This document shows positions 1-40,989 of a stretch of 40,989 bases of DNA, piece by piece. The position numbers were made by a program, and so were the translations under genes. Where the stretch lies: positions 1-40,989 of IMG/VR virus record IMGVR_UViG_3300013131_004115; one strand, written 5' to 3'. Source of the stretch: a virus. Below the pieces are notes generated by a model. That model was given only the letters and a program-made list of their open reading frames with translations, did no database searches and was not told the origin of the DNA. Numbering within the stretch: position 1 is the stretch's first letter; the number at the start of each line of letters is the position of its first letter.

Positions 1-1
1 A

Positions 2-1114
2 ACTCCTTTACTAGAAGCGCCTAAGAAAAAATATGATGATGTAATAGATGTTACGCCTGTACAATCTAAAACTCCTATACTAGAAGCACCCAAATCTATA
101 GCTCCATTAATGCTTGAGGGACCCAAGCAAAAAACTAATCCAACGCCTTCTATATTAGACACATCTAAGAAAATAGAGCAACCTTCGTCTTCTGGAACAA
201 TTTCAACAAAGCTTGTTGAAGATATAGCTAGTATTAAAAAGGCTATGTTAAATGATGGTATATTAGTTAAAGTTATAAATCCCGAAGAATTGAAATCTCA
301 GAGCGGTGGGGAAGGGGGTGGAGGAGTAGGAGCACTTGATGTTGCTAAATCTGGATTAGATGCTATTGGAGATATAGCAGGTAATGGCAAAGCCCCAGAT
401 AAAGCAGGGGGAAAAGTAAGTAAATTTTTGGGTATGGCTGGCAAAGCTGCAAAAGTATTAGGACCAGCGGCAGCAATAGCTGGAGCTGCTTACAGTGGTT
501 TCGAGGGATTTCAAAACACAGAACAGAATTTTGATCTCAAAGAAGGTGAAAAAGCTACAACAGGACAAAAAATATCATCAACCTTAGGTGGTATAGCTTC
601 CGGCGCAACTTTCGGATTATTAAGCGAAAAAACTGCTGCTCAAGGTATTCAAAAAGCAGGAAATGCTATTGGCTCATTTTTTGGAATAGGTAAAAAAGAT
701 GAGACACCTACTCCTGGTAAAATTGAAGAAAAGGGAATAAGAATAGCAGGCGAAGCATATATAGAAGGACAACCATTATCTGAAAAACAAATGGCAGTAA
801 TTGGTATGGCTAAAGATATGGGTAAACAATATCCGCCCGCAATCGAAGCACAATATAGTAAACAAAAGCAAGAGCTTGTTAATAAAATAACACCTGCAGA
901 GAAAAAAGATATAGCAACACCCATGTCTGAAATGAGTAGAGATAATGAAGATTTAAAACGTCAATCATCTGCTCCCACACTAGCGCCACCAATAGTTTCT
1001 AATGCAGTACAAACTAATAATACTCAAACACTGTCTCCTATTAAAGCTCAACCAAGAGGAACGATGAGTTCAGCATTAGAAAGATATGTGGATAGGGTAT
1101 CAGCGTTTGCATAA
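2..1114 (+). CDS. Large Gly/Ala-rich virion-type protein, C-terminal part (5' end outside window)
   Basis: The reading frame is open from base 2, so the first in-window ATG at 110 is not the start and only the C-terminal 370 residues or so are visible. The visible N-terminal end carries three short LLEAPK / ILEAPK / MLEGPK repeats. A Gly/Ala-rich hydrophobic stretch follows (nt 300-680, containing GGEGGGGVGAL and AGKAAKVLGPAAAIAGAA), then a charged region and an Asn/Gln/Ser-rich tail ending ALERYVDRVSAFA. Composition resembles the C-terminus of large virion or tape-measure-like proteins, but I recognise no domain and the family is inferred only from style. It is the only plus-strand gene and converges on the minus-strand genes, ending at a strong terminator. 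Confidence 0.55.
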   Translation, partial: TPLLEAPKKKYDDVIDVTPVQSKTPILEAPKSIAPLMLEGPKQKTNPTPSILDTSKKIEQPSSSGTISTKLVEDIASIKKAMLNDGILVKVINPEELKSQSGGEGGGGVGALDVAKSGLDAIGDIAGNGKAPDKAGGKVSKFLGMAGKAAKVLGPAAAIAGAAYSGFEGFQNTEQNFDLKEGEKATTGQKISSTLGGIASGATFGLLSEKTAAQGIQKAGNAIGSFFGIGKKDETPTPGKIEEKGIRIAGEAYIEGQPLSEKQMAVIGMAKDMGKQYPPAIEAQYSKQKQELVNKITPAEKKDIATPMSEMSRDNEDLKRQSSAPTLAPPIVSNAVQTNNTQTLSPIKAQPRGTMSSALERYVDRVSAFA

Positions 1115-1140
1115 AAAAAGGGAGCTAGGCTCCCTTTTTT
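1113..1140. terminator. Bidirectional rho-independent terminator between convergent genes
   Basis: The palindrome AAAAAAGGGAGC-TA-GGCTCCCTTTTTT begins at the stop codon of the plus-strand gene. A GC-rich stem flanked by an A-run and a T-run works in both directions. It separates the plus-strand gene from the minus-strand gene ending at 1154. Confidence 0.9.
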
Positions 1141-1153
1141 GTTGACTACTAAA

Positions 1154-1381
1154 TTACTTCTTAGCAGGATCGGCTTTAGGAGCGTCCTTCTTTGGCTCCT
1201 CTTTCTTTTCTTCTACTGGCTTACCGTCTTTACCAACAGGCTTTACCTTTGGCTTAACAGGTTCTTCTTTCTTTGCTTCTGCTTTAGGAGCATCCTTCTT
1301 TGGCTCCTCTTTCTTAGCATCAGCTGCATAAACTCCAGTAATAAGACCAAGTGCTGCGAAAAGTGCAATTAAAGTTTTCAT
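1154..1381 (-). CDS. Small secreted Lys/Glu/Pro-rich protein
   Basis: The 75-residue product starts with a clear Sec signal peptide (MKTLIALFAALGLITGVYA, probable cleavage after YA). The mature part is low-complexity, Lys/Glu/Pro/Ala only, with the imperfect repeat KKEEPKKDAPKA at both ends. A good Shine-Dalgarno (AAAGGAAAC) precedes the ATG. It would be exported to the periplasm and is probably disordered there. It is the last gene of the minus-strand run, after gp32. I do not recognise a family. Low-complexity Lys-rich exported peptides occur in bacteria, so host origin is possible. Confidence 0.7.
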   Translation of the reverse strand: MKTLIALFAALGLITGVYAADAKKEEPKKDAPKAEAKKEEPVKPKVKPVGKDGKPVEEKKEEPKKDAPKADPAKK

Positions 1382-1436
1382 AAAAGTTTCCTTTTAAAGT
1401 TTAAAATAATAGGTCGTCATCCTTAGCGATTCATGA

Positions 1437-1451
1437 TCTGAATTAGTCAGA
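1437..1451. other. Small hairpin in the gap after gp32
   Basis: TCTGA-ATTAG-TCAGA forms a 5-bp stem with a 5-nt loop in the 100-nt gap between gp32 and the small secreted protein. There is no T-run, so it is not a convincing terminator. It could be an RNA-processing or 3'-end stability element. Confidence 0.3.
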
Positions 1452-1481
1452 CGGATACTCGCATACAGCTTGGACTAGCTA

Positions 1482-2402
1482 TCAGTCATCGTTTGCCAAT
1501 TTGGCAAAATAAGATAACGATTCTTCGTCGTCATCAAAATCTACTTCTTTAGGTGGCGCCTTTGCTGCAGGTTTAGATACAACCTGCGCTTTTGGAGCAG
1601 GTGCCATCGGTTCATCTAGTTCTACTTCTTCGGCTCTACGAGCAGCTGGTGCTGTAGTACCCGACAATACTGTTTCTAATTTTTGCTTCAAGAAATCATA
1701 AGTCTTGAAGTGCTTGGGATCAAGGAATTCTGTAAGTGAATATTGCTTACTCCAGATTGCCTCGATACGATCATCGTTATCTGCTACTGGGCTAGGAGAA
1801 TCAAACTCAGATTTATCATAATTACGATAACCCTCAACATTACGAATCTTAAGTTTGAAGTTTGCTCCTTCCCAGAAGTCAAATGGGTTAATTGGTTTCT
1901 CATCTTCGAATTGTGGTTGAGAAACATCTTTAATCTTGTCAAAAATTTTCTTACCAAATCTGAATAAGAAAACTTTTCCTTCATTCTCAGGATTAGCGGC
2001 ATCCTTAATAACAAGAATATTTGTAATGTAATTTAATTTACGCTTTTGCTTACGAGCTGTTTCTTTATCTGCTTCACTACCACTATTCCATAGTTTAGTA
2101 TTAAGCTCAGAAACAGGGTCAGTCTGACCAATAGTGGTCAATGAATTTTCAATGTACCATTTACCTGATGGACCTTGGAAACCATGAGACCAAATACGAA
2201 CCCAGGGAAGTTCTTCACCTTTAGGAGGTGCAAGAAAACGAATAACTGCATATCCGTTACCTGCCTTGTCTACCGCAGGAACCCAAAAGCGATCATCGCC
2301 TTTTGCTTCAGATTGGGGATTAGAAATCTTCTCAACCTCTTTCATTAGTGTATCAAAACCACCACGAGATTTGCGAAGATCGGATAGAGATGTAAATGCC
2401 AT
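1482..2402 (-). CDS. 32: gp32-like single-stranded DNA-binding protein
   Basis: The 306-residue product is the T4 gp32 orthologue, which coats ssDNA at the phage replication fork and organises recombination and repair. Evidence seen: a basic N-terminal cooperativity segment (SLSDLRKSRGG), the OB-fold core with LNYITNILVIKD and GKVFLFRFGKKIFDKI, then NPFDFWEGANFKLKIR, and a disordered Ala/Pro-rich linker ending in an acidic tail (VDFDDDEESL...ANDD) that recruits partner proteins. The Zn-ribbon cysteines of T4 gp32 are absent: the corresponding segment (about residues 85-115) has no Cys. The start has a GGAG Shine-Dalgarno (CGGAGTAATACAAATG). It lies downstream of gp33 and gp59 as in T4, here with two extra small genes between. 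Confidence 0.95.
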   Translation of the reverse strand: MAFTSLSDLRKSRGGFDTLMKEVEKISNPQSEAKGDDRFWVPAVDKAGNGYAVIRFLAPPKGEELPWVRIWSHGFQGPSGKWYIENSLTTIGQTDPVSELNTKLWNSGSEADKETARKQKRKLNYITNILVIKDAANPENEGKVFLFRFGKKIFDKIKDVSQPQFEDEKPINPFDFWEGANFKLKIRNVEGYRNYDKSEFDSPSPVADNDDRIEAIWSKQYSLTEFLDPKHFKTYDFLKQKLETVLSGTTAPAARRAEEVELDEPMAPAPKAQVVSKPAAKAPPKEVDFDDDEESLSYFAKLANDD

Positions 2403-2435
2403 TTGTATTACTCCGTATTTGCGTTGTATAAAATT

Positions 2436-2621
2436 TTAGCGTCGTTTGATTTTTGTATAAGTATCATACTCAAGAAACTCATCAAATTCTGCATCATCTT
2501 TTCTCGATGATACTACATTATATATTAATTTTCGATGCTTGTCTAGTTTATTTTTGGAAGATTTGATCTTATGTAATCTTTTTTCGCGATCATAATCGTC
2601 AAACCGTTTTGTGTCACCCAT
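2436..2621 (-). CDS. Small basic hypothetical protein between gp59 and gp32
   Basis: A 61-residue, highly charged protein: a Lys/Arg-rich N-terminal two thirds (KRFDDYDREKRLHKIK) followed by an acidic patch (DDAEFDEFLEYD) and a basic end (KIKRR). It has no Cys, no membrane segment and no recognisable domain. It sits in the tight replication operon 6 nt after the preceding gene and 33 nt before gp32. A nucleic-acid or replication-protein contact role is plausible from charge and position only. Confidence 0.7.
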   Translation of the reverse strand: MGDTKRFDDYDREKRLHKIKSSKNKLDKHRKLIYNVVSSRKDDAEFDEFLEYDTYTKIKRR

Positions 2622-2627
2622 ATGATT

Positions 2628-2867
2628 TTAAACTTCCTCGTCTCTATTATTAACCACAATGTATGGCCATGCTGAAATTCTTTTGGTTAATTCCTGCTGA
2701 TTTCTAGCTAGCTTTATTAAATACCTTTGTGTTTCTTTTATTGATTCAATTTGAGTATTGAGACTATCTACCATAGCATTAATTTGCTCGTTTATTCGAA
2801 TTAATTCTGTTTCAATGTTGGTTAGTCTCTGCGCCGTCATATCCAAATCGTCTTCTAATAATTTCAT
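2628..2867 (-). CDS. Small coiled-coil protein overlapping the end of gp59
   Basis: The 79-residue product has a heptad-like pattern through residues 8-60 (LTNIETELIRINEQINAMV and following), so a coiled-coil oligomer is expected. Its first 56 nt overlap the 3' end of gp59 in another frame, indicating translational coupling. A GGATAAATTTA sequence precedes the ATG. I do not recognise a family. Its position inside the gp33-gp59-gp32 run, where T4 has no gene, makes an accessory replication role possible but unproven. Confidence 0.7.
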   Translation of the reverse strand: MKLLEDDLDMTAQRLTNIETELIRINEQINAMVDSLNTQIESIKETQRYLIKLARNQQELTKRISAWPYIVVNNRDEEV

Positions 2868-3444
2868 TAAATTTATCCTTATCTATTACAAGGAACGGTC
2901 TATACTTTTTAATTAGTCTTGATATATCGGGCCAAACAATAGTGTCACTAATTTCTGTATCGAATTTGTTAACCAACCCATATAATTTGTCCAGTATTAC
3001 TAGTGTTTCTATTGTTATGCTTTTTCTCAAATATGCCTTAATTATATATGGATGTTCGCCTTTTGCACAATTGAAAAGATCACCAAACTGCTTTTTGCTC
3101 TCTTCCAATTCCTCTAAAAGTTTATCTAAATCTTGCGTGAAATTATATGACAAACTTTCTACTCTTTTCTTCCAAAGAATATAGGTCTCTTTTGCTTCTG
3201 TATCAAATACTCCGCCCCACCGATCTCCAGAAACGAAATTAGCAATAAGAAAATTAGCTACTTCTTCGTCTGTATAAGTTTTTGCTACTTTATTTATTGC
3301 ATACAAATCTTTTCTTTTAGCAAAAGCTTGTCTGGTTGCTCTAACTTTCCCCTTCTGTTCAATAACATCATATTTGTCTGTTGTAAAATGTAACTTTAAT
3401 GCCAAGTAATACTTATAAACTTCAAATGCATCCATTACGATCAT
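2812..3444 (-). CDS. 59: gp59-like loader of the replicative helicase
   Basis: The 210-residue product (T4 gp59 is 217) matches gp59, which binds fork DNA and gp32 and loads the gp41 helicase. Visible landmarks are AFEVYKYYLALKLHFTTDKYDVI near the N-terminus (T4: SVYKLYLMIKQHMNGKYDVI), a KRKDLYAINKVAKTY segment, ANFLIANFVSGDRWGG, and the all-helical C-domain with ETLVILDKLYGLVNKFD. It overlaps gp33 by ATGA at the start. A second ATG three codons in is an alternative start. Order gp33-gp59-gp32 is exactly that of T4. Confidence 0.9.
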   Translation of the reverse strand: MIVMDAFEVYKYYLALKLHFTTDKYDVIEQKGKVRATRQAFAKRKDLYAINKVAKTYTDEEVANFLIANFVSGDRWGGVFDTEAKETYILWKKRVESLSYNFTQDLDKLLEELEESKKQFGDLFNCAKGEHPYIIKAYLRKSITIETLVILDKLYGLVNKFDTEISDTIVWPDISRLIKKYRPFLVIDKDKFNEIIRRRFGYDGAETNQH

Positions 3445-3704
3445 ATAGGTAATTTACCCCTTCGTTTTAGTAAATTTGCTTCTTCCGCCTCAATCTGAAT
3501 TTTATCCTTTAAAGATTGATTCACCAATGAGGCAACTGAAGAAACATCAATGTCAATATTATTACAATAATCTATGATAGCATCCATATAACCGATTTTT
3601 TCTTTGGCTACTTTTTCTTCTATGTGCAGAGAAAATTCATTTGCCGATCTAAATCTTTTAGTTATTATAATGCCATCGGTTAACTTATTAAATTCTTCAA
3701 TCAT
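3441..3704 (-). CDS. 33: gp33-like late-transcription co-activator
   Basis: The 87-residue product, just upstream of gp59 as in T4, matches the short gp33 of marine T4-like phages. Seen: FSLHIEEKVAKEKIGYMDAI, then a helical IDIDVSSVASLVNQSLKDKIQIEAEEANLL. In T4, gp33 bridges the beta-flap of host RNA polymerase and the gp45 sliding clamp and enables late transcription with gp55. It is coupled at both ends by ATGA overlaps. Late promoter motifs (TATAAATA) elsewhere in the window fit a working gp33/gp55 system. The call leans heavily on position and length. Confidence 0.8.
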   Translation of the reverse strand: MIEEFNKLTDGIIITKRFRSANEFSLHIEEKVAKEKIGYMDAIIDYCNNIDIDVSSVASLVNQSLKDKIQIEAEEANLLKRRGKLPI

Positions 3705-4036
3705 TTAAATAGCACCAAAGCTAGCATAATTGCGTGTGCTAAAAATCCACAACCAATAGTAATCACGTTAAGCATATCCTTTAAAATTGCTGCACGAATA
3801 AACAATAAAGATAATCCTCCCCAAATAAACAATACCAGATCAATAGGAGGAGTTTTGTCAGACAATCCCGCCATCAAAGCAATCATTGTGGGAACAATAG
3901 ATGCATGAATTAAAATTATTGCAACCCAAGTAATAGTTTCTGCAGTAGCAGCTGTTACATGAGTTCTAAAATATTCTACAATCTTTTGCACATTAAATAA
4001 ATTTATATCTTTAATTTTTTGTACTAAATTGTTCAT
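3701..4036 (-). CDS. Small integral membrane protein
   Basis: The 111-residue product has an amphipathic N-terminal part (residues 1-32) followed by three hydrophobic segments: about 35-60 (ITWVAIILIHASIVPTMIAL), 66-84 and 90-110. It should sit in the inner membrane. I recognise no family. It overlaps gp33 by ATGA, so it is expressed with the replication genes. Small phage membrane proteins near this locus can affect lysis timing or superinfection, but nothing here shows that. Confidence 0.7.
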   Translation of the reverse strand: MNNLVQKIKDINLFNVQKIVEYFRTHVTAATAETITWVAIILIHASIVPTMIALMAGLSDKTPPIDLVLFIWGGLSLLFIRAAILKDMLNVITIGCGFLAHAIMLALVLFK

Positions 4037-4044
4037 TTGAAACC

Positions 4045-4743
4045 TTATGTTCTGGTTGAATAATCTCTTTGTATTTTAAGAGATTTGAAAAAAGGATTTA
4101 ATCTTACATATGTAGAATTTGTCCTTTGAAGATATAATATCTTATCACAAATAGCTCTATCCGCAGGCATAACACCAAATTGATTACAAAATTCTATTAG
4201 TTTTTTAGCTCCCTTTGGTTTAAGAATGTATCCATATGCTCCTCTAAAACTAAAAGTACCTATAGTTTCGGTTAACTTGTCTTTGGGATAAAAACTATTA
4301 ATAGGATACTCAGATACTCCATTTTTTTCTATTTTTACATTCTGATTATACTTTAAAAAATGTTCTTCACTATCTGAAGGCAAGTTAGAATTAAATGGTA
4401 TAAAGGCATCTAAATGACATACTTCTTTTATATCCATATCAATTATTTTAGGATCTTTCAACACTAAGGCATCGTGTTCGAGAATTAAATATGATTCTAA
4501 ATCTTCACTACATTTTTTCCATAAACTCCAATGACTTAAAAAACAACCAATAGTTCCTAGTGTAATATGTTTTTGATTATTATTAACTTTTAAGTAAAAT
4601 CTAGATAAATCTTTTATATCTGTAATTCGTATGCCATCAAAAAATTTAGCATTGATATTTAAATTATTGCATGAAACCATAGTTTCTTCAGCTAAATTAC
4701 AAGAAAAATTATTTTCTTTCAATCTTATAATATAAGTTTTCAT
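4045..4743 (-). CDS. GT25-family glycosyltransferase
   Basis: The protein resembles glycosyltransferase family 25 (LPS galactosyltransferase type). It has the N-terminal MKTYIIRLKE strand, the LGTIGCFLSHWSLWKKC block, and LILEHDALV, the DxD-like metal site of GT25 (usually EDD). A later RGAYGYILKPKGAKKL segment corresponds to the acceptor half. It would transfer a sugar in the cytosol onto a lipid-linked or LPS glycan. I take the ATG at 4743, which overlaps the stop of the oxygenase gene as TAATG. A start 12 nt upstream is possible. It belongs to a three-gene set with the oxygenase and carbamoyltransferase. Confidence 0.85.
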   Translation of the reverse strand: MKTYIIRLKENNFSCNLAEETMVSCNNLNINAKFFDGIRITDIKDLSRFYLKVNNNQKHITLGTIGCFLSHWSLWKKCSEDLESYLILEHDALVLKDPKIIDMDIKEVCHLDAFIPFNSNLPSDSEEHFLKYNQNVKIEKNGVSEYPINSFYPKDKLTETIGTFSFRGAYGYILKPKGAKKLIEFCNQFGVMPADRAICDKILYLQRTNSTYVRLNPFFKSLKIQRDYSTRT

Positions 4744-5306
4744 TAAGCAGCCCAAGATACAAAAGAATATCTAACCCCTTGCCTAACCGGTTCTACTCTA
4801 TGCGGAAAAAGAAAACTTGAGGGAAATACCATGATATCACCTGCCCTAAGTTCAATTTTTGTATTTTCAAAAAACACTAATTCACCACCTTCGTAATTAT
4901 TATTTAAAGCGCCCAGAACACTTAATACAGGCACACCCTTTACCTTTCCGTCGAACATAGAATAAATATGATCACAATGTAAGTCCATACTAGTATTTTC
5001 TAAATATCTATTTATTCTAACAGTAGTAATAGTTTTTACTGCTCTAAAATAAGGCAACCTTAAAAACTTTAAGTAATCATCTATTGCTGTTAAAATAAAA
5101 CTACGTAATCCAGATTTATCTTCTATATCAGCATTTTTAGAAATTTCCAAATCGTAGGAATTAGTTTTCATTTTCCCAGAAAAATTATTATAATATGCAT
5201 GTTTATTATACTCAATATTTTCTACATAATCACTTAAAAAAAGTAAATGATTTTTTGGAATTATATCCTTGAAAATTACTATATAATCATCTAAACTTTT
5301 ACGCAT
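4743..5306 (-). CDS. 2-oxoglutarate/Fe(II)-dependent oxygenase (prolyl-hydroxylase-like)
   Basis: The 187-residue product has the double-stranded beta-helix signatures of 2OG-Fe(II) oxygenases: LHCDHIY (HxD iron ligands), EGGELVFFE, GDIMVFPSSFLFPHRVEPV (distal His) and GVRYSFVSW (Arg for 2OG). Such enzymes hydroxylate proteins or small molecules using O2 and 2OG. It overlaps the carbamoyltransferase by 8 nt and abuts the GT25 gene, so the three are probably co-translated and act on one pathway, perhaps a modified surface sugar. The substrate cannot be read from sequence. Confidence 0.88.
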   Translation of the reverse strand: MRKSLDDYIVIFKDIIPKNHLLFLSDYVENIEYNKHAYYNNFSGKMKTNSYDLEISKNADIEDKSGLRSFILTAIDDYLKFLRLPYFRAVKTITTVRINRYLENTSMDLHCDHIYSMFDGKVKGVPVLSVLGALNNNYEGGELVFFENTKIELRAGDIMVFPSSFLFPHRVEPVRQGVRYSFVSWAA

Positions 5307-6963
5307 TTAATAAAACTTTCTCATCATCAAAATAAATGTAATCTAATTTACTATTATTTAGTAATTGAATTGCATCTTGTTTAGTTTGAATTAAAGGTCT
5401 GCCTGCTAAATTTAAACTTGTGTTTAATAGAACCGGGCATCCCGTTACATTATAAAATGCCAGTAATAAATTATATAAAAATCCATCTTCCTTATCAATA
5501 GTTTGTATTCTACAAGACCCATCAACATGAATGACAGCAGGAAATAGATTTTTTCCTTCTTCGTTTGATGTGAAATTAATTGTCATATGTGGGGAATCGT
5601 TTAGCCCCTCAGTAAAAAAGTATTTTTTAAATTCTGATCTAAGTATCACACCGGCAAAAGGTCTGTACCATTCTCGTTTTTTTATATTATTTACAATATT
5701 TCTGGCTTCATATTCTCTAGGATCAAATAGAATTGATCTATGCCCTAGTGCTCTTGGACCAGCTTCGGGTGCACCGTTAAAAATACCTAGGCTTTTTTGA
5801 TTCACTAATAAATCAACTAAATCTTTAATTTTTACTTTTTTACCAATATTGTTTCTTAACTTCTCTTTCTCATTATAAAAATGAAAAAAGGTATCTTTAA
5901 CTGGAACAGGCAAAGTTGAGGTTACCTCAAAATACTTTTTATAGCAAGCACCAATAGTAATACCAGTGTCATCTGCTACTGGCTCGAAATAAAAATTAAT
6001 TTTGGGTAAATTTTTTATATAGAAATTATTAGCAACAACATTTAATCCATACCCACCAACAATACAAACGTTATAAACTTGATATAGGTTAGTATATTTT
6101 TCTATTAGATTAAGAACTTGTTGTTGAGTCTGAGTTTGTACTTCTAGAGCTCTATCTGCATAAAACTGAAAATTATCTTTAGTTATTTCTTTTGTAATTT
6201 TTTTCCAATAATTTTTGAATACCACTGATTCTAAATTATCTTTGTTATGAATGAAAAAACTATTTTGGATATTACCATCTAAATCGAAATAAGAATGGTC
6301 AATTTTTTTTCCATAGGAGGATAATCCCATAGTTTTTCCATTTTCAAGTGGATGTTGTCCTATTAATGTTGTAGCAGCTTCATATACTTTAACTATACTA
6401 AACGAAGAGTTTGCCTTAATATCACAATCTTGAAAATTACTAGTTAAAAAATGTTTAATCTCATAAGGATCTACTTTAGAAGAACACCAATAGTTCTTAT
6501 AAACAGGTTTACATTTATTTTTTTGGTCAAATAAAAATATACTCTCAGCTTCTCTTGCTAAAAAACTATTTTTGGATGTATACAAACATGCCCCGTTTCT
6601 ATCCACCACAAAAACTAAAGATTTATCAAATTTACTATTTACGTAAGCTAACCAAGCGTGCAAATCATGATGAGAATTTTCACAAAATGTCTCGTAAGTT
6701 TTTACTCGCCTATACTTTTTAATAATAGTTTCAAAAATAGTGCGGCTAGATTCATTTATATCATCTAAAGACGGTGTAAGAAATAAACTATAATCTATAT
6801 CTTGATTTGGATAGTTTTCAAAATACGCTATTAAACTTTTTATAGGATTTGAATCTCTTTTAATTTTAGAAAATCTTTCTTCTTTTCCAAAAAATTCAAT
6901 TTCACCATTATTAAGTACACAAACAGAACTATCATGGGTAATATTATAAGATAAAATTCTCAT
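5299..6963 (-). CDS. NodU/TobZ-family O-carbamoyltransferase
   Basis: The 554-residue product matches the NodU/CmcH family (usual length about 550-600), which transfers carbamoyl from carbamoyl phosphate to sugar or antibiotic hydroxyls via carbamoyl-AMP. N-terminal domain: ITHDSSVCVLNNGEIEF, KEERFSKIKRD, ENSHHDLHAWLAYV, GKTMGLSSYGK and GGYGLNVVANN. C-terminal domain: APEAGPRALGHRSILFDPR, then VTGCPVLLNTSLNLAGRP. All family blocks look intact, so the enzyme should be active. It starts right after SleB (TGA-T-ATG) without a clear Shine-Dalgarno, suggesting coupling. Beside a GT25 and a 2OG oxygenase, it probably carbamoylates a surface glycan. Confidence 0.92.
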   Translation of the reverse strand: MRILSYNITHDSSVCVLNNGEIEFFGKEERFSKIKRDSNPIKSLIAYFENYPNQDIDYSLFLTPSLDDINESSRTIFETIIKKYRRVKTYETFCENSHHDLHAWLAYVNSKFDKSLVFVVDRNGACLYTSKNSFLAREAESIFLFDQKNKCKPVYKNYWCSSKVDPYEIKHFLTSNFQDCDIKANSSFSIVKVYEAATTLIGQHPLENGKTMGLSSYGKKIDHSYFDLDGNIQNSFFIHNKDNLESVVFKNYWKKITKEITKDNFQFYADRALEVQTQTQQQVLNLIEKYTNLYQVYNVCIVGGYGLNVVANNFYIKNLPKINFYFEPVADDTGITIGACYKKYFEVTSTLPVPVKDTFFHFYNEKEKLRNNIGKKVKIKDLVDLLVNQKSLGIFNGAPEAGPRALGHRSILFDPREYEARNIVNNIKKREWYRPFAGVILRSEFKKYFFTEGLNDSPHMTINFTSNEEGKNLFPAVIHVDGSCRIQTIDKEDGFLYNLLLAFYNVTGCPVLLNTSLNLAGRPLIQTKQDAIQLLNNSKLDYIYFDDEKVLLNA

Positions 6964-6964
6964 A

Positions 6965-7498
6965 TCATTTGTAAAAAATATGGTTACCTATGGTAGCAAT
7001 TTTTTGTTTGTTCCATTTAGGGTTGACATAGTTTGCATGATAATACATTGCCTCTTCAAGCACATCTAATCTAAAACCTTCAAGCAAAACCTTTTTAGCT
7101 ACACCATAACATTCATTTAATGCTTCTTGGTGTAATGGTCTTTTTCTTGTTACTGCTTCACAATACCAACTGAATTGACATACTACTTTTTCCATAAAAA
7201 CATTTTTTTGATATACTACTTTACAAACGTCACTTGGAAATAATCCCGATGCTGCTCTATTTAATGTAACTTGTGCAACTGCTACTTTACCCTCAAACGA
7301 TTCTTTAGCTGCCTCATAGTAAATATTATATGCCAAGCATTCTAGTTGTTTTTCTCTTTCTGCCATTGTAGTATATTTAGTTTGTACTTTAGCATTATTT
7401 TTTAATGATTCAAGTTTATATTCTACAAACTTATAGAAAAAATTACCTAATATAACAGCAGCAAAGCATACTAAGAAAATCTTTAGTAACTTGTCCAT
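6965..7498 (-). CDS. SleB-type cell-wall hydrolase with N-terminal signal-anchor
   Basis: The 177-residue product has an N-terminal hydrophobic segment (residues 4-22, KLLKIFLVCFAAVILGNFF) and a C-terminal Hydrolase_2/SleB domain: LAYNIYYEAAKES with the catalytic Glu, VAVAQVTLNRA, VCQFSWYC, EAMYYHANYVNPKW and GNHIFY. SleB enzymes are lytic transglycosylases acting on peptidoglycan. The N-terminal segment suggests membrane-anchored export, possibly a SAR-like endolysin or virion-independent wall remodeller. A second lytic enzyme (GH19) is encoded at 11476-12108. The ATG is preceded by TAGGA and, further upstream, by a GC hairpin. Confidence 0.88.
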   Translation of the reverse strand: MDKLLKIFLVCFAAVILGNFFYKFVEYKLESLKNNAKVQTKYTTMAEREKQLECLAYNIYYEAAKESFEGKVAVAQVTLNRAASGLFPSDVCKVVYQKNVFMEKVVCQFSWYCEAVTRKRPLHQEALNECYGVAKKVLLEGFRLDVLEEAMYYHANYVNPKWNKQKIATIGNHIFYK

Positions 7499-7510
7499 TA
7501 AAATTCCTAA

Positions 7511-7525
7511 GGGGGCAGAGCCCCC
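7511..7525. other. GC hairpin upstream of the SleB gene
   Basis: GGGGGC-AGA-GCCCCC, a 6-bp all-GC stem, lies 13 nt before the SleB start and just after the preceding stop codon. No T-run follows on the minus strand, so it is a weak terminator at best. It may attenuate read-through or modulate translation of the lysis gene. Confidence 0.5.
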
Positions 7526-7530
7526 ATAAA

Positions 7531-7800
7531 TTATTTCTTAGAAGATTTTTCTAAGGTGAGAGGAAGTTGTGATACAAAACCATTAAGAATCTGAGCTTTA
7601 TTAATGATTTCAGCTTCTGTTGGATAATGAGGATATCCAGGATGATCTGGTGGTTGTGTTCCAGCGTGACGGGCATTTTCTACTTTAGTAGTCCAGTCAT
7701 TGGAAATAGATTCACGTTTACCATAATAATCTTGCTCAAGCATGGTCTGAGCCATTTTAAGAAGCTCTAACCTAATTTCAAACGGTGACATATTACTCAT
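7531..7800 (-). CDS. Conserved small T4-like phage protein of unknown function
   Basis: The 89-residue product has an N-terminal helix (PFEIRLELLKMAQTMLEQDYY), a Pro-rich middle (PPDHPGYPHYP) and a helical C-terminal half ending in basic residues. The opening SNMSPFEIRLELLKMA resembles a small conserved protein of T4-like marine phages. No function is known to me. It has no Cys, no membrane segment and no signal peptide. The start carries a strong Shine-Dalgarno (AAGGAG, 7 nt spacing). Confidence 0.75.
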   Translation of the reverse strand: MSNMSPFEIRLELLKMAQTMLEQDYYGKRESISNDWTTKVENARHAGTQPPDHPGYPHYPTEAEIINKAQILNGFVSQLPLTLEKSSKK

Positions 7801-7841
7801 TTACTACTCCTTGTGTTTGTGTGTGAAAAATGGTGGATTTA

Positions 7842-7859
7842 AAGGTTCCACCGAACCTT
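7842..7859. terminator. Weak hairpin after the outer-membrane protein gene
   Basis: AAGGTTC-CACC-GAACCTT forms a 7-bp stem 5 nt past the stop of the outer-membrane protein gene. On the minus strand it is followed by TAAATCC rather than a T-run, so termination would be partial. Confidence 0.4.
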
Positions 7860-7863
7860 AATT

Positions 7864-8406
7864 TTAATAGGCTACACGTAGCCCAACACCAACTGCTTTT
7901 TCTTGAATGTCCTGTAAAGAACGACTCATGCTGGCGCTAACACTAACTGCTTTGTTGAGAGGCATACTGGCGCCTAACCAAGTAACAGTCTGCTTTGGAT
8001 TATCAGTGTCCCAATTTACTCGAGTCTTAACACCAGTAAAAGCGAATAGAGGACCAATAGGAACTCCTGCTTTGAGACCGACTAAGCCATAAGTAAAATC
8101 ACCGTTGACTTTACCATTAAAACCATTGTCATAACCTACACCGCCGAATGCATTAAGACCGGCAATGTTTTTACCTGCAGTAACTTCGACACTATTAAGC
8201 ATTCCGCCTTTATCAAAAACTGCTGTTCGAACCTGAAGATCCAAATTAAGTCCAGCCATATCTTTACCGGCACGGAAATACTGTGCAGTACTTTCTGCTT
8301 TGTTGCGAGTATCCTTAACTTGATCTACATCGAAACTTACATAATTAGCAGCTTGAGAAGTTGCCGCAGCTGTTGCTAAAGCTAATGCTAAAATTGTCTT
8401 TTTCAT
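7864..8406 (-). CDS. Predicted small outer-membrane beta-barrel protein
   Basis: The 180-residue product begins with a canonical signal peptide (MKKTILALALATAAATSQA, cleavage before ANYVSF). The mature part alternates polar and hydrophobic residues, with Gly turns (GLNAFGGVGYDNGFNG, TYGLVGLKAGVPIGPL), and ends VGVGLRVAY, the terminal aromatic signature read by the BAM machinery. A barrel of about 8-10 strands is inferred. I chose the ATG at 8406 because AAGGAG lies 5 nt upstream; an upstream in-frame start at 8445 would spoil the signal peptide. The gene lies just downstream of the tmRNA coding piece. Possible roles are receptor masking or envelope change; host origin is also possible. Confidence 0.75.
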   Translation of the reverse strand: MKKTILALALATAAATSQAANYVSFDVDQVKDTRNKAESTAQYFRAGKDMAGLNLDLQVRTAVFDKGGMLNSVEVTAGKNIAGLNAFGGVGYDNGFNGKVNGDFTYGLVGLKAGVPIGPLFAFTGVKTRVNWDTDNPKQTVTWLGASMPLNKAVSVSASMSRSLQDIQEKAVGVGLRVAY

Positions 8407-8454
8407 TGAATCTCCTTGTGTGTGAGGCAGTTCGTTTGGTAACAAGGTGAACTG

Positions 8455-8604
8455 CCAAAACCCCGTCAGGTTTAAGCGACTAGCTTAAGATCCTGATAGA
8501 AATAGTCGTTGTTTGCGTCTATTTAGTTTGCTAGGATTACGTCCTTCGCCTTACGAGTTGTCCACTTACTTACTATTTGCCCCGTCGAAACCAGAATCAG
8601 GCCC
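8455..8604 (-). ncRNA. ssrA: Permuted tmRNA, coding (5' tRNA half + tag) piece; 3' end approximate
   Basis: The piece starts GGGCCTGATTCTGGTTTCGA, the conserved tmRNA 5' end (E. coli GGGGCTGATTCTGGATTCGA). GGGCCTG (8604-8598) pairs with CAGGTCC of the acceptor piece, keeping the G3-U pair read by alanyl-tRNA synthetase. AAATAGACGCAAACAACGAC aligns with the E. coli resume site. From GCA at 8516 the tag frame reads ANNDYFYQDLKLVA then TAA (8474-8472). The stop lies inside helix H5: TCAGG/CCTGA plus TTAAGC/GCTTAA (8496-8466), as in known tmRNAs. A GGA/TCC hairpin near 8545-8533 is a likely part of PK1. tmRNA with SmpB rescues stalled ribosomes and tags the nascent chain for proteolysis. No smpB is in this window. 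Confidence 0.88.
8472..8516 (-). other. tmRNA proteolysis-tag reading frame
   Basis: Fourteen sense codons from GCA to GCT followed by TAA encode ANNDYFYQDLKLVA. An Ala resume codon and a hydrophobic -LVA end are what ClpXP-type proteases recognise (the usual end is -LAA or -VAA). The reading frame has no ATG, as expected for a tag. Confidence 0.85.
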
Positions 8605-8748
8605 CTCAGAAAATAACTTTAAGATTCTTTCAGTTTGTTGCTCAATTTCGCAAGACTGTTTTATAATCAACTCTCGTTGTTTATCAATATCAACCTTGTT
8701 TAATTGTTCATCTATAAATTTTTTAACTGACTCCATAACTGACTCCAT
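8566..8748 (-). CDS. 60-residue ORF in the tmRNA intervening segment
   Basis: The ORF starts 6 nt after GAGGAG with a MESVMESV repeat. It encodes a charged helical peptide (VKKFIDEQLNKVDIDKQREL, then CEIEQQTERILKLF) and ends SEGPDSGFDGANSK, where its last 13 codons lie in the 5' end of the tmRNA coding piece. It fills the 167-nt segment (8605-8771) between the acceptor and coding pieces. Helical content, Shine-Dalgarno and length suggest it can be translated from the precursor. It may also be a chance ORF in a spacer. I recognise no family. Confidence 0.5.
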   Translation of the reverse strand: MESVMESVKKFIDEQLNKVDIDKQRELIIKQSCEIEQQTERILKLFSEGPDSGFDGANSK

Positions 8749-8757
8749 AACTGACTC
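8731..8757. repeat. 12-nt direct repeat (AACTGACTCCAT)
   Basis: AACTGACTCCAT occurs twice in tandem and is followed by a partial third copy (AACTGACTCC). On the minus strand it produces the MESVMESV repeat at the start of the small ORF and duplicates its ATG. Slippage probably created it. Confidence 0.7.
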
Positions 8758-8771
8758 CTCGAATTATTTTT

Positions 8772-8846
8772 TGGTGGACCTGGGCGGAATCGAACCGCCG
8801 TCCGCAGCACGTTTCTGCTTGCTTCATACAACTATATGAATATATA
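8772..8846 (-). ncRNA. ssrA: Permuted tmRNA, acceptor (3' tRNA half) piece; 5' end approximate
   Basis: The minus strand reads GGAC, then T-stem/loop GGCGG-TTCGATT-CCGCC (8799-8783), acceptor strand CAGGTCC (8782-8776), discriminator A and an encoded CCA (8774-8772). This is the tmRNA 3' end (E. coli GGAC-GCGGG-TTCAACT-CCCGC-CAGCTCC-ACCA). No matching acceptor 5' strand lies upstream; it lies downstream at 8604-8598, so the gene is circularly permuted. AGTTGT (8833-8828) pairs with ACAACT (8561-8556) of the coding piece, a probable part of helix H2. The 5' end lies near the stop codon of ahpD at 8847, with only 75 nt available. Confidence 0.88.
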
Positions 8847-9359
8847 TTAGTTATTCAAGACTCTAGATACTGCAGTAATTACAGCAGCGATACGGCCAAT
8901 GTCTCGTAACTGTTCTGTAGTATAGCCTTCTTTTTTCAAAGTCTCGTAATGAGCTTTGACGCAAAAATGACACTTACCCACAATACTAGCGGCTAGACTG
9001 TATGCTTCAAACCTCGCCTTAGTAGTACCGCCATGACTAGCAATAGCATTCATTCTTAACTGCGCTGGAAGACCTTTTAAGTTATCATCTTCCGCCATTT
9101 CGACATAGGGGTACCAAGTATTTGTCATTGACATTATACTTCCTGCCGTAAGTGCAGCATCTGCTTCATTACGTTCTAAAATCACACTATGTAACCAAGT
9201 CCAAAATTTAACGTTACCGGTGGCAAATGCTGCTGCAACAGCAATGGCTTCAGCCTCATTGGCTGGAATGCTGCTACGCTTAATTACTGCATCCAGATTA
9301 AGTCTTGTATCCTTGGCATAATCTGGAATAGTTTCTTTTAAATTATCAACCCAACTCAT
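8847..9359 (-). CDS. ahpD: AhpD-like alkylhydroperoxidase (CMD fold)
   Basis: The 170-residue all-helical product (M. tuberculosis AhpD is about 177) carries the AhpD active site E-x11-C-x2-C-x3-H: FEAYSLAASIVGKCHFCVKAH near residues 115-136. AhpD reduces oxidised AhpC and has weak peroxidase activity of its own; its CxxC accepts electrons from lipoylated protein. GSIMSMTNTWYPYVEMA is the usual preceding helix pair. The gene overlaps the homing-endonuclease stop (ATGA) with AAGGATGA as ribosome site. AhpC is encoded just upstream (10156-10731), so the two are probably a working pair split by the endonuclease gene. Confidence 0.88.
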   Translation of the reverse strand: MSWVDNLKETIPDYAKDTRLNLDAVIKRSSIPANEAEAIAVAAAFATGNVKFWTWLHSVILERNEADAALTAGSIMSMTNTWYPYVEMAEDDNLKGLPAQLRMNAIASHGGTTKARFEAYSLAASIVGKCHFCVKAHYETLKKEGYTTEQLRDIGRIAAVITAVSRVLNN

Positions 9360-10111
9360 TCATCATCCTTATTTTTACATCTATCAAAATGATATCTAAC
9401 TAAATTGTGTTTTGCCCCGGATATATTGCAATGAGGGCAAATTACTTTTTCTAAAATTCTTCCTTGTTTCCAACCCAAATTCAAATAACTATTTAAATCC
9501 TCTTTATTAACCTTTTTATGATACACGCCATCATTGATCCATTTAGTATTGGCAACTAATATAGAAAGTTTTTGCTTAGTAATATCACTATGTAATCTAC
9601 CTATTGCCTTACTTCGTATTTTATTTCTACGAATTTCTTCTTGTTCTTTGGGTCTACTTAATTGGCCCAAAGACATTAATAATTTAGTTTCTTCAGATTT
9701 TTTTCTATTTTTCAAAGTTAATGATCTTTTAATGTTACTCTCTTTAGTTTGTTTTTTATTTTTTTGCGATAAAAGAGCTTTTTCGCTCGCTGGTCCATAA
9801 TTGCTAAACTTTTTACCACCCATATTCTTATTAAGCCAATCTGATTTTTTTAAAGCATTAACTTTTTTCAAAAATCTATATTCATAATCTAAAGCTTCTT
9901 GCGGTGTTTTAAATTTTTTTCTTACAGAGGCAAAAAAAGAATCAGTCCCATATTCTTGGATTAATTTATGAATTTTAACTGAAGAAGTAAAGTATCCATC
10001 TTTTTTCCAAAATAAACTTGGATTACTATTTTTAGCATATTTGGAACCATAATACTTCAATCCAGTTGGTTTGTGATAAACATAATAAGTATACGGTGTT
10101 TGGGCAGACAT
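9356..10111 (-). CDS. GIY-YIG homing endonuclease
   Basis: The 251-residue product has an N-terminal GIY-YIG-type domain (YTYYVYHKPTGLKYYGSKY, then WKKDGYFTSSVKIHKLIQEYG), a long basic helical linker (residues 110-180), a WINDGVYHKKV...LNLGWKQGR block typical of phage-encoded homing enzymes, and a C-terminal Zn-finger-like CPHCNISGAKHNLVRYHFDRC. It cuts intergenic sites to copy itself between phages. It lies free-standing between ahpC and ahpD. Its start codon lies in one arm of a 13-bp inverted repeat with a late-type promoter in the loop (10100-10151). Confidence 0.88.
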   Translation of the reverse strand: MSAQTPYTYYVYHKPTGLKYYGSKYAKNSNPSLFWKKDGYFTSSVKIHKLIQEYGTDSFFASVRKKFKTPQEALDYEYRFLKKVNALKKSDWLNKNMGGKKFSNYGPASEKALLSQKNKKQTKESNIKRSLTLKNRKKSEETKLLMSLGQLSRPKEQEEIRRNKIRSKAIGRLHSDITKQKLSILVANTKWINDGVYHKKVNKEDLNSYLNLGWKQGRILEKVICPHCNISGAKHNLVRYHFDRCKNKDDE

Positions 10112-10151
10112 ATATTTTTCCTGTTTAAATTATTTATTTATGTCTGCCCAA
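10100..10151. promoter_or_regulatory. Start-codon-sequestering hairpin with late-type promoter in the loop
   Basis: TTGGGCAGACATA (10100-10112) and TATGTCTGCCCAA (10139-10151) are perfect 13-bp inverted repeats with a 26-nt loop. In a transcript from upstream, the endonuclease ATG (10111-10109) and first codons are paired. The loop holds its AGGAAA ribosome site. CATAAATA (10142-10135), one base off the T4 late consensus, lies at the upstream arm/loop junction; an overlapping AATAAATA (10138-10131) follows. A late start near 10129 would drop the upstream arm and free the start codon. Confidence 0.75.
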
Positions 10152-10155
10152 CGGG

Positions 10156-10731
10156 TTATAGTGTTTCCTCACCTATCTCCCTAGAACAGGCGCACAATTC
10201 TCCAGTTTGACATGCATCAAGAATACGAAGTGTCTCCTCTGGGCTTCTACCAACATTTAAGTTATTAACCGTTATGTGTTGTATAACATTATTTGGATCA
10301 ACAATGAAGGTAGCTCTTAAAGGTACACCATTTACTTTATCCAAAATACCTAACGTAGCAGCCAAACCATTCTCGACATAGCGATCGTTATTATAATCTT
10401 GCGATTGTTTAATTAAATCTGCAAACATCCATGAATTAGTTTTCTTTAAATCTTCGTGATGATTTTTCCAGGCTAATAAACAATATTCATTATCTGTACA
10501 ACCCATTAATAAGATTGTATCGCGATCTTTAAAATCACCATTTAATTTATCATATCCTACGATTTCTGTAGGGCATACGAACGTAAATGATTTTGGATAG
10601 AACATAATCACTTTCCACTTACCAGGGAAAGATTGTTCCGTTAGGTCCTCAAAGGCACCTTCGGGTGTAAGAGCACCGGGCTTTACACCAACGATATTAA
10701 ACGGTTCTAGATTATCACCAACAGTCAGCAT
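10156..10731 (-). CDS. ahpC: AhpC-type 2-Cys peroxiredoxin
   Basis: The 191-residue product reduces H2O2 and organic peroxides. It has the peroxidatic motif YPKSFTFVCPTE (PxxxTxxC) and the C-terminal LDACQTGELCACS, the layout of AhpCs with two C-terminal Cys such as M. tuberculosis AhpC (C174/C176), which uses AhpD as reductant. LRATFIVDPNNVIQHI is the usual thioredoxin-fold strand. I chose the ATG at 10731 (AAGGAA 8 nt upstream, and homology begins at LTVGDNLEPF); an upstream in-frame Met at 10788 would add 19 basic residues not seen in the family. A TATAAT (10796-10791) may be a host-type -10 box. Confidence 0.92.
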   Translation of the reverse strand: MLTVGDNLEPFNIVGVKPGALTPEGAFEDLTEQSFPGKWKVIMFYPKSFTFVCPTEIVGYDKLNGDFKDRDTILLMGCTDNEYCLLAWKNHHEDLKKTNSWMFADLIKQSQDYNNDRYVENGLAATLGILDKVNGVPLRATFIVDPNNVIQHITVNNLNVGRSPEETLRILDACQTGELCACSREIGEETL

Positions 10732-10814
10732 TTGTTTTTTCCTTTTTAGCTTAAATGTTTTTAGGGGAGGGTATCTTCGCATAGACATATTATATAAGAA
10801 TAAGACTATAAAGT

Positions 10815-11474
10815 CTAGTCTTTAGTTGATCTTTCGTAATCGTCGCGCATCTTTAGTAATTTGCCAGCAAAATCGTCTCTTTTCTTATGAAAAATCTGAG
10901 GATAATCATTTTCTACAGCGATTAAAATAGTAATTCTTGGAACAGGAATCTTGTATCTTTCTTCAAACATAATGGCATATGCTGTTGCTTGTACAAAATA
11001 TCCTTCTATCCAATCTTCTCTTTTAGGTTTAGATGAAGTTTTAAAATCTATCACGTTCATTTTACCCTTGTATTCAGCAATACAATCTACTGTACCAGCT
11101 AATCTTAAATGGTCGGAATACAAATATTTTTCTTGTAAATGAATATTATCTATATGGTTTAAATAAGGCAGAACAGATTTAAACATCTCCAGATGGACAG
11201 GATTTTCAATTTCCATATCTTGATTTGCTAGATATTTTTCTACTATGGAATGTATTTTAGTACCTCTTGTAGATGCTGCCCTGGATATTTTATTTGCTTC
11301 CTCGTGCCCTATTTTATTTCTCCATTCATTTATAGCTTGCCTGCTAAAATAAGAAAGCATAGTTGTCACAGAAGGGTATTTGTTGCCCTCGGGTGTTAGA
11401 TAAAATCTTTTACCCGATTCTTCTGTGACTTGTTTTAAATCTAGATTAGGCACCGTAACATGATTAAATAGCAT
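10815..11474 (-). CDS. PD-(D/E)XK exonuclease-like protein (Cas4/RecB/MGME1 type)
   Basis: The 219-residue product has the PD-(D/E)XK core: GTKIHSIVEKYL (motif with His), RLAGTVDCIAEYKGKMNVIDFKTSSKPK (D...DFKT, the catalytic D-x(n)-D/E-x-K) and YFVQATAYAIMFEERY (QxxxY). Such proteins are ssDNA exonucleases or recombination nucleases, and similar ones are common in T4-like marine phages. There are no Cys ligands for an Fe-S cluster as found in Cas4/AddB. The gene directly follows GH19 (1-nt gap) and ends in a hairpin-like AAGACT/AGTCTT sequence before ahpC. Confidence 0.85.
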   Translation of the reverse strand: MLFNHVTVPNLDLKQVTEESGKRFYLTPEGNKYPSVTTMLSYFSRQAINEWRNKIGHEEANKISRAASTRGTKIHSIVEKYLANQDMEIENPVHLEMFKSVLPYLNHIDNIHLQEKYLYSDHLRLAGTVDCIAEYKGKMNVIDFKTSSKPKREDWIEGYFVQATAYAIMFEERYKIPVPRITILIAVENDYPQIFHKKRDDFAGKLLKMRDDYERSTKD

Positions 11475-11475
11475 A

Positions 11476-12108
11476 TTATTCTTGTAATACTTCTAAAGCG
11501 TGATTATAATGTTTAATACGATCTTCTAATCCTATAAATCCACCATTAATTTTCTTAGTTAAAGTTTTAATATCTTGAGCATCTGCCTGCTCATTTAATT
11601 TATTTGCATACCAAAACCAACAGGCAGAATGCAAGGCATAATAGGGTTGAACTAAAACATCTGGCATTCTTATTAAAGTATCATCCTCAAATAAGAACTG
11701 AGAACATCTGGAATAATTAGATTTACCGGTAAGTTGAATTAATCCTCTGCCTCTAAATTTATACCCTTCACCGCTTGACTCATCTCCATTGCCCATTCTA
11801 TTAGAATAGACTCTATTAGCTATCTTTTCAGGTTGACGATGATATGCTTGTGCCATTTCCGCAGTAGGAAAATATTTTGGAAATATTTTTCTTAATCCAT
11901 CAGCAGAATAATTTAAATTTTCTGATAGTGCAGTAAATCCTGCAGACTCATGTGCACACTGAGCAATAAATGCAGCAACTCTAGCAACATCACTAATATG
12001 ATATTGAGGAAGAGCATCGCACACAGCTTCGTACCATTCGCTTATATTTTTTACTCGAGGAATTAATTTTTGTAGTTTATGCTCAGTAAAATCGAAGTCA
12101 AATGACAT
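11476..12108 (-). CDS. GH19 endolysin (chitinase-like muramidase)
   Basis: The 210-residue product is a single GH19 domain: VAAFIAQCAHESAGF with catalytic Glu, YKFRGRGLIQLTGKSNY (substrate cleft), ALHSACWFWYANKLN and LTKKINGGFIGLEDR. GH19 phage enzymes cleave the peptidoglycan sugar backbone. No signal peptide or TM segment is present, so it would need a holin or other release; no holin is obvious in the window. The start overlaps the end of iscU by 11 nt, with AAGGAGAAG as ribosome site, an unusual pairing of lysis and Fe-S genes. Confidence 0.92.
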   Translation of the reverse strand: MSFDFDFTEHKLQKLIPRVKNISEWYEAVCDALPQYHISDVARVAAFIAQCAHESAGFTALSENLNYSADGLRKIFPKYFPTAEMAQAYHRQPEKIANRVYSNRMGNGDESSGEGYKFRGRGLIQLTGKSNYSRCSQFLFEDDTLIRMPDVLVQPYYALHSACWFWYANKLNEQADAQDIKTLTKKINGGFIGLEDRIKHYNHALEVLQE

Positions 12109-12484
12109 TATGCTTCTCCTTAAAATCTTTTATAGCTGCCTTAATTGCATCTTCTGCTAAAATTGAGCAATGGATCTTTACTGGAGGTAACGCGAGTTCT
12201 TCTGCAATTTGTACATTTTTAATTTCACCTGCTTGATCAAGTGTTTTTCCTTTGACCCATTCTGTTACTAACGAGCTACTTGCAATAGCTGAACCACATC
12301 CATACGTCTTAAACTTAGCGTCAGTAATTATACCTTCTTCGTTAACCTGTATTTGTAGTTTCATCACATCACCACATGCCGGGGCACCCACCATACCTGT
12401 CCCAATACGCTTTAATTCTTTAGCGAAAGATCCCACATTGCGAGGATTTTCATAATGATCTAATACTTGTGTTGAATATGCCAT
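12098..12484 (-). CDS. iscU: IscU-type Fe-S cluster scaffold
   Basis: The 128-residue product is full length for IscU, the scaffold on which [2Fe-2S] clusters are built and passed on by HscA/HscB. All ligands are visible: APACGDVMKLQI (Cys and Asp), TYGCGSAIASSS (Cys), and LPPVKIHCSILAEDA (the LPPVK HscA-binding motif and third Cys). It starts N-terminally with YSTQVLDHYENPRNVGSF as in bacterial IscU. It directly follows the A-type carrier gene with no gap. No IscS, ferredoxin or chaperone is seen here, so it would use the host cysteine desulfurase. Confidence 0.95.
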   Translation of the reverse strand: MAYSTQVLDHYENPRNVGSFAKELKRIGTGMVGAPACGDVMKLQIQVNEEGIITDAKFKTYGCGSAIASSSLVTEWVKGKTLDQAGEIKNVQIAEELALPPVKIHCSILAEDAIKAAIKDFKEKHNVI

Positions 12485-12805
12485 TTAAACTGAAAAAGAT
12501 GATCCGCAACCACACGTATTAGTTGCGTTAGGATTTTTTATTACAAACTGTGCAGAAGTTAAATCTTTTTTGTAATCTATTTCTGCTCCCTCAAGATATG
12601 ACATCGACATAGCATCTATTAATATTTTAACACCTTCTTTCTCAAAGATAAAGTCATCTTCGGCTTGATTCTCATCAAAAGTAAATCCGTAAGAAAAACC
12701 TGAACAACCTCCACCTTGTACAAAAATTCTTAAAGGTGACGAATCGTTTTCTTCAATTTGTACCATCTTAATTTGGTCATACGCTTTGTCTGTAACTTGT
12801 AACAT
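12485..12805 (-). CDS. A-type Fe-S carrier (IscA/ErpA family)
   Basis: The 106-residue product has the three conserved cysteines of A-type carriers: [15 protein letters not shown] and the C-terminal [29 protein letters not shown]...IDYKKDL is the family core. It takes a cluster from IscU and delivers it to target enzymes. ErpA-like sequences share the GGCSGF-YGF form, but IscA and ErpA cannot be separated here. A GGAGGA ribosome site lies 4 nt from the ATG, and AATAAATA, a late-promoter variant, is at 12831-12824. Confidence 0.93.
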
Positions 12806-12829
12806 TCTTCCTCCGGATAGAAATATTTA

Positions 12830-13666
12830 TTACTTTAGACCCATTTGTTTTCTTATTTTAGTAGCTGATATAGAATGTATTTTTTCATCAAATACTTCTT
12901 GTTCTATTGTATATCCCACATCTCTTCCATAAGTAATATTAACTATATTGGGAACTATAACTATCTCATACTGCCCTTGATAAAGCGGATCTAAATCTCT
13001 TTTAATAAAATCTTTCACTTTTTTCAATTCAAATGGGTTAGAATTATTCCATCCTTGGCAATCTCGTATCATTATACAAACCTGTCCAGTTTTTGCCAAT
13101 GCTCTTTCAAACAAAGCTCTATGTCCCGCATGCCAGGGTTGCCAGCGCCCCAGCATCTGTACTGTTTCTTTTTTCCAATCAAACACAGGACGTCTTTGAT
13201 TATCAAGAATCATTTTACCTACAATAGGAGCCCAATGCTCGGCATTTTGCTCTGTAATTCTAAAATCATACATATCTGGTGCTACGAATAATTTATTAGT
13301 ATCGTCAAATCTACCTGAGTCTATGGTATCCATCCAGATAGTCCAATCTGCTTTAAAATTATTTCGCATTTCTGGCATAGGAGCTACAAAATCGCATATT
13401 ACATATTCACAATTAGAAGTTAGAGCAAATTCAAACATTCTAATACTTTGTCGTATTCTTCCTTCCTTAGAAAAATCCCAATCATTAAATTTTCTTCTTA
13501 CATCATCACCATTAAACCAATCTACTCTTGCATTCATCTTTGGATAAGGAACATCTCCAATTGAGGATAAATCTCTGTACCCATAAGTTTCTAAAAATTT
13601 TTTTAAAAGATTAGCAAAATATGTTTTTCCGGAACCAGGTAGCCCCATAATTAAAATTTTTTCCAT
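12830..13666 (-). CDS. APS-kinase-like P-loop kinase fused to a HxGH nucleotidyltransferase
   Basis: The 278-residue product has two domains. Residues 1-150 resemble adenylylsulfate (APS) kinase: GLPGSGKTYFA (Walker A), WFNGDDVRRKFNDWDFS, RIRQSIRMFEFAL and YVICDFVAPMPEMR. Residues 165-278 are a cytidylyltransferase-type nucleotidyltransferase: GRWQPWHAGHRALFERAL (HxGH), IMIRDCQGWNNSNPFELKKV and HSISATKIRKQM (ISxTxxR), closest in style to NMN adenylyltransferases. It may act in NAD salvage, or make an activated intermediate for the neighbouring sulfotransferase. The domain order is the reverse of NadR. The exact substrate is not readable. Confidence 0.8.
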   Translation of the reverse strand: MEKILIMGLPGSGKTYFANLLKKFLETYGYRDLSSIGDVPYPKMNARVDWFNGDDVRRKFNDWDFSKEGRIRQSIRMFEFALTSNCEYVICDFVAPMPEMRNNFKADWTIWMDTIDSGRFDDTNKLFVAPDMYDFRITEQNAEHWAPIVGKMILDNQRRPVFDWKKETVQMLGRWQPWHAGHRALFERALAKTGQVCIMIRDCQGWNNSNPFELKKVKDFIKRDLDPLYQGQYEIVIVPNIVNITYGRDVGYTIEQEVFDEKIHSISATKIRKQMGLK

Positions 13667-13721
13667 AATACCTCGTATTTGATGTTAAAATTTCTTAGTA
13701 TTCAAAATTTTTCAATTAAAT

Positions 13722-14696
13722 TCAATGTAAATTTTTATATCCTATAAATGATTCTTGAACTTCGCTATTAACATCCTCACCTATTTCATTATTAAAATCA
13801 ACGTTTTTATCATAATCTATAATATCATTTTTTCTCCAAAATTCTAAATTTTTAAGTTTTTCTAAAACATTTTCAGGTAAAATATCTTCAGGAGTAGTTG
13901 ATACTTTTTCTAATTTTTTTCTAACTTCATGCATATCTTCAAGACCATATACTTGAAGATCATTTTCTCTATATAAATTCACTAAGTTATTGAAATCATG
14001 CTCATAATAATCCATTTCTAAATAATCGTATATTTTTCTCATAGTAGTTTCAGGATCAATTATCAAATCATTATATTCTATAATATGAACACAATCATCA
14101 TTTCCTTCTAAAAAACATTTCTTTAACCCATTATATGATTGCCCTATAATACCCATGTCACCACATAGAAATTCACATCGAACATCATCGGAAAGAGGCA
14201 AATTAGATTTAACTAAAGATTCATCCGGAAAAGGTAATTTACCCGATCCTTTATATAAATTTCGTTTATGCATAGATATAAAAGAAGCCAGTATCTCTTT
14301 TATATCCCTAACTGGATATAAAATTTTAGGTTTTTGTATGTTAAAATATCCGCGTATATAATTTATTTTATCTATCCAACTTCTATTTTTATCTATGATT
14401 ACTGGCGCGGAAATATCAGAATAAAAATTATCAAGAACACTAGAAATAATTTTGCTTGCTTGTTCTGGTTTAGGATACGCTAAAAAAAGTTCATCATTAC
14501 TTAGTGAGATTTCTATAGCTAACATTGTAGGTACGACAGGTGAACTGGGACCAGAATGAATATTTGGGTTTTGATTTAAAATAGCTGAAAGTAAAGTACT
14601 ACCTGATCTAGGTAACCCTGCCATAAAATGATATATTTTAGTATTTTTATTCATTTCTTCACGAATAATTTCTTTAATCATATTTTTCATATCCAT
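13722..14696 (-). CDS. Sulfotransferase family protein
   Basis: The 324-residue product has PAPS-binding motifs: MAGLPRSGSTLLSAILNQNP (5'-phosphosulfate loop, residues about 26-45) and ILYPVRDIKEILASFISMHKR (3'-phosphate loop), then HIIEYNDLIIDPETTMRKIYDYL, typical of Sulfotransfer_3 members. It would move sulfate from PAPS onto a sugar, lipid or protein hydroxyl. It lies between an APS-kinase-like fusion and three glycan genes, so a sulfated surface glycan is the natural guess. The first 15 residues (MDMKNMIKEIIREEM) may be extra; a later Met is possible. Confidence 0.87.
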   Translation of the reverse strand: MDMKNMIKEIIREEMNKNTKIYHFMAGLPRSGSTLLSAILNQNPNIHSGPSSPVVPTMLAIEISLSNDELFLAYPKPEQASKIISSVLDNFYSDISAPVIIDKNRSWIDKINYIRGYFNIQKPKILYPVRDIKEILASFISMHKRNLYKGSGKLPFPDESLVKSNLPLSDDVRCEFLCGDMGIIGQSYNGLKKCFLEGNDDCVHIIEYNDLIIDPETTMRKIYDYLEMDYYEHDFNNLVNLYRENDLQVYGLEDMHEVRKKLEKVSTTPEDILPENVLEKLKNLEFWRKNDIIDYDKNVDFNNEIGEDVNSEVQESFIGYKNLH

Positions 14697-14708
14697 AATA
14701 GTTATACC

Positions 14709-15605
14709 CTATTGATTATCAACAGAAACAATAATCTTATTTATATCAAATATTTTAGTGGTATCTGTAAAAGGATATTCTACTTCATTTCCATTAAAAT
14801 CAAAATCAAATAAGTAACTTCCAGGAAGTTTAAAATCATAAGGAACATCAGTACAAATATTATCATGTATATCGTAACCAAAAACTGAAGGGCTTGTACC
14901 ATTCCATAATACTGTAGATTTTCTCTTCATTGCTGCTGCAGCATGCTGTAGACAAGAATCAATTAAAATTCTTTTTTTACTATGAAGTATGATACTAAAA
15001 AGTTCCATCAAATTCAATGCTTGTGTTGGAGCAGCAAAAATATGTTCAGCTCCATTTAATTTTTCTGAATTAATTTTTGTAACCTGATATATGTGATAAT
15101 CATTTTTATAATAATCTACTAATTCCTGTGCTAAATCTGTGGGCATGTCCCTTGTCCAAGCATAAGGTTTAGCATCAGCAGTCATCATGCCCCCATTAGT
15201 ATGAATTAACATAATAGGTTTTTTTCTTGACCAAAATTTCTTTGAAATATCCCATTGTAGTTTATTAAATTTAATTTCAGGAGTTTCATTATTATATTTT
15301 AATTGGTGCATTTCGCACCAATTTTCAATTAATTTTTTTCTTTTGTGTATATGATTAGTTGTATAATATGGCTCATGATGAAAAATAATTGAATCCTTAT
15401 CTTGAATATATTCTTGATAAAAGTAACTTGTGTTCCCCAAAAGAAATACACGATCTACAAAAGATAAGTTAATAAAAATATCCGGATAGGCACATACGAT
15501 AATTAATTTTCTATCTGGATAATTATTTTTTATGGTTTTAGCTACTGCTGTTGCAGCTATATGTTTACCTATACCACCTTGAAGATGAAAAATACTATAT
15601 TTCAT
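14709..15605 (-). CDS. GT9-like glycosyltransferase (heptosyltransferase fold)
   Basis: The 298-residue product has a GT-B outline: IFHLQGGIGKHIAATAVAKTI with a Gly-rich donor-side loop at the N-terminus, RKLIIVCAYPDIFINL, and near the C-terminus ILIDSCLQHAAAAMKRKSTVLWNG, which corresponds to the GT9 D-S-x-x-x-H-x-A-A block, followed by TSPSVFGY. It would add a sugar to LPS-like acceptors. It is short for GT9 (about 340). AAAGG precedes the ATG. Its neighbours are a sulfotransferase and a GT2-methyltransferase fusion. Confidence 0.78.
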   Translation of the reverse strand: MKYSIFHLQGGIGKHIAATAVAKTIKNNYPDRKLIIVCAYPDIFINLSFVDRVFLLGNTSYFYQEYIQDKDSIIFHHEPYYTTNHIHKRKKLIENWCEMHQLKYNNETPEIKFNKLQWDISKKFWSRKKPIMLIHTNGGMMTADAKPYAWTRDMPTDLAQELVDYYKNDYHIYQVTKINSEKLNGAEHIFAAPTQALNLMELFSIILHSKKRILIDSCLQHAAAAMKRKSTVLWNGTSPSVFGYDIHDNICTDVPYDFKLPGSYLFDFDFNGNEVEYPFTDTTKIFDINKIIVSVDNQ

Positions 15606-15614
15606 AATAAACCT

Positions 15615-16904
15615 TTAAAATTTTTCCAATACTGTTAAACCATTATTATTAGTTTTATGTAGTTTAACTCTCCACTGCGGATTATCTATTATAAATTCTA
15701 AAATTGCTGGTATTAAACCTATACCTTTGCCCGTTTCGTCTCGTAGTCCATATGTAAATGTATCATGAAAAACAATAAATTTTTGTGCTTTATTTCCATG
15801 CAATTTTAATTCTTGTTTTAATTGATTATATGTATGGTAGGTATCAATGAATAAAAGATCCACCTCATCTATGGAAATTTTTAGTACATCATTTTGTAAA
15901 TATTTTACATCTTTTCCAAGAGTTTTAGCAACATCAAAAAGCTTTTGAACATTTTTATCTAAATATAAATCATATGAAATTAGCTTAGCATTTGTATTTA
16001 AAAATGCCCTAGTACTTACACCATATCGTACCCCCATTTCCACTATTGTTTCACATTTTTTAGCTAAATCGTAAAGTATATACAAATTTTCGTTTATATC
16101 AGAAGGTGTATCTTTTGCTAAAAGGTATTGTTCTTGTAAAATATCTGCACCTTTAACATTATATTGTTTGCTATCTATTGTAGATTGTTTAACTATGTTG
16201 TTGGGTATATCCCAGTTTTTTCCATTTTTAAAATGTTCAAAATTAAGTAGATTTTTGGAATCCAGTACCATTCTTTTGTTTATGTCGTCATTTTTATCAT
16301 TAAATTTTGTCAATGTTTCAGAAATTTTACCCTTTATTTTATTAGAATTGATAACGAGTATTCGTTTTGCTCGTTGTGCTAAATAATCATCACCATACCA
16401 AATCTGATAAAGTGATGGTATAGGTGTATATGATAATCTTTGCATAAACATACAAATACCAAACGCCCAAGCTTGCCCACCTATTGGCTCTGTATCTATA
16501 TAGTTTAAAACAGAAATTTTTTCTTCAGTGTTTATAAAATCATCAATTTTAAAATTGTTTTGTCTACCTATCAAATTAACACCCATTAAATCTTTCGGTT
16601 GTATTTCATAATTTAATACCATTTCAAATATTTCTTTATCGACCTTTATGTCATCATTTAAAATTCCTATTATTTTAGTGGTTGCCAATCCAACACCTTC
16701 ATTCCATGCTTTATTGACATATACATTTTTACCATAATCAATAATTTTTATTTTTTTATTTTTTAGAATAGATGAATTCGTACGAGCTAATCTATTATTA
16801 TCTATTATAATAATTGTATTAATTAAATTATTACTGCAGTATGAATCAATTGTATTAGGGAATTCTTCAGGTACCCACATAGTAGGTATAATAATATCAA
16901 TCAT
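15615..16904 (-). CDS. GT2-like glycosyltransferase fused to a SAM methyltransferase
   Basis: The 429-residue product has an N-terminal GT-A part (IDIIIPTMWVPEEFPNTIDSY; VNKAWNEGVGLATTKIIGIL then NDDIKVD as the DxD-like site) and a C-terminal class I methyltransferase part from about residue 280: CETIVEMGVRYGVSTRAFL (motif I), VDLLFIDTYHTYNQLKQELK, and FIVFHDTFTYGLRDETGKG, as in Methyltransf_24/CmcI-like enzymes. It probably adds a sugar and methylates it or its partner. The gene overlaps the upstream glycosyltransferase gene by ATGA. Fusion is in one frame, with no sign of frameshift. Confidence 0.82.
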   Translation of the reverse strand: MIDIIIPTMWVPEEFPNTIDSYCSNNLINTIIIIDNNRLARTNSSILKNKKIKIIDYGKNVYVNKAWNEGVGLATTKIIGILNDDIKVDKEIFEMVLNYEIQPKDLMGVNLIGRQNNFKIDDFINTEEKISVLNYIDTEPIGGQAWAFGICMFMQRLSYTPIPSLYQIWYGDDYLAQRAKRILVINSNKIKGKISETLTKFNDKNDDINKRMVLDSKNLLNFEHFKNGKNWDIPNNIVKQSTIDSKQYNVKGADILQEQYLLAKDTPSDINENLYILYDLAKKCETIVEMGVRYGVSTRAFLNTNAKLISYDLYLDKNVQKLFDVAKTLGKDVKYLQNDVLKISIDEVDLLFIDTYHTYNQLKQELKLHGNKAQKFIVFHDTFTYGLRDETGKGIGLIPAILEFIIDNPQWRVKLHKTNNNGLTVLEKF

Positions 16905-17542
16905 AAAGAGTTTGCCTTTTTAAAGTCTCCCTTATACATTTTATTACCTATATGATCGACAGTATGATGTGGATTTAACCAAATGTCGTAACCCAATTCT
17001 TTCAATTTCAAACATAATGTAATATCTTCACCTACAAAAGAACCTTTACTATAGGTATATTCAAAAATGTTTTTAAGTTTTTTACCACGAAATAATAATT
17101 CTACGTTTGATTCCCACAAGTCTAATAATGCTTTGCGTGATATTTTTAAAAATCCCGAACCACAACGATCTATCTTAATAAAACCGTCTTCTTCATCTAT
17201 AAATTTCCCATTAAGCCAAACATTGAACTCAATTTTTTTATCACCTTTATTGACAACAGGTAAAGCAATCACATCTTTTTTTGAAAGAATAATATCTATT
17301 AAATATTGAGGATCCCAGGATTCATCATCATCTATGAATACAATAGTATCGTAATTATCTTTAACCGCTAAAGCTATTAACTCATTACGAGCCATAGGTA
17401 AAATACTCTCATTAGCCAAGAATACGCATTTTATCTCTATATTATTTTTTAACCCTAATAATATTGATTCACATAAACTATGAACAAAATAAGCATCTAC
17501 CTTTTGATTCAAGCTGGGTGTAGCTATCAAAACTTTTATCAT
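16901..17542 (-). CDS. GT2-like (GT-A) glycosyltransferase
   Basis: The 213-residue product has a GT-A Rossmann start (IKVLIATPSLNQKVDAYFV), ESILPMARNELIALAVKDNY, IVFIDDDESWDP as the DxD metal site, and SKGSFVGEDITLCLKLKELG, the ED acceptor block of GT2-like enzymes. It is short (about 215), which is common for phage-encoded versions. It is the first gene of the glycan group 12830-17542, with GGAAAAAA before the ATG. Sugar donor and acceptor are unknown. Confidence 0.83.
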   Translation of the reverse strand: MIKVLIATPSLNQKVDAYFVHSLCESILLGLKNNIEIKCVFLANESILPMARNELIALAVKDNYDTIVFIDDDESWDPQYLIDIILSKKDVIALPVVNKGDKKIEFNVWLNGKFIDEEDGFIKIDRCGSGFLKISRKALLDLWESNVELLFRGKKLKNIFEYTYSKGSFVGEDITLCLKLKELGYDIWLNPHHTVDHIGNKMYKGDFKKANSL

Positions 17543-17654
17543 AAATTTTTTCCATAATCAGTTACTGTAAGTAAATACTATAAGGAGGTAATGTGATCAA
17601 ACTAATTCTAATAAATGTTGAATTGGTAGTTAATATATGTATATAACTAAGTGA

Positions 17655-17900
17655 TCACTGGTTTAATGCTGCTTCACCTTGATTAATTGCATTGTATAAA
17701 TCGGATATGTCCTCACCCGATCCCGAAACGTCTGGGTTTGCAACGACTAATTTAAGGTGTCCAACATTTCTATCAATGTTTCCGCGAATCATGTCTGTAA
17801 GTGTTTGTCCTGCAGCCAGTTTTGCTAAGGAATCTTGAATCACCCAAACACTGTCTCTAGCTGCTCTAATTGTTTGCAAAATTTCTAACGTAGTTGACAT
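17655..17900 (-). CDS. Small hypothetical protein with its own late promoter
   Basis: The 81-residue product (STTLEILQTIRAARDSVWVI..., ending NAINQGEAALNQ) is mostly helical with a Gly/Ser loop (SGSGED) at residues 60-65. No family is recognised. TATAAATA lies 32 nt upstream and AAAGGAA precedes the ATG, so it is expected in the late, virion-assembly phase. It sits directly downstream of the giant fibre gene, so it may be a fibre-associated or assembly factor. Confidence 0.7.
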   Translation of the reverse strand: MSTTLEILQTIRAARDSVWVIQDSLAKLAAGQTLTDMIRGNIDRNVGHLKLVVANPDVSGSGEDISDLYNAINQGEAALNQ

Positions 17901-17931
17901 AAAATTCCTTTAAATTTTTACATACATAACA

Positions 17932-17939
17932 TATTTATA
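17932..17939 (-). promoter_or_regulatory. T4-type late promoter TATAAATA
   Basis: A perfect TATAAATA on the minus strand; the T4 rule (-13 to -6) puts the start near 17926, giving a 26-nt leader before the ATG at 17900. It is followed by a good ribosome site (AAAGGAA). Confidence 0.8.
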
Positions 17940-17951
17940 TATGATAAATGA

Positions 17952-20900
17952 TTATCTATTTTCTAACGCAATAATTTTTGTTCTTAATTCATCAACTTCA
18001 TTTACTAATTGTTTAATCGTATTAACTATAATAGGTATTAAATGATCAATAGTTACATGCAATTTACTATTATCTTGATCACTTACAATTACAGGATCAT
18101 TTCCTTCAATTTCTAAAATTTCTTGTGCACTAAAACCATAACGTTTCTTGATATCTGTAATTACATTAGTATCGCGATTTTTGAAGGAAAATTCAATAGG
18201 GTTAATTCTTCTTAAAAAATCTTTACCATGCGGAACAGGACCAAATACACATTTATCACGGATATCTGAAACTGTTGTCCAACCAATTTGAATTTGAGCA
18301 CAGGAATGACTACTATTGCCCATGATGATACGATTTGATTCTGTGGTAATATTTGCCAAACCTGTTGCACCAACACCAGAGTAACAACCGAAGAAAAGAT
18401 TGTTACTGCCAGTGGTATTGCAGCAACCAGCATTTAAACCAAAGAAATTATTATTGGTCCCAGTGGTATTGTTGCGACCAGCATTGTTACCAAAGAAATT
18501 ATTATGAGTGCCAGTGGTATTGCTGCGACCAGCATATCGACCAATGAAATTATTATGAGTGCCAGTGGTATTGTTGCGACCAGCATACATACCAAAGAAA
18601 TTATTATTACTGCCAGTGGTATTGTTTCCACCAGCTGCACGACCAATAAAATTATTATAACAACCAGTGGTATTATTTAGACCAACATTTTGACCAAAGA
18701 AATTGTTGTATCCGCCACTAGTTGTACTTTTTCCTGCATATCGACCGATAAAAATGTTATGTGATGCTGTATTATTACAACCAGCACATAAACCAATGAA
18801 AGTATTATAACTACCATTGGTATTGTTGAGACCAGCACCTACACCAAAGAAATTATTATGTACGCCAGTGGTATTGCAGCGACCAGCAGAATTACCAAAG
18901 AAATTATTATGACTGCCAGTAGTATTGGAGCGACCAGCAAATGTACCAAAGAAATTATTATTACACCCAGTGGTATTGCAGCAACCAGCATAGAAACCTA
19001 TGAAAGTATTACAACAGCCGTCGGTATTGTAGCGACCAGCAGAATTACCAAAGAAATTATTATAACTACCAGTGGTATTACTACGACCAGCATTTCCACC
19101 AAAGAAATTATTATTACTGCCACTGATATTGCTGAAACCAGCAGAATTACCAAAGAAAAGATTGTTATTGCCAGTGGTATTAGCGCAACCAGCAAATGCA
19201 CCAATGAAAGTATTATTACAGCCATTGGTATTGCAGAAACCAGCATAGCGACCAAAGAAATTATTAGAACCGCCGTCGGTATTGCTGCGACCAGCACTAC
19301 AACCAATGAAATTATTATGAGTGCCAGTGGTATTGCAGCAACCAGCACTACGACCAAAGAAATTATTATTACTGCCAGTAGTATTGTAGCGACCAGCATC
19401 ACGACCAAGGAAATTATTACAACTACCAGTGGTATTGCAGCAACCAGCATTTGAACCGATGAAATTATTATAACAGCCAGTGGTATTAAAGCGACCAGAA
19501 TATTGACCAATGAAAGTATTATAACTACCAGTGGTATTGTTTAAACCAGCAAACATACCAAAGAAATTATTATGATTCCCAGTGGTATTGCCGCGACCAA
19601 CATATCGACCAAAGAAATTATTATGACTGCCTGTGGTATTGCAATTGCCAGCACATGAACCAGCAAAAAAGTTATTAGTGCCGTAAAAACCTGTTCCACC
19701 TATGCAACTTACAATATTATTTGTTCCGCATACATTAAAGGTAGCACTAGCTGCCCCTGATGCACCTTGTACACCTTGAGCGCCTTGGACACCTACACCT
19801 GTTGCGCCTTGGACGCCCTGTGCCCCTTGAGCACCAACTGCACCCTGTGCACCAACTGCACCCTGTGCACCTTGATTACCCTGTGGTCCTGTTGCGCCTT
19901 GGACACCTTGATTACCCTGTGGTCCTATTGCGCCTTGGAAACCTTGATTACCCTGTGCACCAACTGCGCCTTGGTCACCTTGGTTTCCTTGAGGACCTGT
20001 TGCACCTTGGACACCTTGATTGCCCTGTGCACCAACTGCGCCCTGGACACCTTGATTACCCTGTGGTCCTGCAGCTAAAGGAATAGAATTAGCAGAAGTA
20101 ATTCTACCTGTACTATCTATCACCAATCCTACATGATGGGTATTATTACCATAATTTTCTGGAAAAACTCCTGTAGCTGATAATGTAATATTGCCTGTCG
20201 TGTTACTATAAACTATACCATTACCTGTCTTTATTGCTGATAATGTATTAGCATATGCTCTGGTATTAGTATAATATAAGTTTGTACCTTCAATAATATT
20301 ACTTGTGGTAATATTTTGAATAGAGTTTGCATATAATACATTAGCTATTATAGCATTGGGTATAATAACATTACCAGAATCGTTGAATGTAAAAGAATAT
20401 GATCCAGCTTCTATAATAGTATTAGTGAAATTGCCAATAATATTACTAACAGATATGTTTCCAGTTGTAGTTAAATTTCCTACATATAGGTTTGCTGCTG
20501 ATATATTACCGGTATAGAAAGGTAATATAGATATAACATTGGCATACGTTCTTGCATTACTATAGTAAAGATTAGTGCCTTCTGTTACATTACTTGTTGT
20601 TAAATCTACTACATTAGCTTTAAGTGCCAGATTACCTTTAACTGCTTCATATACTCTTAAATCAGTATAATAGAGATTGGTGCCCTCTGTAATATTGCTT
20701 GTATTAAGATCGGTTACATTAGCTTTAAGAGCTAAATTACCAAGTATTGCTGAATATACACGAGTATTTGTAAAATATAAATTCGTGCCTTCTGTTACAT
20801 TACTTGTTGTTAAATCTACTACATTAGCTTTAAGTGCCAGATTACCTTTAACTGCTTCATATACTCTTAAATCAGTATAATAGAGATTGGTATCTTCAAT

Positions 20901-23900
20901 TACATTACTAGTTTTAAGATCAGTTACATTAGCTTTAAGGGCTAAATTACCCGTAACTGCTGCATAAACACGAGCATTGGTATAGTATAGATTAGTACCT
21001 TCTGATACATTTGAAGTAGTTAAATCTACTACATTCGCTTTGGTTGCTAAATTACCCGTAACTGCTGCATAAACACGAGCATTGGTATAGTATAGATTAG
21101 TACCTTCTGATACATTTGAAGTAGTTAATAATCCAGATGAAGAAATAGATAATGCCAACTGATTATTACTTACGTTTCCTGTAGCGCCCCCTACAGATGA
21201 AACTCCCCCGGTGATAGTTATAATACCAGTAGAATTATCATAGTTTCCGCTTCCAACAACTGAAATAGCTAATCTTGACCTATCATTACTAAAATAAAGA
21301 TTTGTACCTTCCGCTATATCTGTTGTGCTAGTAGGTAAAACATAATAAGTGGAACCATCATTGGTGAAAGACCATCTATCAGTGGATTCGTTCCATTTTA
21401 TATCTACGTTACCGCTTGTCCCCCTATTTAACAGAATCCCTGCATCTTGCGTAGGTACACCAGAATGATTAGAATTTAATACTATCTGATTGTCTGCTAG
21501 ATACAATTCCTCAGCATTAATTATTGTAGTATTTCCTGATATAGTTAAATTACCAGTAACAACTACATTACCAAGTGTGACATTGTTGGAAAGTAATGTG
21601 ATTACGTTAGAATATGTTCTAGCATTAGTAAAATATAAATTAGTACCTTCTGCTACATTACTTGATGTTAGGTCTACTATATTTGCTTTAAGTGCCAGAT
21701 TACCTGTAACTGCTTCATAAACACGAGCATTGGTATAATATAAATTAGTACCTTCTGCTACATTACTTGATGTTAGGTCTGTTATGTTGGCTTTGAAATT
21801 TAAATTACCTGTAACTGCTTCATAAACACGAGCATTGGTGTAATAAAGATTAGTACCCTCAGTTACATTTGATGTAGTTAAATCTACTACATTTGCTTTA
21901 AGTGCCAGATTACCTGTAACTGCCGCGTAAACACGAGAATTAGTAAAATATAAATTAGTACCTTCTGCTACATTACTTGATGTTAGGTCTACTATATTTG
22001 CTTTAAGTGCCAGATTACCTGTAACTGCTTCATAAACACGAGCATTGGTATAGTATAGGTTGGTACCCTCAGTAACATTACTTGTAGACAAATCGGTCAC
22101 ATTAGCTTTAAGTGCTAGATTGCCGGTTATTGCTTCATAGACTCTTGTATTAGTATAGTATAGATTAGCGCCTTCAGATACGTTTGTTGTTGTCAACAAT
22201 ACTATACCTGTTTGCCCATTAACACTTAATACATTGGCTCCCAAAGCTGAAACATTGGCTGATATACTACCAGTAACAGGATCATAAATTATTGTGCTAT
22301 CCGAAGCACTAATAGCCAATCTGGATCTAGCATTAGTAAAATAAAGATTAGTACCTTCTGCTACATTACTTGTTGTTAGGTCTGTTACGTTGGCTTTAAG
22401 TGCTAGATTGCCGGTTATTGCTTCATAGACTCTAGTGTTGGTGTAATAAAGATTAGTGCCCTCAGTTATATTTGATGTAATCAGGTCTATTATATTTGCT
22501 TTAAGAGCCAGATTACCTGTAACTGCTTCATAAACACGAGCATTGGTATAATATAGGTTGGTACCTTCTATTACGTTGCTTGTTGTCAAGTCTACTACAT
22601 TAGCTTTGAGTGCTAGATTTCCTACTATAGCAGAATAAACTCTAAGATTAGAAAAATAAACGTTACCTGTAGTGGTATCCCCACCTTCTATAATATTACT
22701 AGTGTATAATCTAGTTTGTGCGGGGTTTCCACCTTGGTCTAAAAATTCAAATGCTCCATTATTAAATTTTATAAATGATCCACCTAAATCTACAGTATTT
22801 CCACTTAAAAATAAATTAGCGAATCTATGTGTAGCATTACCTAATGAATATATTACATTGGTGCCAGGCGTTAAATCACCATTTATAACTATGCTACCAA
22901 AAGTTACATTAGAAGTGACATCTACATTTTGGCCAATGGATATTGTTGCTTGTCTTGATTCGCCAGGGGAACCTGTTATAATTACACCTGTTCCAGGAAT
23001 TACGTTTTGTACATAATCTCCGGCAGTTTGTGTACCCAAAACTATATCATCTAATATTGTATTTCCGGCTGACGTTATTCTACCGTAATTATCTACTGTA
23101 AAATTAGGTATAGTCCTGTTGTTACCGCCATAAGTAGTAGGTGTTACTCCAGTTCCAGATAAAGTAATATTACCAGTTACACTATTATAGACTATACCAT
23201 TACCTGTTTTTAAAGCTAATAACGTATTAGCATATGATCTAGCATTGGTATAGTATAAATTTGTACCTTCTGCTACATTACTTGTTGTTAAATCTACTAC
23301 ATTAGCTTTAGATGCCAGATTACCTGTAACTGCTGCATAAACACGAGCATTGGTATAGTATAGATTAGTGCTTTCAATTACATTATTAGTGTAAATATTG
23401 TTCCAATTTGTGGCATTAATAGTACTTGCATTTAAAGCTGTGGGAATAGTGATATTACCAGCATTATCAAACGTAAAAATATAACTTCCAGATGTAATTG
23501 TGGTATTAGTGAAATTTCCCACAATATTACTTAAGTTAACATTGCCCAATACGGTTAGATTACCTGTAGCAGTAATGTTAGAAAATACTACATCAGCTGT
23601 AGTTGAAACATCTTGACCTATTGATATAGTAGGTGTAGTACTTTCGTCACCTAAACCATTTAAAGTTATACCAGTACCAGAAACTAGATTAGCAACATAA
23701 GAGCCAGTAGTATCTGTACCGAGCCTGATAGAATTGGGTTGAATATTGGCAATGAAACTACTACCGGCACCTGTACTTATAGTGAAAGAATTACCTGAAG
23801 AAGTAAAACTTGATACCCCAGCAACCGCCACATTAGACGCACTAGTTATTCTTCCATGTGCATCAATTGTAACAACGGGAATATTAGCAGATCCACCATA

Positions 23901-25649
23901 TGTTGCAGGATTAACTCCTGTGGCAGATAGTGTAATGTTCCCTGTAGTATTACTATATACTATACCATTACCCGTTTTGATTGCCAATAATGTATTAGCG
24001 TATACTCTTGTATTGGTGTAATAAAGATTGGTGCCTTCTGCTACATTACTTGATGTTAGGTCTGTTACATTTGCTTTAAGGGCCAGATTACCTGTAACTG
24101 CTTCATAAACACGAGCATTGGTATAGTATAAATTAGTACCTTCAGTGACATTTGATGTGGTTAGTAAAGGATAGATATTAGCATAGACACGAGCATTGGT
24201 GTAATAAAGATTTGTTCCTTCAGTAACATCAGAAGTGGATAATAAACTTATAGACTTTTGTATAACAATATTACCAACCATAGAAGAATGGTTGGTACAT
24301 TGATAAACATATGTGTTACCAGCTAACTCGTACGGTATTTTCCAAAATAATTCACCAGTATATTTGCCTTGAGCACCGGATCCTGTTGAAATTGTGCCGT
24401 TATCGTCTACATGAGTAAGACCAGTATTGTAATTAGAACCACCATTAGAAACCCTTATAGCAAATGGATGTGCTGCACCTTGATTTAAGTCAAAAGATAT
24501 AGTTTCCCCAGCATTAACATATATTGTCGGATTATCTCCAGAATATTGATCTATATTATAATTGAATACGGGTGTAGTAACTACTAATTGAGTAACGGCT
24601 GGAATGGCTGCTAATATGGCACGAGCATTGGTATAGTATAGATTTGTACCTTCCGCTATATCTGTTGTGCTAGTAGGTAAAACATAATAAGTGGAACCAT
24701 CATTGGTGAAAGACCATCTATCAGTGGTTTCATTCCATTTTATATCTACATTAGCAGACGTGCCTCTATTAATAGAAATACCCGCATCTTGGGATGGAAC
24801 ACCAGAATGATTAGAATTAAGTACTAATTGGTTATCTGCTAAATATATTTCTTCAGAATTAATAATAGTAGTATTTCCAGAAATCGTTAGATTTCCAGTA
24901 ACAGTAAGATTACCAAAAGTAACTGAAGACGTGGTTGCTACATCTTGACCTATAGATATAGTTGGAATCGTTCCTTCATTGCCCAAATTGGATAAAGTTA
25001 CACCTGTGCCTGCTATGAGATTAGCAACATATGGTCCAGATGTTTCTGTACCTAAAATTATATCACCTAATGCTACATTGGCTGCTCTTGTTATTCTACC
25101 AAATTGATCTACATCATAAGTAGGTATTTGTCTATTGGAACCGTACGTAGAAGATACTACTCCGGAAGGTGTTAATGTAATATTACCTGTAGCAGCATTG
25201 AAAGAAATAGTATTGCCGGATGTTAATGATGCATAAACTCTTGAATTTGTAAAATACACATTACCAGTAGTAGTGTCTCCAGATTCTATTATGTTGGCTG
25301 TGTATATTAGTGTTTTAGCAGGATTGCCATTTGAGTCTAATAATTTGAAAAGGCCTTCTTCATATTTTATTGCAGCCCCACCTATGTCTATGGTAGACCC
25401 ACTTAGAAATAAATTTGAAAAGCGATGTGTAGAATTACCAATGGAAAACGTTACATTTTGTGAAGGAATAATATTGCCGGTATAGCTTTCTAAAGTCCCG
25501 TAGGCTATAATTACTACGTTACCATTTGTATTTTTGGTATAGATAAGCTTGTCAGCAAAATTGATAGCAATTTCGCCTACTGCTAAATTGGCAGATGTAG
25601 GGATTTTACCTACAACGGAGGATCTTTTGTGTTGAAATGTATTAGCCAT
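17952..25649 (-). CDS. Giant tail fibre with cupredoxin-like domain, collagen-like stretch, NTTG repeats and S74 chaperone
   Basis: About 2565 residues. N-terminus ([16 protein letters not shown]) is typical of virion attachment. Residues about 358-465 form a cupredoxin-like domain with [10 protein letters not shown] and CTNHSSM. Residues about 466-1806 hold many copies of a unit of about 34 residues ([20 protein letters not shown], then TGNLALKAN). Residues about 1860-1965 are collagen-like G-x-y ([15 protein letters not shown]). Residues about 1990-2430 are some 25 copies of a 17-residue NTTGxxNNFFGxxAG repeat, rich in Cys (AGCCNTTG). Residues about 2457-2565 are a Peptidase_S74 chaperone (SDIRDKC, then [12 protein letters not shown]), which trimerises the fibre and cuts itself off. 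I chose the ATG at 25649; the longer GTG frame lies in a terminator. Confidence 0.9.
18380..19670 (-). repeat. 51-nt tandem repeat array coding for NTTG units
   Basis: ACCAAAGAAATTATTAT and close variants recur about every 51 nt, encoding 17-residue NNFFG...AG...NTTG units, some 25 copies in one frame. Variation between copies is mostly at the codons between the fixed N, T, G and F positions. Long ORFs on the other strand here are artefacts of this periodicity. Confidence 0.85.
20068..20142. repeat. 75-bp sequence shared with 35001-35075
   Basis: Identical over 75 bp to 35001-35075 and continuing with one mismatch. It encodes the same junction upstream of the collagen-like stretch ([19 protein letters not shown]) in both fibre genes, so the two have recently exchanged DNA. 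Confidence 0.9.
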
Positions 25650-25665
25650 TTGGCATCCAAGAAAA

Positions 25666-25687
25666 AAGGACACTATATAGTGTCCTT
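25666..25687 (-). terminator. Strong terminator immediately upstream of the giant fibre gene
   Basis: AAGGACACTATATAGTGTCCTT is a perfect 22-nt palindrome followed on the minus strand by TTTT, a strong rho-independent signal. It ends read-through from the 70-residue gene at 25736. A late promoter (25696-25689) partly overlaps, so late transcripts would start inside the stem. Confidence 0.88.
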
Positions 25688-25688
25688 A

Positions 25689-25696
25689 TATTTATA
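25689..25696 (-). promoter_or_regulatory. T4-type late promoter of the giant fibre
   Basis: TATAAATA on the minus strand, with predicted start near 25683 and a leader of about 34 nt to the ATG at 25649. It overlaps the terminator palindrome, leaving only the inner half in the new transcript. Confidence 0.82.
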
Positions 25697-25735
25697 TTTT
25701 TTTGATTATAAAGAAGTCAAATACTAACACCTGGT

Positions 25736-25948
25736 TTACTTTAGTTGCTCAGGCAACCAAATGGTAGGAATCATTTCTTCAAACTCTTTGATCTTGTCCA
25801 TAACCCAATACACTTCTTCTATGCTTGGGCATGGGCGTGGATCATCCCACCGTGTAAAGACGTTGTTTGATATTTCCCACTTGGCTCCTGGGCGAAGTAA
25901 GTGCATGGCTGTATCAATACCTAAAAACCTGAAAACCTTAGTTGTCAT
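25736..25948 (-). CDS. Fibre-associated conserved phage protein, copy 1
   Basis: The 70-residue product (IDTAMHLLRPGAKWEISNNV, then FTRWDDPRPCPSIEEVYWVM, ending IWLPEQLK) belongs to a small family seen beside tail-fibre genes of marine T4-like phages. No enzyme motif is visible; function is unknown. A paralogue is at 29414-29701, with near-identical DNA across the core (GACGTTGTTTGATATTTCCC), and a truncated copy start lies at 31973. It directly follows the first glycine-rich fibre gene. Confidence 0.78.
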   Translation of the reverse strand: MTTKVFRFLGIDTAMHLLRPGAKWEISNNVFTRWDDPRPCPSIEEVYWVMDKIKEFEEMIPTIWLPEQLK

Positions 25949-25956
25949 AGACCCTC

Positions 25957-27813
25957 TTATTGATTTATTTTTATGATGACGATACCGGAGCCGCCAGCTG
26001 CTCCTGCGCCAGCAGTATCATCTTGACCACTACCGCCGCCACCGCCACCTAAGTTGGCTGTCCCAGCGGTTGGCGCTACTGTTCTTCTGCCTCCTGCGCC
26101 GCCGCCACCTGTGCCGCCACTACTGATTGATGTTGCTAGAGTGCCGCCACCGCCACCGCCAGCGTAAGTAACGCTGCTGCCGGAAATTGAAGATGCGGTT
26201 CCATTGCCTCCGTTACCGCCAACGCTGCTCGTTCCGTTTGCTCCTATCGCCGAAGCGCCGCCACCGCCACCGCCACCGTAGTTTGGTGCGCTTGTTGCGC
26301 CAGTACCGCCATTGTTGCCTTGAGAAGGACTTGTTGACGGCGTGTTACCAGTACCTCCAGTGTTCCCAGTTCCTGCACCGCCACCACCGCCACCGCCACC
26401 AGATCCTCCGTTAGCTCCCACAACATTACTATCTCTACCTGGAGAACCTCCACCACCACCAGCAGAACTAATTGTTGAAAACGGTGATGGACCTGCAATT
26501 GATGAAGCACCACCTGTCCCGCCTATACCACCAGCAGCGCCAGGAGATCCACTACCGGCTGTTCCAGCAGACCCAGCAGCGCCAACGGTAATTGTGTAAG
26601 AATCTCCTGCCGTGACAGTTAAAGACGTTCCTGTTCTAAACCCGCCAGCGCCACCACCACCAGCAATACCGGCTGACACACCAACACCCCCACCCCCACC
26701 CCCACCAGCAACCACAAGATAGTCAACGCTGGTTACACCTGCGGGGCAAGTCCAAGTGGTAGTGCCTTTGAACGTAAATACAGTTTGTGATGGTACGAAA
26801 TACTTCAGGATAACAATACCGGAGCCGCCTGCTGCTCCATCGTAATTTAATCCAGGGTCGCCGTTTGACCCAGCACCCCCACCACCACCAGAATTTGTTA
26901 CGCCAGCTACTCCGTTACCCAATCCAGAATAACTACCAGAATTGCCGCCGCCGCCATAACCACCAGCGCCACCTAGATTAGGCCCGTTATACGTTCCACC
27001 GCCACCACCGCCGGAAAAATATCCTTTAGCAGGTGATCCTCCTGGGCCAGAACTTCCATAACTAGATGCAAAAGACGGGCCTTGAATTCCATTGCCACCA
27101 GCACCGCCAGAAGTTGAAGTTCCAGAACCTCCGCTTCCACCAGCGCCGCCGCCGCCTCCAGACCCAATATTCGGGCCAGACGATGAAGATGAGCCACCGT
27201 TATTGCCTTGAGAAGATGGCCCACCATACGGTGCATCCGTTGTATTTGGTGTATTTCCAGAACCAGCCGTTGCTCCGCTATAGCCAGCAGCACCGCCTCC
27301 TGATCCTCCGCTTGCGCCGTTACTAATACTGGGGCCGTCACCACCTCCACCACCTCCACCATAAGCCACTAGTGCATTGGTGTACGGGTTTCCAGATGAA
27401 GGATTGTTAGTAATCCCAGGCCCAGAAATATAACTATTACCACCATTTCCTGCTACTGTACTACCAGAATTTAAACCTGCTGTTCCCGCTGCACCGACTG
27501 TAATAGTGTAATCTTGGTTTGGTGTAACAGTTAAACCAGTACCCGTTCTGAATCCTCCTGCACCGCCTCCGGCTCCACGTCTGCAACCACCACCACCTCC
27601 ACCAGCCACAACCAAATACTCAACCTCTGTAACACCAGTAGGGCATGTCCAAGTGCTTGTTGCTGTAAAGGTTTGGACGATGCTGAAGCCACCGTAAAGA
27701 GGCCAAGTACCAAGTTTTGTAGCTATAAACTTGTCACCCAGTGTCCATAAACCACTGGAAAAGGATAAGGCAGGATTGTTTACTGCCCCTACTATTCCAC
27801 CGTTAGATCTCAT
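25957..27813 (-). CDS. Glycine-rich tail fibre/adhesin, paralogue 1
   Basis: The 618-residue product has two tandem units, each opening FTxTSTWTCPTGVTxVxYLV (or FKGTTTWTCPAGVTSVDYLV), then long Gly-rich runs (VAGGGGGGG, GGAGG) and ending GGSGIVILKYFV or GSGIVIIKINQ. Such Gly-rich proteins form polyglycine-II sandwiches at fibre tips and bind receptors; this is inferred from composition. It is translationally coupled to the small partner gene at 27813 (TAATG). It has paralogues at 29720-31369 and 32000-33736. Confidence 0.85.
   Translation of the reverse strand: MRSNGGIVGAVNNPALSFSSGLWTLGDKFIATKLGTWPLYGGFSIVQTFTATSTWTCPTGVTEVEYLVVAGGGGGGCRRGAGGGAGGFRTGTGLTVTPNQDYTITVGAAGTAGLNSGSTVAGNGGNSYISGPGITNNPSSGNPYTNALVAYGGGGGGGDGPSISNGASGGSGGGAAGYSGATAGSGNTPNTTDAPYGGPSSQGNNGGSSSSSGPNIGSGGGGGAGGSGGSGTSTSGGAGGNGIQGPSFASSYGSSGPGGSPAKGYFSGGGGGGTYNGPNLGGAGGYGGGGNSGSYSGLGNGVAGVTNSGGGGGAGSNGDPGLNYDGAAGGSGIVILKYFVPSQTVFTFKGTTTWTCPAGVTSVDYLVVAGGGGGGGVGVSAGIAGGGGAGGFRTGTSLTVTAGDSYTITVGAAGSAGTAGSGSPGAAGGIGGTGGASSIAGPSPFSTISSAGGGGGSPGRDSNVVGANGGSGGGGGGGGAGTGNTGGTGNTPSTSPSQGNNGGTGATSAPNYGGGGGGGASAIGANGTSSVGGNGGNGTASSISGSSVTYAGGGGGGTLATSISSGGTGGGGAGGRRTVAPTAGTANLGGGGGGSGQDDTAGAGAAGGSGIVIIKINQ
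26716..26781. repeat. 66-bp repeat shared by the three glycine-rich genes
   Basis: AAGATAGTCAACGCTGGTTA and the following bases are identical over 66 bp to 30401-30466 and nearly so to 32717-32782. They encode the second-unit start (FKGTTTWTCPAGVTSVDYLV). This is a ready target for homologous exchange between the three genes. Confidence 0.9.
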
Positions 27814-28172
27814 TAACTTATAATATCGTAACTTAAAACAGCTTGGACATGATTATTGGCATGTGCTTTTAATTGCATAAATTGCCCTTCCTCCATATAG
27901 ATAGAACTTTCTTTGTCTATAGCAATTAAAGAACTCTGTAAAGGAATAGAAACATTGGTCAAAACACTATAACTAATACCAGCATTAGAAATATTTACTG
28001 TAACATTAGCTACATTGGTTCCATCATAATTTGATAAGAATAAACTATTTACTTTCACTATAGTATTACTTGTAGATGTATTAACTACAATGTTTGCAAA
28101 AGTATTGGCGACATTTTGAAATGCCATTTTACCATATCCGGCAGATACGTTTGCTAAATTAGGATTGGCCAT
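27813..28172 (-). CDS. Small partner protein of glycine-rich fibre 1
   Basis: The 119-residue product is beta-rich: NTFANIVVNTSTSNTIVKVN, LFLSNYDGTNVANVTVNIS, IPLQSSLIAIDKESSIYM and LKAHANNHVQAVLSYDI. The protein at 33736-34092 has the same pattern (NTSTSNSIIKIN, LIVSNYSNAS). Both end where a glycine-rich gene starts, so pairing with a fibre is likely (adaptor or fibre-base). It has no signal peptide, no Cys and no known domain. Confidence 0.78.
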   Translation of the reverse strand: MANPNLANVSAGYGKMAFQNVANTFANIVVNTSTSNTIVKVNSLFLSNYDGTNVANVTVNISNAGISYSVLTNVSIPLQSSLIAIDKESSIYMEEGQFMQLKAHANNHVQAVLSYDIIS

Positions 28173-28176
28173 TTTT

Positions 28177-28350
28177 TTAATCCAATAAAATATTTAAACC
28201 GTAATCTAATTTCTTAATTGTAGTGGTGTCTACTGTAACTGTTGATAGCGTGTTTGCCCCAAGCCAACCAACACCATTATAAATCCAAAGTTTTCCACCT
28301 GCAGTAAATGTCTGTCCTGTAATTGGACTTGATGGAAAGGAAATGGCCAT
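28177..28350 (-). CDS. Short fibre-cluster protein (57 residues)
   Basis: The product opens [20 protein letters not shown] and continues [15 protein letters not shown], a beta-strand pattern common in short phage fibre or tail-tip proteins, and ends [12 protein letters not shown]. The ATG is 1 nt after the previous stop and the gene ends 5 nt before the next, so it fits the operon. The 69-residue protein at 31717-31926 (PTPFPQGIFWLDSSYLDLYV) has a similar P-x-G-x-F-W layout. Confidence 0.75.
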
Positions 28351-28351
28351 T

Positions 28352-28732
28352 TTAGTTAGTTACCAATACCCAATTAACAACATTCTCGTCCCAAGAATAC
28401 ATCTTTGGAGGATCGCCTGTTCCAGCATCACCAGGCATATCTACAGGTGCTTTCCACTGGCATGTTTCTTCTACTAATACCCAACTATTAAATGGTTTGG
28501 GTGGAATAAAAGCATTACGTTGAGCATCGAATGTGTACCCAATACCAGCATAATTTTTTCTAAAATTGGCATTGTAACTTGTTTGTTTCCAAGTACCACC
28601 GAGAATTTTCTCAAGATGAGCTGCACCAATGTGTTCCTTTTCAACACCTGCTGCATCTGATGTATCTTTATTTTCTACTACGACAACAGAAGTAACTACG
28701 CTATTCTCGTCTATTTTAGCGAAATGTGCCAT
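28352..28732 (-). CDS. Conserved virion-associated phage protein
   Basis: The 126-residue product has [20 protein letters not shown] at the N-terminus, [20 protein letters not shown] in the middle and [18 protein letters not shown]. These are hallmarks of a family frequent in T4-like marine phages, annotated as a virion structural or fibre-region protein with no known activity. I chose the ATG at 28732, preceded by GAGG, over a TTG 12 nt upstream. AATAAATA at 28759-28752 may be a weak late promoter. Confidence 0.82.
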
Positions 28733-28757
28733 ATTTTGCCTCAAATAAAAGTATTTA

Positions 28758-29417
28758 TTAAGTAAGTTCTAATAAAGTTAAATCTTTTTCTTCACCTACT
28801 ATTCCTACTGGAAAAGTATTAAAGGATAAAGAAATTCTTGTGTTTTCTGCATTAACTGTTTCCACCATGTGCTCTAAGGTAGATGGAAATAAAAACAAAT
28901 CACCCTTTGTTGCCTCGAACCACCATGATTCACTGTTCCAAGTGTTCCACATTACAGGGGGCATTTTAATATTGTTTGCTGGTTCTTTATTATAAAAATA
29001 AATTTTATCTGTGTCAGATGTTTCTATGTAGTATACACCAGATACAAATGAATTTGGATGTCTGTGCTTGTGATGATACTGTCCTTGTTTTGTATAGTTA
29101 ACCCAGGATTGAGTAATTCTCAAATTAACTTCATATTTTGGATTGTATACCTCATTAAAATACATACTAAGTTTTAGTTCTAATGCTTTTTTAAACGTGC
29201 TTAGCTCTTTATTATTTAGAATTTTATTATCAACACTTGTGGTGTTACCCATATTGTTTCTTTGAGGTTGATTCAAAAGAAAATTTAATTCTTTTTTGGT
29301 CAACTTGTGTTCTACAGTATAGCAACCCACTGGAGTTGGAAATAAATTATGAATTACTGCTTTACCCGGAAACTTAAAAACATTACTGCTAATAGGTGTA
29401 ATAATTTCATCACTCAC
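28758..29417 (-). CDS. 2OG-Fe(II) oxygenase of the fibre cluster
   Basis: The 219-residue product is a 2OG-FeII_Oxy_5-type enzyme: NLFPTPVGCYTVEHKLT (opening), YHHKHRHPNSFVSGVYYI (iron ligands), GDLFLFPSTLEHMVETVN (distal His) and TRISLSFNTFPVG (2OG Arg). It is common in marine phages beside tail-fibre genes. It overlaps the 95-residue gene at 29414 by ATGA. A virion or receptor modification role is inferred from context only. Confidence 0.88.
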   Translation of the reverse strand: MSDEIITPISSNVFKFPGKAVIHNLFPTPVGCYTVEHKLTKKELNFLLNQPQRNNMGNTTSVDNKILNNKELSTFKKALELKLSMYFNEVYNPKYEVNLRITQSWVNYTKQGQYHHKHRHPNSFVSGVYYIETSDTDKIYFYNKEPANNIKMPPVMWNTWNSESWWFEATKGDLFLFPSTLEHMVETVNAENTRISLSFNTFPVGIVGEEKDLTLLELT

Positions 29418-29701
29418 TTTAATGCCTCTTCTAATTGTTTTTGCTCAATGCCCATTTGTTTGAGCTGTTCTGGTAGATAAATTGTATCAATACTTTCTTC
29501 AAACTGTTTTATCTTTTCTATTGTTGCATAAACTTCTTCTATCGTTGGACAAGGTCTCGAATCTTCCCACCGAGTAAAGACGTTGTTTGATATTTCCCAT
29601 TTGGCTCCTGGTCTTAATAGATGCATTGCTGTATCTATTCCCATTAGCCGATAAATTTTTAATTCAGATTGTTCTTTAGATTGTTTTGTTTTCTTTTTCA
29701 T
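29414..29701 (-). CDS. Fibre-associated conserved phage protein, copy 2
   Basis: The 95-residue product has the same core as the 70-residue copy at 25736 (IDTAMHLLRPGAKWEISNNV, then FTRWEDSRPCPTIEEVY), plus a longer basic N-terminus (KKKTKQSKEQSELKIYRLMG) and a longer helical C-terminus (QMGIEQKQLEEALK). It follows the second glycine-rich fibre, as copy 1 follows the first. Confidence 0.78.
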   Translation of the reverse strand: MKKKTKQSKEQSELKIYRLMGIDTAMHLLRPGAKWEISNNVFTRWEDSRPCPTIEEVYATIEKIKQFEESIDTIYLPEQLKQMGIEQKQLEEALK

Positions 29702-29719
29702 TGTATCTCCATAGTAAAT

Positions 29720-31369
29720 TTATTGATTTATTTTTATGATTACGATACCGGAGCCGCCATTTGCTCCCGTTCCAGGAGCAATTGAACCTCCACCCCCACC
29801 GCCTGTGTTAGTTGTGCCTGCCGTTAATCCTGTATTACTTGATCCATTACCACCATTACCGCCACCACCTGTACCACCTGTGCCTGCACCTGATGGATCC
29901 ATAGAACCACCGCCACCACCGGCATAAGTTACAGACGAACCGCTAATACTTGAAGCAGTGCCGTTACCGCCGTTTCCAGATGATGGAGCTGCGCCAGTTC
30001 CACCAACACCACCAGCACCGCCTCCGCCACCAGTATAAAAAGATGGCGATCCAGTACCGCCGCCACCGTTTGATCCTTGCGAAGGACTCGTGGAAGGAGT
30101 GTTTCCAGACCCGCCAGTGCTAGCTGGTTGCGAACCCAATGCACCTCCACCGCCTCCAGAACCTCCGTTTGCACCGGTTTGTGATGAAGGGCCGCCTCCG
30201 CCGTTACCTCCACCAGCGGATGTAATGGTGCTAAATACCGAATTACTGCCGACATTTCCACCATTACCACCACCACCAACAGTTACGGTGTAATCAGTGC
30301 CGGCTGTTACAGATAATGCTGTGCCAGTTCTATAACCACCAGCACCGCCACCACCTCCACGACCGCCTCCAGTTCCACCACCACCGCCACCAGCCACTAC
30401 AAGATAGTCAACGCTGGTTACACCTGCGGGGCAAGTCCAAGTGGTAGTGCCTTTGAACGTAAATACGGTTTGAGTTGCTACGGTGTACTTGAGAATAACA
30501 ATGCCGGAGCCGCCTGCTCCTGAATTACCAGACCCATTCCACCCGCCCCCGCCTCCACCGCTATTAGTGGTTCCATTAGTGCTTGTGGCTCCACCGCCAC
30601 CATAACCTGCTGTGTTACCAGCAGGGCCATTACCTGCGCCGCCACCAGAAAAATAACCTGTTGAAGGAGATCCTCCAGGCCCAGAGCCACCATACGATGA
30701 CGCAAAAGATGGGCCTTGTATACCGACACCGCCACCACCACCTGGATTACCACCAGCAGTACCATTCCCACCAGCCCCACCACCACCACCAGCACCAGTG
30801 CCATCTAGTCCAGCACCACCATTATTACCTTGACTTGGTGAAGTTGATGGCGTATTTCCTGTTCCACCAGGAGCAGGTGATCCGCTACCAGCCCCACCAC
30901 CACCACAACCACCATTCTTGCCACCTAAGCTACCTGTACCACCCCCACCACCGCCGCCAAATGCTACAAAAGCATTTGCGTATGGATTTCCTGGAGCAGA
31001 AGGATTTGCAGTTATATGAGGAGAGGCTGTTGATTGGATATAAGAATCACTTCCATTATTACCGGCCCCAGCACCAGTTAAAGCTGCACCACCGCCACCA
31101 ACGGTAATGGTGTAATCATTTCCTGCGGCCACACTTAATCCAGTTCCAGTTCTATACCCGCCAGCCCCCCCACCAGCACCGTTATTGTTTCTTCCTCCGC
31201 TACCACCACCAGCCACAACCAAATACTCAACACTAGTAACACCAGTAGGGCATGTCCAAGTAGACGTAGCAGTAAAGGTTTGGACTATAGAATAACCAGA
31301 AATAAATCTTTTGAATACCTGTGAAATAGTTCTTCTTTTATTAATAGAAGAGGCAAATGCCAGAGCCAT
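29720..31369 (-). CDS. Glycine-rich tail fibre/adhesin, paralogue 2
   Basis: The 549-residue product shows two units like its paralogues: FTATSTWTCPTGVTSVEYLV then FKGTTTWTCPAGVTSVDYLV, with Gly-rich runs and the closing GGSGIVIIKINQ. Its N-terminus (ALAFASSINKRRTISQVFKR) differs from the other two, so the attachment end was exchanged while the tip was kept. Start overlaps the upstream stop (TAATG). Confidence 0.85.
   Translation of the reverse strand: MALAFASSINKRRTISQVFKRFISGYSIVQTFTATSTWTCPTGVTSVEYLVVAGGGSGGRNNNGAGGGAGGYRTGTGLSVAAGNDYTITVGGGGAALTGAGAGNNGSDSYIQSTASPHITANPSAPGNPYANAFVAFGGGGGGGTGSLGGKNGGCGGGGAGSGSPAPGGTGNTPSTSPSQGNNGGAGLDGTGAGGGGGAGGNGTAGGNPGGGGGVGIQGPSFASSYGGSGPGGSPSTGYFSGGGAGNGPAGNTAGYGGGGATSTNGTTNSGGGGGGWNGSGNSGAGGSGIVILKYTVATQTVFTFKGTTTWTCPAGVTSVDYLVVAGGGGGGTGGGRGGGGGAGGYRTGTALSVTAGTDYTVTVGGGGNGGNVGSNSVFSTITSAGGGNGGGGPSSQTGANGGSGGGGGALGSQPASTGGSGNTPSTSPSQGSNGGGGTGSPSFYTGGGGGAGGVGGTGAAPSSGNGGNGTASSISGSSVTYAGGGGGSMDPSGAGTGGTGGGGNGGNGSSNTGLTAGTTNTGGGGGGSIAPGTGANGGSGIVIIKINQ
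30401..30466. repeat. 66-bp repeat, second copy
   Basis: Identical to 26716-26781 in the first glycine-rich gene. Confidence 0.9.
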
Positions 31370-31707
31370 TAAAAAATCTCCGACCCAAATACATTAATAG
31401 ATACGTTAGAATTTCCTGATGTAATATTTGCACTCAGGACATCATTACTACCCATTGTAATACCCAATGTCAAAAATGCTGTATCTAAAGTTGCTACTGA
31501 TGCATCGAAAACAATATATGCGTTAGACGAAATTGCTGCATTATTCTTTTGAATAGCTATTCTGTACGAAGCATTATTAACATTAGATTGATTGCAAACA
31601 GATAATGTAGAAATAACTGCGGTATTTCCATTTGGTACGCTGTACACAGTAGTTAACGTATTCTGTGTTGGAATAGACTGAGCTAAAACTTTATAGACCG
31701 TTGTCAT
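31369..31707 (-). CDS. Small partner protein of glycine-rich fibre 2
   Basis: The 112-residue beta-rich product reads TTVYKVLAQSIPTQNTLTTV, VYSVPNGNTAVISTLSVCNQ and VSINVFGSEIF. Its outline resembles the partner proteins at 27813 and 33736 only loosely, so shared ancestry is uncertain. Its stop overlaps the glycine-rich gene start, the same layout as the other two pairs. Confidence 0.75.
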   Translation of the reverse strand: MTTVYKVLAQSIPTQNTLTTVYSVPNGNTAVISTLSVCNQSNVNNASYRIAIQKNNAAISSNAYIVFDASVATLDTAFLTLGITMGSNDVLSANITSGNSNVSINVFGSEIF

Positions 31708-31716
31708 AATTGTTCC

Positions 31717-31926
31717 TTACATACCAGACAACAAAAATGGATTAAGTTGTTCGGGTGCTTGTCCGCTGGTACCAACCATAACCCAAACATTACTATATGC
31801 TACGTATAAATCTAAATAGGAGCTATCTAACCAAAAAATACCTTGAGGGAATGGAGTAGGTGCAGTATCAGAGATGGTTACGTTCTCAAGATTTGCTTGT
31901 GCTATTGATTTTAACGATATAGGCAT
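31717..31926 (-). CDS. Short fibre-cluster protein (69 residues)
   Basis: The product has ISDTAPTPFPQGIFWLDSSY, then LDLYVAYSNVWVMVGTSGQ, a short beta module like the 57-residue gene at 28177. There is no Shine-Dalgarno before the ATG, and AATAAATA (31938-31931) lies so close that its predicted late start falls on the start codon. Confidence 0.7.
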   Translation of the reverse strand: MPISLKSIAQANLENVTISDTAPTPFPQGIFWLDSSYLDLYVAYSNVWVMVGTSGQAPEQLNPFLLSGM

Positions 31927-31930
31927 CTGT

Positions 31931-31938
31931 TATTTATT
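31931..31938 (-). promoter_or_regulatory. Late-promoter-like AATAAATA touching a start codon
   Basis: One base from the T4 late consensus; predicted start at about 31925, inside the ATG at 31926-31924. Confidence 0.5.
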
Positions 31939-31972
31939 ATTTAATTTCTTGAATGTGTAATTACATAACTAA

Positions 31973-32032
31973 TGAAAACCTTAGTTGTCATAGACCCTCT
32001 TATTGATTTATTTTTATGATGACGATACCGGA
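31973..32032 (-). pseudogene. 60-bp duplicate carrying the truncated start of the fibre-associated gene
   Basis: Identical over 60 bp to 25930-25989. It covers the end of the third glycine-rich gene, the intergenic bases and the first codons (MTTKVF) of the 70-residue gene, then breaks off; the frame runs on only to residue 16. This is a remnant of a duplicated fibre module whose last gene was lost. Confidence 0.8.
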
Positions 32033-33736
32033 ACCGCCTGCAGAGCCTGTTCCCGGCGTGGCACGACAGCCACCACCACCACCGCCTGTGTTAACAGTTC
32101 CTGCTGAAGGAGTTGAAGACGCACCTGCTGTTGCACCACCTCCAGCGCCACCGGTACCTGCAGTTCCACCTGCCCCGCCACCTCCGCCAGCATAAGTAAC
32201 GGGAGAACCAGAAATGCTAGACGAAGTACCAGCTCCGCCATTTCCTCCGATGCCTAAAGCTCCATTAGCACCAACAGCAGAAGCGCCACCGCCACCACCA
32301 CCCCCTCTATCTGTTGCAGTTCCTGGGTTTCCAGCGCCGATACCGGTGCCGCCATTACTCCCCTGCGAGGGGCTTACTGATGGAGTGTTACCGCTCCCTC
32401 CCGGTCTAGTGCCTCCAGAGTTTACTGATCCGCTACCACCGCCACCAGAACCGCCATTACCAGCGCCTGAAACGCCACCTTCACCCCCGCCACCGCCCGT
32501 AGATGTAATGATGCTAAACACCGAATTAGAACCCGCATTACCGGAATTTCCTGTTGTTCCAGCAGTACCCCCCGCTCCAACAGTGATAGCGTACTCTGTT
32601 CCACCAGTAACGCTCAATGCGGTTCCGGTGCGGAAGCCACCTGCACCACCGCCTCCTGTTGGATTTTGGTTTGTTCCATCGACGGGGCTTCCACTGCCGC
32701 CGCCCCCACCAACCACAAGATAATCCACGCTGGTTACACCTGCGGGGCATTTCCAAGTGGTAGTGCCTTTGAACGTAAATACGGTTTGACTTGCTACGGT
32801 GTACTTGAGGATAACAATGCCGGAGCCGCCGTTATAACCACCAGCAGCACCACTGCCACCGCCCCCGCCGCCACCGGATGTGTTTGTACCTGCTGACCCA
32901 GCAGTAACATTAGCAGCACCTTTTCCACCGCCACCTATGCCACCAGGACCGCCATTGTTGGGTACGTTAAATACGCCGCCCCCTCCACCGCCAGCGTAAT
33001 ACCCAGTAGAAGGTGACCCACCAGGACCGGCTCCACCATAAGATGAAGCGAATGATGGGCCTATTAAACCGTTTCCACCACTGCCACCAATTCCAGAGGA
33101 CGGTCTAGCCGATCCTGCACTACCAGCGCCGCCGCCACCAGACGCATCTAATGTGTCAGCGCCAAGAGTTGCCCCATTATTACCTTGTGTAGTTGAAATT
33201 TCCCCTGGAACAGGAGTTATTGCAATTGCAGATCCACCAGGGCCACTGTACCCAGCGCCACCACCAGAACCACCAGGGAGACCGGGGCTAGATCCTGAAA
33301 CACCACCCCCACCACCGCCACCTTTTGATGTAACAGAGAGGAAGATTGAATCGCCGCCTGTTACCCCACCACCGGCGCTACCTGTGTTTGTATTTCCTGC
33401 GCCGCCGCCACCTACGGTGATTGTGTAGTCAGTCCCAGCGCTAACCGCCAATCCAGTACCGTATCTCATCCCCCCCGCTCCCCCGCCACCTCCATGGCGA
33501 GAGCCACCCCCACCCCCACCAGCCACAACCAAATAATCAACCTCTGTAACACCAGCAGGGCAAGTCCAAGTAGACGTAGCGGTAAAGGTTTGGACGATGG
33601 TGTAGCCACCGTAAATAGGCCAAGTTCCGGCACCTTTGTTTAAAAAATGATCTAAAATAGAATGTATCCCTCCAGCACTACTGGAAGTTACCAGCTGTTG
33701 GGGCCCTATAATTCCTTTATTAGATCTATGTCTCAT
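32000..33736 (-). CDS. Glycine-rich tail fibre/adhesin, paralogue 3
   Basis: The 578-residue product again has two units (FTATSTWTCPAGVTEVDYLV and FKGTTTWKCPAGVTSVDYLV), Gly-rich runs and the closing GGSGIVIIKINQ. Its first 45 residues (RHRSNKGIIGPQQLV..., then GAGTWPIYGGYTIVQTF) resemble paralogue 1 (RSNGGIVGAV..., GTWPLYGGFSIVQTF), so copies 1 and 3 are closest. It is coupled to the partner gene at 33736. Confidence 0.85.
   Translation of the reverse strand: MRHRSNKGIIGPQQLVTSSSAGGIHSILDHFLNKGAGTWPIYGGYTIVQTFTATSTWTCPAGVTEVDYLVVAGGGGGGSRHGGGGGAGGMRYGTGLAVSAGTDYTITVGGGGAGNTNTGSAGGGVTGGDSIFLSVTSKGGGGGGGVSGSSPGLPGGSGGGAGYSGPGGSAIAITPVPGEISTTQGNNGATLGADTLDASGGGGAGSAGSARPSSGIGGSGGNGLIGPSFASSYGGAGPGGSPSTGYYAGGGGGGVFNVPNNGGPGGIGGGGKGAANVTAGSAGTNTSGGGGGGGSGAAGGYNGGSGIVILKYTVASQTVFTFKGTTTWKCPAGVTSVDYLVVGGGGGSGSPVDGTNQNPTGGGGAGGFRTGTALSVTGGTEYAITVGAGGTAGTTGNSGNAGSNSVFSIITSTGGGGGEGGVSGAGNGGSGGGGSGSVNSGGTRPGGSGNTPSVSPSQGSNGGTGIGAGNPGTATDRGGGGGGGASAVGANGALGIGGNGGAGTSSSISGSPVTYAGGGGGAGGTAGTGGAGGGATAGASSTPSAGTVNTGGGGGGCRATPGTGSAGGSGIVIIKINQ
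32717..32782. repeat. 66-bp repeat, third (diverged) copy
   Basis: Matches 26716-26781 with a few substitutions, in the same coding position of the third glycine-rich gene. Confidence 0.85.
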
Positions 33737-34092
33737 TAACTTATGGTTTCAAATGACGCAATTAAAGAAGCTGATACATTAGCAGATACATTAGCTTGAA
33801 TAACATCGCCTTCTAAAAGATAAACACCTGTATCTTTACCTATAACTACAAGTGTAGAATTTGCTGGTATTGTTATAGCTCCGGCAAAATAATAATTAGC
33901 AGCACTTCTATTTAATTGAACTGTGGAAGTAATGGAGGCATTGGAGTAATTGGATACAATCAAGTTATTAATTTTTATAATAGAATTACTTGTAGAAGTA
34001 TTAGTAATTACGTTAGAAAATATAGTAGTTACATTAGATACTATTGTATTTCCTGTGATATTAACCACCCCAACTATATTAGGACTTGCCAT
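33736..34092 (-). CDS. Small partner protein of glycine-rich fibre 3
   Basis: The 118-residue product (ASPNIVGVVNITGNTIVSNV, NTSTSNSIIKINNLIVSNYS, IPANSTLVVIGKDTGVYLLE) is a paralogue of the protein at 27813-28172. I chose the ATG at 34092, right after the previous stop with GGGGGA as ribosome site, over an upstream in-frame start at 34110 inside the previous gene. Confidence 0.78.
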   Translation of the reverse strand: MASPNIVGVVNITGNTIVSNVTTIFSNVITNTSTSNSIIKINNLIVSNYSNASITSTVQLNRSAANYYFAGAITIPANSTLVVIGKDTGVYLLEGDVIQANVSANVSASLIASFETIS

Positions 34093-34093
34093 A

Positions 34094-35335
34094 TTATCCC
34101 CCGAACACAATAGACATTGCTATTGCCTTTCCTGTTGTAAATGTAGAACCTGTAGCACCTTGGGCACCTTGTTTACCCAAAGAAGTAACAACCTGCCATG
34201 TACTACCACTGTAGATTAACGTTACACTGACACCGCTAAAATCTAAAGATAAATTGTCACTTTGACCCTCTATTGTATTGCCATTTCTATCAACAGTTAC
34301 AGGATAGTCTCCCCAATAACCTTGATCTGCTATGGTAATAGAATCACCAGAACTTGGTGTTGCTGGTAATGTTATAGTGAAACTACCACCAGAAGAATTA
34401 GTGATGATATTATCGAAAGCTACTGCCGTGTAATTACTAGTTTTAGTTGAATAGGCTCCGCCACCACCCGAACCAGAAGCACCTTGTACACCCTGAGCGC
34501 CTTGGACACCTACACCTGTTGCGCCTTGGACGCCCTGTGCCCCTTGAGCACCTGTTGCACCTTGTACACCTTGATTACCCTGTGGACCTGTTGCACCCTG
34601 GACACCTTGATTACCCTGTGGTCCTGTTGCGCCCTGTGCACCAACTGCGCCTTGGACACCTTGATTACCCTGTGCACCAACTGCGCCCTGTGCACCAACT
34701 GCGCCTTGGACACCTTGGTTTCCTTGAGGACCTGATGCGCCCTGTGCACCAACTGCGCCCTGTGCACCAACTGCGCCCTGTGCACCAACTGCGCCCTGTG
34801 CACCAACTGCGCCCTGTGCACCAACTGCACCTTGGACACCTTGATTACCCTGTGCACCAACTGCGCCTTGGACACCTTGATTGCCCTGTGCACCAACTGC
34901 GCCCTGTGCACCAACTGCACCTTGGACACCTTGATTGCCCTGTGCACCAACTGCGCCCTGGACACCCTGTGCGCCTTGGTCACCTTGGTTTCCTTGAGGA
35001 CCTGCAGCTAAAGGAATAGAATTAGCAGAAGTAATTCTACCTGTACTATCTATCACCAATCCTACATGATGGGTAGTATTACCATAATTTTCTGCCAAAA
35101 CTCCTGTAGCTGATAATGTAATATTTCCTGTTATATTACTATAAGCGATACCATTACCAGTCTTGATTGCAACTAATGTATTGGCATAGGCTCTGGCGTT
35201 GGTAAAGTAAAGATTAGATCCCTCGGTAACATTACTGGAATTAAGAGCGACTCCAAAGATAGTATTTTCGGAAACAGCAAGATAATTGTTGCTGGTAACA
35301 TTGGCTACTACTCTACTGACTTTTATTCTTCTCAT
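34094..35335 (-). CDS. Collagen-like tail fibre protein
   Basis: The 413-residue product has an N-terminal region like the giant fibre ([38 protein letters not shown]), about 180 residues of Gly-x-y ([19 protein letters not shown]), and a C-terminal beta domain (ITNSSGGSFTITLPATPSSG, VTLIYSGSTWQVVTSLG), the knob found at the end of many phage fibres. DNA identity to the giant fibre continues over 75 bp. No Shine-Dalgarno is present; AATAAATA at 35348-35341 puts a late start on the ATG. Confidence 0.88.
   Translation of the reverse strand: MRRIKVSRVVANVTSNNYLAVSENTIFGVALNSSNVTEGSNLYFTNARAYANTLVAIKTGNGIAYSNITGNITLSATGVLAENYGNTTHHVGLVIDSTGRITSANSIPLAAGPQGNQGDQGAQGVQGAVGAQGNQGVQGAVGAQGAVGAQGNQGVQGAVGAQGNQGVQGAVGAQGAVGAQGAVGAQGAVGAQGAVGAQGASGPQGNQGVQGAVGAQGAVGAQGNQGVQGAVGAQGATGPQGNQGVQGATGPQGNQGVQGATGAQGAQGVQGATGVGVQGAQGVQGASGSGGGGAYSTKTSNYTAVAFDNIITNSSGGSFTITLPATPSSGDSITIADQGYWGDYPVTVDRNGNTIEGQSDNLSLDFSGVSVTLIYSGSTWQVVTSLGKQGAQGATGSTFTTGKAIAMSIVFGG
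34465..35005 (-). repeat. Collagen-like Gly-x-y coding repeat
   Basis: Tandem units such as CAACTGCGCCCTGTGCAC encode GAQGAV/GNQGVQ triplets. Copy-number change by slippage is expected. Confidence 0.85.
35001..35075. repeat. 75-bp sequence shared with 20068-20142
   Basis: Identical to the sequence at the same position, before the collagen-like part, in the giant fibre gene. Confidence 0.9.
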
Positions 35336-35339
35336 TTAC

Positions 35340-35786
35340 TTATTTATTTGGAACGGTGGGCCACGTAATATCAAATGGATTTTGTTGTGCTGTTATGTCT
35401 CTTAATGCTTGTCTATAGATAGCCCATTCAGATTTCTTTTCAGCAGATAAATCAACATCTACCAATGCTGTCCAGTCGGAATCTTTAAGCAAATTGTTTC
35501 TAGTAGATCTGATATTTGCCCATTGAGATTCGTTTTTACTGTTGATTTCTTCTTCGGTTAATTGTTGAACTGTTACCAGAAATACTTGATTGTTTTCGAA
35601 ATATGGTTCACACGATACCAATTTCTCTGTATTTCTATCATGCTGTTTAAAGACTGTTACAGAATACAAATTGTTTTCTTCCAACCATTCTTGACTGGGA
35701 CCATAGTTTGGGAAAGATACGTTGTTATATTTTTCCTTTAAATTAAAAACCTCTGTAACAATGTTGTTGTCTACTTTTGCGTACAT
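35340..35786 (-). CDS. Phage tail assembly chaperone-like protein
   Basis: The 148-residue product has a variable N-terminal part (MYAKVDNNIVTEVFNLKEKY) and a C-terminal Phage_tail_APC-type domain: WANIRSTRNNLLKDSDWTAL, WAIYRQALRDITAQQNPFDI and TWPTVP. Such proteins help fibre or tail-tip assembly. I chose the ATG at 35786 (AGGAG 7 nt upstream) over the TTG codon before it. It lies between the collagen-like fibre and the LamG-like adhesin. Confidence 0.85.
   Translation of the reverse strand: MYAKVDNNIVTEVFNLKEKYNNVSFPNYGPSQEWLEENNLYSVTVFKQHDRNTEKLVSCEPYFENNQVFLVTVQQLTEEEINSKNESQWANIRSTRNNLLKDSDWTALVDVDLSAEKKSEWAIYRQALRDITAQQNPFDITWPTVPNK
35341..35348 (-). promoter_or_regulatory. Late-promoter-like AATAAATA touching a start codon
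   Basis: One base off consensus; the predicted late start is 35335, the A of the ATG. The motif lies within the last codons of the preceding gene. Confidence 0.5.
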
Positions 35787-35872
35787 CAAATACTCCTAAA
35801 GTATTTTTCATTTTTGTCTGTTTCAGTGCTTGGGATAGACCCGTTTTTTGTCCAGTATTGCATGGTCTAGTC

Positions 35873-37945
35873 CTATAACGTGGGAAACGCTGCTGTTGGA
35901 GCAGTGAAGCTGGATGTGTAGCGAGCGTAGCCTTTGGTGATGCGTAGGTCTTGCATATAACCCGTAAATCCATTGCCATTTGTGTCTGCGCCAATGGTTG
36001 TTGCCACTGTGTTTGAATTTAACGTAGATGATGAGGTTGTAGTCCAGGTTTGTGATCCATTAACAAACCCATACCAAGTATTTCCGCTTCTTACTACTGC
36101 AAGATGAAACCAAGTGTTAGTTGATAAACCCGTAGCAACATCAACTTCGTTAAAAACGTCATGACCAGAACCACTAGAAGATGCCCATATTTTTATTTTA
36201 TTTGAACTAGATTGATTTGTTACTGCTAGAAAAATATTTCCCGTATAAGAAGATGCGTTTGCTCGGTTAGCTATGATCGTACCTATAGAACCCCATGATG
36301 GGTAACTTGATACATACAGCCACCCTTCAAACGTAAAACTACCAGAACCATAATTAAGATTGACTGAACTAGGTGTTAATAAATAATCCCCCGTCCCATC
36401 AAAAGCCATAGTCCCGCTTCCCCACTTAGCAGAAATAGCCGTACTGATCTGAGCATTGCCAACAGTCTCCAAGTCATTCTTAGACGTAGCGTCATAGATA
36501 CCGGCGTTGGTGAAGTTAAGGAGGAGGCTGGTGTTGGTGATGGCGGTTGGTGGGGATGTTGGATTGGAAGAAGAAGGTGTATCGGCTGTTCCTTTTAGAA
36601 TCCTTAGCCCAGATAAATATCCTTGGGCATACTGACCAGTTCCTGCGTCTGATGAAATATATAAAAGAGCGCCGCTTGGGCTTGCAATAGTAGAATAAAC
36701 ACTTATTGAAGTACCAACACCATTAACATAAATGGTTGCTGAAGTTCCTGTTCTTGTTACAACAATATAATTCCAAGCGTTTATTTGAACAGAACTAGAG
36801 GATGTGCCAGATTGAGTGCTGCCTCCGCTTTGTGTTCCAAACGTAATTTGATTGGCAGTAGTTTTGAACAAAAAATATCCATAATTACTGTTTGAGGCAG
36901 CGCCGTTTTGCCATTGAACCAATCTTTCTGTGTTGCCGCTTACTAACGGGTAATACCAAAGCGAAATAGTAAAGTCGCTAGACCCTAAATCAAAAGCCGT
37001 ATTGTTAGGCGCAGTCAAATAATCCCCACTACCATCAAAATACCCTGACCCACCATAGGTCGCAGCAGACCACGATGCAGAGGGGTTGAATGGGGAGAAG
37101 GCGACTACGGTTGGTGAGCCGCTTGTTGTGATCGTGAAATTATTAGTGCTGTTATCTTTGAAGCGGTTGGATTGGCAGGTGAGGAGGGAAGTGCCTGAGA
37201 TTGCTGTTAGTGGTTCGGTGGGGACGGTAATGGTTGTTGATGTTGCGTTGTATGGTTGTGATCCCTTAATAAGTCTGACATTGGATAAATAGCCAGAGAA
37301 AGGTCTTGCTAACGCTGTATTCGTACCAATCTGAAATGCGCCTGTTGGGTTTGTAGCGCTGGAGTCCGTTCCCGTAGCCACCCTATCCCCATTCAGAAAA
37401 AGTGATACCGTACCGCTAGTCCTACAATAAACAAGATGGTTCCAAGTATTGTTTGAAAAGGAGTTAGTGCTCGTGGAAATTGATGAGCTATCTTGAATAG
37501 CAGCATCAATTTGTCCAGCGCCAGAGCGATTTAAAGTAACAATTATGTAGTTGCTTGAGCCTAAATAATTTGTCCCAAAAGGACACATTACCGAGGTTCC
37601 TGTGCAGTAAAACCATCCCTCAAGGCAGAAGTCGCCTGTTGACATTTGGAAAGCGGCATTGTTTGCGATACTTAACGATGAACTCCCATCAAAGTAATTC
37701 CCCCACCCTGTCTGACTGAACGGGCTAAAGGTTCCCTGTGTCGTGTTGCCGTTGCGGGTGATGGTGAAGTTGTTGGTAGAGGCATCTAAAAATGTACCGT
37801 CTCTGTATGCTGCAGCTGGTCCAGTTCTACCATTTTGTGCACCGTTTAATCCGTTTCCGCTCAACAACAAAGTAGTGTATTCGAAATAGGGATCTATTGG
37901 TCCCTTCGCATAACTACCTATTAAACTTTTTGCTATCAAATCCAT
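35873..37945 (-). CDS. LamG/concanavalin-A-like adhesin
   Basis: About 690 residues with three tandem LamG-like (Laminin_G_3) domains, each with YFDGSSSLSI / YFDGSGDYLT / AFDGTGDYLL, then a FCLEGWFY / FTISLWYY / FTFEGWLY strand, a W-x-H/Y-hydrophobic stretch (NTWNHLVYCR, NAWNYIVVTR, NTWFHLAVVR) and a closing FSGYLSNVRLIKG-like strand. LamG domains bind glycans, so this is probably a receptor-binding or fibre-tip protein. I chose the ATG at 37945, overlapping the upstream stop by 1 nt (TAATG). Confidence 0.85.
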   Translation of the reverse strand: MDLIAKSLIGSYAKGPIDPYFEYTTLLLSGNGLNGAQNGRTGPAAAYRDGTFLDASTNNFTITRNGNTTQGTFSPFSQTGWGNYFDGSSSLSIANNAAFQMSTGDFCLEGWFYCTGTSVMCPFGTNYLGSSNYIIVTLNRSGAGQIDAAIQDSSSISTSTNSFSNNTWNHLVYCRTSGTVSLFLNGDRVATGTDSSATNPTGAFQIGTNTALARPFSGYLSNVRLIKGSQPYNATSTTITVPTEPLTAISGTSLLTCQSNRFKDNSTNNFTITTSGSPTVVAFSPFNPSASWSAATYGGSGYFDGSGDYLTAPNNTAFDLGSSDFTISLWYYPLVSGNTERLVQWQNGAASNSNYGYFLFKTTANQITFGTQSGGSTQSGTSSSSVQINAWNYIVVTRTGTSATIYVNGVGTSISVYSTIASPSGALLYISSDAGTGQYAQGYLSGLRILKGTADTPSSSNPTSPPTAITNTSLLLNFTNAGIYDATSKNDLETVGNAQISTAISAKWGSGTMAFDGTGDYLLTPSSVNLNYGSGSFTFEGWLYVSSYPSWGSIGTIIANRANASSYTGNIFLAVTNQSSSNKIKIWASSSGSGHDVFNEVDVATGLSTNTWFHLAVVRSGNTWYGFVNGSQTWTTTSSSTLNSNTVATTIGADTNGNGFTGYMQDLRITKGYARYTSSFTAPTAAFPTL

Positions 37946-38796
37946 TATGCAGTATACCCCGTTTGAACTGAACCACGCCAAGAAGTACCATTACTATCTG
38001 TCACAAAAACCAACATATCATATAAATTAGGAGATAATGCCGGTGCCACATTCCCAGGCCATCTGACCGCATTTGGCCAGGTTTGAGTAAATGAACCGCC
38101 GTTGTACAACTCAAGAGTAAATGCCTGTGCAACATTAGCAGCACTCGAAGCATTAGTGAATTGCCAAGTGGTATTTACATTTGAATTTGCTGTAAAATAT
38201 GATCCTGCTTGAACATTGATGTTGCACAATGCGATGGTGTTACCCAGATTGACGACTCTAGATACTGCAGCGCCAGTCATGATAATGCTTGTGTTGGATA
38301 AGGTGACATTACCTATATCAGTTAACCCTGCCGAAGATACACCCGCAGATAACTGAGTATTTGATACCGCCCCGGTGCTGACACCCGCAACTGACGATAT
38401 AGTACCGGTAGCGGTTAAGGCAACGTTACTGACCGAAGTGACTCTACCGAAGGTATCCACAGTTATAATTGGTATTAAGGTAGCATTTCCATATACAGCA
38501 GCAGTGACACCTGACGGAGTTAGAGTAATGTTGCCTGTGGTATTATTATAACCGATTGTGTTACCGGATGTTAATGCCAATCTCGATCTGGAGTTGGTAA
38601 AATAAAGATTAGTAACCTCAGTGACATTGGCTGTGGTTAATTCTGCGTATTTTGCCAATCTATGGCCACCAGCTAAAGCATTGTCGTGTACTCTAACTGT
38701 ACTTAAATCGGTATCAACTGTTATTTCGCCAGACGCCCCGGTGAAAGTATTGTGTTGTGAGGTTGATCCTCTTCTTATTTGTACTTGTTTTGTCAT
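37945..38796 (-). CDS. Tail fibre protein with Mtd-like N-terminus
   Basis: The 283-residue product opens [20 protein letters not shown], then [20 protein letters not shown], the attachment module known from the N-terminus of the Bordetella phage major tropism determinant. [18 protein letters not shown] and [20 protein letters not shown] match the giant fibre shaft. It ends in a beta domain ([20 protein letters not shown]). The start overlaps the previous gene by 4 nt. Confidence 0.83.
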
Positions 38797-39737
38797 ACTA
38801 TGCTTCCGTAATCTTCTGTAGTAGTTGCTGATGTATCAACTAGGCCCCAGTCTTCAGGCACATTACTCGCACCTGCACCTTGTAGATGCAATACTTTAAT
38901 TGTCTCACCGACTTCTGGAGCTGACGTAAATACCAAGGAAGTGCTATTACTAATGTTATAATCTGTCGAATAAAATTGTACCAAACCATCTAAAATAACC
39001 AACGAATCTGTTTGTGATGCATTAGATGTAAGAGTAAATGATGTTGTGGTACCATCACCGTTAAATGTGTCTATGGTGTGAATAACATTATCTGCATTTG
39101 CTGTTGAGCCATCGCCGCCTGTAGCAGAAATGGTAACAATGACATTAGAACCCGATAATGTAGCAGTAACACCAGAACCCGTAAAATTTATACCGGTTAC
39201 ATTACTGGTAATTAAAACATTTTCGTCGTAGATTGCTACATTTGCCGATCCACCGCCACTGCCAGCTGGACCTGCCACACCTTGGGCACCCTGAGCACCT
39301 TGGACACCTACACCTGTTGCGCCCTGGACACCTTGGGCACCCTGTGACCCTTGTACACCTTGATCACCCGTTGAGCCTTGTACACCCTGTGACCCTTGAG
39401 CACCTACTGCACCTTGTACACCCTGTGACCCTTGGACCCCCTGAGCACCCTGTGCGCCCTGTGCACCGATAGCACCCTGACCAAGCCAAACACCAGTGCT
39501 ACTTATAACATTACCATATCCCGAAACAGCCAAGGAAAACACGTTAGCTGTTTCTGTAACTATTACATTACCTGTTATCTTAAGATTAGCATTCGAATCT
39601 ACACTGCCACCTATACCTACTCTAGCATTAGCTACAGTAAGAGCAGTTACATTAGCAGTTCTAAGTTGCAGTTCACCTGAAGAATCAGGAACAATTACTA
39701 AACCTAGAATGGAATTTGCATTTAAAATTGTTGACAT
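38793..39737 (-). CDS. Collagen-like fibre protein
   Basis: The 314-residue product has an N-terminal [20 protein letters not shown] strand region, about 75 residues of Gly-x-y ([19 protein letters not shown]) and a C-terminal beta part ([38 protein letters not shown]) ending in [20 protein letters not shown]. The TAAATG overlap joins it to the 68-residue gene. Confidence 0.83.
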
Positions 39738-39944
39738 TTAGGGCTGTAAATTCCAGACGGCACCGGGAGGTACCTCGACTTGAACATTTGGTAATATTTG
39801 TATTTGTCCTTGAGTTATATTTTCACCTTGCGAAAATACATAATTAGAGGAAAATACTGTTGGTATACCTGTGCTTTGTCCTCGCAAAATTACTCCTCGT
39901 AATTTTACTTTGGAAATAGTTGGGGAAGTAAAGATTAAATTCAT
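39738..39944 (-). CDS. Short fibre-operon leader protein
   Basis: The product (68 residues) reads NLIFTSPTISKVKLRGVILR and GENITQGQIQILPNVQVEVP, a beta-rich short virion protein. No Shine-Dalgarno precedes the ATG at 39944, and TATAAATA sets a late start on that same base. An internal TTG at 39887 with CGAGGAG 5 nt upstream is a credible alternative start (49 residues). Confidence 0.65.
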   Translation of the reverse strand: MNLIFTSPTISKVKLRGVILRGQSTGIPTVFSSNYVFSQGENITQGQIQILPNVQVEVPPGAVWNLQP

Positions 39945-39949
39945 CTTAA

Positions 39950-39957
39950 TATTTATA
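39950..39957 (-). promoter_or_regulatory. T4-type late promoter TATAAATA at the head of the fibre operon
   Basis: Perfect match, between the phoH terminator and the first fibre gene; the predicted start is 39944. Confidence 0.82.
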
Positions 39958-39962
39958 GATAA

Positions 39963-39987
39963 AAAAGAGTCGGAAACCGACTCTTTT
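39963..39987 (-). terminator. Terminator after phoH
   Basis: AAAAGAGTCGG-AAA-CCGACTCTTTT, an 11-bp stem with a 3-nt loop, flanked by A/T runs and so usable in both directions. It isolates phoH from the late fibre operon. Confidence 0.9.
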
Positions 39988-39995
39988 ATTTATAC

Positions 39996-40742
39996 CTAAT
40001 TTCCCCCGTATCTGGATTCGTATTCTAACCTAGCTAAGATGTATTCTTTTACTAAAGATGATCTAACTATATCTTCTACTCCAAATTCTATAGTTTTAAA
40101 TGAGGGCATCATGTCTGCTATAACCATAAATTTTTTAAGACCCGACATATCAGTTTTTCTATAAAGGTCTGTTTGTCTAAAATCACCGCAGAATATAATT
40201 TTAGATCTATCTCCCACTCTGGTTATAATTGAATTAAGTTCCATGTCTGTCATATTTTGACATTCATCAACAAGAATAATACTATTATCTAAAGTAATAC
40301 CTCTTACGAATGAAGTAACCAAAAATTGTATTGCTCCTTGCTCTACTAATCTCTGATATGCATCATATCTATTAAATAAATCTTGACAAATACCTACATA
40401 AGGTTCCGTGTAGACTTCTGTCTTTTCCTTTTCGTCTCCAGGCAAATGTCCAATATCTCTACTGGATACTGCTGATCTAACTATAACTACTTTTTCAAAA
40501 GGATTGGATTTATCAAGTACCTCCTCTAGTGCGTGATATAAAGCGATGAAAGTTTTACCTGTTCCTGCTACTCCATGTAACAACATGATATTGGAGTTTT
40601 GATAAAGCTCAAATACTCTCCTTTGGTTATCTGTCAATGGCTCAATGACATTCATATCATCCAGTCTTACCTTTAACTTGTTGTGAATAGTAAGATGAGG
40701 TTGAATAGAATGCAATTGTGTATTATTTTTTTGTTTTGCCAT
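39996..40742 (-). CDS. phoH: PhoH-like P-loop ATPase
   Basis: The 248-residue product has LTDNQRRVFELYQNSNIMLL, GVAGTGKTFIALYHALEEVL (Walker A), VVIVRSAVSSRDIGHLPGDE, IILVDECQNMT (Walker B) and IIFCGDFRQTDL. This is the PhoH family, frequent in marine phages and often used as a marker; suggested roles are RNA handling or stress, unproven. Length is usual. AGAGGG precedes the ATG. Confidence 0.93.
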   Translation of the reverse strand: MAKQKNNTQLHSIQPHLTIHNKLKVRLDDMNVIEPLTDNQRRVFELYQNSNIMLLHGVAGTGKTFIALYHALEEVLDKSNPFEKVVIVRSAVSSRDIGHLPGDEKEKTEVYTEPYVGICQDLFNRYDAYQRLVEQGAIQFLVTSFVRGITLDNSIILVDECQNMTDMELNSIITRVGDRSKIIFCGDFRQTDLYRKTDMSGLKKFMVIADMMPSFKTIEFGVEDIVRSSLVKEYILARLEYESRYGGN

Positions 40743-40819
40743 GAATGCCCTCTTAAAGTAAGTAAGGGCAATAACTTCTCAGCTATTACCCTCCAGGAGA
40801 TAAGTGTTGAAGATAAGTT

Positions 40820-40939
40820 TCATCGTCTTGATAGTTTGTCCGCCAAGTTGCTCTTGTAATTATTACCTGCAATCTTAGACAAGACTTCTCTGAACCCACC
40901 ATCAATGGTCCTGACCCCAAGACGAACCGGGTCAATCAA
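40820..40939 (-). CDS. Possible 39-residue TTG-initiated protein
   Basis: A perfect GAGGAGG lies 7 nt upstream of TTG, and the frame encodes (M)IDPVRLGVRTIDGGFREVL followed by SKIAGNNYKSNLADKLSRR and TGA. The sequence looks protein-like (mixed amphipathic, basic end). A nearby ATG in another frame stops at once (ATGCGTTGA). No family is recognised. Downstream, a short ATG frame (14 codons) and a GGGTAATA/TATTGCCC-like hairpin lie before phoH. Confidence 0.5.
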   Translation of the reverse strand: MIDPVRLGVRTIDGGFREVLSKIAGNNYKSNLADKLSRR

Positions 40940-40989
40940 CGCATTACCTCCTCGATGGTGTGTCTCATATTTTTTGGATTTACAGTTTG

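Follow-up and report, generated by a model that had tools for sequence, protein, structure and literature searches.

A hairpin that covers the start codon of a free-standing GIY-YIG homing endonuclease gene (HEG) in a T4-like phage, and that has a late-promoter motif built into one of its arms, probably serves as a late-expression switch. On the strength of the sequence and of modelled RNA folds, we put the probability of this reading at about 0.85. The arrangement of hairpin and promoter is real and very probably functional, and from it we infer both late initiation and translational repression. The window, by which we mean the whole stretch of DNA analysed, is the complete IMG/VR record IMGVR_UViG_3300013131_004115 (40,989 bases). 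It is a fragment of a T4-like phage, with genes for tail fibres, gp33, a gp59-like helicase loader and an ssDNA-binding protein of the gp32 kind.

The endonuclease gene and its neighbours

The HEG open reading frame (ORF) matches the phrog_314 homing endonucleases (2.5e-24). Pfam alone gives no above-threshold call for this ORF. In the family alignment, however, NUMOD3 is recognized in 20 of 20 members and SegE_GIY-YIG in 19 of 20, the window's own scores lying below the Pfam cut-offs. The Y, YYG, R, E and N columns are conserved. A sequence-based search of the PDB with the HEG found no relevant match, whereas a fold search with its AlphaFold model (mean pLDDT 84) returned the I-TevI catalytic domain as the best PDB match, with a probability of 1.00. 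Sequence and modelled fold thus identify a free-standing GIY-YIG homing endonuclease with predicted nuclease activity. These matches, together with the AhpC-TSA and CMD matches of the flanking genes (Table 1), bear out the preliminary description, which had placed a GIY-YIG gene between ahpC and ahpD. The AAGGA within the last HEG codons appears to be ahpD's own Shine-Dalgarno (SD) sequence, and ahpD could therefore still be translated when the HEG is silent.

Table 1. Positions of the HEG, its leader and associated genes in the window
Feature	Positions	Strand	Basis or remark
gp33, late-promoter coactivator of T4-like phages	3441..3704	-	phrog_254, 2e-19
ahpD/CMD-family gene	8847..9359	-	CMD 1.2e-12; downstream of HEG; its ATG overlaps the HEG stop (ATGA)
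GIY-YIG (Seg-type) HEG ORF	9356..10111	-	251 aa; C-terminal CxxC/HxxxC zinc-finger-like motif
SD for ahpD, AAGGA	9366..9370	-	sequence; within the last HEG codons
Hairpin 3' arm, TATGTCTGCCCAA	10100..10112	-	contains ATG and codons 2-4
HEG start codon, ATG	10109..10111	-	in stem; predicted P unpaired <=0.02 on read-through RNA
HEG SD, AGGA	10119..10122	-	in loop, 7 nt before ATG
Predicted late transcript start	10125..10129	-	10129 from the first motif, 10125 from the second; inferred from T4 spacing
Second late-promoter motif, AATAAATA	10131..10138	-	overlaps the first, four bases on; entirely in loop
Late-promoter motif, CATAAATA	10135..10142	-	CATA in arm, AATA in loop; its CAT is an anti-start that pairs with ATG
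Hairpin 5' arm, TTGGGCAGACATA	10139..10151	-	non-coding, directly past the ahpC stop
ahpC-like peroxiredoxin gene	10156..10788	-	AhpC-TSA 2.2e-18; upstream neighbour of HEG

Several other features of this region deserve mention. The ahpC gene may start 19 codons downstream of the called position (10732-10788, minus strand), as the sequence MLTVGDN after AGGAAAAAACAA resembles a true start; if ahpC does begin there, a conserved leader remains upstream of it. A permuted, phage-encoded tmRNA is located directly downstream of ahpD (8472-8833, minus strand; RF04321, 110 bits; ARAGORN tag ANNDYFYQDLKLVA). It is also present in relatives with or without the HEG (L012, L013, L014, L018, L021, L176, L184 and L189). 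A betaproteobacterial tmRNA model also matches L178 and L021, which hints at a betaproteobacterial host. In addition, host-like genes for a carbamoyltransferase, NifU, a sulfotransferase and a kinase/cytidyltransferase-like protein are found between 5299 and 14696 on the minus strand.

A start-codon hairpin that contains a late-promoter motif

On the minus strand the hairpin reads TTGGGCAGACATA-AATAAATAATTTAAACAGGAAAAATA-TATGTCTGCCCAA, with perfect 13-bp arms and a 26-nt loop. The preliminary description had claimed a perfect 13-bp repeat that pairs the ATG and first codons with upstream sequence, and it is exact on this point. It had also been right to place a promoter motif at the junction of arm and loop and AGGAAA within the loop. 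This is the sole perfect inverted repeat of at least 13 bp with a loop of 3-60 nt in the window, while dinucleotide shuffles (n=60) yield a mean of 0.067 such repeats and none with at least 6 G+C in an arm. The 101-nt fold has a z score of -2.78, calculated on the plus strand of the same palindrome, with the minus strand folded separately.

The motif NATAAATA has been reported as the late promoter of T4-like cyanophages and TATAAATA as that of T4 (PMC2984593). There are 13 copies of NATAAATA on the coding strand of the window versus 4 on the other strand, and 11 of the 13 are located 5-43 nt ahead of gene starts. Likewise, TATAAATA occurs 5 times on the coding strand versus 0 times on the other. 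Three copies of NATAAATA on the minus strand (31931-31938, 35341-35348 and 39950-39957) lie just 5-6 nt ahead of predicted start codons, and the late RNAs would be nearly leaderless if these starts are right. At the HEG, both late-promoter motifs fall between the outer ends of the arms and, judging from sequence and T4 geometry, the late transcript would lack the 5' arm.

These features suggest how the switch might operate. In RNA reading through from ahpC or from farther upstream, the ATG and codons 2-4 would be locked in the 13-bp stem, and thus the nuclease would hardly be translated. Late transcription dependent on gp55 and gp33 would instead start at CATAAATA/AATAAATA and place the RNA 5' end inside the loop. 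The late RNA, without the 5' arm and with a short leader of ~14-18 nt bearing AGGA, would leave the ATG available. Promoter and lock thus have bases in common, the CAT of CATAAATA being the very triplet that pairs with the ATG. The scheme presupposes early read-through from ahpC, and sigma-70-like sites are not commoner than chance expectation. A search for gp55 found no match in nine incomplete contigs, and the built-in control of the same search gave no match either.

Predicted folding energies are consistent with this mechanism. The opening energy, defined as the predicted cost of clearing positions -15 to +13 around the start, is 15.3-17.7 kcal/mol for the window's read-through RNA versus 3.7-6.0 for its late RNA. 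The same calculation gives 16.2-17.6 versus 3.3-5.8 kcal/mol for I-TevI, I-TevII, segB, e and 49 of T4, and 2.3-9.3 kcal/mol for ten other T4 starts. Reviews describe the hairpin/late-promoter mechanism for I-TevI, I-TevII, I-TevIII, segB and Aeh1 mobE as well as for genes e, soc and 49 (PMC2988022, PMC3014915). The earlier proposal that a late RNA exposes the start by the T4 scheme is therefore supported, both by energies that match the T4 precedents and by reviews that confirm the mechanism for I-TevI and segB. The opening-energy difference is 7.1 kcal/mol for HEGs versus 2.6 for other genes (p = 3e-4), a contrast that is inflated by kinship within the HEG clade.

If only positions -15 to +3 are cleared, the window's cost is 7.8 versus 2.1-4.4 kcal/mol, because its SD is unpaired in the loop. 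In the predicted fold of this allele it is the AUG and the first codons that would be blocked, and with the SD outside the stem the gene may be repressed less tightly than I-TevI or segB.

Conservation and insertion of the leader

Searching IMG/VR with an alignment of HEG proteins, and thus without regard to the hairpin, yielded 41 loci. A scan for conserved blocks that included distant HEGs failed for want of such blocks, and a closer alignment was used instead. The clade that contains the window has support of 99/96, and all its members are located directly after an ahpC stop. There are nine further distinct intact relatives (53-66% identical). With the window this makes ten intact alleles, and every one has CATAAATA, an SD and a start-covering hairpin; L187, which is counted among them, ends at a contig edge and is open as far as sequenced. 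The predicted opening energies of the nine other intact alleles are 12-25 kcal/mol for read-through RNA versus 2.6-5.5 for late RNA. When leaders were shuffled with promoter and SD fixed, no more than 5% of shuffles reached the observed pairing in 9 of the 10 intact alleles, the test being weak for L176 (0.145).

The stem itself varies among these alleles. It is formed by CGGTCAGACAT/ATGTCTGACCG in L176, by GGACAGACATA/TATGTCTGTCC in L186 and by GGTTAGACATA/TATGTCTGACC, with one G-T pair, in L185. In L181 and L184 the outer pairs are lost, inner pairs are gained and the SD is also taken in. Position 5 of the stem is G-C, T-A or A-T in perfect alleles, and position 8 is T-A or C-G. Pair 5 is mismatched in several alleles, and there the stem extends inwards via CATAAAT/ATTTATG. 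Swapping arms among alleles lowers pairing modestly (p about 0.04, with kinship limiting the covariation statistics), and this support is modest because the core hardly varies. Also conserved between the ahpC stop and the hairpin, just upstream of the latter in L174 and L176-L189, is a GTCCGTAGG-like block that is largely outside the stem and that is a possible endonuclease operator.

The preliminary description had held that loss of the repeat from relatives that keep the gene would tell against a switch. This check did not refute the switch. Among the relatives at the ahpC site, promoter and start-covering hairpin have been lost only from a frameshifted copy, L189 (4001-4736, after ahpC), where the promoter is degraded to CATAATTA, the stem is weakened and the switch is gone (7.7 vs 7.0 kcal/mol). 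This single case may be a decaying homing endonuclease, or the frameshift could be a metagenome sequencing error.

A scan with a DNA-only pattern (AGACATAAATA...TATGTCT) gave 80 hits. Those with an SD and an ORF of at least 100 codons mostly belong to the HEG family at the ahpC site, and the remainder include a different GIY-YIG-like family, represented by L164 (12857-13600, minus strand). This family has the same CATAAATA/ATG hairpin, with opening energies of 13.4 versus 2.9 kcal/mol, which suggests that its hairpin/promoter layout is of independent origin. In distant HEG relatives at other sites, NATAAATA is often present upstream and the switch is mostly absent. A clear switch is seen in L198 only, while that of L200 is weaker, long-range and over the SD. 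In L090 (Sinorhizobium phage phiN3), a CCCATGTATGGA...TCCATACATGGG hairpin about 50 nt upstream of 1495, just ahead of the SD and TTG start of a HEG relative, resembles the seg43(25) type.

One possibility is that the pairing arose by chance from a motif, NATAAATA, that is merely AT-rich, together with the shared MSDR/MSAQ protein start and common ancestry. Several relatives are indeed mutually close, and the core AGACATA/TATGTCT is nearly invariant. However, members that differ in up to half of their residues still pair, this pairing exceeds that of shuffles that retain promoter and SD, and the layout recurs in the unrelated L164 family. We therefore consider a chance structure very unlikely.

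The anatomy of the insertion provides a further view of the leader. In the HEG-less relatives L013, L012 and L014, whose ahpC DNA is 81-83% identical, ahpC and ahpD overlap as CTATGAG, CTATGAA and TTATGAG, respectively. The window carries a 799-bp insert at this overlap, made up of a TAA, the leader and the HEG ORF, whose stop re-creates an ATGA overlap with ahpD. Since the leader is confined to HEG-bearing alleles and is missing from HEG-less ahpC-ahpD junctions, it is part of the insertion. Its similarity to the empty ahpC-ahpD region is not above that of shuffles, and we rejected the idea that it resembles an empty-site homing sequence.

This lack of a match also bears on whether the repeat acts as DNA, perhaps as the endonuclease's own operator or as part of an insertion or homing site. 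I-TevI represses itself by binding an operator that covers its own late promoter (PMC2988022), and conservation of the unpaired GTCCGTAGG just outside the stem would fit such a role. Yet the stem sequences vary while RNA pairing is maintained, and autorepression would supplement the RNA switch rather than replace it. A DNA element is thus an unlikely explanation of the repeat, although it may coexist with the switch.

Perhaps the main role of the hairpin is instead to protect or set the 3' end of ahpC mRNA, as a processing site or weak terminator, and its overlap with the HEG start is incidental. The hairpin does begin directly after the ahpC stop, and processing and termination are further means by which T4 HEG transcripts can be controlled (PMC2988022). 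An intrinsic terminator was rejected, given the 26-nt loop, the absence of a T-run past the stem and the lack of any terminator call at the hairpin. Moreover, the hairpin is missing behind ahpC in HEG-less alleles, and the stem shifts among relatives yet always covers the ATG. A 3'-end function is accordingly very unlikely to be the main role of a hairpin that we regard as a late-expression switch.

Relation to known late-expression switches

The mechanism is already known from T4 I-TevI and segB, and the window HEG is very probably a further case. The nearest in form is T4 segB (GAACATAAATACTCTTA...TAGGAGATATTTATGTTC), which shares the CATAAATA...TTTATG stem. Both are free-standing GIY-YIG HEGs in which the CAT of CATAAATA pairs with the ATG, the SD and start are located downstream and the read-through RNA folds. 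However, segB resides among tRNA genes and its SD is hidden too, whereas the window HEG lies between ahpC and ahpD with its SD in the loop. For I-TevI (td intron) and I-TevII of T4, the late promoter similarly leaves a late RNA without one arm and the predicted energies are nearly equal to those of the window; I-TevI also shares its catalytic-domain fold with the HEG model. Unlike the window HEG, which has no intron, these two genes are intron-encoded and have a hidden ribosome-binding site (RBS) rather than a hidden ATG alone. The mobE gene of Aeromonas phage Aeh1 is another free-standing HEG with a hairpin over its RBS and a late promoter (PMC2988022), but it belongs to the HNH family and is located in nrdA. 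T4 genes e and 49 have start-covering hairpins that are relieved by late promoters, but they are not mobile elements.

What is added here is the conservation of the switch in a clade of free-standing HEGs, its loss in a decayed copy and the use of the late promoter's own CAT as the anti-start. We tentatively propose that T4-like phages of the environment harbour a mobile HEG cassette whose insertion point lies behind ahpC, and that the leader (late promoter, anti-start arm and SD) belongs to this cassette as a built-in, self-contained unit. In this proposal, for which the odds are somewhat short of even, the CAT/CATAAAT of the promoter is antisense to the start codon, and unrelated HEGs (the ahpC-site clade, L164 and T4 segB) would have reached this promoter-is-the-lock design independently.

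The findings carry a regulatory trick familiar from T4 over to uncultured T4-like phages from the environment and to a free-standing nuclease family. They also provide evolutionary evidence for the switch, which is retained over divergence of half of the protein sequence and lost in a dead copy. Furthermore, they suggest a search rule for late-locked mobile genes in metagenomes, namely CATAAATA followed by TTTATG or ATATG within ~25 nt.

Follow-up and report, generated by a model that had tools for sequence, protein, structure and literature searches.

Organisation of the tail-fibre gene

The window analysed here, a 40,989-nucleotide stretch of DNA (IMG/VR virus record IMGVR_UViG_3300013131_004115), belongs to a T4-like virus whose gp32 had its closest counterpart in cyanophage S-CREM1 (58%). 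Its minus strand encoded a tail-fibre open reading frame (ORF) of 2573 amino acids (17952–25673), which was listed with a GTG start; an ATG at 25649, corresponding to M9, is likelier and is probably the true start of the fibre. The GTG was located within an inverted repeat that had a run of T behind it (AAGGACACTATATAGTGTCCTTTTTT; window 25640–25690, minus strand), and this arrangement looks like the terminator of the upstream gene. The fibre was composed of a repeat array, an inserted cupredoxin domain, a collagen-like stretch (residues ~1867–1980), NTTG-type repeats and a C-terminal Peptidase_S74 chaperone. The last of these (PF13884) matched residues 2469–2522 with 25.6 bits against a cut-off of 22, which places the ORF among the phage fibres that end in an S74 intramolecular chaperone. 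Together with the fibre profile matches of the ORF, this bears out the initial annotation, which had located a cupredoxin-like domain inside a tail fibre. Fibres with S74 chaperones are typically trimeric, and the chaperone suggests that this fibre may also be a trimer, in which case each fibre would carry about three metal ions or sites.

The module flanking the insertion on its upstream side comprised residues 262–359 (24597–24890, minus strand), and the cupredoxin domain broke the repeat array directly after the EEIYLADNQ module. A second copy of this module, from about residue 1384, had no cupredoxin domain behind it and was followed directly by the next repeat; in related fibres such as L161 the domain was likewise missing between this module and the repeat that follows. 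The absence of the domain behind the second copy and in these related fibres indicates that it is an insert.

Three Gly-rich paralogues matching PHROG 2295 adjoined the fibre gene (25957–27813, 29720–31369 and 32000–33736, all on the minus strand) and may be a repeated set of proteins of a Gly-rich tail or adhesin-like kind. Additionally, the window contained genes for a Nol-like carbamoyltransferase (5299–6963, minus strand) and a 2OG-Fe(II) oxygenase (28758–29417, minus strand), and genes with both of these names are also present in phage HTVC008M.

Fold and predicted copper site of the inserted domain

The cupredoxin domain spanned residues 360–474 of the fibre (about 24596–24252, minus strand) and was supported by an AlphaFold model, a Foldseek search of the PDB and profile matches to PDB cupredoxins. 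It had been placed at 24255–24580 (residues ~358–465) in the initial annotation; the place was right and the true span is slightly longer. The model, for which a 69-row alignment of loci-derived homologues was the input, had a mean pLDDT of 96.5 and a pTM of 0.89. An earlier model from 25 rows had a disordered N-terminus and a pLDDT of 78.6, and Ig-like folds were mixed among its fold matches. When the 69-row model was compared with the PDB using Foldseek, all of the best 50 matches were of the cupredoxin fold (best E 1.7e-4; TMq 0.40–0.60, with high rmsd), and these included amicyanin, a Nitrosopumilus purple cupredoxin, NirK, laccases, plastocyanins, CuA and coagulation-factor domains. The domain is thus a Greek-key beta-sandwich of the cupredoxin type, as its annotation as cupredoxin-like had proposed, and the moderate TM-scores and high rmsd show it to be a remote member.

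A profile search of PDB sequences returned 59 matches at E<=0.1, which had modest E-values and were all cupredoxins, among them plastocyanin (E 1.6e-4), amicyanin, rusticyanin, pseudoazurin, NirK and azurin. One alignment placed the N-terminal His exactly on the plastocyanin ligand, and another showed it shifted. As a single sequence the domain scored 19.9 bits against Pfam PF00127 (Copper-bind), below the curated cut-off of 21.2, and PF00127 matched 48 of the 69 alignment members at E<=0.01. The scores against the plastocyanin model TIGR02656 (17.3 bits, cut-off 87.85) and the amicyanin model TIGR02657 (15.8 bits, cut-off 110.2) were below their cut-offs.

Four residues of the domain correspond to the ligands of a type-1 copper site, all encoded on the minus strand: His402, the N-terminal ligand, in an HPF motif (24468–24470), the thiolate ligand Cys459 (24297–24299), the second His ligand His462 (24288–24290) and the axial ligand Met465 (24279–24281). 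They occur in the order His ... Cys-x(2-4)-His-x(2-4)-Met that is found in type-1 copper proteins. The His motif and the CTNHSSM motif were both found where they had been reported, on the minus strand within the fibre ORF; the ligand spacing had been misread as C-x2-H-x3-M, as the sequence reads C-x2-H-x2-M, the spacing of amicyanin. DSSP analysis of the model (domain numbering) located His43 just before strand 45–48, the Cys at the end of strand 95–100, and His103 and Met106 on the loop leading to the last strand, 107–113. In the predicted structure this placement is the cupredoxin ligand topology at the level of secondary structure, as distinct from distances.

A chance origin of the motif was ruled out by shuffling, conservation and fold: shuffling residues 1–1850 20,000 times with their composition preserved never gave H-x50-65-CxxHxxM, and CxxHxxM occurred once across all six frames of the window. 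Within residues 1–1850 Cys was present only at positions 7 and 459, and Met codons only at 9 and 465, residue 1 being the GTG codon; Cys459 was thus the sole Cys of residues 8–1850 and Met465 the sole Met of residues 10–1850. As C7 precedes the likely start at M9, the mature fibre would have, in its repeat part, a single Cys and a single internal Met, and each belongs to the copper-site motif. We consider it very probable that the window domain has a cupredoxin fold with an intact predicted type-1 site.

The closest resemblance in the ligand loop was to amicyanin, a blue copper protein of methylotrophs, with which the phage domain shares the cupredoxin fold and the C-x2-H-x2-M loop; the 18-residue ligand-loop segment of the fibre aligned without gaps to that of amicyanin (YDYHCTPHPFMRGKVVVE). 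The two differ in that the first His is followed by N in amicyanin (HN) and by PF in the phage domain (HPF), and in that amicyanin is a free periplasmic electron carrier whereas the phage domain is an insert in a fibre. A Pro after the first His ligand is a feature of the type-1 site of multicopper oxidases (HPF...HCH...M), which the phage domain also resembles in fold (TMq ~0.5–0.6 to laccases). Unlike those enzymes, it is a single domain without the type-2/3 His cluster and is not an oxidase. Cyanophages also encode plastocyanin (petE), itself a cupredoxin; petE is a soluble metabolic gene, whereas the domain described here is part of a structural protein.

These likenesses bear on whether the domain could act as a redox module, performing electron transfer or reactive-oxygen or copper chemistry at the cell surface as the virion adsorbs. 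Type-1 sites serve in electron transfer, and amicyanin, NirK and laccase domains were among the fold matches. However, the fibre ORF showed neither a partner oxidoreductase nor a second metal centre, the His-rich type-2/3 motifs of multicopper oxidases were absent from the domain sequence and a static fibre offers no obvious electron flow, which leaves this role very improbable.

Conservation and distribution of the domain

An alignment of 69 non-redundant homologues contained only seven invariant columns (H43, P44, Y98, C100, H103, M106 and G108, domain numbering). All four ligands were therefore invariant (69/69 each), and this held down to ~30% identity while most core positions varied, in line with the type-1 placement of ligands proposed originally. 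Both CAT and CAC were used for each His and both TGT and TGC for the Cys; these synonymous changes indicate that it is the amino acids that are under selection. The 107 phage ORFs with the domain had a median Cys count of 1, and in 77 of them the ligand Cys was the sole Cys, so that these 77 ORFs can form no intramolecular disulfide. A disulfide or general Cys role was ruled out on this basis.

Conservation as an artefact of the search patterns was partly a concern, as some homologue searches used patterns that touched the ligands and a ligand-free exact pattern was present in only 12 of the 43 loci of one set. On retesting, the full-coverage domains of fibres found via the flanking module alone kept H, C, H and M, with the exception of L223, and the named phages found by tblastn retained the ligands in complete domains. 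L223 (ORF from codon 795, frame 0) carried the domain at the identical insertion point in the fibre and had lost all four ligands together. This all-or-none loss fits a single coordinated site and also shows that the fold can survive without ligands. Among other fibres, L182, L188, L193, L194, L197, L198 and L205 had two tandem divergent cupredoxin-like domains (HPF/HPL ... YYYCxxHSGMGG).

L223 raises the question of whether the domain is a metal-free Ig-like decoration that matters for its fold alone, with the ligands as a relic, and Ig-like domains were among the first fold-search matches. The invariance of the four ligands in 69 homologues in which most core positions vary argues against this, as does the lack of any Cys other than the ligand in most ORFs; both point to selection that acts on the site itself. 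The fold may be a relic in single lineages such as L223, not across the whole family, and as a general explanation we regard this as quite improbable. The persistence of the domain in L223 does mean that metal is not always required.

Analysis of the window ORF against PHROG 677 (baseplate wedge tail fibre connector, annotated gp9) revealed a domain match with an E-value of 3.4e-25 to profile positions 320–411 of 412. The similarity was confined to domain matches, PHROG 677 being missing from the matches of the whole ORF. The domain formed the C-terminus of proteins named baseplate wedge tail fiber connector in named cyanophages, which confirmed the earlier suggestion that similar domains occur in structural proteins of marine myoviruses. 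The connectors are virion proteins with a homologous domain (~30–48% identical) and the same four ligands in the members inspected. They differ in architecture, since the domain ends proteins of ~245–815 amino acids in PHROG 677 and is internal to a 2573-amino-acid S74 protein in the window.

Relatives were detected by tblastn in 333 records, nearly all of them Synechococcus or Prochlorococcus phages, and were encoded in at least 529 IMG/VR stretches. Phages inspected one by one had one to three domain matches each; T4, HTVC008M and S-CREM1 had no match to the domain. Methylophilales phage Melnitz showed a weak match (E 9.6e-5) in which the ligand motifs were present. Cellular homologues were found in Flavobacteria/Bacteroidetes proteins (L127–L143, including L128 and L137). 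Two of these ORFs look surface-exposed and repetitive when their sequences are judged by eye, one being a probable lipoprotein and the other having cadherin-like repeats and a probable T9SS tail. A strictly cyanophage-specific photosynthetic role was weakened by the Melnitz match, by the Flavobacteria/Bacteroidetes homologues and by the absence of a match in S-CREM1.

Possible roles of the predicted copper-type site on the virion

Virions with this domain probably carry a copper-type metal site, provided by a stand-alone cupredoxin domain that would present His402, Cys459, His462 and Met465 as a complete type-1 set. Free copper is almost absent from the bacterial cytosol, and for this reason the site would probably be loaded after lysis, outside the cell. 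We lean towards copper being present in the site of mature virions.

Another metal, zinc or a mixture, could occupy the site in nature as a structural clip. Azurin can contain zinc when it is produced in the cytosol of E. coli, Cys/His/His sites accept this metal and the phage is assembled in a copper-poor cytosol. Met465 was nevertheless invariant in 69/69 homologues, and an axial Met is a hallmark of type-1 copper that has no clear value for zinc; a zinc or mixed clip is therefore unlikely.

With copper as the favoured occupant, the domain would form a beta-sandwich clamped by metal and exposed on the virion exterior, towards the baseplate end of the fibre, where it may stiffen or protect the fibre junction, make weak contacts with the cell surface, or both. 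It would in this respect be akin to the Ig-like decoration domains of phages (Hoc, BACON), which are likewise modular beta-sandwiches inserted in virion proteins; unlike the phage cupredoxin, these have to our knowledge no conserved metal site. We propose this structural or adhesive role tentatively. The explanation as a whole, a virion-displayed module of the type-1 copper type with a structural or adhesive function, has in our view about an even chance of being correct.

The domain might instead act as a copper Trojan horse, in which a copper importer of the host outer membrane (TonB-dependent or a porin) recognises the copper-loaded domain and the copper hunger of the host is exploited for attachment. 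A cupredoxin docking on a copper receptor has a precedent in azurin and OprC of Pseudomonas aeruginosa (PMC6907878), and the idea has an iron counterpart, the Ferrojan or Trojan-horse proposal, in which iron is held in HxH sites of phage fibres (PMC11705849). The location of the domain in fibre or fibre-connector proteins is also consistent with such a role. Within these proteins, however, it is located towards the N-terminus of the fibre, presumably the end closer to the baseplate, or at the C-terminus of gp9-like connectors and not at the receptor-binding tip, and within one phage group it is present in some members and absent from others. Host copper-receptor recognition consequently appears improbable. 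The HxH iron sites of the T4 gp37 type resemble the phage cupredoxin in that a metal is carried by the fibre of aquatic phages (PMC11705849), and differ from it in metal, fold and site architecture.

A search confined to an open-access library found no paper on cupredoxins in phage virion proteins. The cupredoxin superfamily is known, and the phage domain is inside known protein families without having a functional name of its own. A broader proposition is that T4-like phages of aquatic habitats, as a large group, expose blue-copper modules loaded with the metal on their baseplate and fibre proteins and put them to use, so that either attachment to copper receptors of the host or the stability of the fibre depends on copper; we consider this doubtful at present. 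If it were true, virions would constitute a biological reservoir of copper, and this metal would help to determine infection. Iron accounts for most of what is known of metal sites in phage fibres, and a type-1 copper site conserved in the structural proteins of phages that are very common in marine and fresh waters would tie infection to copper chemistry. Such a site would give a functional handle on baseplate and fibre proteins that are mostly annotated by position only or as hypothetical. It would also offer a simple test for the presence and use of trace metals in virions, and L223 is a natural metal-free control.
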